Shown here one piece after another: positions 1-44,223 of a DNA stretch of 44,223 nt; the stretch's first letter is position 1, and each line of letters begins with the position of its first letter. The notes under the pieces are model-generated. The model saw nothing but the letters and a program-made list of their open reading frames with translations. It had not been told where the DNA came from and searched no databases. Origin of the DNA: Candidatus Poribacteria bacterium (GTDB lineage Bacteria; Poribacteria; WGA-4E; WGA-3G); NCBI GenBank assembly GCA_026706025.1, contig JAPOZO010000054.1:1-44223 (forward strand). Direction: 5' to 3'. The position numbers and the translations under genes are program-made.

Positions 1-1
1 G

Positions 2-640
2 CGGCATTCCAAAGTTCCGCCGTACAAGAGGCTGGGGGTAACTCAGGACGCTTTTGATCGAGAACGGGCTGTCCACTACCACGCGTGTATGACTGGCAAG
101 CTCCACGATTACAGTAGCCTGCTGCGGGAAATCTGTCGCGCCTGCCAGGTTGTACCACCAGAAGATGAAATTTCTTTGATGCAGGCTGAGCGGTTAGCAG
201 CAAAGGCGAGGCCCTTTGAACGAATTGATCCCCGGATTATTGAAATGCTGAAAACACTCAAAAGGACAGGCTATCGCATCGGGGTGATCTCTAATTGTAC
301 TTATGATGAAATTGCAGCATGGGAATCCTCGCCACTTTCCGAACAGGTTGATGTACCAATTTTCTCATGTATGGAAGGAATAGCGAAACCGGATCCCGCA
401 ATTTATCAACTCGCGTGTGATCGTCTGGACATCGAAACCGATGCTGTGATTTTCGTTGGTGACGGCGGGAGCGATGAGTTGAACGGCGCGGCTACAGCCG
501 GGTTAAAGCCAATTTGGGCGACATGGTTTATTGAGACGTGGCCTTGGGATTGGGTGACAAAAGTAGCCGGAAGTGCCCATACATTTCCTCGATGCCGAAA
601 GATTTTTGATTTATCCAGTCTTATTGATAGTATAATATGA
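2..640 (+). CDS. HAD-superfamily hydrolase, N-terminus outside window
   Basis: The reading frame is open from base 2, so the gene begins before the window; the first in-window ATG (89) is probably internal. The visible part has the late HAD motifs: motif II-like VISNCT (Ser/Asn after a hydrophobic strand), the motif III lysine in GIAKPDPAIYQLAC, and motif IV as VGDGGSDELNGA. The motif I nucleophile (DxDxT/V) would lie upstream and cannot be seen. HAD enzymes of this layout are mostly small-molecule phosphatases or haloacid-dehalogenase-like hydrolases in the cytoplasm; the substrate cannot be read from the sequence. It is followed after 25 bases by the YdcF-like gene on the same strand, so the two may be co-transcribed. 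Confidence 0.8.
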   Translation, partial: RHSKVPPYKRLGVTQDAFDRERAVHYHACMTGKLHDYSSLLREICRACQVVPPEDEISLMQAERLAAKARPFERIDPRIIEMLKTLKRTGYRIGVISNCTYDEIAAWESSPLSEQVDVPIFSCMEGIAKPDPAIYQLACDRLDIETDAVIFVGDGGSDELNGAATAGLKPIWATWFIETWPWDWVTKVAGSAHTFPRCRKIFDLSSLIDSII

Positions 641-665
641 CCTATCAGTTTGGTTAAGGGAGGAA

Positions 666-1322
666 ATGATGACACCATCGCCCAACAACTGTGAGGGTTA
701 TCTCAAAAATCACTCTATCCCAAGGGAAGTGACGGTGGAAGATTTGTCGACAGTGGAGATTGAGGGTATCACACAAACTGTATTTGTTACGTCTGATCTT
801 CATCCAGCAGCCGATCTCCTATTCATCTTTGGAACTTCTACGATTGATGGTGAGGTTTTGGAATCCGTGGCGCGTGATTGTCAGCAGAAACGTTTTCCTA
901 AAGTCATAGTCACCGGTTTGAGTGGACGACTCTATTCCGAAACAGGCAAACCTGTAGCACACATCATGCGCGATGAACTCATGGCACGCGGTGTTCCATC
1001 AGAGCTGATCTTCGTTCAAGACAGATCAACAAACACACTTGAAGATGTTGCCTTCAGTCTTGATGTCTTAGAAAAACATGATATTTCTCCTGAGAGTATC
1101 GCGTTTCTATGCAAGGCGCACCACAGTGGTCGCTGCCTGCGAACCTTGCGGAAATTCTTCCCTTCTCAAACGCTTTCGCCTGTTACATATCTTGCTGAAT
1201 ATGAAGGTGTCAAAGTATCCAAAGCGGATTGGTATCAGCACGAAGTATCCAGAGGTCGCGTGTATGGTGAATACCTGCGTATCATCGAATATACAAGGAG
1301 GGGCGACATTGCTAATCTATAA
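666..1322 (+). CDS. YdcF/ElyC/SanA-like (DUF218) protein
   Basis: A 218-residue protein of the DUF218 family. The core runs from about residue 50: a hydrophobic strand LLFIFGTST, then KVIVTGLSG, a helix with MRDELMARGVP, the strand ELIFVQDRSTNTLEDV, and AFLCKAHHSGRC. The conserved DRSTNTxED segment is the best family marker. These proteins have a Rossmann-like fold and are linked to envelope or vancomycin-sensitivity phenotypes in enteric bacteria, but the reaction is not established. There is no N-terminal membrane helix here, unlike SanA and ElyC, so it looks cytoplasmic. The start at 666 (ATGATG) follows a GGGAGG ribosome binding site. Confidence 0.75.
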   Translation: MMTPSPNNCEGYLKNHSIPREVTVEDLSTVEIEGITQTVFVTSDLHPAADLLFIFGTSTIDGEVLESVARDCQQKRFPKVIVTGLSGRLYSETGKPVAHIMRDELMARGVPSELIFVQDRSTNTLEDVAFSLDVLEKHDISPESIAFLCKAHHSGRCLRTLRKFFPSQTLSPVTYLAEYEGVKVSKADWYQHEVSRGRVYGEYLRIIEYTRRGDIANL

Positions 1323-1358
1323 TTTTAGTTTTCCCATCGTGGATTCTTTCTGCTATAA

Positions 1359-1374
1359 GCGACCTCCCAGTCGC
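1359..1374. other. Short hairpin in the 1323-1419 spacer
   Basis: GCGAC and GTCGC flank a six-base loop between the YdcF-like gene and the next hydrolase. No T-tract follows, so it is not a convincing terminator. The adjacent ACTGACAACTGATAACTGA contains short imperfect direct repeats. It may be a fragment of a dispersed repeat. Confidence 0.4.
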
Positions 1375-1419
1375 GACACTCACTGACAACTGATAACTGA
1401 ATACTCTAAATCTGATATT

Positions 1420-2367
1420 ATGTCTATTGATTTTGTTGAAGCACTCTCCACAGATGATTTAACCGCTATAAAGGCATCTCCTAAAACGGATGTTCACTGT
1501 CATGCGTTCTTCAGTGCACGACGGGAAAGTGTAGAACGCTGGCTCGGACATCCGCTAACCAAACCGCCGCTGAAAATGAAAGGCGTTGAGGGGATGATGG
1601 AATACGCAGACGCTGTCTTAGCACCCCACATAAAACACCGTGAAGGTTTTGAGTTCGTCGCTGTGTCGGCAATGAATGATGCAATCCAAGATGGCATTGT
1701 GATGCTTGAGATGAGCTTTGACATCCGACTGGCAGAATTCTATTCCAATGGATTAACGGAACTTCGTACCTTTATTGAAGCGTTAGTTGAGCGGTATCAA
1801 GCGCAGGCAGACCTACGTCCAGAGCTTGGCTTTTCACGTGGAGATGCTGACGACCCCAAGCTAATGGCGTTAGCACACGAAGCGGTGGAATTAGGTTTTT
1901 TTCAGTCGATTGATTTGTATAGTCGTCAAGAGGTGTGTCCGCCAGAGGTTATGAAGTCGTTGTTTACAAAGGCACGCGCAGCCGGAATGAAGCTGAAAGC
2001 ACATGTCGGAGAATTTGAAGACGCTGAGGAAATCCGACGGACGGTCGAAGTCCTTGACTTGGACGAGGTCCAACACGGTATTGCTGCTGCAGAATCGGTT
2101 GAAATCATGCGTTGGCTTTCCGAGCATCAAATTCAGTTGAACGTCTGTCCAACGAGCAACGTGATGTTGGACGGTGTCCCGGATCTCGCCTCACATCCCA
2201 TCCGCGTCTTATTTGATAACGGTGTGCCGGTGACGATTAACACAGACGACCTGATGATATTCGGTCAGAGCGTTTCTGAAGAGTATCGGAATCTCTACCA
2301 AGCGGGTGTTTTCAGTGCTGAAGAGTTGAATGATGTTCGGCGCGCGTCCGTCCCTTGTCTCGGTTAA
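1420..2367 (+). CDS. Adenosine-deaminase-family metallohydrolase, copy 1
   Basis: A 315-residue protein with the amidohydrolase/adenosine deaminase motif order: metal-binding HxH in DVHCHAFF near residue 27, the catalytic HxGE in LKAHVGEFE, VQHG for the next metal histidine, the CPTSN motif, and NTDD for the metal aspartate. The family hydrolyses amino groups from purine nucleosides or related compounds with one zinc; the exact substrate is unknown. A paralogue lies at 10181-11155, very similar through most of its length. The protein ends soon after RRAS, where normal family members continue for another helix or two, so the C-terminus looks shortened. The stop lies next to a fragment of a palindromic repeat (AGGAACCTCGCC). 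No clear ribosome binding site precedes the ATG. Confidence 0.8.
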   Translation: MSIDFVEALSTDDLTAIKASPKTDVHCHAFFSARRESVERWLGHPLTKPPLKMKGVEGMMEYADAVLAPHIKHREGFEFVAVSAMNDAIQDGIVMLEMSFDIRLAEFYSNGLTELRTFIEALVERYQAQADLRPELGFSRGDADDPKLMALAHEAVELGFFQSIDLYSRQEVCPPEVMKSLFTKARAAGMKLKAHVGEFEDAEEIRRTVEVLDLDEVQHGIAAAESVEIMRWLSEHQIQLNVCPTSNVMLDGVPDLASHPIRVLFDNGVPVTINTDDLMIFGQSVSEEYRNLYQAGVFSAEELNDVRRASVPCLG

Positions 2368-2428
2368 TTAGGAACCTCGCCATTCCGTTGGTGTAAAGGT
2401 AATTATGAGCTTTACTACAAATGAAAAT

Positions 2429-2457
2429 TTGACAATGCAAGGTAGATGTCGTATCAT
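2429..2457 (+). promoter_or_regulatory. Sigma70-type promoter for the structured RNA region
   Basis: TTGACA at 2429-2434, a 17-base spacer and TATCAT at 2452-2457. The -35 box is perfect and the -10 matches at four of six positions. It predicts a transcript start near 2464, ahead of the structured stretch and its terminator. Confidence 0.65.
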
Positions 2458-2463
2458 TAACAT

Positions 2464-2726
2464 TAGTATCTAAAATCTAACGTGGATAAATCCAATATTT
2501 AGCGGTTATTAACCGTTGTTGAAAAACGAGAAAAATGACCCTTTTACGCTCACACTCCAGCTTGCATAGCATGTTTAAACGTTGGCATAATAAGCGACCT
2601 AATTGCTTGTGGGGGGTGTGCGCGCAAACGGATAACTGAACTATGGATTGAAAATCGTCATTTTTCATTTTAAATTCCGTTGAAGCCTTATGCACACCGA
2701 TCCTGGTAGCATAAGGTCTTTTTTTT
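2464..2726 (+). ncRNA. Candidate structured non-coding RNA of unknown family
   Basis: About 260 bases between a consensus-like promoter and an intrinsic terminator. It forms nested pairings: a hairpin CGGTT-ATT-AACCG near 2503; a perfect 10-bp helix of 2530-2539 (GAAAAATGAC) with 2657-2666 (GTCATTTTTC); inside it, an arm of 2540-2558 with 2613-2631, including CACACTCC with GGGGTGTG and three mismatches; and a small hairpin at 2592-2608 with loop CCTAA. The 3' side has about 25 unpaired bases (2632-2656), giving a rod with an asymmetric internal loop, loosely like 6S RNA. No convincing coding frame is present on the plus strand. It could also be a leader regulating the ABC exporter at 3044. 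The family is not recognised. Confidence 0.5.
2686..2726 (+). terminator. Rho-independent terminator
   Basis: CCTTATGC (2686-2693) pairs perfectly with GCATAAGG (2709-2716), with a 15-base loop, and is followed at once by TCTTTTTTTT. It ends the structured RNA candidate. Confidence 0.75.
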
Positions 2727-2858
2727 GCACAGTTCAGAAATTTCCAGAACTTACGACTGTATTCCAGAACGCAACCCTAACGTGCCCTTTTGTTTTGCCA
2801 CAATACACGCGGGCGGCAATTTATTGTGTGCTGCGAACTTATCTCATGGAACGCTTCC

Positions 2859-2886
2859 AAAAAATCCAGATTTTTTCTTTTTTTTT
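2859..2886 (+). terminator. AT-rich hairpin with T-tract, possible weak terminator
   Basis: AAAAAATC and GATTTTTT are perfect inverted arms separated by two bases, followed by C and nine T. The stem is pure AT apart from one pair, so termination would be weak. The rest of 2727-3043 shows no gene, only AT-rich sequence and the ribosome binding site of the ABC exporter. Confidence 0.3.
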
Positions 2887-3043
2887 ATAATGCACGTTTT
2901 CCATCCCGAAATTTTGTCTTTAATAATTAAAGGCTTGATGGTGCAAACAGATTGTATTTTGAATTTCAGAAATTGACATCTGATGTATGGAGGCGCGACT
3001 CTATCTACCTGTGGAAGTTGAAAGAAATAGGGAGTCTAAAAAA

Positions 3044-4816
3044 ATGTCAACAGAGAATCCGAAGGCTGTCGGAAAGCGATTTTTAAAAGGTGTTTTCCCA
3101 TACTGGCCCCAAATTGTTAAGACCATGTTGTGCATGACTGCAATGGTGGGTTTCTCGCTGCTGATACCTCTTTTTACAAAATTAGTGATAGACAGAGCCA
3201 TTACGCAACAAGACCAAAAATTGCTTTGGATCGTTTGCCTTGGAGGTGTTGGTTCTATCTGTGTGTATGTTCTACTTTCTCTAATACGGGACCGATTCTA
3301 CATCTATACAACAAGGCGGATCCTACTTGATTTTCGGAATCGTTTTTTCCAACATCTCTTGCGTCTTCCGATGCCGAGTCTCACCAAAAGGCAAACAGGG
3401 GAATATGGTTCCATGATCATTAACGATGTAGATGCAATTCTGACGAGTGCAACATATAATGTCCTTCATTTCTTTACAGACACTTTGTCAGCAGTTGCCA
3501 TAATCTCTATAATGTTTTACTTCAATTGGAGGTTGGCACTGATTGCACTGATCGTTGTGCCCCTTAATGGTCTCACTTACGTCTACTTTCGACCGCATTT
3601 TCATAAAGCAACCCTGAAGAGACAAGAAGCGACAGCGGCAACCCTTTCGTATGTGCAGCAGACATTGTCAGCGGTTCGACTGGTAAAGTGCTTTTCGGCG
3701 GAGAAACATCATAACCGTTCCTTCTTTCGGGAATCAAAGGGATTGCTTTTCGCGCAAGCGAAGGTTTCGGTTTTGGAATCGATTGCGGGTAACATTAGTC
3801 AGTTCGTGGTGAGAATTCAACCCATCGCGATTATCTGTTTTGGCGGTATGGAAGTCTTAAAGAGTCGATTGACGATTGGTGAGTTGGTCGCCTTCTCGGC
3901 GTATCTTGAGTACTTGTCTGCGCCTGTATATCGTATACTCCACTTCCACCTTGGACTCGCCGCTACCAAAGCGGTACTCCAGCGTCTTTTCCAAGTTCTT
4001 GATTTAACGGATGAACATGGCGAAGCACAAGATTTGGAAAAGAAAAAACTTGATGATGTAGCAGGGCACATTCAGTTTCAGTCTGTGCGTTTTGCCTATG
4101 AAGAGATTGAGGTTCTCAAAGACATCAATTTGGATGTCCCCCCAGGTTGCAATGTCGCGCTTGTTGGTCCTTCGGGTTCTGGCAAAACCACACTGACGAA
4201 TCTAATTCCTCGCTTGTATGAACCTAATGCCGGGCATCTTCTGCTTGATGGACATGATTTGCAAACTTTAGACTTGAAATTCCTAAGACAGCAGATTGGA
4301 ATTGTAGCACAAGAACCGGTTTTATTTGATGTGAGTATCAAAGATAATATCCGTTATGGGTGCTCCTCAGCAACAGACGAGGAAGTTTACGCCGCAGCTC
4401 GAGCGGCTAACATACATGAGTTCATTGTGTCTCTACCGGAGGGGTACGAGACACAGATCGGTGAACGCGGTTTTAAGTTGTCTGGTGGTCAAAAACAGCG
4501 TGTCGCCATTGCCATGGCAATCCTGAAAAATCCAAAAATTTTAATTTTAGATGAAGCGACAAGTGCACTGGACTCACAATCCGAGGCACTTATCCAAGAG
4601 GCACTCCAAAATGTCATGAAACAGCGGACGACCTTTGTCATTGCTCACCGCCTCTCTACAATTCGGGATGCAGACCAGATTGTCGTTATGGATCAGGGAC
4701 AGATCGTTGAAGTTGGAAATCATTCTGACTTGTTAGCGTCCGGCAAACTCTATAGCCAATTATATCGTGAGCAATTCAAATCCGTCTTAGATTCAACAGA
4801 AACGGAAGTCGAGTAG
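3044..4816 (+). CDS. ABC exporter, fused membrane and ATPase domains (MsbA-like)
   Basis: A half-transporter of 590 residues with six transmembrane helices in the first ~310 residues and a C-terminal ATPase. Visible motifs: Walker A GPSGSGKTT near residue 373, Q-loop VAQEPVLFD, signature LSGGQKQR near 478, Walker B ILILDEATSALD near 500 and the H-loop IAHRLST near 532. It should act as a homodimer in the inner membrane exporting a lipid, peptide or drug; the substrate cannot be deduced. I prefer the ATG at 3044 because GGGAG lies nine bases upstream; an in-frame ATG at 2987 would add 19 residues that look unlike the family. It precedes a CBM9/DUF5916 outer-membrane gene and an ECF sigma fusion. 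Confidence 0.9.
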   Translation: MSTENPKAVGKRFLKGVFPYWPQIVKTMLCMTAMVGFSLLIPLFTKLVIDRAITQQDQKLLWIVCLGGVGSICVYVLLSLIRDRFYIYTTRRILLDFRNRFFQHLLRLPMPSLTKRQTGEYGSMIINDVDAILTSATYNVLHFFTDTLSAVAIISIMFYFNWRLALIALIVVPLNGLTYVYFRPHFHKATLKRQEATAATLSYVQQTLSAVRLVKCFSAEKHHNRSFFRESKGLLFAQAKVSVLESIAGNISQFVVRIQPIAIICFGGMEVLKSRLTIGELVAFSAYLEYLSAPVYRILHFHLGLAATKAVLQRLFQVLDLTDEHGEAQDLEKKKLDDVAGHIQFQSVRFAYEEIEVLKDINLDVPPGCNVALVGPSGSGKTTLTNLIPRLYEPNAGHLLLDGHDLQTLDLKFLRQQIGIVAQEPVLFDVSIKDNIRYGCSSATDEEVYAAARAANIHEFIVSLPEGYETQIGERGFKLSGGQKQRVAIAMAILKNPKILILDEATSALDSQSEALIQEALQNVMKQRTTFVIAHRLSTIRDADQIVVMDQGQIVEVGNHSDLLASGKLYSQLYREQFKSVLDSTETEVE

Positions 4817-4838
4817 AAAGTTCATGATACATCGACTA

Positions 4839-4857
4839 TTGTAAGAAACACTTACAA
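4839..4857. other. Perfect 7-bp hairpin after the ABC exporter
   Basis: TTGTAAG-AAACA-CTTACAA lies 22 bases after the stop codon. It is not followed by a T-run, so it is more likely an mRNA 3'-end or processing structure than a classic terminator. Confidence 0.4.
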
Positions 4858-4870
4858 AAATTAAAAACAG

Positions 4871-4977
4871 GACTTACGCAGCTCCCTCGCTGGCGAGGTG
4901 TTTTGCTTGGGGGTTTCCGATAGGAACCTCGCCAACGGCGTGTAGTAGTCGCTATTCCTAAGAAAATTGCGTAAGTC
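4871..4977. mobile_element. MITE-like element, 107 bp
   Basis: Perfect 10-bp terminal inverted repeats, GACTTACGCA at 4871-4880 and TGCGTAAGTC at 4968-4977, enclose a non-coding body. The body has an internal hairpin with arms GGCGAGGT and ACCTCGCC (4892-4933) that belongs to a repeat also found at 14350 and, in part, at 18639. Size, inverted ends and lack of coding capacity fit a miniature inverted-repeat element mobilised in trans. No clear target duplication was identified. Confidence 0.6.
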
Positions 4978-5036
4978 GTAAAAAAAACAAACTGGTTATA
5001 TCCTGTGCAAAATATACGAAAAAGGAGCAGATATTC

Positions 5037-7034
5037 ATGAGCGTTAATGTAAATATCATCATTCGATCGTGGACAGTTTTACTGAGTTCTATAGCTTTTT
5101 TCCTTGCAGTGAATCTCGCTGCCGAGTCTCAGACGATAGAAGCTATTAAATTCCACACCTCTCCCGCGATTGATGGTAAACTTGATGATGAGTGTTGGCA
5201 GCGCGTGACAGGAATCGACGCATTCAAAATCGCGGAGTTGGAAACAACTGTTCCTAACAGAACCGAGGTATTTCTGGGATTTGATGACGAAGCACTCTAT
5301 GTCAGTTTTCGTTGTGTTCAGAAAGAAGCATCCATAATTGCAAATCAGACGCGAAGGGATGGGAGTTTTCAATATGAGGACCATGTTGCCGTATATCTTG
5401 ATACACATCATGACCGCCGTCGTTCTTATTGCTTTGCTGTGAGTCCACTTGGCATACAACGGGACGAGAAACAAGATGACTTAGGTTGGGATGGCGAATG
5501 GTTTGCCGCTGCAATCGTAGAACCGTCTGTGTGGACAGTTGAGATGAAAATTCCGTTTGAGATGCTTGATTTGCCTCAGTCTGCCAAACAGACCTGGGGA
5601 CTTAACCTCGTGCGCCGCCATCAAAGTCTTGATCGGACCAGTATTTGGGCGGACACGGGTGTTAACGTTTCTGACGCGAATCAATTCGGGACGTTGACGA
5701 ACCTTGAATTCAATCCGAAGGACGCTGGAAGAAAATTTCAACTCGGCGGGTATTTCTCCGGTAAAGCCGAGGATTTTTCAACAACCGAAGACCTCTCAAC
5801 GCGATTCGCAGCGGCTATCGGCGGTGATGTCGTCTATAAGCTGACAACCAGTACCTCTTTTATTGGCACAGTGAATCCCGACTTCAGCCACATTGAGTCA
5901 GAAGTTCAAGGGATCGTTTTATCTGATCTGGAGCAACGCTTAACTGACCGACGTCCCTTCTTTCAAGAAGACGGACGAATCTTTAGAGCACCCATCGCGC
6001 TTTTTTATAGTCGTCGTATTGGTGAAATGGCTTACGGGGCGAAACTCATCGGTAAAACTGGAAAAGCAACATACGGATTGATGAATGTCAAGGAGAAAAA
6101 CGATGAGAGTCATAACGTTTTACTGCGCGGACTTTGGGACGCAGGCAACGCATCTTCGTTTGGGCTCTTTTTTGCCTCGAAAGAGATACCGGGGACATAT
6201 AACAGATCCGTCGCCTTTGATGGCTCCATTCGTTTACCGAGGGCACTGAACTTTGTGACATCCTATGCCGGAAATTGGGAACCACATAAGGAGAACACTC
6301 GTGCTTTCATCGCGGAAGTAAAGCGTAAAGGTAATCCGATTCTAAGTCTCGCCTATCGCGATTTTTCGGGAGGCTTTAATCCTGTCAATGGATACGTTCG
6401 ACTCACAGATGTCCGGCAACCCAGTTTTTGGGGCGTGTACCAGTGGCCCGTTGAGAAAGGGTTTTTGCGAGCTATCAAATTTGAATCTGTCCAATCTGTG
6501 ACGTGGGATCAAGCTGGCGAAAAAACACGAGGTCACCATTTTCAACTGATCGGTTTTGATTTGGGAGAAAAGATAGAGACAGGGTTTTTCTACAGAAACT
6601 GGTCTTACGATATATACTCAAATTGGGTGGTTGCAGCGCAGACAACGTATAACCGTCAGAGACCTGACCGTATTTTTGTCGTCTACCAACATGGCGAGTT
6701 TGAGGGTGCCACGGCAACATTTGTCACGACGGCGATGAACTTAATCCCGTTCCGTTTTTTGTCGCTCGGTATTGAAGGTGAAAACCTCTGGCAGACTTTT
6801 CCAGACGGGCATAAGACTCGAAATTTTTCTCTCCGCGCAAGTATGAATCTTGAAATCGGAGCGGAAAGGTGGGTAACGGTTCGGCTGCGTTCAGCGCGTA
6901 AACATAAGCCAAATTTCAATGCCGTCTTTAAATATACTTTTGTCGAAAATCTTGTGTTATACATTGTCTACGGAGATCAACACGCCGAAGCGACAATCAA
7001 CCAATTGTTTACAAAAATTGCCTTTAGTTGGTAG
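5037..7034 (+). CDS. Secreted CBM9-like / DUF5916 outer-membrane protein, copy 1
   Basis: A 665-residue protein with a signal peptide (hydrophobic run SWTVLLSSIAFFLAVNLAA). A carbohydrate-family-9-like domain follows from about residue 35, with PAIDGKLDDECWQ, the aromatic strand ALYVSFRC, and a matched set of domain markers through residue ~220. The rest resembles the DUF5916 C-terminal region, marked by VNPDFSHIESEVQG, RRPFFQEDG and FYSRRIG, and is rich in alternating amphipathic strands ending in FSW, as expected of an outer-membrane beta-barrel. The family is common in Bacteroidota and related groups, but its function is unproven; binding or export of a glycan or other ligand is a guess. 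AAGGAG precedes the ATG. A second family member is at 25572. Confidence 0.75.
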   Translation: MSVNVNIIIRSWTVLLSSIAFFLAVNLAAESQTIEAIKFHTSPAIDGKLDDECWQRVTGIDAFKIAELETTVPNRTEVFLGFDDEALYVSFRCVQKEASIIANQTRRDGSFQYEDHVAVYLDTHHDRRRSYCFAVSPLGIQRDEKQDDLGWDGEWFAAAIVEPSVWTVEMKIPFEMLDLPQSAKQTWGLNLVRRHQSLDRTSIWADTGVNVSDANQFGTLTNLEFNPKDAGRKFQLGGYFSGKAEDFSTTEDLSTRFAAAIGGDVVYKLTTSTSFIGTVNPDFSHIESEVQGIVLSDLEQRLTDRRPFFQEDGRIFRAPIALFYSRRIGEMAYGAKLIGKTGKATYGLMNVKEKNDESHNVLLRGLWDAGNASSFGLFFASKEIPGTYNRSVAFDGSIRLPRALNFVTSYAGNWEPHKENTRAFIAEVKRKGNPILSLAYRDFSGGFNPVNGYVRLTDVRQPSFWGVYQWPVEKGFLRAIKFESVQSVTWDQAGEKTRGHHFQLIGFDLGEKIETGFFYRNWSYDIYSNWVVAAQTTYNRQRPDRIFVVYQHGEFEGATATFVTTAMNLIPFRFLSLGIEGENLWQTFPDGHKTRNFSLRASMNLEIGAERWVTVRLRSARKHKPNFNAVFKYTFVENLVLYIVYGDQHAEATINQLFTKIAFSW

Positions 7035-7102
7035 TTCACTTTATAAACCTTAAACCTATTATTCAATGCGGACACTCAAAGTTACATTTAGGAGGGTTTC
7101 CA

Positions 7103-10081
7103 GTGGAAAGAGGAAATGATGCTCAACTCATTCAGGATACGTTGGCAGGCGATGATGAAGCATTTGATGTTTTGGTACGAAAGTACCAAAAGAGTGTTCA
7201 CGCCCTCGCTTGGCGGAAAATCCGTGATTTTCACTACGCTGAAGAGGTAACCCAAGACACGTTCCTTCGCGCATATCAAAACCTCTCGACGCTCAAGAAG
7301 CCTCACCAATTTGCTGGATGGCTGTATGTCATCGCAAACCGGCTTTGTATCAATTGGCTTCAAAAACAGAAATCTGCCATACAATCCTTAGAGGACACGC
7401 CCATGGAAGAAATCGAGGATGCCTCGTATACACATTATGAATCTGAACGACGTAAAACAGCAGCTAGCGAGCATCGCCTTGAACTCGCCAAAAAACTCCT
7501 CGCCAAACTTCCAGAGAGTGAGCAAACTGTCGCCACCCTCTATTACCTCGGTGAGATGACGACCAAAGAGATTGGCAGATTCTTAGGGGTGTCCGTGAAC
7601 ACGATTACGAGTCGGCTTCAGCGCGCCCGAAAGCGTTTACAAGATGACCAAGAACATCTTATCAAAGAGGTCCTCGGCGGCAGGCAGATACCAGCGCGTT
7701 TAAGTGAGAGCATCAAGCAGCAAATCGCTGATATGAAACCTACACCCTCGCCAGCTGGAAAACCGTTGCTGCCGTGGAGTGCCTTCGGCACAGCCGTGGT
7801 CGTGATTATATTGATGCTCGGGGTCAGCAGCCGATATCTTAACCGTTTTCAGAGACCCTATAACTTTGAGGCGCGATCTGAACCTACGATTGAAATCATT
7901 GAGGCACCTGTCGTTTTTGATGTTGACTCGAAACCCGATGTGCGAAATCAGGTCGGACGCGCCATGTCCTCAGACAAAAGCACGGGGGCAAGTTTGCAAA
8001 CTTTTGAGAACGCTTCAACCTCTAATGCACAAGACGATTCCGCTAAGTTTTCCAGCGCACAATGGATACAAGGGAATGCACCACCAGGGGGACATGTCCG
8101 CAATATCTTCGCTGGCACTGAAGGTACCCTGTATGCTGTTTCACCAACAGGGCTGTACAGGTTTGCAGTAGGTGCGGCCGCATGGACACGCATCAACGCA
8201 AATATCCCGATTGACAAATCTTTCATGCCGATGGCAGCACATGAAGGTTCCCTTTATATTGTCTCGGTTGATGCGATATTTACTTCAGATGATAGAGGCG
8301 AGACATGGAATTCGGTGAGTTCTCGACCCAAAGGGTATGCTATTGGGCTCATCATCCCAGATGTGCCGCAGGCACCTATGACGATGTATCTTGCACTTCA
8401 AGATAAAGGGGTTTTCCGTTCTACAGATGGTGGCATAAAATGGGATCCCCTCACTGAGGGACTGAGAAACGAAAGGATTTCTACCATAGCGACTGTTGGA
8501 GAAATAGTGTTTGTTGGCACGAACCGCGGCCTCTACCATCTCGATTCAGATATTTGGAAAAAGTTGCCGGTGGGTGCGTCACAAGCTGTCTATTCCTTGG
8601 CAGTCTTTAATAATAATGTTTATGTTGCAACGGGACCCGATCTGCCCCATCTCGATTCAGATATTTGGAAAAAGTTGCCGGTGGGTGCGTCACAAGCTGT
8701 CTATTCCTTGGCAGTCTTTAATAATAATCTTCATACTGAAACGGGTCCCGATCTATTGGGATTCACGCCAATAGAGGTAGGGCAAGCGGTGCCGAAAAGC
8801 GAGTTACATTCAGTCAGGGTTTTTCATTCGGCTGACTTGGGAGCGTCATGGACCGAAATAATGCATATAGATAAACCTGACTCGAAGGCAAGTGCATCGG
8901 GTATAACGGTTTTAGCTGCCGGTGAAACGATCTTAGCTTTGGGAGTTACACAATCTCGTTCGACAGATGGTGGGCATACGTGGACAGAGTTCGGCATTGA
9001 AACGGATATGCCCATGATTAACAGCCTTCCAGCCGTAGCAGTGAACGAGACGACATTTTACAAAGCTGGGGCATCGGGCATTCATCGCACAACTGATAGC
9101 GGTAAATCGTGGCATCTATTTATGGATGGAATAGTCGGAACAAGGACAAACAACCTGGTTGTTTTCAATAACAGATTATACGCGCACACCGGCTATGAAG
9201 TTTATCAATCAACAGATGAAGGTGGGACTTGGAAAAAACTTTCGATTGCCGGGGAGTTTGCTACGGAGGGGGCTACGTCTGAACCCTTAAAACAGGACAG
9301 GTTACGTGTCTATGCTTCTTTCGATTCAAAGTTGATGGTTGACGGTAACATACTTTATTTCGTTTCGCCTGAAAGGCACATCTTGCGAATTTACCGTTTA
9401 TCTGTAGATGGCAATATGCTCATTCCAGTTCAAAACTTTTCTACGTATGATCATGAATCGTTATCTCCTCTGCCTGAAAAAGAGGTGAAAATCAAAGCGA
9501 TTGTCGTCTGTAATAATGTCCTCTATGCTGAATACGGACAAAGACTTTTCAAATGGAAATTAGGTGATCCCAAATGGATGGATACTGGATTGATGAACAC
9601 AGATAAGCAACCTAACGCGGAAATAAAAAATGGTTTCGAGGTAGCAGTTTCAGAAGCAACCGTTTATGTCGGTAAGCGAGATGGTCAACTGTTTCAATCG
9701 CTGGATAGCGGAAAAAACTGGAAAGACATTACGCTAAGTCTGCCCCTTCGCTTTACGCATTTCAACGATATCCTCTTTGTAGGTTCAACGATTTATGTCG
9801 CAACAGACGCAGGGGTCTTGACTTCAAAAACCGGCGAACACTGGCGCGTGATAACTGATAACTTGGGAGAACGTTCCGTCATCAACAGATTTGCTATGGA
9901 TGGTATAACAGTTTATGGTGCTGGTGATGCCGGGATCTACCGTTTGGATAACCTTGGCAAATGGAAGCAGATTTCTTCGGAAGTTTTAGGTGAAATTATT
10001 TCTCTCGCCGTCATTAACAATCGACTCTATACTGCCATTAATGAGCGAGGGATCTTTCATATCTCACTTGGCGAAGAATAG
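7103..10081 (+). CDS. ECF sigma factor fused via a membrane helix to an Asp-box beta-propeller
   Basis: A 992-residue protein. Residues ~5-190 are an ECF sigma factor: region 2 (FDVLVRKYQKSVHALAW, EEVTQDTFLRAY, FAGWLYVIANR) and region 4 (ATLYYLGEMTTKEIGRFLGV, TITSRLQRARKRL). A single hydrophobic helix follows near 222-243 (FGTAVVVIILMLGV). The remainder, likely outside the cytoplasm, has repeated Asp-boxes of the S-x-D-x-G-x-T-W type (SDDRGETW, STDGGIKW, SADLGASW, STDGGHTW, TTDSGKSW, STDEGGTW, SLDSGKNW), as in sialidase or HCF136-like propellers. The preferred start is GTG 7103, seven bases after GGAGGG and aligning with the other ECF gene at 20918. An in-frame ATG at 7028 overlaps the DUF5916 gene and adds an unrelated leader. 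It may sense an extracellular or periplasmic signal and regulate its neighbours. Confidence 0.85.
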   Translation: MERGNDAQLIQDTLAGDDEAFDVLVRKYQKSVHALAWRKIRDFHYAEEVTQDTFLRAYQNLSTLKKPHQFAGWLYVIANRLCINWLQKQKSAIQSLEDTPMEEIEDASYTHYESERRKTAASEHRLELAKKLLAKLPESEQTVATLYYLGEMTTKEIGRFLGVSVNTITSRLQRARKRLQDDQEHLIKEVLGGRQIPARLSESIKQQIADMKPTPSPAGKPLLPWSAFGTAVVVIILMLGVSSRYLNRFQRPYNFEARSEPTIEIIEAPVVFDVDSKPDVRNQVGRAMSSDKSTGASLQTFENASTSNAQDDSAKFSSAQWIQGNAPPGGHVRNIFAGTEGTLYAVSPTGLYRFAVGAAAWTRINANIPIDKSFMPMAAHEGSLYIVSVDAIFTSDDRGETWNSVSSRPKGYAIGLIIPDVPQAPMTMYLALQDKGVFRSTDGGIKWDPLTEGLRNERISTIATVGEIVFVGTNRGLYHLDSDIWKKLPVGASQAVYSLAVFNNNVYVATGPDLPHLDSDIWKKLPVGASQAVYSLAVFNNNLHTETGPDLLGFTPIEVGQAVPKSELHSVRVFHSADLGASWTEIMHIDKPDSKASASGITVLAAGETILALGVTQSRSTDGGHTWTEFGIETDMPMINSLPAVAVNETTFYKAGASGIHRTTDSGKSWHLFMDGIVGTRTNNLVVFNNRLYAHTGYEVYQSTDEGGTWKKLSIAGEFATEGATSEPLKQDRLRVYASFDSKLMVDGNILYFVSPERHILRIYRLSVDGNMLIPVQNFSTYDHESLSPLPEKEVKIKAIVVCNNVLYAEYGQRLFKWKLGDPKWMDTGLMNTDKQPNAEIKNGFEVAVSEATVYVGKRDGQLFQSLDSGKNWKDITLSLPLRFTHFNDILFVGSTIYVATDAGVLTSKTGEHWRVITDNLGERSVINRFAMDGITVYGAGDAGIYRLDNLGKWKQISSEVLGEIISLAVINNRLYTAINERGIFHISLGEE
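8536..8757 (+). repeat. 111-bp tandem duplication inside the propeller
   Basis: Bases 8536-8646 and 8647-8757 are a direct repeat of 37 codons. The first ~80 bases of each unit are identical (HLDSDIWKKLPVGASQAVYS and onward), while the last ~30 have diverged. The unit matches about one propeller blade segment and keeps the reading frame. Confidence 0.9.
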
Positions 10082-10180
10082 AGAACATCTATTTTCCTTC
10101 AGACGCAATGAAGATGCCCGTTATCCTGACACTTCGCAACTTTATTCATGACACACTCTCACTTAATTTGTATCACATAT

Positions 10181-11155
10181 ATGGAATTTGTTAAAGCACT
10201 CTCCACAGATAACTTAACCGCTATAAAAGCAGCCGCTAAAACGGATGTTCACTGCCATTCTTTCTTAAGCACGCGTCGAGAGAATGCAGTGCATTGGCTC
10301 GGACACCCCCTAACTAAACCGCCGCTCAAAATGGAAGGACTTGAGGGGATGCATGCGTACATAGACGAGGCCTTAGCACCTCACTTAGACCACCGCCAAG
10401 GTTTTGAGTTCATCGCGGTGTCAGCGATAAACGATGCGATCCAAGATGGTGTTGTTATACTTGAAATGAGTTTCGATATCCGGTTGCTTAAATTTTATCC
10501 AGGTGGGTTAACCGAACTTCGTTCATTTATTGAAGCGTTAGTTGAACAGTATAGAGAGAAGGTTGATTTGCGCCCAGAACTCGGCTTTGCGCGGGAGTGT
10601 GCTGACGACCCAAAATGGATGAAATCGGCACACGAAGCAATAGAATTAGACATATTTCAGTCGATGGATCTGTATAGCCATCAAGAGGCGTGTGCACCTG
10701 AAGCCGTGAAGTCCTTGTATGCCAAAGTACGCGCAGCAGGAATGAAACTAAAGGCACACGTTGGTGAGTTTGGCGGGGCAGAAGAGGTCCGGCGAACGGT
10801 CGAAGTCCTTGACTTAGACGAAGTCCAACACGGTATCGGTGCCGCGGAATCGGTTGAAGTCATGCGTTGGCTTTCCGAGAATCAGGTCCAATTGAATGTA
10901 TGTCCAACAAGTAACGTGATGTTAGACGCTGTGCCCGATCTCGTCTCGCATCCCATCCGTATCTTATTTGACCACGGCGTGCCGGTGACGATTAACACAG
11001 ATGACCTAATGATATTCGGTCAGAGCGTTTCTGAAGAATATCGGAACCTCTACCAAGCGGGTGTCTTCAGTGCCAAAGAGTTAAATGATATTCGGCGCGC
11101 ATCCCTCGCGCCTGTAGGGGCGAGGTTACCTCGTCCTTACATAAAGGAGAGATGA
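10181..11155 (+). CDS. Adenosine-deaminase-family metallohydrolase, copy 2
   Basis: Paralogue of the gene at 1420, with the same motif set: DVHCHSFL, LKAHVGEFG, VQHG, CPTSN and NTDDLMIFG. The start at 10181 (MEFVKALSTDN) aligns with the first copy; an ATG at 10148 would add 11 residues and has no better ribosome binding site. The similarity runs to RRAS and then stops. The last ~15 residues (APVGARLPRPYIKER) are encoded by a palindromic repeat at 11114-11140, so the natural C-terminal helix seems to have been replaced. GNAT gene 11159 follows after three bases, probably in the same transcript. The substrate is unknown, and whether the shortened protein is active is uncertain. Confidence 0.8.
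   Translation: MEFVKALSTDNLTAIKAAAKTDVHCHSFLSTRRENAVHWLGHPLTKPPLKMEGLEGMHAYIDEALAPHLDHRQGFEFIAVSAINDAIQDGVVILEMSFDIRLLKFYPGGLTELRSFIEALVEQYREKVDLRPELGFARECADDPKWMKSAHEAIELDIFQSMDLYSHQEACAPEAVKSLYAKVRAAGMKLKAHVGEFGGAEEVRRTVEVLDLDEVQHGIGAAESVEVMRWLSENQVQLNVCPTSNVMLDAVPDLVSHPIRILFDHGVPVTINTDDLMIFGQSVSEEYRNLYQAGVFSAKELNDIRRASLAPVGARLPRPYIKER
11114..11140. repeat. Palindromic repeat forming the 3' end of the deaminase-like gene
   Basis: GTAGGGGCGAGGT and ACCTCGTCCTTAC form imperfect inverted arms (11 of 13 complementary) around one base. The element is inside the coding frame and supplies most of the last residues of copy 2. The core GGCGAGGT is shared with repeats at 4892 and 14352. Confidence 0.7.
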
Positions 11156-11158
11156 ACT

Positions 11159-11656
11159 GTGTCTAATACACAGAAATGGAAAATTCGACAAGCTTTACCG
11201 AGTGAAGTTGATCACTTGAGTGGACTTGCCTTCCGCTCCAAGTCATATTGGGGCTATTCCGATCAATTTATGAAAGCATGCCTTGAAGAGCTTACGATTG
11301 ACGAGTGTTATATTGAGAACAACCCTACTTTTGTGATTGAAGCTGCAGAAAACACAGTAGGGTTCTATTCCTTAGAACGCATCTCTGCTGCCGAAGTAGA
11401 GTTGAGTCTTCTATTTGTTGAGCCGGATTTTATTGGAAGAGGCTACGGACGAAAGTTAATGATGCACGCCCAACAAGAAGCACGGCACCTCGGATATAGT
11501 AAAATGATTATTCAAGGGGATCCGAACGCTGAACGATTTTATCGCTCAGCGGGCGGCTTGTTGGTCAGCACAAGGAAGTCTGCCAGTATCCCCAACCGTG
11601 AACTTCCCATATTCTGTATCAATCTGAGAGAATCAGACGAAAATCTCCTCGGATAA
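11159..11656 (+). CDS. GNAT-family N-acetyltransferase
   Basis: A 165-residue acetyltransferase. The acetyl-CoA motif A is FVEPDFIGRGYGRKLM, with the RGYG pyrophosphate loop, followed by the helix AQQEARHLGY, and strand 5 with IIQGDPNAERFYRSAGG. It would transfer an acetyl group from acetyl-CoA to a small molecule or protein amine; the acceptor is unknown. GTG start, seven bases after AAGGAGAG; this binding site sits at the end of the deaminase-like gene, three bases upstream, suggesting coupled translation. Confidence 0.85.
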   Translation: MSNTQKWKIRQALPSEVDHLSGLAFRSKSYWGYSDQFMKACLEELTIDECYIENNPTFVIEAAENTVGFYSLERISAAEVELSLLFVEPDFIGRGYGRKLMMHAQQEARHLGYSKMIIQGDPNAERFYRSAGGLLVSTRKSASIPNRELPIFCINLRESDENLLG

Positions 11657-11670
11657 GTGTATTGAAATGA

Positions 11671-12750
11671 TTACTCTATCCGAGGTTGTCTTGCTGTCGG
11701 ATTTCTTTGTAAACGGACTTTCGAGTCTTTCAACGGCAGGTCAATACGTGCGCCGTTGTGTAAATGTGATTCAATTATGCCAAAAATCAGTTCTGTGCTG
11801 GCATACGCGCACCGGACACCGCCGCGGGTCGGTTCCCCAGTATCTAACGCGTGAACAAGGTCTTTAACCAAATTTGCTGTGCTACTAGTGCGTTCAAATT
11901 CAGGGAAGGTTTCAGGGACCTGACATGTCCGCCACCCCGGTACATCTTGCCGTTTACGGAGATGCCACTGCCAACCGTTGTTCCAGCACGTAACGGTTCC
12001 GCCATCACAAATCGCTTCCCATTCACTACCCCGTGGCGTTAGCAGCGCATGTGCCATCACACCGTTTTCAAACTGGATTGTTCCGCCTCCGGAGGGATCG
12101 GATCGCAGTTCATTCCCATCAAAAACCGAATCGCCTTGTGGAAGATAACCTGTAACCCAACTCGCAGCCGCATCGCTATTCAGACGTAAAATTAGGTCAA
12201 GATGATGGCTGGCTGAGTTGAAAAGTGTAGCGTTTGAATAAATGATCAAGGTTCGGAGTTTACCGATTTCACCACTGTCGATAATCTCCTTCATCTTGTC
12301 AAAACCTGTATGCCATCGGCGATTTGTGCCAAGATTAAAGGCGACCCCGTTTTTTTCTACTGCAGATACCATTGCTGCGGCTTCATCCATAGAAGCTGCC
12401 ATCGCCTTTTCCGCATAGATGGCTTTCACACCGTGCTCCGCTGCGTAAACAACAATTTCTGCGCGATGCTCGGGTTGTGTGGCAACACTGACGATATCCG
12501 GCTGTTCCTTTTCAAGCATCTCACGATAATCGGTGTATTGATTCGCTTTTGGGACGTTATATCGGTTGCCGAAATGTTCCATGACTTCTGGACGCAGATC
12601 AGCACACGCGACAAGGTCAGTTCGTTCTTCAGCAAAAAAGCCTGCAGCATGGGAATAAGGTAGCTTAATCGCTTCATAGTCGGGGACTTCGTTATCAATA
12701 AATGCACCCATCCGGCTGCAACCGATAACAGCGGCACGATACGTCTTCAT
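11671..12750 (-). CDS. Gfo/Idh/MocA-family oxidoreductase
   Basis: A 359-residue NAD(P)-dependent dehydrogenase. The N-terminal Rossmann fold has AAVIGCSRMGAF, then LVACADLRPE, and PDIVSVATQPEHRAE. The family signature lysine is in YAEKAMAASMDEA (usually EKP). The C-terminal alpha/beta domain carries the substrate pocket (NLGTNRRWHTGFDKM). Members act on sugars, inositols and similar polyols. AAGGAGAA precedes the start on the minus strand. A 9-bp inverted repeat at 12791-12828 lies in the upstream region and may be an operator. The gene converges with the GNAT gene, 14 bases apart. Confidence 0.9.
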   Translation of the reverse strand: MKTYRAAVIGCSRMGAFIDNEVPDYEAIKLPYSHAAGFFAEERTDLVACADLRPEVMEHFGNRYNVPKANQYTDYREMLEKEQPDIVSVATQPEHRAEIVVYAAEHGVKAIYAEKAMAASMDEAAAMVSAVEKNGVAFNLGTNRRWHTGFDKMKEIIDSGEIGKLRTLIIYSNATLFNSASHHLDLILRLNSDAAASWVTGYLPQGDSVFDGNELRSDPSGGGTIQFENGVMAHALLTPRGSEWEAICDGGTVTCWNNGWQWHLRKRQDVPGWRTCQVPETFPEFERTSSTANLVKDLVHALDTGEPTRGGVRCAYASTELIFGIIESHLHNGARIDLPLKDSKVRLQRNPTARQPRIE

Positions 12751-12790
12751 CTGTATTCTCCTTGTCCTGAATAAAATGATTCAATAGGTC

Positions 12791-12828
12791 CTTTTACCGC
12801 ATTCGCTCAATTGTTCACTCGGTAAAAG
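12791..12828. promoter_or_regulatory. Inverted repeat upstream of the oxidoreductase, possible operator
   Basis: CTTTTACCG (12791-12799) and CGGTAAAAG (12820-12828) are perfect 9-bp arms separated by 20 bases with CAATTG at the centre. It lies 40-78 bases before the start of the minus-strand oxidoreductase in the divergent region, a typical operator position. It could equally form an mRNA hairpin. Confidence 0.5.
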
Positions 12829-12877
12829 AATAACCAATTTCCTAAAACACGTCAAGAAAAATCAGTCTAATTTTTTC

Positions 12878-12906
12878 TTGACACACAGAGACGGATTGTG
12901 TATCCT
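12878..12906 (+). promoter_or_regulatory. Sigma70-type promoter for rsgA
   Basis: TTGACA at 12878-12883, 17-base spacer, TATCCT at 12901-12906. The transcript would start near 12913, giving a leader of about 190 bases before the RsgA start. The leader contains a small stem, GGTTC with GAACC near 12928-12950; no known riboswitch was recognised. Confidence 0.65.
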
Positions 12907-13104
12907 TTGACTCTTTACAAAAGTCAGGTTCGTTGCAGCGAAAGAACCTTGAAACGTTCACGTAATGCCGCCTAAAGTGCATCCAAAATTGTATGTAGGT
13001 AAAAGATTACTACCTTTTATCAGAGTTTTAACGAACTTATCTTCAAACTATTCGCGAAAATTTGCGGTGATTTGGAGTAGGCAAAACAAAGGTAATTGAA
13101 ACCT

Positions 13105-14307
13105 ATGGCAATGTCTGTTTACGCAGGCACAACTTTAATAGAAGCACAAAAAATTGTTGAAGGTGATTACTCAGCTTTTGATTGGCGGGAGCGTGTCGCC
13201 TATCGCAAGGTGTATCTTGGCATGAATCCAGCGATTCGAGATGCGGAGAATGCACTTGATAACGACACGGACAAACCTGTCGTTGTCGCACTGCTACTCA
13301 AATCAGAGAAAATGCTTGTCAAAAATAGGGTCAAGCATCTCAGTGCCATCAAAACCGCTCGAATTATACCGGACGAGGAACTTCTCAAACGGACAGGCTA
13401 TCTCTTTGATAACGAAAAATTGGTTGGACTTCCCGAAGGTGTTGTGATGCGTGCGAGCAATGGTGTTTATCTTGTACAGTGTGATGTGAATCAATATCAA
13501 TGTTCGCTACGCGGAAAACGAGATGCGTTTAGCAGAAATCAGCAGGTCTATGTCGGGGATCGCGTCAAAATTCAAGTAATTGATGAAAGGCATGGTGTCA
13601 TTGCAGCCGTTATGCGTCGCAAGCGTCAATATAAACGCAAGGGAACACAATCTAAAGGGGTCATTCTCATTCCGAATCTTGATGGACTTGTCATTGTTTC
13701 TTCCGTAAAAGAGCCACCGATCTGGCAGCGAATGCTGGACAAATTCCTTGTTATCGCCGAAGCATCGGGGATTGAGCCGCTTGTCTGTTTTAATAAAATT
13801 GATATGCTTGAAAACCGTTCAGAAGTGAACGCGATGGTCACACTTTACGAGAAAATCGGTTATCCAGCCATCGTTACGAGTGCAACAACCGGTGAAGGAA
13901 TCGAGGGTTTGAAAGCGTGGATGAAAGGGAGGACTTCTGTGGTCTCTGGGTTGTCAGGCGTTGGAAAATCCTCGCTCTTGAATGCTATCCAGCCCGGTTT
14001 GAAATTGAAGACGAACACAGTGAATCCGAAACGAGGCGGAAGGCACACGACTGCTGCAACCCAACTTTACAGATTGGATTTTGGTGGTTTTATCGCCGAT
14101 ACGCCGGGGCTTCGCGAGTTGCACTTTTACGACATCGAGCCTCGCTTAATGGACCGCTATTTTCCAGAGATGAATTCGCTTCGAGAGCATTGTACAAAAG
14201 GTGCCTGCACGCATATTTATGAGAACGGTTGTGCAGTGGAGATAGCGTTGAAGAAAGGAGACATTTCACAGTCTCGATATGAAAGTTATTGTGAATTTCA
14301 AAAATAG
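13105..14307 (+). CDS. rsgA: Ribosome small-subunit-dependent GTPase RsgA with N-terminal extension
   Basis: A circularly permuted GTPase that helps 30S subunit maturation. After an OB fold (GVYLVQCDVNQYQCSLRGKR) come G4 FNKIDML, G1 SGLSGVGKSSLLNAI, G3 DTPGLRE, and a zinc knuckle with CTKGACTHIYENGC. The permuted order G4-G1-G3 and zinc site are diagnostic. The protein is about 400 residues, with roughly 110 residues before the OB fold that do not resemble the usual short N-terminus and whose function I do not recognise. I favour ATG 13105, with AAAGG upstream; TTG 13096 and ATG 13111 are also in frame. Confidence 0.92.
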   Translation: MAMSVYAGTTLIEAQKIVEGDYSAFDWRERVAYRKVYLGMNPAIRDAENALDNDTDKPVVVALLLKSEKMLVKNRVKHLSAIKTARIIPDEELLKRTGYLFDNEKLVGLPEGVVMRASNGVYLVQCDVNQYQCSLRGKRDAFSRNQQVYVGDRVKIQVIDERHGVIAAVMRRKRQYKRKGTQSKGVILIPNLDGLVIVSSVKEPPIWQRMLDKFLVIAEASGIEPLVCFNKIDMLENRSEVNAMVTLYEKIGYPAIVTSATTGEGIEGLKAWMKGRTSVVSGLSGVGKSSLLNAIQPGLKLKTNTVNPKRGGRHTTAATQLYRLDFGGFIADTPGLRELHFYDIEPRLMDRYFPEMNSLREHCTKGACTHIYENGCAVEIALKKGDISQSRYESYCEFQK

Positions 14308-14349
14308 AGCAATTAGTATGAAAACAAGAGGTTTGGGCTTCTCCCATGC

Positions 14350-14396
14350 TGGGCGAGGTGTTTTTGCTTGGGTATTTCTGTCCTAACTTCGCCAAC
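14350..14396. repeat. Dispersed palindromic repeat (GGCGAGGTG family)
   Basis: A 47-base element with arms GGGCGAGGT and AACTTCGCC, closely matching the core of the MITE-like element at 4891-4936. A 24-base part of it recurs exactly at 18667-18690. It lies directly upstream of the nucleosidase-like gene and creates an artificial in-frame extension (VFLLGYFC) if the first ATG is used. Confidence 0.65.
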
Positions 14397-14423
14397 TATA
14401 ATTATAATTACGGAGCGAAATTC

Positions 14424-15134
14424 GTGAGCGTAAAACTATGTATCATGACAGCTTACGCCGATGAAACCTTGGCACTTCTCAACGTCTTGGGGCAGGGTGT
14501 TGGTGATTCAGTTGATTGGAACAGTAGACTGCAGTTTGAATGGATAGATGGAGACACAAAATGGGTCGTCATGCAGTCGGGCATGGGCAAAGTGCGTGCA
14601 GCGTCGATGTGCCAGATGATAATAGACATGTATCAAGTAGAGACCTTCTTTGAGTTCGGATTTGCAGGGGGTTTAGTCGATACCTTGAATATCGGAGACA
14701 TTGTAGTAATTACCGGTGTCTCTGAACATGACGTGCCAAATAGACCTGAAATTCAGCGTGAACAAGAGACGTGGCGAGAACGTTTGTTTCAGACTTCTGC
14801 ATCGTCAATAAGTAAATTTGCAACGACGCTATCAACCAATCCCAATGCTACGATTACAAAATCCTCTGTGATTTGCGGTGATATGGACATATATAATCGT
14901 GAGGTGAGGAACAGGATTGCCAAAGAGAGTGGAGCCGTCGCAGTCAATTGGGAGTCCTCGGCGATTGTAGATGTCTGTGCGATTAATAACGTCAAATATG
15001 TTGGCATCCGCATCATATCCGACCTGTGTGTTGAAGAGGATAGCGGACCTATTCCTGAAGAGAGAGTTGCACTCTTGCACAAATCCACAACTGCGTACGT
15101 AAAGACTTTAATGGACCTCATCCAGAAAACTTAA
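14424..15134 (+). CDS. Nucleoside phosphorylase / MTA-SAH nucleosidase-like protein
   Basis: A 236-residue protein of the PNP/UDP family: LCIMTAYADETLALL at the N-terminus, QSGMGKVRAA (SGIGK-type phosphate/ribose loop), FGFAGGLVDTLNIGDIVV, AVNWESSAIVDVC (the Met-Glu ribose motif, here Trp-Glu) and IRIISDL with the catalytic Asp. MTA/SAH nucleosidases cleave the glycosidic bond of thioadenosines; phosphorylases use phosphate, and the sequence alone does not decide. An ATG at 14346 lies in a dispersed repeat and would add a hydrophobic leader that the repeat encodes; I prefer GTG 14424 with CGGAG upstream. ATG 14445 is a shorter option. Confidence 0.7.
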   Translation: MSVKLCIMTAYADETLALLNVLGQGVGDSVDWNSRLQFEWIDGDTKWVVMQSGMGKVRAASMCQMIIDMYQVETFFEFGFAGGLVDTLNIGDIVVITGVSEHDVPNRPEIQREQETWRERLFQTSASSISKFATTLSTNPNATITKSSVICGDMDIYNREVRNRIAKESGAVAVNWESSAIVDVCAINNVKYVGIRIISDLCVEEDSGPIPEERVALLHKSTTAYVKTLMDLIQKT

Positions 15135-15160
15135 TATTCCTGCCTACAAATCTTTTCCGA

Positions 15161-15188
15161 TTGACACGCCCTAAATTTGTGATACAAT
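15161..15188 (+). promoter_or_regulatory. Sigma70-type promoter for the CehA/McbA-like gene
   Basis: TTGACA at 15161-15166, 16-base spacer and TACAAT at 15183-15188. It lies 66 bases before the GTG start at 15254. Confidence 0.6.
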
Positions 15189-15253
15189 TGTTGATCAATA
15201 CGAATGATCCCGCAAATTGCTATCCGTTTTCAAGCCGTTAGGAGGAATAGCCC

Positions 15254-17593
15254 GTGCGACAGTTGATAAATCGTCAATATAAGACCATCATGGGAAAGAG
15301 AATAAGCAGCCAATTTCGTTGCCTGCTTATTGGTTGGATGTTGCTCTCAGTTTTTATTTCCGTAGGTTTCACCGATGAGTTGGGACTCGTCACTGAGGTG
15401 GAATTTCAACCTTTAGCAGCAGCAACACAGCGGCTTATTGAGGCGTTGGATTATCTCGGTTCACCGCTGTCTGAGGACGACCTTTCAGCAATTGAGAAAG
15501 CGTTGGTGTCGGAAGACCATAAACAAGCAGTTATTGACATTCAAAAAATTCTTGATCCGCACTGTTTGGCTGGTGTCAATATCAATCCTGAGAGTCGTGT
15601 GAAGGTTAAAGAAGGCCCCGTAAAGAAAGAACTGATGCAACAGGGTTGGCGGACCTTTTTAGTCAAGGCACACAATGAGGCGGGTGTGACGGCACCGTTA
15701 GCAGCAGAGAGTGAAAACGCCGCACCGCTTTATAAACGTTCCACTGGAAGTCCTGACCCGGAGATGACTGTCCCTAAAAGCGAAATTCCACATCGGTTTC
15801 TGGATATTGCAGTCTATTCCAATCCACCTTTGAAAGCTGGTCTATCGGGATTAGAACTGGAGTATCGTGTCATTCAACTCTACAGCCGTGATGCGGGCAA
15901 ACGAGAAGCAACGTTGGGTTTCAACGTCGGTCAAGGGACGCAGGACATCGGCTTCCGCGGTGAAGTGCCGATCCTATTTGATTGTGTGCCAGCGGTAAAG
16001 GTAACCTTGGAAGTGTTTGACTTCGACGGAAAGTCTACAACCGCGGCTTTTATCATTCGCGACGAGTTGAACCGGGTGTATCCCTCGCGTGGACGCAGAC
16101 TCGCACCGGATTTCTTCTTTCATAACCAAATCTATCGGCATAGTGGCGAATCCGTCCTCCTGCCACCGGGCAACTATACTGTCGAATACACGCGGGGACC
16201 GGAATATAAAGTAAAAACCCAAGCCGTTACCGTGCCGAATGCTGAGACGCATCAAGAGACCTTTCATCTCGAAAGATGGATCCATATTGCAGCAGAAGGT
16301 TGGCGTTCTGGCGACCATCATGTACACGCCGCGGGTTGCGCACACTACGAAAGTCCCACCGAAGGTGTTACGCCTGAAGATATGATGCGCCACATTCTCG
16401 GAGAAGACCTCAATGTAGGGTGTGTGCTCTCGTGGGGTCCCTGCTGGTATTTTCAGAAGCAGTTTTTTGATGGCAAGGTTCACGAACTCTCAACCGATGA
16501 TTACGTGATGCGCTACGATGTAGAAGTTTCGGGGTTTCCCTCCTCACACGCTGGACATCTCTCATTACTGGGGTTGACTGAAGATGACTACAAAGGTGTT
16601 GAACGGATTGAAGAGTGGCCCAGTTGGGACCTCCCCGTCCTCCAGTGGGCAAAGGAACAGGGCGCGGTAACAGGCTTCAGCCACAGCGGTTGGGGTTTGA
16701 AAGTGGATGGCGACGAACTCCCCAATTACAACATGCCACCTTTCGATGGCATCGGTGCAAACGAATACATCGTCGATGTTGTTCATGATGCCGTTGATTT
16801 CATCTCTACGGTAGACACACCGTCTGTTTGGGAACTGAATATCTGGTATCACACACTGAATTGTGGGTTCCGTACGCGAATCAGTGGTGAGACGGATTTT
16901 CCCTGTATCTACGGCGAGCGCGTCGGGTTAGGTCGTATCTATGTGAAAATGCCTGCCGGTCCTCTCAATTTTGACGCGTGGGCAGCAGGATTGAAAGATG
17001 GGCGTTCCTATGTTGGAGATGGTAAAAGTCATCTGTTAGACTTTACCGTCGGTGGCGTACCCGTTGGGGAAAAGACACCCACTGGAGAGCTTAGCCAGTT
17101 GAATTTGGAAGCACCCAGCACGGTAACGATCACGGCTCGCGTCGCTGCACGACTTAACGAAACGCCTAACCTTGAGATAAAGAACCGCGCTTTGGATCAA
17201 CAGCCGTATTGGGACGTTGAGCGTGCCCGCATTGCGGAAAGCCAGAAGGTGCCTGTTGAACTCATTGTCAACGGTCAGGCAGTTGAGACGCAAGAAATTG
17301 TCGCTGATGGTGAAGTCGTCCCCGTTCAATTTGAGACATCTATCGACAGATCGAGCTGGGTCGCGCTCCGTATCTTCCCATCGTCCCATACGAATCCGGT
17401 TTTTGTCATTGTAGACGGTAAACCGATCCGCGCAAGTCGCAGAAGTGCGCAATGGTGCTTGGAGGCTGTGGAGGTCTGCTGGAACCAGAAGGTCAATCGC
17501 ATCCGAGAAGAAGAACGCGAGGCCGCTCGCGAAGCATACAACGTAGCATCGCGGACATATCAGAAAATTCTTGAAGAATCTGATGTAGATTGA
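15254..17593 (+). CDS. Secreted CehA/McbA-like metallohydrolase
   Basis: A 779-residue protein with an N-terminal signal sequence (RCLLIGWMLLSVFISVGF). A helical N-terminal part and beta-rich segments lead to a PHP/CehA-like domain from about residue 350: RSGDHHVHAAGCAHYES has the HxH metal site, and GFSHSGWGL and SGETDFPCIYG supply other candidate metal ligands. CehA/McbA relatives include carbaryl hydrolase, but most members have unknown substrates. The GTG start lies seven bases after AGGAGGA, which supports it over the internal ATG. A sigma70-like promoter precedes it. Extracytoplasmic hydrolysis is inferred from the signal peptide. Confidence 0.7.
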   Translation: MRQLINRQYKTIMGKRISSQFRCLLIGWMLLSVFISVGFTDELGLVTEVEFQPLAAATQRLIEALDYLGSPLSEDDLSAIEKALVSEDHKQAVIDIQKILDPHCLAGVNINPESRVKVKEGPVKKELMQQGWRTFLVKAHNEAGVTAPLAAESENAAPLYKRSTGSPDPEMTVPKSEIPHRFLDIAVYSNPPLKAGLSGLELEYRVIQLYSRDAGKREATLGFNVGQGTQDIGFRGEVPILFDCVPAVKVTLEVFDFDGKSTTAAFIIRDELNRVYPSRGRRLAPDFFFHNQIYRHSGESVLLPPGNYTVEYTRGPEYKVKTQAVTVPNAETHQETFHLERWIHIAAEGWRSGDHHVHAAGCAHYESPTEGVTPEDMMRHILGEDLNVGCVLSWGPCWYFQKQFFDGKVHELSTDDYVMRYDVEVSGFPSSHAGHLSLLGLTEDDYKGVERIEEWPSWDLPVLQWAKEQGAVTGFSHSGWGLKVDGDELPNYNMPPFDGIGANEYIVDVVHDAVDFISTVDTPSVWELNIWYHTLNCGFRTRISGETDFPCIYGERVGLGRIYVKMPAGPLNFDAWAAGLKDGRSYVGDGKSHLLDFTVGGVPVGEKTPTGELSQLNLEAPSTVTITARVAARLNETPNLEIKNRALDQQPYWDVERARIAESQKVPVELIVNGQAVETQEIVADGEVVPVQFETSIDRSSWVALRIFPSSHTNPVFVIVDGKPIRASRRSAQWCLEAVEVCWNQKVNRIREEEREAAREAYNVASRTYQKILEESDVD

Positions 17594-17606
17594 AACTGAA
17601 GTCAGA

Positions 17607-18636
17607 ACTGAATATATGAAATTCTTTGAGACAAGTAACCGTTCACCATGGAGATAAACCCGATGCAATACGACAAAAACAGATTCAAAATATGGGCACT
17701 ACCTCACCCCTTTACTTTACTCTGGGTATTGTTCCCAGCATTTATGTTCAACGAGCTGATTTTCGGACAACGACTCCCAAAAGTCACCTTGATTGACAAA
17801 GAGAGTGATAAACCGCCGGAGGAACGCTCTTACGTTCCCTGCCCGCACTGTGAGACGCTGAATGACCGCCGTTTGTGGTCAACAAAAGGAAGTGCCTTTG
17901 GACATGGACGTTGGTTTGGCTTGGTTTGTCCAAGCTGTCATCAAATAATTCCTTGCCTATGGAACATTTTTAGTCTCGCCATATTGGCGATTACTTTCCC
18001 GCTGTGGTATTTTCCTGTTCGTTTTTTTCGCCATAAATGGATAGAGAAAGAAAAAGAGAGATTGGCGAAGGCCCTTGAACGTCCCCTGCTCCAAGCAACG
18101 TCCATAATAGATTCGCTTTCGATAGGTGTCGTTTGCGGTATATCTATGTGGGGGACGTGGGTGATTATCGAGGTTGTGTGGAACGTATGGGAATGGGATT
18201 TGAAAACGATGCTCAAAATTTTGCCATTTTGTTTGTTAGCAGGCTATTTCATGAACTGGCTTCAAAAAGAAATTGAAAAGGAAAAGGAAAGATTGGCAAA
18301 TGTTCCTGAACGCCCCTTGATTCGAGCAATTCGAGCAAAGTCCATAAAGTCCACCATAAAGTCCATGAGGTGGTTTTTAAAAGGCACCTTCTACTTCGGT
18401 GGAGGCATGTGGGTGGCTTTCGCGGTGTGGGACGTTTGGAACGGAAGAGAATGGGGTTTACGGATGATGTTTGATATATTGCCGCTTTGGTTGTTATTTG
18501 GCTTTGTGATGGGCTGTTTCATGCATGTTTTGGTGAATCTGACGAATCTAAAGGGCAGAAGACCTGAATCTGACTGAAAATCTACTATAAGGAGCTGTGC
18601 TATGAAACTTACACCACAAGAGGTTGAACAATTCAG
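17607..18636 (+). repeat. Segmental duplication, copy 1
   Basis: The segment from ACTGAATATATGAAAT to the first ~12 codons of a PhyH gene recurs, diverged, at 18772-19868. It contains the zinc-ribbon membrane gene and the truncated PhyH start at 18602. Confidence 0.85.
17663..18577 (+). CDS. Zinc-ribbon multipass membrane protein, paralogue A
   Basis: A 304-residue protein of unknown function. A first hydrophobic helix (LLWVLFPAFMFNELIFG) is followed by two CxxC-type pairs (CPHCETLND and CPSCHQ) that could bind zinc, then about five further transmembrane helices. Two parts of the protein are related: KEKERLAKALERP plus a helical pair near residues 130-210 and KEKERLANVPERP plus a helical pair near 210-295, implying internal duplication. 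The start at 17663 has GGAGAT nine bases upstream; the ATG at 17648 is replaced by GTG in the paralogue, so it is less likely. It forms a tandem pair with 18828. Confidence 0.65.
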   Translation: MQYDKNRFKIWALPHPFTLLWVLFPAFMFNELIFGQRLPKVTLIDKESDKPPEERSYVPCPHCETLNDRRLWSTKGSAFGHGRWFGLVCPSCHQIIPCLWNIFSLAILAITFPLWYFPVRFFRHKWIEKEKERLAKALERPLLQATSIIDSLSIGVVCGISMWGTWVIIEVVWNVWEWDLKTMLKILPFCLLAGYFMNWLQKEIEKEKERLANVPERPLIRAIRAKSIKSTIKSMRWFLKGTFYFGGGMWVAFAVWDVWNGREWGLRMMFDILPLWLLFGFVMGCFMHVLVNLTNLKGRRPESD

Positions 18637-18730
18637 TAGGTGTTTTTGCTTGGGGTATTTGCTTGGGGTGTTTTTGCTTGGGTATTTCTGCGTATTGATA
18701 GGGTGTTTCTGCGGATTTCCCCCAGGTTGA
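18602..18730 (+). pseudogene. PhyH 5' remnant fused to repeat sequence (42 codons)
   Basis: The frame opens with MKLTPQEVEQF, nearly the same as the intact PhyH start at 19834 (MKLTSQKVEQF), with the same upstream CTACTATAAGGAG. After about 12 codons it runs into the GGTGTTTTTGCTTGGG repeat and then encodes a hydrophobic stretch of Leu, Gly, Phe and Cys before a stop. It is best seen as a duplication remnant; the ribosome binding site is intact, so a small chimeric peptide could still be made. Confidence 0.7.
18639..18720. repeat. Tandem/dispersed repeat GGTGTTTTTGCTTGGG
   Basis: Three degenerate units start at 18639, 18667 and 18700 (GGTGTTTTTGCTTGGGGTAT, GGTGTTTTTGCTTGGGTATT, GGGTGTTTCTGCGGATTTCC). 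The second matches 14357-14380 exactly over 24 bases and the MITE body at 4897 closely. Confidence 0.7.
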
Positions 18731-18771
18731 ACGGATACCACCAAAACCCTGCAAAACAATAAAAAAATCAA

Positions 18772-19868
18772 ACTGAATATATGAAATCCCTTGAGACAAG
18801 CAACCATTTAACGTGGAGATGAACCCGATGCGATACGACAAAAACAGATTCAAAATACAGGCACTGCCTCACCCCCTTAATTTACTCTGGGTATTGTTCC
18901 CAGCATTTATGTTCAACGAACTAATTTTTGGACAACGAGTCCCCAAAGTCACCTTGATTGACAAAGAGAGTGATAAACCGCTGGAGGAACGCACTTACAT
19001 TCCGTGTCCGCACTGTGAGACGCTGAATGACCGCCGTTTGTGGGCAACAAAAGGAAATGCCTTTGGACATTGGTTTGGCTTGGTTTGTCCAAGCTGTCAT
19101 CAAATAATTCCTTGCCTATGGAATATTTTTAGTCTCGCTATATTGGCGATTACTTTCCCGCTGTGGTATTTCCCCGTTCGGTTTTTTCGCCATAGATGGA
19201 TAGAAAAAGAAAAAGAAAGATTGGCGAAGGTCCTTGAACGTCCCCTGATCTCAGCAACGTCCATACATTCGATGGGTTGGATAGGCGATGTATCCGTGGG
19301 TGTATCCGTGGCGGTGACGGGGGTGATTTTAGAGGTTGTGCGGAACGTTTGGAGGGGAAGGGAATGGGATTTGAAAACGATGCTCGAAAGTTTGCCAATG
19401 TGGGTGTTTGCAGGCTTTGTATCGGCCTGTCTCATAGGATGGCTTGAAAAAGAGACTAAAAAACAAAAGGAAAGATTGGCAAATGTTCGTGAACGCCCCT
19501 TGATTCGAGCAATTCGAGCAAAGTCCATAAAGTCCACCATAAAGTCCATAAATTTGTTTTTAAAAGGCACCATCTACTTCGGTGGAGGCATGTGGGTGGC
19601 TTTCGCGGTGTGGGAGGCTTTGACAGAAAGAGAATGGGATTTGCGGATGATGTTTGATATGTTGCCACTTTCTTTGTTATTTGGCTTTATATTGGGCTGT
19701 TTTATGTATGTTTTGGTGAGTCTGACGAACCTAAAGGCAGAAAGACCTGAATCTGACTCAAGAAACGATTAGGTCTACAATCAAATTGCTGAATGTCTAT
19801 GTATTTTTATAATCTACTATAAGGAGCAGTGTTATGAAACTTACGTCCCAAAAGGTTGAACAATTCAA
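18772..19868 (+). repeat. Segmental duplication, copy 2
   Basis: Related to 17607-18636 from the leader ACTGAATATATGAAAT through the membrane gene and the PhyH ribosome binding site and first codons. Copy 2 differs by about 40 extra bases between the membrane gene and the PhyH gene. Confidence 0.85.
18828..19772 (+). CDS. Zinc-ribbon multipass membrane protein, paralogue B
   Basis: A 314-residue tandem paralogue of 17663. It keeps the first helix, both cysteine pairs (CPHCETLND, CPSCHQ), the KEKERLA segment and the later helix pairs. It diverges most in the middle (SMGWIGDVSVGVSVAVTGV), and its second KEKERLA unit reads TKKQKERLANVRERP. The function is unknown. ATG 18828 follows GGAGAT; the codon aligned with paralogue A's upstream ATG is GTG here (18813). 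Its stop lies 61 bases before the PhyH gene. Confidence 0.65.
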   Translation: MRYDKNRFKIQALPHPLNLLWVLFPAFMFNELIFGQRVPKVTLIDKESDKPLEERTYIPCPHCETLNDRRLWATKGNAFGHWFGLVCPSCHQIIPCLWNIFSLAILAITFPLWYFPVRFFRHRWIEKEKERLAKVLERPLISATSIHSMGWIGDVSVGVSVAVTGVILEVVRNVWRGREWDLKTMLESLPMWVFAGFVSACLIGWLEKETKKQKERLANVRERPLIRAIRAKSIKSTIKSINLFLKGTIYFGGGMWVAFAVWEALTEREWDLRMMFDMLPLSLLFGFILGCFMYVLVSLTNLKAERPESDSRND

Positions 19869-20601
19869 ACGCCAAGGCTATCTCAAAATCGACGGACGCG
19901 TCATTGATGACGAACACCTTACCGTGCTACGCGAACATTACGACACCCAATTTTCACAGAGACGCGGCACCATCGGCGAAGGGTTGCGGAACCTCGCAGT
20001 CGTCGGCGACTCGGAAAGCGATGAAGATGCCGATCGTGAAGAAGAAATGCTACAGATTATGGAGATGTGGCGACTCGATGAGGAATATCGGAAGTTGCTC
20101 TACCACGAACCGCTGTTAGATATCGTTGAGAGTTTAATCGGAGCCAATATCCAGTTATTTCATGATCAGGCGCTCTACAAACCCGCCCATCACGGCGGTG
20201 AAGTCTATTGGCATCAGGACAACGCATATTGGCAGTGTGTCCCGCCGGATCTTGTGAGCATCTGGTTAGCACTCGATGATGCCGACGAGGAGAACGGTTG
20301 TATGAACGTTATCCCCGGCAGTTATCTGGAAGGATTGGCAGCGCACGGACGTGCTGAGTCAGAGAAAGGTAAGTTGCCAGCGTTGTTGGAGGTGGATGCT
20401 GATGTGGATCGTGCTGTGCCAGTGCCAGTTAAAGCCGGATGCGTGATGGTCCATCACTGCATGACCCTCCACCAAACGAATCCGAACCGCTCACCCCGAG
20501 ATCGTCGGGCGATGGCTATCCATTACATGCCATCTGGTACGCGGAATCGCGATGGCGAGGTGATGAAAGACAACCCGCTACTGCGCGGCAAATTGGCATA
20601 G
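19834..20601 (+). CDS. Phytanoyl-CoA dioxygenase (PhyH) family protein
   Basis: A 255-residue Fe(II)/2-oxoglutarate-dependent oxygenase. The iron triad is visible as H127 and D129 in WHQDNAYW and a distal H213 in MTLHQTNPNRS, with the nearby arginine that usually holds 2-oxoglutarate. MNVIPGSY is another family hallmark. Such enzymes hydroxylate small substrates; the one here is not identifiable. AAGGAG precedes the ATG. A truncated copy of its first codons lies at 18602 from a segmental duplication. Confidence 0.9.
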   Translation: MKLTSQKVEQFKRQGYLKIDGRVIDDEHLTVLREHYDTQFSQRRGTIGEGLRNLAVVGDSESDEDADREEEMLQIMEMWRLDEEYRKLLYHEPLLDIVESLIGANIQLFHDQALYKPAHHGGEVYWHQDNAYWQCVPPDLVSIWLALDDADEENGCMNVIPGSYLEGLAAHGRAESEKGKLPALLEVDADVDRAVPVPVKAGCVMVHHCMTLHQTNPNRSPRDRRAMAIHYMPSGTRNRDGEVMKDNPLLRGKLA

Positions 20602-20650
20602 AGCAGATTGCTATAGCTTTTTTTAGAGTCCTTCATTCCCTTTCTCGCGG

Positions 20651-20766
20651 TTATAGTAAAGCCCGAAAATATGTAAACAATTGTTCAGCGGAGCAAACCC
20701 TCATCGCTGTCAAGGCATCTAATCTCGCCCCTGTCAATGTCCAAGTAATTGCGGGTTTTACTATAA
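20651..20766. mobile_element. MITE-like element, 116 bp
   Basis: TTATAGTAAAGCCCG (20651-20665) and CGGGTTTTACTATAA (20752-20766) are terminal inverted repeats of 15 bp with one mismatch, and weaker complementarity extends inward. The body has no gene. It lies in the 20602-20917 gap between PhyH and the second sigma fusion; the rest of that gap shows only a short AGCA-GAT-TGCT hairpin followed by seven T near 20604-20627, at best a weak terminator for the PhyH gene. Confidence 0.65.
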
Positions 20767-20917
20767 AATTCACTGAACACTAACAATATTGATAATTTTC
20801 TCTATCTTCCCACAATCCTCTCCTTTTCTGCAGAATTATGCAACCATTTTCCCTTAACGCGCGCCATTATATATTGATTTGAATCTCACTTTGAAAATCT
20901 ACGCTTGGAGGTGCCTG

Positions 20918-22441
20918 ATGAGAGGTAATGATGCCGAATTAATTCGCCGCACGCTTGCAGGCGACGAAACCGCCTTCACTATGCTCGTGAAAAAATATCG
21001 TAAACATGTGCACACACTTGCATGGCATAAAGTCGGCGATTTTCACATCGCTGAAGATATTACGCAGGAAACCTTTCTGCAAGTTTATAGAGATCTGGCA
21101 ACCCTGAGAGAACCAGATCGGTTTCCAGGGTGGTTGTATGTGATTACACACCATCGCTGCATTGCATGGTCCCGCAAAAATCGATTGCATGTCCGATTAG
21201 TGGAGGGCATTAACATGGCAATGAAGGGAGAAGCAGCATATTCCCGATATGTAGCAGACGAACAAGCAAAAACCGAGACTGAGGCACAGCAAACATTGGT
21301 TAAACAGTTGCTTGCCAAGTTACAGGAGAGCGAACGCACTGTGATGACCCTGTATTACTTTGGAGAGATGACGTGTGAAGAAATTAGCAAATTTTTGGGA
21401 GTATCTGCAAATACGATTAAGAGTCGGCTGAGTCGGGCGCGCCAACGTTTGAAGAAGGAGGAGCCTATAATTCGAGAGGCATTAGACAGTTTCCAACTAT
21501 CTGCCAATCTAACCCAGAACATCATGCGAAGAATTGCACATATCAGACCCATCGCACCGTCTAGTTATTGTGATAGTTTCCATATCGGTTTAAAAACCAT
21601 GGAAGCAGAGCTTGGAATTAGCCTCATAGAGGTTAATGGAATGGAGAGTAACTCAGTAGTATCAGAAAGCGTCATAAGAGAATCTGCACGGAACTCGAAC
21701 CTTGTTTTAGCATCGGGGTGCCAACTGCGAGAGCAGATTGCTCGCATTGCCACCGAATTTCCCGATGTCAAATTCGCAATCTTTGATGCTGTTCTTGATA
21801 TTCCAAATGTCGTTTCTGTCAATTATAAGGCGAATGAAGGCTCATTTCTGGTCGGCGCAATTGCGGCATTGAAAACGAAAAGCGGCAAAATCGGCTTTGT
21901 TGGCGGTGCGGATATGCCTTTGATTCACGAATTTGAAGCTGGTTATGTCGCTGGGATTCAGGTTATCAATCCGGATGCCGATATCTCCATAGGATATATC
22001 AGCAAGAGTCCAACCGGGTTCAGTCAACCGGATAAGGCAAAGCAGATCGCGTTGGCGCAATATGAGAGTGGTGTTGATGTGATTTATGTCGCTGCGGGTG
22101 GATCCGGTCACGGAGTGCTTGAAGCCGCCCAAGCGAAACAAAAATATATCATTTGGGTTGATGCCAATGGTAATCATCTCGCTCCCGGCATCGTCCTGAC
22201 GAGTATGGTTAAAGAACTCTCTGCTTCTGTGCAGAGAGTCATCCGTGAGACTGTTGAGGATAGATTTATGGCAGGCATCCGATACTTCGGACTCGAAGAT
22301 GGTGGGGTCAGTTATACTGTTGATGAACACAACCAACCGCTGCTCTCAGACGATGTCGTAGCCACCGTTGAAGCGTTGAGGACAAAAATCATTGCTGGAG
22401 AGATTATTGTTCCCAACACAGTTTCGATCCCACGTGAATAG
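20918..22441 (+). CDS. ECF sigma factor fused to a Bmp/PnrA-type nucleoside-binding domain
   Basis: A 507-residue protein. Residues ~5-185 are an ECF sigma factor: region 2 (FTMLVKKYRKHVHTLAW, EDITQETFLQVY, FPGWLYVITHHR) and region 4 (MTLYYFGEMTCEEISKFLGV, TIKSRLSRARQRL). After a ~25-residue linker, residues ~215-505 match basic-membrane-protein/PnrA binding proteins: CDSFHIG, LVLASGCQLREQI, VKFAIFDA, VNYKANEGSFLVGAIAA, KIGFVGGADMPLIHEFEAGY, VIYVAAGGSGHGV, and WVDAN with a later SMVK. These normally bind purine nucleosides outside the membrane, but no signal peptide or membrane helix is visible here, so a cytoplasmic ligand sensor is inferred. The start at 20918 follows GGAGG. An in-frame start at 20879 has no good ribosome binding site. 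Confidence 0.88.
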   Translation: MRGNDAELIRRTLAGDETAFTMLVKKYRKHVHTLAWHKVGDFHIAEDITQETFLQVYRDLATLREPDRFPGWLYVITHHRCIAWSRKNRLHVRLVEGINMAMKGEAAYSRYVADEQAKTETEAQQTLVKQLLAKLQESERTVMTLYYFGEMTCEEISKFLGVSANTIKSRLSRARQRLKKEEPIIREALDSFQLSANLTQNIMRRIAHIRPIAPSSYCDSFHIGLKTMEAELGISLIEVNGMESNSVVSESVIRESARNSNLVLASGCQLREQIARIATEFPDVKFAIFDAVLDIPNVVSVNYKANEGSFLVGAIAALKTKSGKIGFVGGADMPLIHEFEAGYVAGIQVINPDADISIGYISKSPTGFSQPDKAKQIALAQYESGVDVIYVAAGGSGHGVLEAAQAKQKYIIWVDANGNHLAPGIVLTSMVKELSASVQRVIRETVEDRFMAGIRYFGLEDGGVSYTVDEHNQPLLSDDVVATVEALRTKIIAGEIIVPNTVSIPRE

Positions 22442-22668
22442 TGTTGGTAATAGCAAATAACTCGGCACTACACCGGCTAAGTTGAATGGGATATGAAATA
22501 TCAAATGCATAGATCGGCAAGTTTCTACCGAACGTTATCAGGGTCTCATAGGTACACCAGAAACGGAGGTATAGTGAGAACATTCATGATGTATTAACTC
22601 TTGTAGAGGTTGCGAAACAGAGAGGTTTTGTCTAATAAAAATATTCGTAAAAGGATGAGCAAGTCCTC

Positions 22669-22902
22669 ATGAGCATTGATGTAAGTATTATCACCCCAAC
22701 CCACAATAATAAAGATGAACTTGAATTAACGCTGACTGTCTTGAATGGTCAGACATACCCTCTGATAGATACGAACTTATTATTCATAGATTAACCAGAG
22801 AACGAAGTTTCGGTGATCGATATCATTCCAAAAATATTAGATTACTTCCATCCGCGTGACATGAAAATTGTCGCGCCGACTTCAACGGAGGAAGGAAAAT
22901 GA
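22669..22902 (+). pseudogene. Glycosyltransferase family 2 remnant
   Basis: MSIDVSIITPTHNNKDELEL and LTVLNGQTYP match the N-terminal strand and helix of GT-A glycosyltransferases. After about 41 codons there is an in-frame TAA (22792), then the same frame continues for 35 codons to TGA at 22900. Nothing of the catalytic DxD region or the acceptor half remains. The remainder of 22442-22905 has no other gene I recognise; the ABC gene's ribosome binding site lies at its end. Confidence 0.6.
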
Positions 22903-22905
22903 ATA

Positions 22906-23904
22906 ATGCAAGTTATAAAAATAAATGATCTATACAAAACGTTTAAAACTTATAAACGTAAAAAAGGCTTCATCGGCTCAATTCAGACCCTTTTTACAAA
23001 GGAATATACCACTGTAAATGCTGTAGATGGCGTATCCTTTGGTATTGATCAAGGAGAAATCGTCGGATACGTTGGACCTAATGGTGCGGGAAAGTCCACG
23101 ACGATAAAAATGCTTACAGGCATTCTATACCCAACAAGCGGGGTAATTGAAGTATGTGGTCTTGTTCCGACAAAGGACAGGAGGCAGAACTTAATGCATA
23201 TCGGCGTGGTCTTCGGACAGAGGACGCAACTCTGGTGGGATCTTCCACTTATAGAGTCCTTTGAACTTCTCAGGCACATATACAGAGTGCCAGAAAAAAT
23301 ATATAAGGACAACATTGCACTTTTCGCAGAACTTCTTGATATAGAGGAGTTTATTAACATCCCCGTCAGATTATTATCTTTAGGGCAGCGGATGCGGGGA
23401 GATATTGCAGCCTCACTTCTTCATAACCCCGACATACTCTATTTGGATGAGCCCACAATTGGGCTTGATGTTGTTGTCAAGGAAAGAATTAGACAATTTA
23501 TCAAGGAGATAAACATCGAAAGAAAAACAACAGTTATTCTCACAACCCATGATCTGTCGGACATAGAAGCACTTTGCAACCGGATAATGATAATTGACTA
23601 TGGCAAGGTCATCTACGATGGTTCCATAGATGAAATCAGAAGAAGGTTTGGGACGGAAAGCACACTTCTAATTGACTTTAAGGAACCACCTGATCAATTG
23701 GAAGTTGATGGAGCACTAGAAGTCCGATTAGAAGGGATCAGGGCATCTATAAAATTTGATAGAAAAAGATTTGCCGCCAACGATTTGATATCTGAAATCG
23801 CTGGCAAGTATCCAGTATTGGACCTCACAATAGAGGATATTTCTCTCGATGGGATCATCCGGGATGTATATGAGGAAGGAAAATTACATGAGAGCGTATC
23901 TTGA
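22906..23904 (+). CDS. ABC-2-type transporter ATP-binding protein
   Basis: A 332-residue ATPase subunit. Walker A is GPNGAGKSTT near residue 65, the signature is degenerate (LSLGQRMRG), Walker B is ILYLDEPTIGLD, and the H-loop is LTTHDLSD. The size and the ~90-residue C-terminal extension after the ATPase core match ATPases of uncharacterised ABC-2 transporters (COG4586-like). A strong GGAGGAAGG site precedes the ATG. The end overlaps the next gene by 17 bases, so it forms an operon with two permeases and would energise export in the inner membrane. Confidence 0.92.
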   Translation: MQVIKINDLYKTFKTYKRKKGFIGSIQTLFTKEYTTVNAVDGVSFGIDQGEIVGYVGPNGAGKSTTIKMLTGILYPTSGVIEVCGLVPTKDRRQNLMHIGVVFGQRTQLWWDLPLIESFELLRHIYRVPEKIYKDNIALFAELLDIEEFINIPVRLLSLGQRMRGDIAASLLHNPDILYLDEPTIGLDVVVKERIRQFIKEINIERKTTVILTTHDLSDIEALCNRIMIIDYGKVIYDGSIDEIRRRFGTESTLLIDFKEPPDQLEVDGALEVRLEGIRASIKFDRKRFAANDLISEIAGKYPVLDLTIEDISLDGIIRDVYEEGKLHESVS

Positions 23905-24694
23905 AGTTTGTAAGAAGTCATTTCAAGAACGGATAGCCTACAGAGGCGAACTTTTGATAAGGTTTGTGGGAATATTTATGAGTTTCTACCTCCTTTACAT
24001 GTTTTGGAAGGCACTCTATGCTAACTCAACCGATGTACAAGGCATCTCATTCCAATCAATGATCACATACACCATAATGAGTGCCATCATGGGAGGTATC
24101 ATAAATTTCATCGGCATTCTTAATGTATACTTGGCTCTCTGGATGTCAAATCGAGTGAGAACGGGTGAAATCGTAATGGACATGATGAAACCAACGGATT
24201 TCCAACTTTATCTCTTTTCGCATTCATTCGGGCGACTCCTTTTTAACGTGATTTTTGCAGTCCCTATCTTCATATTAGCTATCTTCATCTTTAATATTTC
24301 TCTCCCTGATAGTTCAGGGATGCTAGCTCTCTTTGCGGTTAGCCTGAGTCTAAGTTATCTTCTCACTTTTTTGGTAGACTTTATGGTATCCTTAGTTTCC
24401 TTCTGGACGACTCAAAATCAAAGTGTGAGTGGATTAACTCGGCTCATTATAGCTCTGCTTTCAGGGGCGTTTATACCGCTCTGGTTCTTCCCAGAGTGGG
24501 CAAGAAATGTTCTCTCTTATTTTCCCTTCGCGTCCATATACCATGTTCCCCTTTCTATATATATAGGAAAAATAAAAAGTATTGAGGGTTTGCGCGCAAT
24601 CTCCCTACAACTAATCTGGATAGGAGTGCTGTATGTGGGGAGCCGCCTTTTATGGCTGAAATCAAGACGTAATCTTATGACACATGGAGGCTAG
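23888..24694 (+). CDS. ABC-2 family permease subunit 1
   Basis: A 268-residue membrane protein with about six hydrophobic helices (FVGIFMSFYLLYMFWKAL, IMGGIINFIGILNVYLAL, IFAVPIFILAIFIF and others). It belongs to the ABC-2 permease group encoded next to COG4586-type ATPases. I place the start at 23888 (MRAYLEVCKKSF), preceded by GAGGAAGG; an upstream ATG would extend far into the ATPase gene. It likely pairs with the next permease. Confidence 0.85.
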   Translation: MRAYLEVCKKSFQERIAYRGELLIRFVGIFMSFYLLYMFWKALYANSTDVQGISFQSMITYTIMSAIMGGIINFIGILNVYLALWMSNRVRTGEIVMDMMKPTDFQLYLFSHSFGRLLFNVIFAVPIFILAIFIFNISLPDSSGMLALFAVSLSLSYLLTFLVDFMVSLVSFWTTQNQSVSGLTRLIIALLSGAFIPLWFFPEWARNVLSYFPFASIYHVPLSIYIGKIKSIEGLRAISLQLIWIGVLYVGSRLLWLKSRRNLMTHGG

Positions 24695-24697
24695 GGG

Positions 24698-25504
24698 ATG
24701 ATGTTTTACATAAAACTTTTCCTTAATTTTTTTAAACTTAACCTGAAAGCCCAGATGGAATACAGAATCAATTTTGTAATGAGTATATTCCACATTTCGA
24801 TTCTTCAATTGGGAAATCTTGGGTTGATATGGATAGTTTTGAACAGATTTCAGACACTCATAGAATGGACATTTGGAGAGATTGCTTTTCTTGTAGGGTT
24901 AAGACTTCTCTCACATGGGCTCTTCACCCTATTCCTGCCGGAGATTCATTGGGGACTCAGCAATTACATAGTCCGAGGCGAATTTGATAGATTCCTGCTC
25001 AAACCTGTAAATCCGCTGTTTCTCCTTATTACCAACAGCATCCTCCTGAATGGGATTACGGATTTTTCAAGTGGTATTGTAATTCTATCGATCGCAACTA
25101 AATCTCTGGGGTTAAGTTGGACCTTCAGCAACCTACTGATGCTCCTCGTTGTTGTCTTTAGCGGGCTCCTGATAGAGCTTTCTGCCTACTTAGCAACTTC
25201 ATCTGTTTCATTCTGGGTGCCTAATCTACAGGCATTAAATTTCATAACATTTCAATTTCATGAACAGTATATCCTTTATCCTGTCAGCATATACGGTAAA
25301 CCTATACAGTACTTCCTTACCTTCATAATCCCATTTGCCTTTATCAACTTTTATCCCTCGGCTTATTTTCTTAATAAGTCATCGAGTTTGCTATTTCATC
25401 CATACTTCGCATATCTTACACCGATTGTTGCCCTCATATCCTTTGGGGTGGCTTATTTTATCTGGAAACGGGGAATTTTGGCTTACCAGAGCACAGGATC
25501 ATAA
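24698..25504 (+). CDS. ABC-2 family permease subunit 2
   Basis: A 268-residue membrane protein with about six helices, from the first (FVMSIFHISILQLGNLGLIW) to YLTPIVALISFGVAYFIW. The segment LSNYIVRGEFDRFLLKPVNPLF is typical of this permease group, where the two subunits form the channel. It starts three bases after the preceding stop, with GGAGG just upstream, and is the third gene of the transporter operon. The substrate is unknown. Confidence 0.85.
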   Translation: MMFYIKLFLNFFKLNLKAQMEYRINFVMSIFHISILQLGNLGLIWIVLNRFQTLIEWTFGEIAFLVGLRLLSHGLFTLFLPEIHWGLSNYIVRGEFDRFLLKPVNPLFLLITNSILLNGITDFSSGIVILSIATKSLGLSWTFSNLLMLLVVVFSGLLIELSAYLATSSVSFWVPNLQALNFITFQFHEQYILYPVSIYGKPIQYFLTFIIPFAFINFYPSAYFLNKSSSLLFHPYFAYLTPIVALISFGVAYFIWKRGILAYQSTGS

Positions 25505-25571
25505 CGACAGACGCTACCGTTATACTTCGCGAACACATAAACTCTCACTTCAATCAGTAAAGGAACCCTTT

Positions 25572-27782
25572 ATGACTAATTATTGCAATCTTTGGCATAG
25601 GATACGAATATGCTGTTTTTTTCAATTTATCTGCTGGTTGTTATTTTCACACTTTCTCTCGGCGGACACCGAACCGATAGAATATCGGATCAAAGCATAT
25701 CGAACTTTCACAGACATCAAAATCGACGGTGAACTCGCCGAAGCAGATTGGCAAAAAGCACAACAAATTAATCATTTTGTCCAATATGAACCGGACGAAG
25801 GGGCACCAATGACGCAATCAACAGAAGTTAAAGTGCTTTATGATGATAAATACATCTACTTCGGCTTTATCTGTTATGACAACGACCTGTCTAAAATGGT
25901 AGCTAATGAAATGCGCCGTGACGCTCCCTTGTTTCGCAATGACTACGTATTTCTGTTTCTTGATACCTACAACGACCAACGAAGCGGATTTTTCTTTCGC
26001 GTCAACCCGTTAGGAGCGATGGAAGATATTGCCGTGATGGACAATGGAGACAGTCGAAACGAGAACTGGGATACTGTCTGGGAATGTCGCACCAAAATCA
26101 ATGAGAGCGATTGGAGAGCGGAGATCGCTATTCCTTTCAGCCAACTCCGCTTTAAAAAGAGCAACGATATAGTTTGGGGGGTAAATTTTGGGCGGAACAT
26201 CCAACGCAATTATGAAAAAGGAACTTGGGTTCCGGTGCCTAGTGCCTACAGATGGCGAGCAATTTATCGCACAGCCAACCTGGGTCGTTTGATTGGCTTA
26301 GAAAATATTGTGCCACAAACACATCTGGAACTACTGCCTTATGTCTTGCCAGGGGTGAGTCAAAGAAAGGCATACAATGAAACAAATGTTCTGTTTGATA
26401 CCGGATTGGATATCAAGTACAGTTTGACCTCGAATCTAACAGCAGATGCCACCTTCAACACCGATTTTGTCCAAGTCGAAGCTGATCAGGAGCAAGTGAA
26501 CTTAACACGTTTCAGTCTCTTCTTCCCCGAGAAGCGCCCCTTCTTCTTAGAAAGCGCAGCCTTGTTTGATTTCGGTATTCCACGCACTGGTTTTCGCCAG
26601 CCGCCTCCTTTGTTGCTTTTTTACAGTCGTCGCATCGGGATTCAAGATGGGCATGCTATTCCGATCCTTACCGGGGGCAAGATCACAGGAAAAATCGGGT
26701 CTTATGGGGTAGGTCTGCTAAACGTATTTACCGATAAATTTCAGGCAGAAGGAACTGATATACCACGCACAAACTACTCCGCGTTCCGTATGACACGGGA
26801 TCTTTTTAAAGGCTCAACTGTTGGTATGATTGCTATCAATAAACAGGATGCCGATACTTACAACCGGGCAGGTGGATTTGATTTCGTGTATCGGCCCATC
26901 AATAGTCTAAGTCTTCGCGGGCTATGGGCACGCACCTTTGAAGAAGATGTGGCAGGAGAACAAGACGCTTTGTACTTCGGAGGCACATCGGAAACTAATA
27001 ATTTTCGTGTTATCGGATCATATACAGACATAAGTAAGAACTTTAACCCAGAAACCGGATTCGTTTGGCGGAGAGGGATCCGGCGTATCCGCGGCGAAAT
27101 CCTTTATACATTCCTACTCGGTAGATTCGGGATTCGTCGAATCTGGACAGGACCAGAGTCCAGTTTTATTCTCAATCGAAACAATGAATTAGAAACCAGA
27201 GACCTCAGATTCGTTACCGGAGGTGAATTTGAAAGCGGAAAGGTGTTTAAGCAGTTTACTTGCCAGATCCAGCGGACTTTTGACCGTCTCTGTGAGGATT
27301 TTGAGATCCGCGAGAGTATTATTATTCCGACTGGAAAGTATAATTTTACTGCCTTCAAGGCTCTTATATCTACTGATAACAGCAAAAAGATTTCTGGTTT
27401 GTTTGCTGTGAATTTTGGGGATTTTTTTAACGGCGAGAGACGTGGTTTTGAGATCGTCGCTGACTTTAGACCAAGTGGGCGTTTCCGTTTTCAACCGCAG
27501 TATGAATTTAACCGCGTCATACTCGAAAATAAAATATTTGATGCCAATGTTTTCGGAGCTCATGTTGCCTATTCCTTCTCCACCGCTCTTTTTGCCAGAC
27601 TTTTCGCCCAATGGAACAGCGATCAAAACCTTATATCTACGAACTTTTTGTTAAACTATATCTACCGTCCGGGTAGCAACTTCTACCTCGTTTTCAACCA
27701 AGTATACGATACCCAAGGAGAAAGGGTAGACTTTGTAGATTCTACGCTTGTTGCTAAAATGACTTATTGGTGGAACCCATAA
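25572..27782 (+). CDS. Secreted CBM9-like / DUF5916 outer-membrane protein, copy 2
   Basis: A 736-residue protein. A signal sequence (FFQFICWLLFSHFLSA) leads to a carbohydrate-family-9-like domain with DIKIDGELAEADWQKA, KVLYDDKYIYFGFICYD and the N-terminal strands through WGVNFGRNIQRN. The C-terminal ~480 residues have the DUF5916 marks TADATFNTDFVQVEADQEQV, FFPEKRPFFLE and FYSRRIG, then many amphipathic strands and an aromatic ending (MTYWWNP), which fits an outer-membrane barrel. The ATG at 25572 is preferred because it gives a good signal peptide; frames opening at 25335 overlap the permease. It is similar in design to the gene at 5037 and follows the ABC-2 operon by 67 bases. Confidence 0.8.
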   Translation: MTNYCNLWHRIRICCFFQFICWLLFSHFLSADTEPIEYRIKAYRTFTDIKIDGELAEADWQKAQQINHFVQYEPDEGAPMTQSTEVKVLYDDKYIYFGFICYDNDLSKMVANEMRRDAPLFRNDYVFLFLDTYNDQRSGFFFRVNPLGAMEDIAVMDNGDSRNENWDTVWECRTKINESDWRAEIAIPFSQLRFKKSNDIVWGVNFGRNIQRNYEKGTWVPVPSAYRWRAIYRTANLGRLIGLENIVPQTHLELLPYVLPGVSQRKAYNETNVLFDTGLDIKYSLTSNLTADATFNTDFVQVEADQEQVNLTRFSLFFPEKRPFFLESAALFDFGIPRTGFRQPPPLLLFYSRRIGIQDGHAIPILTGGKITGKIGSYGVGLLNVFTDKFQAEGTDIPRTNYSAFRMTRDLFKGSTVGMIAINKQDADTYNRAGGFDFVYRPINSLSLRGLWARTFEEDVAGEQDALYFGGTSETNNFRVIGSYTDISKNFNPETGFVWRRGIRRIRGEILYTFLLGRFGIRRIWTGPESSFILNRNNELETRDLRFVTGGEFESGKVFKQFTCQIQRTFDRLCEDFEIRESIIIPTGKYNFTAFKALISTDNSKKISGLFAVNFGDFFNGERRGFEIVADFRPSGRFRFQPQYEFNRVILENKIFDANVFGAHVAYSFSTALFARLFAQWNSDQNLISTNFLLNYIYRPGSNFYLVFNQVYDTQGERVDFVDSTLVAKMTYWWNP

Positions 27783-28040
27783 ACCGCTCTCAACAAAATT
27801 CAAAAAACATTAGTGAAACCGGTCCTAGGGCACAGTATCCGGTGTTATCACCAAGCTGAAACCAAGTCCTTTATACACAGATTTCTACAGATCTTATGAC
27901 TGGATATTAGCAATCGCATTCGGATGCAGTTAACGCATATGGAATCAAAAAAATCTTGGCAGCAATTGGTCTGAACTCGAAAACTAATCTTTAGAGTCTC
28001 ATAATACCCTATTCCAAAATGCAATAAACGGAGGTAAACC

Positions 28041-28208
28041 ATGAAAATCTGTTTGACTTAGGGACCCTAATTCTGCGCGTACTATCGGTTATTAATGCTA
28101 CAAAGTTATCGTCAAGGAAAATTGGAACCGGATGCAGACAAATCCGGCATCCAGGTCCCTATGGGCATTTCTTACTTCGAATCCCCAGAGTTAATATGGA
28201 TTTACTGA
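28041..28208 (+). pseudogene. Possible degenerate gene in the 27783-28333 spacer
   Basis: A strong GGAGG precedes ATG 28041, but the frame meets TAG and TAA within ten codons. The same frame then stays open for about 45 codons (including KLEPDADKSGIQVPMGISYF) until TGA 28206. The stops lie in a small palindrome TTAGGGACCCTAA (28058-28070). I do not recognise the family. The remaining spacer shows no clear gene. Confidence 0.3.
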
Positions 28209-28333
28209 AGAATTCTGCTCTGTGTGGGTTAGTTTTTAGAGAAAAATAAGTTCTGACGTTAGCAACATTCGGTCAACACTACTAACTCTCAAAAACAATC
28301 AACTCCCATTCTGCCTAACTAGAAAGACATCTG

Positions 28334-29605
28334 ATGTCTAAACAGAAATCTCCTTCAATAAAGTCCGCAGGAGAGAACGAGCCGGACACGGGAAAACCGG
28401 TTGGATATTTTGAACTCATCCACTGCAATCCTAACTTTCGGTATCTCTGGTACGGACAGGTGGTCAGTCTCCTCGGCGACTGGTTTAACCTCATCGCCTC
28501 AGCAACATTAGCTGCCCAACTCAGTGGTTCTGGATTCGCAGTAGGTATCTTATTCGCAATCCGAATGTTAGCACCTTTCGTCATTGCCCCTGTCGCCGGG
28601 ATATGCACAGACCGCTACAACCGGAAACACATATTAATCATCACCGATGTTACACGCAGCTTCATCGTTTTCGGCTTTCTTTTCGTGCAAGAAGAGAGCG
28701 ACATTTGGCTACTCTATACCCTCGCGACCCTTCTGTTCAGTGTTAGCGGTTTCTTCAGTCCTGCCCGTAGTGCAATCCTACCAGACATTACTTCCCCACG
28801 AGAACTTGGTACTGCCAACGCTTTCGGTGCTGCAACCTGGGCAGTCATGTATGCACTCGGAGCTGCCATCGGTGGTTTCACAACAGGAATCTTTGGTATT
28901 CATACCGCATTTATTATAGACGGATTAACCTTCCTCATTTCAGCCTTCGTTCTGCTTAAAATTAAACTATCCAATTCACCATCTACAACAAAGGGAAATT
29001 CTACCCAAGCAAAGTTATCGGCGTTGCGTTACATGCTTCGACATCCTGATGTCCTCTTCATCGCGATGCATAAAGCGGCAATAGTTCCAGGATTTCAAGT
29101 TCTACAGGTAGAAATCGCCAAAAACTACTTTACTATCGGTGTTGGCGGGGTATTGAGTTTAGGAATGATGTACTGTATGAATGGTATTGGTGGTGGGATC
29201 GGACCTATCCTTGCACGGCGTTGGACTAGGGATCAGAACACACGACTTTGAATCGGCATTACCTTCGGCTACATAATTACGATATTCGGACTTGCTCTTA
29301 CCGCTCCTCTTTTTACTCTAACAACAGTACTGCTCGGCGGAGCTATTCGGAGCTTAGGGAACGGGATTGTATGGGTTTTCTCAACACAACTGCTGTTCAA
29401 ATCCGTCCCAAACGAGATCCGAGGCAGAATCTTTGGTGCTGAACTCGCCCTCTATACCCTCATAGGAGGTGTCGGTACAGCAATTATCGGATTGCTGTTA
29501 GATCGATTTCAAATTCAAGTTATCTTATGGGCGATGGTAGCTCTACCCCTTATTCCAGCAGTGTTGTGGTGGTTATGGCAGACCGCACGAAACAAGGTAG
29601 ACTAA
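28334..29605 (+). pseudogene. MFS transporter with an in-frame UGA
   Basis: The frame is a typical major-facilitator protein of 423 codons. The first part has LWYGQVVSLLGDWFNLIASA, the loop motif GICTDRYNRKHILI and several helices. TGA at 29249-29251 interrupts it, and the same frame then continues cleanly (IGITFGYIITIFG, GIVWVFSTQLLFKSVPNEIR, then GRIFGAELALYTLIGGVG) to TAA 29603. UGA is used as a normal stop in many other genes here and UGG encodes Trp, so recoding of all UGA codons is unlikely. A recent nonsense mutation or a sequencing error is the simplest reading. An upstream fragment of 305 residues could still be made. Confidence 0.75.
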
Positions 29606-29695
29606 TATGACGCTTTATGGTATATTCGTTAATTGTAAAATCTGATATAATTGAATGTATAACCCTGATTCTATATAAAATCAAAAGGGGAGAAT

Positions 29696-30451
29696 ATGCT
29701 GGATACCAAATTTAGGACCACATTCAATACCACTGCACATCTCTACGCGGAGGTACGCCCAGGATACCCCAAGGAATTAGTTCAGGATGTAATCAATCTA
29801 TCCGCTCTCACAGAACACAGCAGAATCCTTGAAGTCGGCTGTGGAACTGGAAAAGCGACCCGATCCTTTGCAGAACGCGGATACGAAATGGTCTGTTTGG
29901 ACATCGGTGCTGACCTGATTGCCGTTGCGAGAGAAAAGTTAAGGGAATTTCCAAATGTTTCGTTTGTGGAACAAGCATTTGAGGCGTGGAAATCTGAAGG
30001 GATGTTTGATCTTGTTATTTCTGCCACCGCCTTTCATTGGGTGGATCCGAAAGTAAGATACCTGAGAGCGTCCGAGGCACTTGAATCAGGTGGTTCCCTC
30101 GCTGTTTTCTCAAACCAACATGTGCGGAAGGACGAAGGCTTCTTTGTGGAAACCCAGAGCTTGTATGATAGGTATTACCTACCACTAATCGCTGACCGCC
30201 CTACGTATGCTACGAGTTTTCCGGGTGTGGAAGCCTTTGAAGATCCAATTAAACGCGTCTATCCATGGACGCAAACGTATTCATCTGAGCAATACATCAA
30301 GCTCCTCAGCACCTATTCGGATCATATCGCATTACCGGACGAGAATAGAAATCTGCTGTTTGAAGGGATTGTTAATCTTATTGAGACGAGGTACAACGGG
30401 CAAGTAACCAAACATTATGAAGCCGTTCTTGACTTTCGGGAGACAGAATGA
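29696..30451 (+). CDS. Class I SAM-dependent methyltransferase
   Basis: A 251-residue methyltransferase. Motif I is RILEVGCGTGKATR, followed by the acidic residue of motif II in MVCLDIGADLIAVA and motif IV in MFDLVISATAFHWVDP. The F-H-W-V-D stretch is typical of the Methyltransf_11 group. The acceptor is unknown. AGGGGAGA precedes the ATG, and TATAAT at 29646 could be a -10 element. The stop overlaps the next start (ATGA at 30448), so the pair is translationally coupled. Confidence 0.9.
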   Translation: MLDTKFRTTFNTTAHLYAEVRPGYPKELVQDVINLSALTEHSRILEVGCGTGKATRSFAERGYEMVCLDIGADLIAVAREKLREFPNVSFVEQAFEAWKSEGMFDLVISATAFHWVDPKVRYLRASEALESGGSLAVFSNQHVRKDEGFFVETQSLYDRYYLPLIADRPTYATSFPGVEAFEDPIKRVYPWTQTYSSEQYIKLLSTYSDHIALPDENRNLLFEGIVNLIETRYNGQVTKHYEAVLDFRETE

Positions 30452-31524
30452 AAATCACAAAGATTGAGACATTCCAGATTGAGACCCCGCGTTATTACGG
30501 TCACATATCAGGGCATGTTATCGTCAAAGTCCATGTAGACGACGGTCCCGTCGGGTTAGGCGAAGCCTCGGACAGCAAGGCTGACGATTTAGGCGCAGTG
30601 ACCAAACACTACAACGATTTACTCATCGGACGTGATGCCACCCGTATCACAGAGATCAACGAGTTCCTACGGGCACAGAATTTCGGTAGCACGGTTAGCA
30701 ATCTACACCTCGCTTCCGCCATTGATCTCGCACTTTATGACCTGAACGGCAAGGTCCAGGGCGTACCCGCTTACCAAATGCTCGGCGGCAAAATGCGAGA
30801 CAGCGTCTATTGCTGCTATCCAATCTTCGGATGGCAGGTAAAAGAGGATTTTGAGAAGACCGCGGGCTATCTGCAACGATTGATAGATCTCGGACACCAT
30901 CTCTTCCGTTATTATATATCCGGCGATAGTGCCTTGGATGACCGGTTTCTGACTGAAATGAAGTCCAGATTTGGCGAGCAGATTAAACTCAAACAACTCG
31001 ACTGTTCTGGTCGCTTCAATGACTGGGAGACCGCGCTGCGTTACGCCGATGTCCTTCGGCATCACACCCCCTACCATTTTGAACAGCCCTCACGAGACCT
31101 ACAAGTGTGTGCAGAGTTCACCAAACGTATGGATTTACCTGTGAGTCTACACATTGGTAGTTTGGGATCTGGGTATGAAGCAGCCGAACGCGGTGCTTGC
31201 ACTATCTTCAACGTAGCGTGTGTAGCCGGAGGTCCGACCCATATCCGTCGGCTGTTTGCGTTGGCGGAAGCGGCTGGAATCGAATGTCTGATCGGCACGG
31301 ACCAAGAATCGACGCTTGGGACAGCCGCACAAATCCACGTTGGTGTTTCAATGCCGAACCTTACCCTACCATGCGACCCAATGGGACCCGTCCTCTATAC
31401 GGCATCACCAGCGCAGGAACGCATCCGAGCAGAAGCCAGCCATCTCTATCCACCCGAAGGACCCGGACTCGGTGTCGAATTGGATGTAGATAAACTGAGG
31501 GCGTTGACGGTAGCCTCCGCATAA
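30448..31524 (+). CDS. Enolase-superfamily (mandelate racemase/MLE-like) protein
   Basis: A 358-residue protein of the MR/MLE group. The N-terminal cap is MKITKIETFQIETPRYYG with VDDGPVGLGEAS, and the barrel contains DLALYDLNGKVQGVPAYQMLGG, KQLDCSGRFND (first metal Asp), and PYHFEQPSRD (second metal Glu). Two features are atypical: the usual KxK on the second barrel strand reads RYYIS, and the expected third metal Asp/Glu strand reads VSLHIGSLG. It may therefore use a different chemistry or have lost activity. It shares four bases with the methyltransferase stop. Confidence 0.8.
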   Translation: MKITKIETFQIETPRYYGHISGHVIVKVHVDDGPVGLGEASDSKADDLGAVTKHYNDLLIGRDATRITEINEFLRAQNFGSTVSNLHLASAIDLALYDLNGKVQGVPAYQMLGGKMRDSVYCCYPIFGWQVKEDFEKTAGYLQRLIDLGHHLFRYYISGDSALDDRFLTEMKSRFGEQIKLKQLDCSGRFNDWETALRYADVLRHHTPYHFEQPSRDLQVCAEFTKRMDLPVSLHIGSLGSGYEAAERGACTIFNVACVAGGPTHIRRLFALAEAAGIECLIGTDQESTLGTAAQIHVGVSMPNLTLPCDPMGPVLYTASPAQERIRAEASHLYPPEGPGLGVELDVDKLRALTVASA

Positions 31525-31540
31525 GATTCCAATTTTGAAT

Positions 31541-31569
31541 TTGACAACTATCCCCTGTTATGATAGGCT
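31541..31569 (+). promoter_or_regulatory. Possible promoter for the ABM-domain gene
   Basis: TTGACA at 31541-31546, a 17-base spacer and TAGGCT at 31564-31569. The -35 box is perfect but the -10 is weak. It lies 52 bases before the ATG. Confidence 0.4.
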
Positions 31570-31620
31570 GCGGCATTAAAAGGGGAATTGATCCCTAATG
31601 TCTAAAAAAGGAGAGAGATT

Positions 31621-31941
31621 ATGTTTGTTATCATTGCACCGATTCAGATTAAAGAAGGTCATCGAGATGCGTTCATTGAAGCTATGATAGACGATGCAAA
31701 AGGTTCCGTTGCGGATGAACCCGGCTGTCTGAGATTTGATATAATTCAAGACGGTGCCGATCCGAATCGGATATGGCTTTATGAAGTCTATACAGACGAG
31801 GCAGCGTTCCAAGAGCATCTGAAAGCCCCACACTTCATTAAGTGGCGGGATACCGTCAAAGACTGGTTCGCTGAGAGCGATTTTAAAGGCGCAGGCGGCG
31901 GAAGTTCCAACATTTACCCGCCAGACGACGCTTGGCAGTAA
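31621..31941 (+). CDS. Antibiotic biosynthesis monooxygenase (ABM/YgiN-like) protein
   Basis: A 106-residue ferredoxin-like protein of the ABM family. It has the strand MFVIIAPIQIKEGH, a helix to EPGCLRFDIIQDGADPNRIW, then LYEVYTDEAAFQEHLKAPHF, which is the family pattern. Members form dimers and are cofactor-free oxygenases, quinol oxidases or binding proteins; the role here is not known. AAGGAGAG precedes the ATG. Confidence 0.88.
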   Translation: MFVIIAPIQIKEGHRDAFIEAMIDDAKGSVADEPGCLRFDIIQDGADPNRIWLYEVYTDEAAFQEHLKAPHFIKWRDTVKDWFAESDFKGAGGGSSNIYPPDDAWQ

Positions 31942-31948
31942 GTCAGTT

Positions 31949-32323
31949 TTGATAGTTAATGCACTGTCCATCGTTTCACCATCCGTGCAGCGTATTGTTG
32001 CGGGGAAGAAGGTCGTCGAAATACGACGGTGGCTGCCGCCGAAGATTCCTTTTCTCAATCTCGTGCTTGTGGAAAATGAGATTTACTTGACCGAGGAAGG
32101 ACAGGAAGACCCCAACGGGCTGGCACGCGCAATCGCCGACATTACCGGCGTTCACGAATGGACACGTGAAGAAGCCGAATCGCAAGGGATAGATTGGATC
32201 CCTGGCTATGTCTGTTGGGAACTGTCAAATGTGCGGCACATAGCACCGCCTATCCCGTGTGTCGCACGACGGAAAATCTATAAAATTGACATTGATGCGC
32301 CGCTACCTATTGGTGGTTGTTGA
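31949..32323 (+). CDS. ASCH-domain protein
   Basis: A 124-residue protein. NALSIVSPSVQRIVAGKKVV and EIRRW match the start of the ASCH fold, a PUA-like domain thought to bind RNA or modified nucleosides. The rest continues with TREEAESQGIDWIPGYVCWE and RRKIYKIDI. The TTG start at 31949 has no clear ribosome binding site and follows the ABM gene by seven bases, so coupling is likely and the exact start is uncertain. Confidence 0.65.
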   Translation: MIVNALSIVSPSVQRIVAGKKVVEIRRWLPPKIPFLNLVLVENEIYLTEEGQEDPNGLARAIADITGVHEWTREEAESQGIDWIPGYVCWELSNVRHIAPPIPCVARRKIYKIDIDAPLPIGGC

Positions 32324-32377
32324 CATTGGCTTGACGGTCAAAGTGTCAGTTGAAATACGACAGCGGAGTTTGCCAAC

Positions 32378-32998
32378 ATGATGCGGTTCACTGACACACT
32401 CGTTAAGACCTACGAAAAGTACGCCCATGAAAGAGCATTGCACTCGCCTGACGCATTCAAGGTACAAGAGCGATCCGAGTTTCTAAAGTTCTTGAAGGCT
32501 GAAAGACGGGAGACGCTCCTTGAAATCGGGTGTGGTCCCGGTCAGGATGCTCAGTTTTTTCAATCTCAAGGATTCAGAGTTTTGGCGGTGGACAACACAC
32601 CAGCAATGGTGAAACTCACTGCTGAAAAGGGGGTGTCTGCGCAAGTCTTGGATTGCTATGATCTCGGTGAAATTAACGAATGTTTCGATGCAGTCTATAC
32701 CATGAATTGCCTCCTGCATATACCGAAGCGCAATATTGATCAGGTTTTGCGTTTAATTTCAAGACGGCTCAATGAAAACGGCTTAATGTATCTCGGTCTA
32801 TGGGGAGACCAAGACTTTGAGGGTATCTGGGAACACGATAGATATGAGCCGAAACGGTTTTTCTCCTTCTGGAAGACAGAGGCACTTCTTGAAGTCCTCC
32901 AGCGATCATTTAGGTTGGAGTATTATCGGCGATTAGAGCCTCGTGAAGGCTGGATATTCAATTCTTTTATTCTCCGTAAATATGGAGGTTCAAAGTGA
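32378..32998 (+). CDS. Class I SAM-dependent methyltransferase
   Basis: A 206-residue methyltransferase. Motif I is LLEIGCGPGQDAQFF, motif II VLAVDNTPAMVK, and motif IV CFDAVYTMNCLLHIPK. It is unrelated in detail to the gene at 29696. The acceptor is unknown. Its TGA overlaps the GTG of the next gene (GTGA, 32995-32998), so both are probably made together. The start is ATGATG at 32378. Confidence 0.88.
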   Translation: MMRFTDTLVKTYEKYAHERALHSPDAFKVQERSEFLKFLKAERRETLLEIGCGPGQDAQFFQSQGFRVLAVDNTPAMVKLTAEKGVSAQVLDCYDLGEINECFDAVYTMNCLLHIPKRNIDQVLRLISRRLNENGLMYLGLWGDQDFEGIWEHDRYEPKRFFSFWKTEALLEVLQRSFRLEYYRRLEPREGWIFNSFILRKYGGSK

Positions 32999-33765
32999 GA
33001 CGAACAGTTATTTATATTCTGAGCGTGGCATTCGTTTTCATATTTCCCTTTGTGAGCACCGCAATTGAGGACGATGCAATGGTCCTTTACTACTCGTTTG
33101 ATGAAGGTAAGGGAAAAGAGGTTGAAGACCTGAGCGGCAAAGGGAATCACGGCACGCTCGAAGCCAATGCCAAATGGGAGAAAGACGGGAAGATCAATGC
33201 AGGTGTGTTTTTTGATGAGCAGATTCAGAAGGGTGTCGTCGCCGCTCCAGCATCTGATAGTCTGGCGATTACCAAGAATTTGACGATGGAGGTATGGGTA
33301 TACCCAGAAAGTGTCGGCGATTATCGTAATGTCCGTGGTCAGGCGGGACCTCACACGTATTATCTCAGTATCCATCAAGGTAGACCGTCCGTGTGGATGG
33401 GATGCCCCGGTGCTGGCGGACGGACATGGAACAGTGCAAAGAACGAGATTCCGACCGATAAGTGGTCGCACGTCGCCGCAGTTTACGAGTTTGATAAGGA
33501 GCTTCGGCTTTATATCAACGGCAAACTTGATAATACGTATAAACTGGAAGGCGAAATTCCGGTTTCTCAATCAGATCACTGGTTCGGCAATCGCCTCGAT
33601 GGTCCGTGGCCCTATGGCGGGAAGCTTGATGAATTTGTTATCTATAACCGTGTTCTGACTGAGGAGGAGATTCAGCAAGATATGGAGCAGGTCTTGAGTG
33701 TGTCGCCGTTAGATAAAGCTGCGACGACTTGGGGGCTACTCAAAAGAGATAGAGATGTTGACTAA
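32995..33765 (+). CDS. Secreted LamG/concanavalin-like domain protein
   Basis: A 256-residue protein with a signal peptide (VIYILSVAFVFIFPFVSTA) and one LamG/laminin-G-like jelly roll: VLYYSFDEGKGKEVEDLSG, KGNHGTL, LTMEVWVYPESVG, WSHVAAVYEFDKELRLYING, FGNRLDG and LDEFVIYNRVLTEEEI. Such domains bind or anchor to carbohydrates. The ending KAATTWGLLK resembles a C-terminal tail I associate with secreted poribacterial LamG proteins. The GTG start follows GGAGG and overlaps the upstream stop. The next gene begins inside its last codons (33755). Confidence 0.85.
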   Translation: MRRTVIYILSVAFVFIFPFVSTAIEDDAMVLYYSFDEGKGKEVEDLSGKGNHGTLEANAKWEKDGKINAGVFFDEQIQKGVVAAPASDSLAITKNLTMEVWVYPESVGDYRNVRGQAGPHTYYLSIHQGRPSVWMGCPGAGGRTWNSAKNEIPTDKWSHVAAVYEFDKELRLYINGKLDNTYKLEGEIPVSQSDHWFGNRLDGPWPYGGKLDEFVIYNRVLTEEEIQQDMEQVLSVSPLDKAATTWGLLKRDRDVD

Positions 33766-34471
33766 ACTGACCCCGCAGCTGTTTACTTGGGTGGAAGTTC
33801 ACGGCGCGTCGCGGAATCAAGCGTACAACTGGAATAGTTTTTTAGTGCAAGACGAGAGCAACAGCATCCGGGCATTGATATATCCGCTTCCACTCTCAGC
33901 AAGTCAGATTCAACAAATTGACGAACTTGGCGGTCCAACGCATCTAATGCTAACCTGTGCCTATCACGCGAGAAGTTTGAGAGAATTCAAGCAAAAATGG
34001 GACTGCCAGGTTTTAGTCCATGAAAATCAGGTAGATGAGGTCGAATTTACTTTTGACGACACGTTCGCGGACAGAGATATGCTTTGGGATTTCCTTGAAG
34101 TTGTGCGTGTACCGAATGTCCGGCATCGCGAAGAGGTCTGTTTCTACTTAAAAAATCACAAAGGTGCACTGATCATCGGCGATCTCATCAGTGGTGGCAG
34201 AAAGGACAGCGGCATTCCGGATGGAAAAGTGGGATTTAACGCGCCTGAATATCTGGTGGATCTTGACAAAGCCCGCTTGTCTCTCAAAGTGCTGCTACAT
34301 TTTGAATTTGACCTTATGTGCTTCGGTCACGGATCACCAGTTGTTCGTGGTGCCAAAGAGGTTTTGAAACATTTTATTCAATGTGATGCTACGTGGGAAG
34401 ACTTCGCTCAAAGACGTGAGGCAGGATTTCGTTTAAATCCTGAACTCAGAAAGCTGCACGATAAAAAATAA
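33755..34471 (+). CDS. Metallo-beta-lactamase-fold-like protein with degenerate metal site
   Basis: A 238-residue protein. The strand layout resembles the MBL fold: NSFLVQDESNSIRALIYPL at the start, THLMLTCAYHARSLREF where HxHxDH is normally found, GALIIGDLISGG with the bridging Asp and MCFGHGSPV with a late His. Only one histidine of HxHxDH is present (YHARS), so metal binding and catalysis are doubtful. It overlaps the LamG gene by 11 bases. Substrate unknown. Confidence 0.5.
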   Translation: MLTKLTPQLFTWVEVHGASRNQAYNWNSFLVQDESNSIRALIYPLPLSASQIQQIDELGGPTHLMLTCAYHARSLREFKQKWDCQVLVHENQVDEVEFTFDDTFADRDMLWDFLEVVRVPNVRHREEVCFYLKNHKGALIIGDLISGGRKDSGIPDGKVGFNAPEYLVDLDKARLSLKVLLHFEFDLMCFGHGSPVVRGAKEVLKHFIQCDATWEDFAQRREAGFRLNPELRKLHDKK

Positions 34472-34474
34472 AAG

Positions 34475-35416
34475 ATGATACCTATTAATGCCTACAACTT
34501 CCTGAAATTTGAGGTGCCTCGTGAGGATGACAGTCTTATCAGCTGCTATCTACGCCGTGATAAAGCTGTAGAATTGCGAAAAAAACCGATCATCTTTCTC
34601 TTGCAAGGATCGGGTGCCAATTCATTTTTCTCAGAGAAAGATGGAAAGTGCTATACACCACTTCTGTTTGGCGCACTTGGGCATCTTGTAGAGGATTGGC
34701 ATGTCATTGGCATAGAAAAACGAGGCGTTCAATTGGGAGATTTCAAGGGTTTCCACGGCTGCGCGGGAGTGAGTCAGGAATATATTGAACATGCAACGCT
34801 CTCCAGACGGGTCAATGATGTAGATCATGTCATCAGCTACTTGAAATCTGCGAACAACCTGTACGATGAAAATGAAATTGTTGTTATTGGACATTCGGAA
34901 GGTTCCGATGTCGCAGCAGGGGTCGCAGCCACAAACTCCAATGTGACTCATCTTGCGCTTCTGGGTTTTTCTGCTGCCCACGGTCTATTCGACGCATTCA
35001 TTAGTCTACGAAGACAACTCAACTCTGGAAAAATCTCAAGGCAGGAGTTTGTTGAGAAATACGATTGGCTTATTTCAAAATATAGAGACATCCGTGCCAA
35101 CCCAGAATCGTTTGAAGAGTTCTATGGACATACATATAAGCGTTGGGCATCGTATTGTTTCGACGCATCGCTTCAAAACTTGGCCACAATTACGATTCCT
35201 ATTTTTCTCGGTATCGGCTCCTTAGACGAGAATGCAATTGGCTCCGATTATTTCGTTGCGGATTTGGTCAGACGAGGAAAAGATAATCTCACATATAAAA
35301 ATTACCTTGACTGTGATCACGGGTTCTTCAAACATTGCGGCGATAAATCCGAGTCTATTCATAACGAAGTGGTTGACGATATAATGAAATGGGTAAAAAG
35401 TACATCCAAATGTTAG
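34475..35416 (+). CDS. Alpha/beta hydrolase
   Basis: A 313-residue protein. The oxyanion strand is PIIFLLQGSGANS, the nucleophile elbow is VIGHSEGSDVAAG, and the acid and histidine are probably IGSLDENAI and DCDHGFFKH. This triad order is standard for the fold. The substrate is unknown. It starts three bases after the preceding gene without a strong ribosome binding site and likely depends on coupling. Confidence 0.82.
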   Translation: MIPINAYNFLKFEVPREDDSLISCYLRRDKAVELRKKPIIFLLQGSGANSFFSEKDGKCYTPLLFGALGHLVEDWHVIGIEKRGVQLGDFKGFHGCAGVSQEYIEHATLSRRVNDVDHVISYLKSANNLYDENEIVVIGHSEGSDVAAGVAATNSNVTHLALLGFSAAHGLFDAFISLRRQLNSGKISRQEFVEKYDWLISKYRDIRANPESFEEFYGHTYKRWASYCFDASLQNLATITIPIFLGIGSLDENAIGSDYFVADLVRRGKDNLTYKNYLDCDHGFFKHCGDKSESIHNEVVDDIMKWVKSTSKC

Positions 35417-35470
35417 CCGATTAGAAAAACAGTGATCGATTAATGAAAAGTCGTTCCGGGAGGTGTTTGA

Positions 35471-36304
35471 ATGAGTGAAGACATCTGTTTCAATCCAGAG
35501 GATCAACAGTTTGTTGATCGTGCTGTAGATTTTTGCCAACGAATGGGTGAGCGTGCTGTCCTTATGTTGATTGGGAGTCGTGCCGCTGGTTTCACCGATG
35601 GATGGTCGGATCTTGACCTGTGTATCATTGGCGATAAGCGTCACCTTTCCGATGAAGATCGAGAGACCTATGAACAAAGTTGGCAACTCTTCGTTGATCG
35701 AGGTGATTTTGAGGCACACTGGTCATTTTATGATGAAAGTGACCTGCGGGCGTGGTTGGAAATGTATCCAGATGAGATGATGTGGGTTATTGCGACTTCA
35801 CGAACTCTCTACGGTTGTTCAAGTACTGCTGAGGAATTGAAGGATCGCTATTGCGTGTATCCGCCTGCGATCGCGGAGCGCAAGTTGAAGTGGATGTTCG
35901 GCAAGTATTACTTCTCGCAGCGCGGTCCCTTGGCTATGGCAGCTCGAAATAAGGTGGAAACGGCATTTGTTGCGGTTGGAAACGTTATTGAGTACCTCTG
36001 TAAAATATGCTGTGTTGCTGAGAGACAACCGTTTCCCTATGAAAAATGGGTGGTTGAAGCAGCTAAACAGACACGATTGGGTGCAATGGTGTATCCATCA
36101 ATTCAACGCGCTGTGAATGGCATCGGAGACTTTCTTGATCCGCCAGCCGACCAGAACTGGCGTGACTGGACACCGGTGAAAGAATTACGGGGGACGTTAC
36201 CAATTGTTCAAAATGGACTAAAGGAACTCGGTTGGGTTTGCGATTGGATTGACGATCCGAACGCAGCTTACTTTGATGAAACAGTCAGACGACCGGCACC
36301 CTGA
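35471..36304 (+). CDS. Nucleotidyltransferase-domain protein
   Basis: A 277-residue protein. The catalytic motif is LIGSRAAGFTDGWSDLDLCI, i.e. GSxxxG followed by DxD. The rest is helical, with features like those of DUF4037 or aminoglycoside-type nucleotidyltransferases. It could transfer a nucleotide to a small molecule or protein; nothing in the sequence tells which. GGGAGG precedes the ATG. Confidence 0.75.
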   Translation: MSEDICFNPEDQQFVDRAVDFCQRMGERAVLMLIGSRAAGFTDGWSDLDLCIIGDKRHLSDEDRETYEQSWQLFVDRGDFEAHWSFYDESDLRAWLEMYPDEMMWVIATSRTLYGCSSTAEELKDRYCVYPPAIAERKLKWMFGKYYFSQRGPLAMAARNKVETAFVAVGNVIEYLCKICCVAERQPFPYEKWVVEAAKQTRLGAMVYPSIQRAVNGIGDFLDPPADQNWRDWTPVKELRGTLPIVQNGLKELGWVCDWIDDPNAAYFDETVRRPAP

Positions 36305-36344
36305 ATGCACCCATTGCATAATAACAAACACAAAAAGGATGACT

Positions 36345-37037
36345 ATGGCACAATCGTCTCTCCAAGTCGGAAATATCGTTCAACCAATTGCGCGTGTTGA
36401 CTTGCCTCAAAGGACGGACTATGAGGGTAAATTTATTTCACTATCACCAATCAATCCACAAACCGATGTTGCGGAACTCTATGAATGCTCTCACGGATCG
36501 GATGTAAAGGAGCAAATCTGGACCTACATGAGTTACGGTCCCTTTGATAGCACACACGACATGCATAAGTGGCTTGAAGAAGGAGCGAGATCGGAGGATC
36601 CCCTCTTCTTTACCGTCCATCATCTTGAATCGAAGCAACGGGTTGGTATGGTAAGTTTCCTGAACATCGTTTCAGACATGCGACGACTGGAACTCGGACA
36701 TATTTGGTATTCACCGGATTCCCAGCGATCGAACGTGAATACAGAAGCCATATACCTAATGCTCTGTGAGGCTTTCGATAAACTGAAATACCGTCGTGTC
36801 GAATGGAAATGCGATTCTCTGAATGAAAAGTCTCGAGCAGCCGCACTGCGACTCGGCTTTAAGTTTGAAGGTATCTTCAGACAGCATATAATCGTAAAAG
36901 GTCGAAATAGGGATACTGCTTGGTATTCGATGTTGGACAGTGAATGGGTTGCTGTTAAGAAGAACATGGAGATGTGGTTGTATCAAAACCCCAACCAGCA
37001 GCTATCCTTAACAGCACTCAATAATAGTAGGTCTTGA
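36345..37037 (+). CDS. RimJ/RimL-like GNAT acetyltransferase
   Basis: A 230-residue acetyltransferase: KFISLSPINPQTDVAELYEC at the N-terminus, RLELGHIWYSPDSQRSNVNT for motif A, then LCEAFDKLKYRRVEWKCDSLN and SRAAALRLGFKFEGIFRQH, the typical C-terminal part of the family. It may modify small molecules or protein N-termini. The start at 36345 has AAAGG six bases upstream; ATG 36339 is also possible. An upstream ATG in the same frame lies inside the nucleotidyltransferase gene and is unlikely. Confidence 0.82.
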   Translation: MAQSSLQVGNIVQPIARVDLPQRTDYEGKFISLSPINPQTDVAELYECSHGSDVKEQIWTYMSYGPFDSTHDMHKWLEEGARSEDPLFFTVHHLESKQRVGMVSFLNIVSDMRRLELGHIWYSPDSQRSNVNTEAIYLMLCEAFDKLKYRRVEWKCDSLNEKSRAAALRLGFKFEGIFRQHIIVKGRNRDTAWYSMLDSEWVAVKKNMEMWLYQNPNQQLSLTALNNSRS

Positions 37038-37125
37038 AATAATAAGATTGATTCAATCTCACTGTTTAGAGTCATTCAATCCGATATAGTTCTTCTGACG
37101 TAAATTCAGGGCATGATTGGTTTCT

Positions 37126-37142
37126 ACACTCCAGCGGAGTGT
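37126..37142. repeat. REP-like palindrome, copy 1
   Basis: ACACTCC-AGC-GGAGTGT, perfect 7-bp arms with a three-base loop. It lies 50 bases before a second copy. Confidence 0.7.
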
Positions 37143-37175
37143 TATATCTATAGAGGATGGGATGCTCAATGTCTT

Positions 37176-37192
37176 GCACTCCAGCGGAGTGC
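37176..37192. repeat. REP-like palindrome, copy 2
   Basis: GCACTCC-AGC-GGAGTGC. It is identical to copy 1 except that the outer A-T pair is G-C, a compensatory change that keeps the hairpin. It lies 40 bases before the HTH gene. Confidence 0.7.
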
Positions 37193-37231
37193 TATGTATG
37201 GAAAGTCTGACATTTATCTACCAAAAAAACG

Positions 37232-37507
37232 ATGAGCGATTTAAACCAGTATGTCCAAAAACGTAAAGCCAGAGACCCTGAATTTACCGAGAATTACGAA
37301 ACTGGTTATTTGGAATTCAAGATCGGAGTTCTCCTTCGGCAAGCCAGAGAGGAGGCGGGTTTAACTCAGGAAGAGGTGGCGCAAAAGTTGAATACCAAGA
37401 AGTCTGCTATCTCAAGAATGGAGAACCATGCGGAAAATGTCAGATTGTCAACTTTAGGAAAGTACGCAAAAGTGCTTGGCAAGACATTATATTTATCAGT
37501 CGGATAA
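37232..37507 (+). CDS. XRE-family helix-turn-helix protein, HigA-like
   Basis: A 91-residue DNA-binding protein. The helix-turn-helix is [20 protein letters not shown] with SAISRMEN. The length and N-terminal part resemble HigA-type antitoxins. A HigB toxin would be expected next to it, but the 194-base space upstream has none and the downstream gene is a TIM-barrel enzyme, so it appears solitary. Confidence 0.82.
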
Positions 37508-37523
37508 GTAAGGAGACATGTTG

Positions 37524-38321
37524 ATGAGCAAATTGAAATTTGCTTGCCACCTCATCCAATTTGGTGGGGAGCAGCAAGAAAATCCAGAAAAAGTGTTACG
37601 AGAGGTAGCAGATGCCGGTTGGGAAGGCGTTGAAAGTGTTCCTTTTGAAGGCGCAGACGGCCTCGTTGAAATGGCGACGCTTGCCCGGAGTCTCGGACTT
37701 CATATCGTCAATGCCGGTGGTGCTGGACTCGACAGGGTTAAGTTCAACATCACCCTCGGCAACAATGCTGCTGAAGTGCCGTCGTTGAGGCGTTCAGAAT
37801 GGGGTGGACCGGATCCAAGCGATGAGGATTTCGAGAATGCTGCCCGAACGTTAGATGACATGCTCGCGTATTGTGACGCTCACAATATCAAAGGCTTCCA
37901 CCACGCACATCTTGGCACGATGCTTGAGACAGTTGATGATGCTGAACGCCTCTTGGCAGCAGCACCGAGTCTCTGGTTGCTGTTTGACACAGGACACATG
38001 CTCGCTGCGGGGAGCGATCCGATGCAAGTCTTTGAGAGCGAAAATTTACAGAATCGGATTGGGCATGTTCATCTCAAGGACTGCCACGCCGATGACCCAG
38101 GAACATGGGATTACAGAACGCAACGCTTCGGTGAGAAGGCACGTTTCGCGGAACTTGGTGCCGGAAACCTCGGACTTGATGTTAAAGCCGCACTTGAAGG
38201 ACTCGAAGCCGTTGGTTATGACGGATGGGTTTCTGTCGAACTTGATCGTCCGTATCCGCCGCGTCCAGCAGCCGAAGCCGCAGTCGTAAACCGAGAATAT
38301 CTGCGGGGTCTCGGATATTAA
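37524..38321 (+). CDS. TIM-barrel sugar phosphate isomerase/epimerase
   Basis: A 265-residue protein of the AP-endonuclease-2/xylose-isomerase-like group. CHLIQFGGEQQENPEKVLRE, GWEGVESVPFEG, KGFHHAHLGTML, LLFDTGHMLAAG, IGHVHLKDC and GYDGWVSVELDRP are in the family order, with Glu, Asp and His residues placed for metal binding. The substrate is unknown. ATG 37524 has AAGGAGA seven bases upstream; ATG 37518 would be only one base from it. Confidence 0.85.
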   Translation: MSKLKFACHLIQFGGEQQENPEKVLREVADAGWEGVESVPFEGADGLVEMATLARSLGLHIVNAGGAGLDRVKFNITLGNNAAEVPSLRRSEWGGPDPSDEDFENAARTLDDMLAYCDAHNIKGFHHAHLGTMLETVDDAERLLAAAPSLWLLFDTGHMLAAGSDPMQVFESENLQNRIGHVHLKDCHADDPGTWDYRTQRFGEKARFAELGAGNLGLDVKAALEGLEAVGYDGWVSVELDRPYPPRPAAEAAVVNREYLRGLGY

Positions 38322-38337
38322 AAGGAGGCACATTCCT

Positions 38338-39651
38338 ATGCTGAAGCGAATCAAAATTCAAGGGTATAAATCACTCGTGGATCTTGAGGTAAACTTTGAG
38401 CACCTTGCTGTACTCGTCGGTCCCAACGCTTCAGGAAAGAGCAATTTCCTTGATGCTTTACACCTCCTATCGCGCGTAGCCGCCAGCCGGACCCTGAAAG
38501 AAGCATTTGACCCGCCTTACCGAGGACACGCGCTGGAGTCGTTCACTTTTGGAAGGGAAGGCATCAAGAGCCTCTTGGAACAGGAAACAGTATCATTTAG
38601 TATAGAGGTAGATGTTCAACTTTCTCCCAAGATCGTTGAGAATGTCAATCAGCAAATTCAGAAGATGAGACCGGTACCACTGGATGAAGATGAATCTGTT
38701 TCAAGGCGGTCGCCACCTACCGTGCGTTCGCGAAATCTTCGGTATCGGATTGAGATTGAGATGCTCCCCAAGTTGGGGACATTGCGGGTCGCGAACGAGT
38801 ATCTCGCTGCGCTTAATACCACAGGTGGCTTAAGTCAAAAACGCAAGCCGTTCTTAGAACGGGTTGGCAATCAGCTGCATCTGCGGATGGAAGGGCAAGC
38901 GCGTCCAGCCCACTATGAGCGAGGTCTCAATTATAGTATCCTTTCAATGGCGCATTATCCCCCTCATCATCCTCATTTGGTTGCGATGCGGCAGGAATTG
39001 GCGAGTTGGTTTACCTTCTATTTTGAACCGCGTGAACGCATGCGGCTCCCAAGTCCTGTTAAGGAAGTTCACCATATTGGGTTGATGGGGGAAGATCTCG
39101 CGGCCTTTCTTAATACTTTGCGAGGTCTCAATCCGCGACAGTTTGAATCCATTGAGAAATCTCTCCATGCTATGATTCCTTCTATAACAGGCATTGAGGT
39201 TGGTGTCAATGTGTCAGGCGAAGTGGAATTGAATCTGTGTGAAGGCGAAAAACGTGTTTCGGCACGGGGTTTATCGGAGGGGACACTCCGGATTTTAGGG
39301 TTTTTAGCACTCGTTGGTGCCGAAAAATCGCCAGCGTTGGTAGGCTTTGAGGAACCGGAAAACGGCGTTCATCCGCGTAGGATTCGGCGCATTGCTCGGT
39401 TTTTGGAAACTCGCATGCTTCTTGAAGATATCCAGTTCATTGTGACAACACATTCAACGCTTTTGCCGGATCTTATCCCTCCTGAGTCTGTGTACGTTTG
39501 TCGTAAAGTTGATGGCAAAACAGAAATTGAACCCTTTACTATGATGTATCTTGGACCGCTATGGAAGCGGGTGGATATTGAGGATGTGCTGGAGGATGAA
39601 AGCGTGCTATCTCCTTCTGAACGTATCTTACGGGGGGATTTTGATGCATAA
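38338..39651 (+). CDS. AAA ATPase (AAA_21/RecF-SMC-like)
   Basis: A 437-residue ATPase. KIQGYKSLVDLEV precedes the Walker A GPNASGKSN near residue 28. A long insert with basic and helical parts follows, then ARGLSEGTLRILGFLAL (ABC-like signature), the Walker B GFEEPENGVHPRRI and VTTHSTLLPDL. This is the arrangement of AAA_21 ATPases in OLD, PARIS-like and related defence proteins, though some have other roles. The ATG of the next gene lies within its last codons (39644), so the two are almost surely coupled. AAAGGAGG precedes the start. Confidence 0.88.
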   Translation: MLKRIKIQGYKSLVDLEVNFEHLAVLVGPNASGKSNFLDALHLLSRVAASRTLKEAFDPPYRGHALESFTFGREGIKSLLEQETVSFSIEVDVQLSPKIVENVNQQIQKMRPVPLDEDESVSRRSPPTVRSRNLRYRIEIEMLPKLGTLRVANEYLAALNTTGGLSQKRKPFLERVGNQLHLRMEGQARPAHYERGLNYSILSMAHYPPHHPHLVAMRQELASWFTFYFEPRERMRLPSPVKEVHHIGLMGEDLAAFLNTLRGLNPRQFESIEKSLHAMIPSITGIEVGVNVSGEVELNLCEGEKRVSARGLSEGTLRILGFLALVGAEKSPALVGFEEPENGVHPRRIRRIARFLETRMLLEDIQFIVTTHSTLLPDLIPPESVYVCRKVDGKTEIEPFTMMYLGPLWKRVDIEDVLEDESVLSPSERILRGDFDA

Positions 39652-40234
39652 TATCAGTCTGTTCGTTGAGGATGCAGTCCATGAGGATTTTCTCGTGGCA
39701 CTGGTTCAGCGGGTTGCTAATGCGGGCGACATCAAGATTAAAGTCTCCGGTGTCCGCGGTGGACATGAAGCCGTTATTACGGAATTGAAGCAGTATCAAC
39801 AGGATTTGCAACACAACGGTGAGGATCTACCAGATCTCATCATCGTAGGTACGGATAGTAATAGCAAGGGATTTTTGCAGCGGGAAAAAGAAATCAATCA
39901 GGCAACCTCCAATTTGGCGGATCGCGTTATCAGTATGATTCCGAAACCGTATATCGAGCGATGGCTCCTTCTCGATGCGGAGGCGTTCAAGACGGTATTT
40001 GGTGGCGGCTGCTCGGTTCCTCAGCGGAAATGTGACCGTGATCGCTACAAGCGTCTTCTCCTACAAGCGATTCATGACGCAGGCGTGATCCCGCTTTTAG
40101 GGGGTATTGAACATATCGCAGATCTCGTCAATGCAATGGATCTCCAACATTTGGAGCAAAGCGATAGATCCTTCCGAAGGTTTTTCAGAGCGTTGCAGCA
40201 ACGTTTTGAAAATTGGCAGCAGACAGAAGGTTGA
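39644..40234 (+). CDS. TOPRIM-like/DUF4276-like protein partnered with the ATPase
   Basis: A 196-residue protein. NISLFVEDAVHEDFL begins with the strand and Glu typical of TOPRIM-like folds, LIIVGTDSNSKGFLQ has the acidic segment, and KPYIERWLLLDAEAF resembles the DUF4276 signature. The combination with an upstream AAA ATPase is known in putative defence pairs (ATPase plus TOPRIM nuclease). Whether it cuts nucleic acid is not shown. It overlaps the ATPase stop by eight bases and has a GGGGGG site upstream. It is separated from the convergent transferase by 112 bases with no obvious terminator. Confidence 0.65.
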   Translation: MHNISLFVEDAVHEDFLVALVQRVANAGDIKIKVSGVRGGHEAVITELKQYQQDLQHNGEDLPDLIIVGTDSNSKGFLQREKEINQATSNLADRVISMIPKPYIERWLLLDAEAFKTVFGGGCSVPQRKCDRDRYKRLLLQAIHDAGVIPLLGGIEHIADLVNAMDLQHLEQSDRSFRRFFRALQQRFENWQQTEG

Positions 40235-40346
40235 TGCTACACTGTCATTTATTAGGCCACTTTTTTAATACATATACCAGTAATAAAAGAAGTAGCAAAG
40301 TAATAAAAAGTTTCATGACAAAAAAAGATAGAAAACACTATCATTT

Positions 40347-41963
40347 TTACGCTAAACCCGCCGCGTGTCTTCCAGCAGCTGGATCACCAGCAGCATAGAA
40401 TGTCCCACTATCTTTGTCAATATGGATCATGGAAGGCGCAGCAATGGCACCTCCATGTGCCCTAAGTTGATGCCCGCGATTACCAAGTTCTTCCCTGACG
40501 TTTTCACTCACACTGTCGTTGATAGTCAACGAACCCGCTTGCCCGAATGTTTGTGCACGGTTCGGGTTCGGATCGAACGAATCTTCGTGATGGGCAGTGG
40601 CGAAGCGTGGGGCTGTAACAGCATCTTCCGGTAGCATGCCGAACTCAACGAAATCGAGCAGTAAATTCATCGTCGCTTGATCTTGCAAGTCTCCGCCTGC
40701 AACGCTAATTGCTAAAATTGGAGCACCGTCCTTAAGAATCAGTGTCGGGGTGAGCGTAATTCTCGGACGCTTTCCGGGCTGGATACAGTTCGGATGCCCT
40801 GGCGTTGTGTTGAGACTTCGTAAGCGGTTACCATAACTGACACCTGTCGGTCCGACCATACCGCCTGCGTGATAGACATTAGCACTCGGTGTCGCAGCGA
40901 CGACATTCCCCCACCGGTCAGCAACTGCACAGGTCGTTGTTCCACCTACGCCAGGTCGAAAGACACCGCCCGGTTTTAATGGCTCCATGTTATCCACATC
41001 ACCGGGTCTGGCTTCGTGTGATGCCTTCTGCATATCAATCAATGGTCGGCGGATCTCAGTATAGGCATCCGAAAGCAGCTTGGATAACGGAACATCCACA
41101 AACTCCGGGTCGCCGTAATAGGCATCGCGATCAGCCATCGCCAGTTTGAGTGCTTCCGTAACCACATGCACATAGTCTGCCGAGGCGTTACCCATCGCTT
41201 TGAGATCGAAACCTTCCAATAAACGCAGTGCTTGGCAGAGATAAGGACCTTGCGTCCAAGTCCCGCACTTGTGCACCGTATACCCTCGGTAATCCACCGA
41301 TACGGGGTCTTCAACAAGCGTAACATGGGCAGCGAGGTCTGACTTACGGAGAAACCCACCCTTGTCAATGTAAAAACCTTCCAAGGCATCGGCAATATCG
41401 GTATCAGCACCGTTCCGTCCGTAAAACCGATCGCTTGCGGCTTGGATTTTTTCTTCACGGCTCCCAGATGTTTTCTGTTCCGACTCGACCATCCGACGCA
41501 AAGTGACCGCCAAGTCAGAATGCCAGTCCGCCTCACTAGTATCAAGCAGTGCGAGTGTCGGTGTGACGATGTTTTCAAACGTCTTCGTGCCATACAACTT
41601 GAGGGTGGTTGTACACAAATCAACAACCGATGGCACGGGTGCCATTTTGATGTCGCCATTCGGGATACCGTTTTCCATATACCAATCAATGGCGGTTTGC
41701 GAGAGCGGTGCTCGCCCCTGTCCGGAGAGTGATTTCACTTCCCGCTTTTCCGCGTTGAAGATAAGGAGTGGGACCTCACCCCCGATAGAACAGGCACCGT
41801 GATCTGTGACATTGAGCGCGAGGATCGTCCCCGCCGCTGCGTCCGCCGCATTTCCGCCCGCTTCCAGAATTTCGATTCCTGCCGCAACGGCTTTTGCCCC
41901 ACCGGCAGCAACGGCTCCAGTTTTACTAACAGCATTCCATCCAATTTCTTGAGTATTTGGCAT
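40347..41963 (-). CDS. Gamma-glutamyltransferase-family protein
   Basis: A 538-residue Ntn-hydrolase. The autocleavage/catalytic Thr is in VGGTTTCAVADRWGN near residue 342. Other family parts are AAGGAKAVAAGIEILEAGGNA, CSIGGEVPLL, GTWTQGPYLCQALRLLEG and ISVAGGDLQDQ. No signal peptide is seen, so it may be cytoplasmic, unlike E. coli Ggt. Start MPNTQEIG at 41963 has AAAGGAGA upstream; an in-frame ATG at 42008 adds 15 unlikely residues. A minus-strand promoter is at 42029-42057. Its exact substrate (glutathione, cephalosporin-like or other) is not decided. Confidence 0.9.
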   Translation of the reverse strand: MPNTQEIGWNAVSKTGAVAAGGAKAVAAGIEILEAGGNAADAAAGTILALNVTDHGACSIGGEVPLLIFNAEKREVKSLSGQGRAPLSQTAIDWYMENGIPNGDIKMAPVPSVVDLCTTTLKLYGTKTFENIVTPTLALLDTSEADWHSDLAVTLRRMVESEQKTSGSREEKIQAASDRFYGRNGADTDIADALEGFYIDKGGFLRKSDLAAHVTLVEDPVSVDYRGYTVHKCGTWTQGPYLCQALRLLEGFDLKAMGNASADYVHVVTEALKLAMADRDAYYGDPEFVDVPLSKLLSDAYTEIRRPLIDMQKASHEARPGDVDNMEPLKPGGVFRPGVGGTTTCAVADRWGNVVAATPSANVYHAGGMVGPTGVSYGNRLRSLNTTPGHPNCIQPGKRPRITLTPTLILKDGAPILAISVAGGDLQDQATMNLLLDFVEFGMLPEDAVTAPRFATAHHEDSFDPNPNRAQTFGQAGSLTINDSVSENVREELGNRGHQLRAHGGAIAAPSMIHIDKDSGTFYAAGDPAAGRHAAGLA

Positions 41964-42028
41964 CGGTTTCTCCTTTGCTTTAGCGTCAGAAGTTGATCTG
42001 ATTTCCAATCCTCTTTTTTGCTATTGAA

Positions 42029-42057
42029 AGCATATCATAGAACTTCATCTTGTGCAA
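42029..42057 (-). promoter_or_regulatory. Minus-strand promoter for gamma-glutamyltransferase
   Basis: On the minus strand: TTGCAC, 17-base spacer, TATGCT. It lies 66 bases from the preferred start of the minus-strand gene. Confidence 0.5.
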
Positions 42058-42096
42058 CGTCTAAAATGATATAATTTCTGCAGTCAACAATAGCAC

Positions 42097-42126
42097 TTGA
42101 CAATTGCCATCAATTCGGCTTAAACT
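42097..42126 (+). promoter_or_regulatory. Plus-strand promoter for the dehydrogenase gene
   Basis: TTGACA at 42097-42102 and TAAACT at 42121-42126 with an 18-base spacer. The transcript would start near 42133, with a short ORF at 42166 before the dehydrogenase. Confidence 0.45.
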
Positions 42127-42165
42127 TTAACAAAAATCCTGAAGACTTAGTTTGTGAGGATTAAA

Positions 42166-42219
42166 ATGTGTAGTAACACGCCGAGCGAAAATAGATTGAT
42201 GAAAATTTATGGTTTATAG
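42166..42219 (+). CDS. Possible 17-residue leader peptide
   Basis: ATG preceded by GAGGA five bases upstream opens a frame of 17 codons (MCSNTPSENRLMKIYGL) ending with TAG, ten bases before the dehydrogenase start. It could be an upstream leader ORF; it may also be chance. Confidence 0.25.
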   Translation: MCSNTPSENRLMKIYGL

Positions 42220-42229
42220 AAAGGAAAAT

Positions 42230-43294
42230 ATGGCTGAATACAAAATTGCGGTAATTCGAGGAGACGGAATCGGGATTGAAGTGATAGAGGAAGGCATCAA
42301 GGTCCTCAACGCTATCGCTGACAGGTATGACATCAAATGGGACTTTGTAGAATTCCCTTGGGGTTCAGACTACTATTTCAAGCATGGGCACATGATGCCA
42401 GCGGATGCTCTTGATACCCTTGCGGAGTTCGACCAGATTTATCTTGGGGCAGTCGGACACCCCGACATCCAAGACCACATTGCGCTCAATGGGCTCCTGT
42501 TGCCAATCCGACGTAGATTTGATCAGTACGTCTGTGAGCGACCGAGCGTTCTCTATCCCGGCATTAGTACACCGCTCAAGGACAAGGAGGCTTGGGAGAT
42601 TGATCTCGTGGTGATAAGAGAGAACACAGAGGGGGAGTATGCCAACGTTGGTGGGTTTCAATACCAAGGATTCCCTGAAGAGATCGGCGTGCAGGTTGGC
42701 GTATTTACTCGCCACGGCTGCGAGCGGATTATCACTTATGCCTTCGAGCAAGCTCGGGCACGAGATAAGAAACGCAAAGTCACTTCGATCACCAAGTCGA
42801 ACGCACAAGGCTACGGCATGATTGTATGGGATACAGCCTTCGAGCGAGTGGCTGGGGAGTATCCCGATATAGAGACGGAATCGTTGCTTGTGGACGCAGC
42901 CTGTATGGATTTCGTGCGGAGACCAGAGGACTTTGATGTGGTCGTCGCCAGTAATCTGTTTGGGGATATCCTCACGGACATCGGCGCGATTATTACCGGA
43001 AGCATGGGGCTGGCTCCGAGCGGCAATATCGACCCGCAACGTCGATTCCCATCAATGTTCGAGCCTGTTCACGGAAGTGCTCCGGACATCATGGGGATGG
43101 GCATCGCGAATCCATTGGCAGCAATTATCTCCGGTTCGATGATGTTGCGCTTCATCGGTGAGTTAAAAGCGGCAGAAACGATAGATGCAGCGGTCCTAAA
43201 GGTCGTCGAGGCAGGCAAAACCCTTCCACCGGATCTCGGTGGTCAAGCCACAACCTCACAGATCGGCGACGCTGTGGTAAACGCGCTCGGCTAA
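42230..43294 (+). CDS. Tartrate/isopropylmalate dehydrogenase-family enzyme
   Basis: A 354-residue beta-decarboxylating dehydrogenase. KIAVIRGDGIGIEVIEEG, HIALNGLLLPIRRRFDQYV, IRENTEGEYANVG, SITKSNAQGYGM, ASNLFGDILTDIG and GSMGLAPSGNI are in the family order with the catalytic Lys (KSNA) and metal Asp. The segment LLLPIRRRFDQYVCERP resembles tartrate dehydrogenases more than leucine-pathway LeuB. It would use NAD+ and a metal to oxidise a 2-hydroxy acid. AAAGGAAA precedes ATG 42230; the frame open at 42209 has no site. Confidence 0.88.
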   Translation: MAEYKIAVIRGDGIGIEVIEEGIKVLNAIADRYDIKWDFVEFPWGSDYYFKHGHMMPADALDTLAEFDQIYLGAVGHPDIQDHIALNGLLLPIRRRFDQYVCERPSVLYPGISTPLKDKEAWEIDLVVIRENTEGEYANVGGFQYQGFPEEIGVQVGVFTRHGCERIITYAFEQARARDKKRKVTSITKSNAQGYGMIVWDTAFERVAGEYPDIETESLLVDAACMDFVRRPEDFDVVVASNLFGDILTDIGAIITGSMGLAPSGNIDPQRRFPSMFEPVHGSAPDIMGMGIANPLAAIISGSMMLRFIGELKAAETIDAAVLKVVEAGKTLPPDLGGQATTSQIGDAVVNALG

Positions 43295-43413
43295 TGTGCT
43301 TTGTCATGTTCCAATATGAAATGGGAATTTGGTGATATTGGATTGACTCATAAAACTGCGTATGCACGACATTCTCTATTTGAAAGGCTGTCAGTTAGAT
43401 TAATACCTATCTC

Positions 43414-43980
43414 ATGAATACCACTTGTGAACTTGGGAAAATTATCCTCATCAACGGCGCGTCTAGTTCCGGAAAATCAACACTTGCCCGTCAACTACAG
43501 CAAAAACTGCCAATCCCATTTTGGCACTTTTCGTTTGACCACCTCCGTGATTCCAATGTTCTACCAATGGCACGTATTCTCAGCCGTGAAATCGATTGGC
43601 AAACGATGAGACCTGCTGTTTTTGATGGATTCCATCGGTGTCTGCCAGTTTTGGTTGAGGCAGGTAACAATCTTATTGTCGATCATATTATTGAAAATGA
43701 GATGTGGATGTTGGATCTGGTGCAATTACTCGCCGGTTTGGATGTATTCTTTGTTGGCATACACTGCCCGCTTCCTGAGCTTGAGCGCAGGGAGCGTGAA
43801 AGGGGAGATCGGCGAATCGGGGAGGCTCGAACGGACTATCAAGTCATACACAGTTTTACCGAGTATGATCTGGAAATTGACTCAATGCAGCCGTGCCAAG
43901 CCAATGTAAATACAATAATGAATAATTGGAAAGTTCGCCAGCCTCCGAGTGCCTTTGACCGGATGGCTGCGCGAAAATGA
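43414..43980 (+). CDS. Chloramphenicol-phosphotransferase-like (CPT) kinase
   Basis: A 188-residue P-loop kinase. IILINGASSSGKSTLARQLQ has the Walker A; SFDHLRDS holds the likely catalytic Asp; NNLIVDHIIENE, VFFVGIHCPLPELERRERER and GEARTDYQVIHSFTEYDLEI follow in the CPT pattern. CPT proteins phosphorylate chloramphenicol in its producer, but homologues in other bacteria have unknown targets. No strong ribosome binding site. It precedes an ankyrin gene. Confidence 0.82.
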   Translation: MNTTCELGKIILINGASSSGKSTLARQLQQKLPIPFWHFSFDHLRDSNVLPMARILSREIDWQTMRPAVFDGFHRCLPVLVEAGNNLIVDHIIENEMWMLDLVQLLAGLDVFFVGIHCPLPELERRERERGDRRIGEARTDYQVIHSFTEYDLEIDSMQPCQANVNTIMNNWKVRQPPSAFDRMAARK

Positions 43981-44013
43981 AAACACAATTAACCTAACAC
44001 ATGGAGAATAAGT

Positions 44014-44223
44014 ATGGAACTCGGTTCAATTCATGACGCGGCAGCCAACGGGGACCTCGATGTTGTAAAGAAAATCGTTGAGCAGGACCCTCGTCTGGTC
44101 AACCAAGACGACAAATACGAATGGCGTCCTATATTTCATGCCGGATTAAGATGCCATTATGACGTTGTTAAATATCTAATAGACTGTGGTGCTGATTTGG
44201 CAGCGCATGACGGTTACGCGATT
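44014..44223 (+). CDS. Ankyrin-repeat protein, cut by window end
   Basis: The first 70 residues contain SIHDAAANGDLDVVKKIVEQ, then WRPIFHAGLRCHYDVVKYLI with CGADLAAHDGYA, two ankyrin helices-and-turn units. It continues beyond the window. GGAGA lies six bases before the ATG. Ankyrin repeats mediate protein binding; the partner is unknown. Confidence 0.85.
   Translation, partial: MELGSIHDAAANGDLDVVKKIVEQDPRLVNQDDKYEWRPIFHAGLRCHYDVVKYLIDCGADLAAHDGYAI

Follow-up and report, generated by a model that had tools for sequence, protein, structure and literature searches.

The window, a stretch of 44,223 nucleotides on a contig belonging to a 6.3 Mb genome of the sponge symbiont Candidatus Poribacteria, contains a promoter, a strongly paired RNA and an intrinsic terminator, which lie downstream of an adenosine-deaminase-like gene and upstream of a gene for an MsbA-like ABC exporter (Table 1). 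These three parts had been put forward in a preliminary description of the locus, and all of them stand. The promoter is the joint-best match found by a promoter scan in the first 6 kb of the window, and identical -35 and -10 hexamers precede a related leader upstream of hisI in the same genome. The 10-bp long-range helix and the 16-pair inner arm are present as claimed, and the predicted fold of the RNA (-70.1 kcal/mol, z -2.85) was equalled in stability by only 2 of 200 shuffled sequences. The terminator, which a simple scan missed because of the long loop of its hairpin (2686-2726), is also borne out. On the other hand, the region had been described as having no ORF, which proved incorrect: the ATG at 2535 opens a frame that runs through the structure and is also kept in homologues, and which is shorter than the usual ORF length limits. 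The start codon of the exporter lies 318 nt beyond the U-tract; this gap is conserved among copies of the element, includes a weak promoter-like site (2898-2927) and may hold a promoter of the exporter's own. Elsewhere in the window, a single ORF (7028-10081) combines BNR/sortilin-type repeats with an ECF sigma factor.

Table 1. Features of the element and its flanking genes in the window
Feature	Position	Strand	Remarks
Adenosine-deaminase-like gene	1420-2367	+	Upstream of the element; context of window-type copies
Promoter	2429-2457	+	TTGACA-17-TATCAT; 11/12 consensus match; kept in homologues
Start-codon-blocking helix, 5' strand	2530-2539	+	10 bp with 2657-2666
Leader ORF	2535-2639	+	MTLLRSHSSLHSMFKRWHNKRPNCLWGVCAQTDN; 34 codons; TGA stop 2637-2639; kept in homologues
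Segment 1	2540-2558	+	Partner is segment 2; 16 pairs; 84% of cells paired
Sensor position	2580-2594	+	CGT TGG CAT AAT AAG (RWHNK); hisI leaders: CAT TGG CAT TGG TGG (HWHWW)
Segment 2	2613-2631	+	Partner is segment 1; GGTGTGC (2615-2621) pairs with segment 3
Start-codon-blocking helix, 3' strand	2657-2666	+	88% of cells paired in 42 leaders
Segment 3	2686-2698	+	CCTTATGC (2686-2693), terminator 5' strand; GCACACC (2692-2698), antiterminator 3' strand
Segment 4 and U-tract	2709-2726	+	GCATAAGG (2709-2716); U-tract 2719-2726; intrinsic terminator
MsbA-like ABC exporter	3044-4816	+	ATG at 3044; possible read-through target

Homologues of the element were recovered in 36 of the searches of 37 same-genus genomes (own genome included), and the own genome carries a second copy that is 79% identical to the element of the window. 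The main copies occupy one conserved locus across the genus, in almost all genomes just upstream of genes encoding 126, 501 and 187 residues. The first of these is hisI (phosphoribosyl-AMP cyclohydrolase), and the other two, trpE and trpG, encode anthranilate synthase. The neighbours zapA and rny, which would have indicated 6S RNA by synteny, were ruled out by these identities. The ribosome-binding site and ATG of hisI come directly after the U-tract in roughly half of the genomes, so that this gene can be reached only via read-through of the terminator.

The frame of the hisI copies, approximately 33 codons long and followed by the terminator and the start of hisI, reads LHSISNHWHWWRSNC, and the run CAT TGG CAT TGG TGG is found in nearly all 33 aligned copies, with variable codons adjacent to it. 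Nearly all same-genus hisI leaders have HWHWW or a one-codon variant of it. In two of them (L072 and L075), the sensor is interrupted by approximately 39 nt inserted in frame (HWQ-CEAKTNSARVGRI-WWHS), with W, WW and H being kept. HWHWW and a terminator also precede hisI in another genus and in families f2 and f4, although most or all of the leader sequence differs there. Other leaders across the phylum carry RHWHWR, HWHWGW, RWWWHWRGH (f5), WWPWW (f6) or HHHWCWWH (f7), with a terminator and hisI-trpE downstream of each. At least four His or Trp codons in six were detected in 16 of 27 hisI upstream stretches versus 0.6% of dinucleotide shuffles, and two further stretches reach this density without the 330-nt limit of the scan. 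As judged from these sequences, the parent hisI leader appears to contain a short ORF with clustered codons for the very amino acids made by the pathways of its operon. Since the pattern CAYTGGCAYTGGTGG alone gives chance matches, only leaders with hisI downstream were counted; approximately six matches were dismissed as chance occurrences, since they fall within long genes but out of the frame of those genes (in a hisS-like gene of L114; L135, L162-L165). By reading of the upstream regions, no hisI leader was recognisable in genus g2 (L141, L142), in family f3 (L150, L157, L158), where hisI of g6 and that in L157 and L158 do not adjoin trpE, or in f9. The hisG and trpC loci showed no leader-like short ORF rich in His and Trp codons.

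Segment 2 has alternative partners, namely segment 1 (within the ORF) and segment 3, the latter being shared with the terminator. Across 42 leaders, 85% of the cells of the 2:3 helix are paired (94-100% excluding the outermost pair) and 99% of those of 3:4, in addition to the values for the start-blocking and 1:2 helices listed in Table 1; the inner eight pairs of 1:2 are nearly always present. The preliminary description had suggested looking for covariation in homologues, and the helices are indeed kept with some covariation, which is modest within the genus because the strands of 2:3 and 3:4 are nearly invariant there. Between families, covariation of the antiterminator is strong, GUGUGC/GCACAC being replaced by GUGUGCCU/AGGCAUAC, and GUGUGCC/GGCACAC or GGAGCGUGCCCG/CGGGCAUGCUCC also being found. 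Of 18 leaders, 15 have a 2:3 duplex that outperforms at least 96% of shuffles. The copy in the window has the promoter, the leader ORF and the 1:2, 2:3 and 3:4 helices of an attenuator, with a 2:3 duplex that is among the three exceptions and not above shuffles (0.268).

The effect of ribosome position was simulated by folding only the RNA ahead of the ribosome and taking the probability of the terminator; setting the footprint to 12 or 18 nt moved the result by one codon only. In 33 same-genus hisI leaders, the mean terminator probability is lowest, at 0.28-0.38, when H-W-H-W occupies the A site, and is at least 0.92 at nine or more codons before the sensor and at least 0.96 at seven or more codons after it, with values near 1 for a ribosome at or near the stop codon. 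In the copy of the window, this probability is 0.02 for a ribosome stalled at Trp17 and 0.83 for one at the stop codon, and low values extend over stalls at codons 2-19, a breadth that is absent from some sister copies. The equilibrium fold retains the terminator despite a stalled ribosome in some leaders of the own genus (including the hisI leader of the own genome, L032) and in nearly all leaders from other genera, which means that either the switch is kinetic there or the model is too crude. Taken as a model, the parent leader would have conserved and mutually exclusive antiterminator and terminator structures set by ribosome position, with an equilibrium effect that is weak or absent outside the genus.

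The second set of copies, which includes that of the window, lies 3' of an adenosine-deaminase-like gene and 5' of an ABC exporter or other genes. In a phylogenetic tree, the eight window-type copies form one clade within the hisI copies (support 100/98), by which the copy of the window is placed as the product of one duplication of the hisI leader. The ORF from the homologous ATG is retained in all eight and in the homologous hisI leaders. Segments 2, 3 and 4 of window-type copies share 75-100% identity with the hisI consensus, and their sensor stretch is 47-67% identical to it versus 99% within the hisI copies; sister copies read PCPCG or PRPCG at this position. The pN/pS of the window-type ORF is 0.36-0.61, with 0.36 in window-like copies, although these values come from few sequences and from an ORF overlaid by RNA structure. 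In the window itself, RWHNK stands before an ABC exporter, and no series of regulatory codons fits the genes that follow.

Several additional copies and fragments of the leader were observed. A window-type copy that is 96% identical to that of the window (L033, G052:C58) occurs in a genome assigned to another genus, and this near identity suggests transfer or else misbinning or contamination; the same genome carries a hisI leader of its own (L084). Fragments consisting of the terminator only lie after genes of the adenosine-deaminase cluster (L033:2274-2356, L034:4301-4371, L076:6086-6171, L077:13436-13554 and L078:716-786); in L076, the promoter part and the terminator part of a leader are separated by a PQQ-like gene of 508 residues. 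Judging by such arrangements, leader repeats may recombine and thereby swap the intervening genes. A third leader copy, independently derived, 79-81% identical in parts and with an altered peptide, is present at approximately 4900-5130 of L079 (G004:C87), where a ribosome site comes directly after the U-tract and a sigma-54-type regulator lies downstream. A Cobalamin riboswitch (103.8 bits) was also noted at L037:3181-3403.

Taken together, the element is most probably (about 0.82) a ribosome-mediated transcription attenuator that originated as a duplicate of the hisI-trpE-trpG leader, the putative sensor of His and Trp. Its parts, homology, synteny, codon clusters and covarying antiterminator are observed, whereas transcription, translation, stalling, switching and any effect on the ABC exporter are inferred. 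In the parent, RNA polymerase would make the leader while a ribosome translates the ORF. When His or Trp is scarce, the ribosome would halt at HWHWW and prevent 1:2 pairing across itself, and segment 2 would then pair with segment 3 to form the antiterminator, allowing transcription to proceed into hisI. When both amino acids are ample, the ribosome at the stop codon would cover segment 2, the 3:4 terminator would form and transcription would end. In the completed leader, the start of the ORF would be sequestered in its helix, limiting further initiation. Since RWHNK replaces HWHWW and the other RNA parts are kept, the copy in the window would terminate by default, with read-through restricted to cases in which a ribosome pauses within the first half of the ORF, and its specific response to His and Trp is probably lost or weak.

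What the duplicated copy does at present is less certain. The preliminary description had offered an independent small RNA or a regulatory leader of the ABC exporter, of which the idea of an attenuating mRNA leader holds by ancestry, but that ancestry belongs to hisI-trpE-trpG. The position of the element suggests, at somewhat less than even odds, that it now regulates the exporter as a weak or re-aimed attenuator. Because a stall anywhere between about codons 2 and 19 releases the terminator in the simulation, the amino acid sensor might have become a general sensor of slow translation or drugs for the exporter, similar to bmrB, a speculative and rather unlikely variant. It is conceivable to a comparable degree as exporter control that the attenuator is vestigial, with a lost sensor and drifting sequence, and that its terminator simply ends transcription of the adenosine-deaminase-like gene while the exporter uses its own promoter. 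The divergence of the sensor codons, the terminator-only fragments behind other genes of the cluster and the conserved gap with its promoter-like site all favor this, whereas the persistence of the promoter, ORF and all four helices in copies that are approximately 20-25% divergent, the similarity of segments 2, 3 and 4 to the hisI consensus and the pN/pS of window-like copies argue against it.

Since the exporter starts so far beyond the U-tract, the copy could also be a small RNA in its own right, about 260 nt long and acting in trans, possibly together with its peptide. It has its own promoter and terminator, and trans-acting RNAs and peptides derived from attenuators are known in Sinorhizobium (PMC7298713), but its ancestry is a cis leader and, in roughly one half of the hisI copies, the U-tract leads straight into the ribosome site of hisI, which makes this improbable. 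Multiple copies per genome, partial copies and the nearly identical copy in another genus would suit the end of a mobile element, which the preliminary description had named as a finding that would overturn its proposal. The conserved genus-wide locus of the main copies speaks against a transposon end, and the copies hold an entire leader that has an order-wide relative and share no common transposase, so that a mobile origin is very unlikely. Least credible of all, and already refuted at the sensitivity of the searches, is that the element is 6S RNA or belongs to some other RNA family on record. The loose likeness to 6S that had been remarked upon amounts to long rod-like pairing and nothing else: the 6S model (RF00013) found no match in the own genome, one 16.8-bit match in the genus (cut-off 46.4) and none above the cut-off in the phylum, and in a search with Rfam covariance models the stretch in the window matched no family at the gathering cut-off or even at E<=10.

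If this interpretation is true, a whole class of uncultured bacteria would couple the synthesis of His and Trp to a single switch read by the ribosome, and hisI-trpE-trpG would gain a previously unannotated regulator. The copy in the window would show the fate of such a switch after being moved to an unrelated gene, with the RNA parts kept and the sensor codons exchanged, which would be a natural test of the modularity of attenuator parts. The parent seems to be a double sensor of His and Trp, for which no description was found in the open-access literature, neither of a leader combining His codons with Trp codons nor of hisI and trpE occurring together with a leader peptide.

Compared to known systems, the Poribacteria leaders resemble the trp and his leaders of enteric bacteria (RF00513, Trp_leader; RF00514, His_leader) in the short ORF with clustered regulatory codons, the exclusive 1:2, 2:3 and 3:4 helices and a terminator just upstream of the first structural gene. 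Unlike them, the hisI leader interleaves both amino acids and precedes a mixed operon, and the copy in the window has no codon run. The two models gave no match above the cut-off, only a single 15.5-bit match to Trp_leader on the wrong strand (cut-off 41), and the hisI leaders have no Rfam match at the gathering cut-off. The thr, ilvGMEDA and ilvBN attenuators of E. coli respond to several amino acids and are similar in that more than one amino acid is sensed by a single leader, but their amino acids share a branched pathway, whereas the His and Trp pathways are separate and are linked mainly through the precursor PRPP. All three of these attenuators are named in PMC1183508. Two further precedents are instructive but are not evidence for the copy in the window. 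In Bacillus subtilis, the bmrB leader of the ABC exporter bmrCD was demonstrated to answer ribosome-targeting antibiotics by leader-peptide attenuation (PMC4191407); here too an attenuator leader precedes an ABC exporter and a run of a single amino acid is unnecessary, although the element described here is tied to its exporter by position only. In Sinorhizobium meliloti, rnTrpL and peTrpL, products of the trp attenuator, act in trans, the peptide on efflux (PMC7298713). Both cases associate something derived from an attenuator with an efflux system; in Sinorhizobium it comes from the trp leader itself and its action in trans has been demonstrated, whereas in Poribacteria it is a separate paralogue of the leader.
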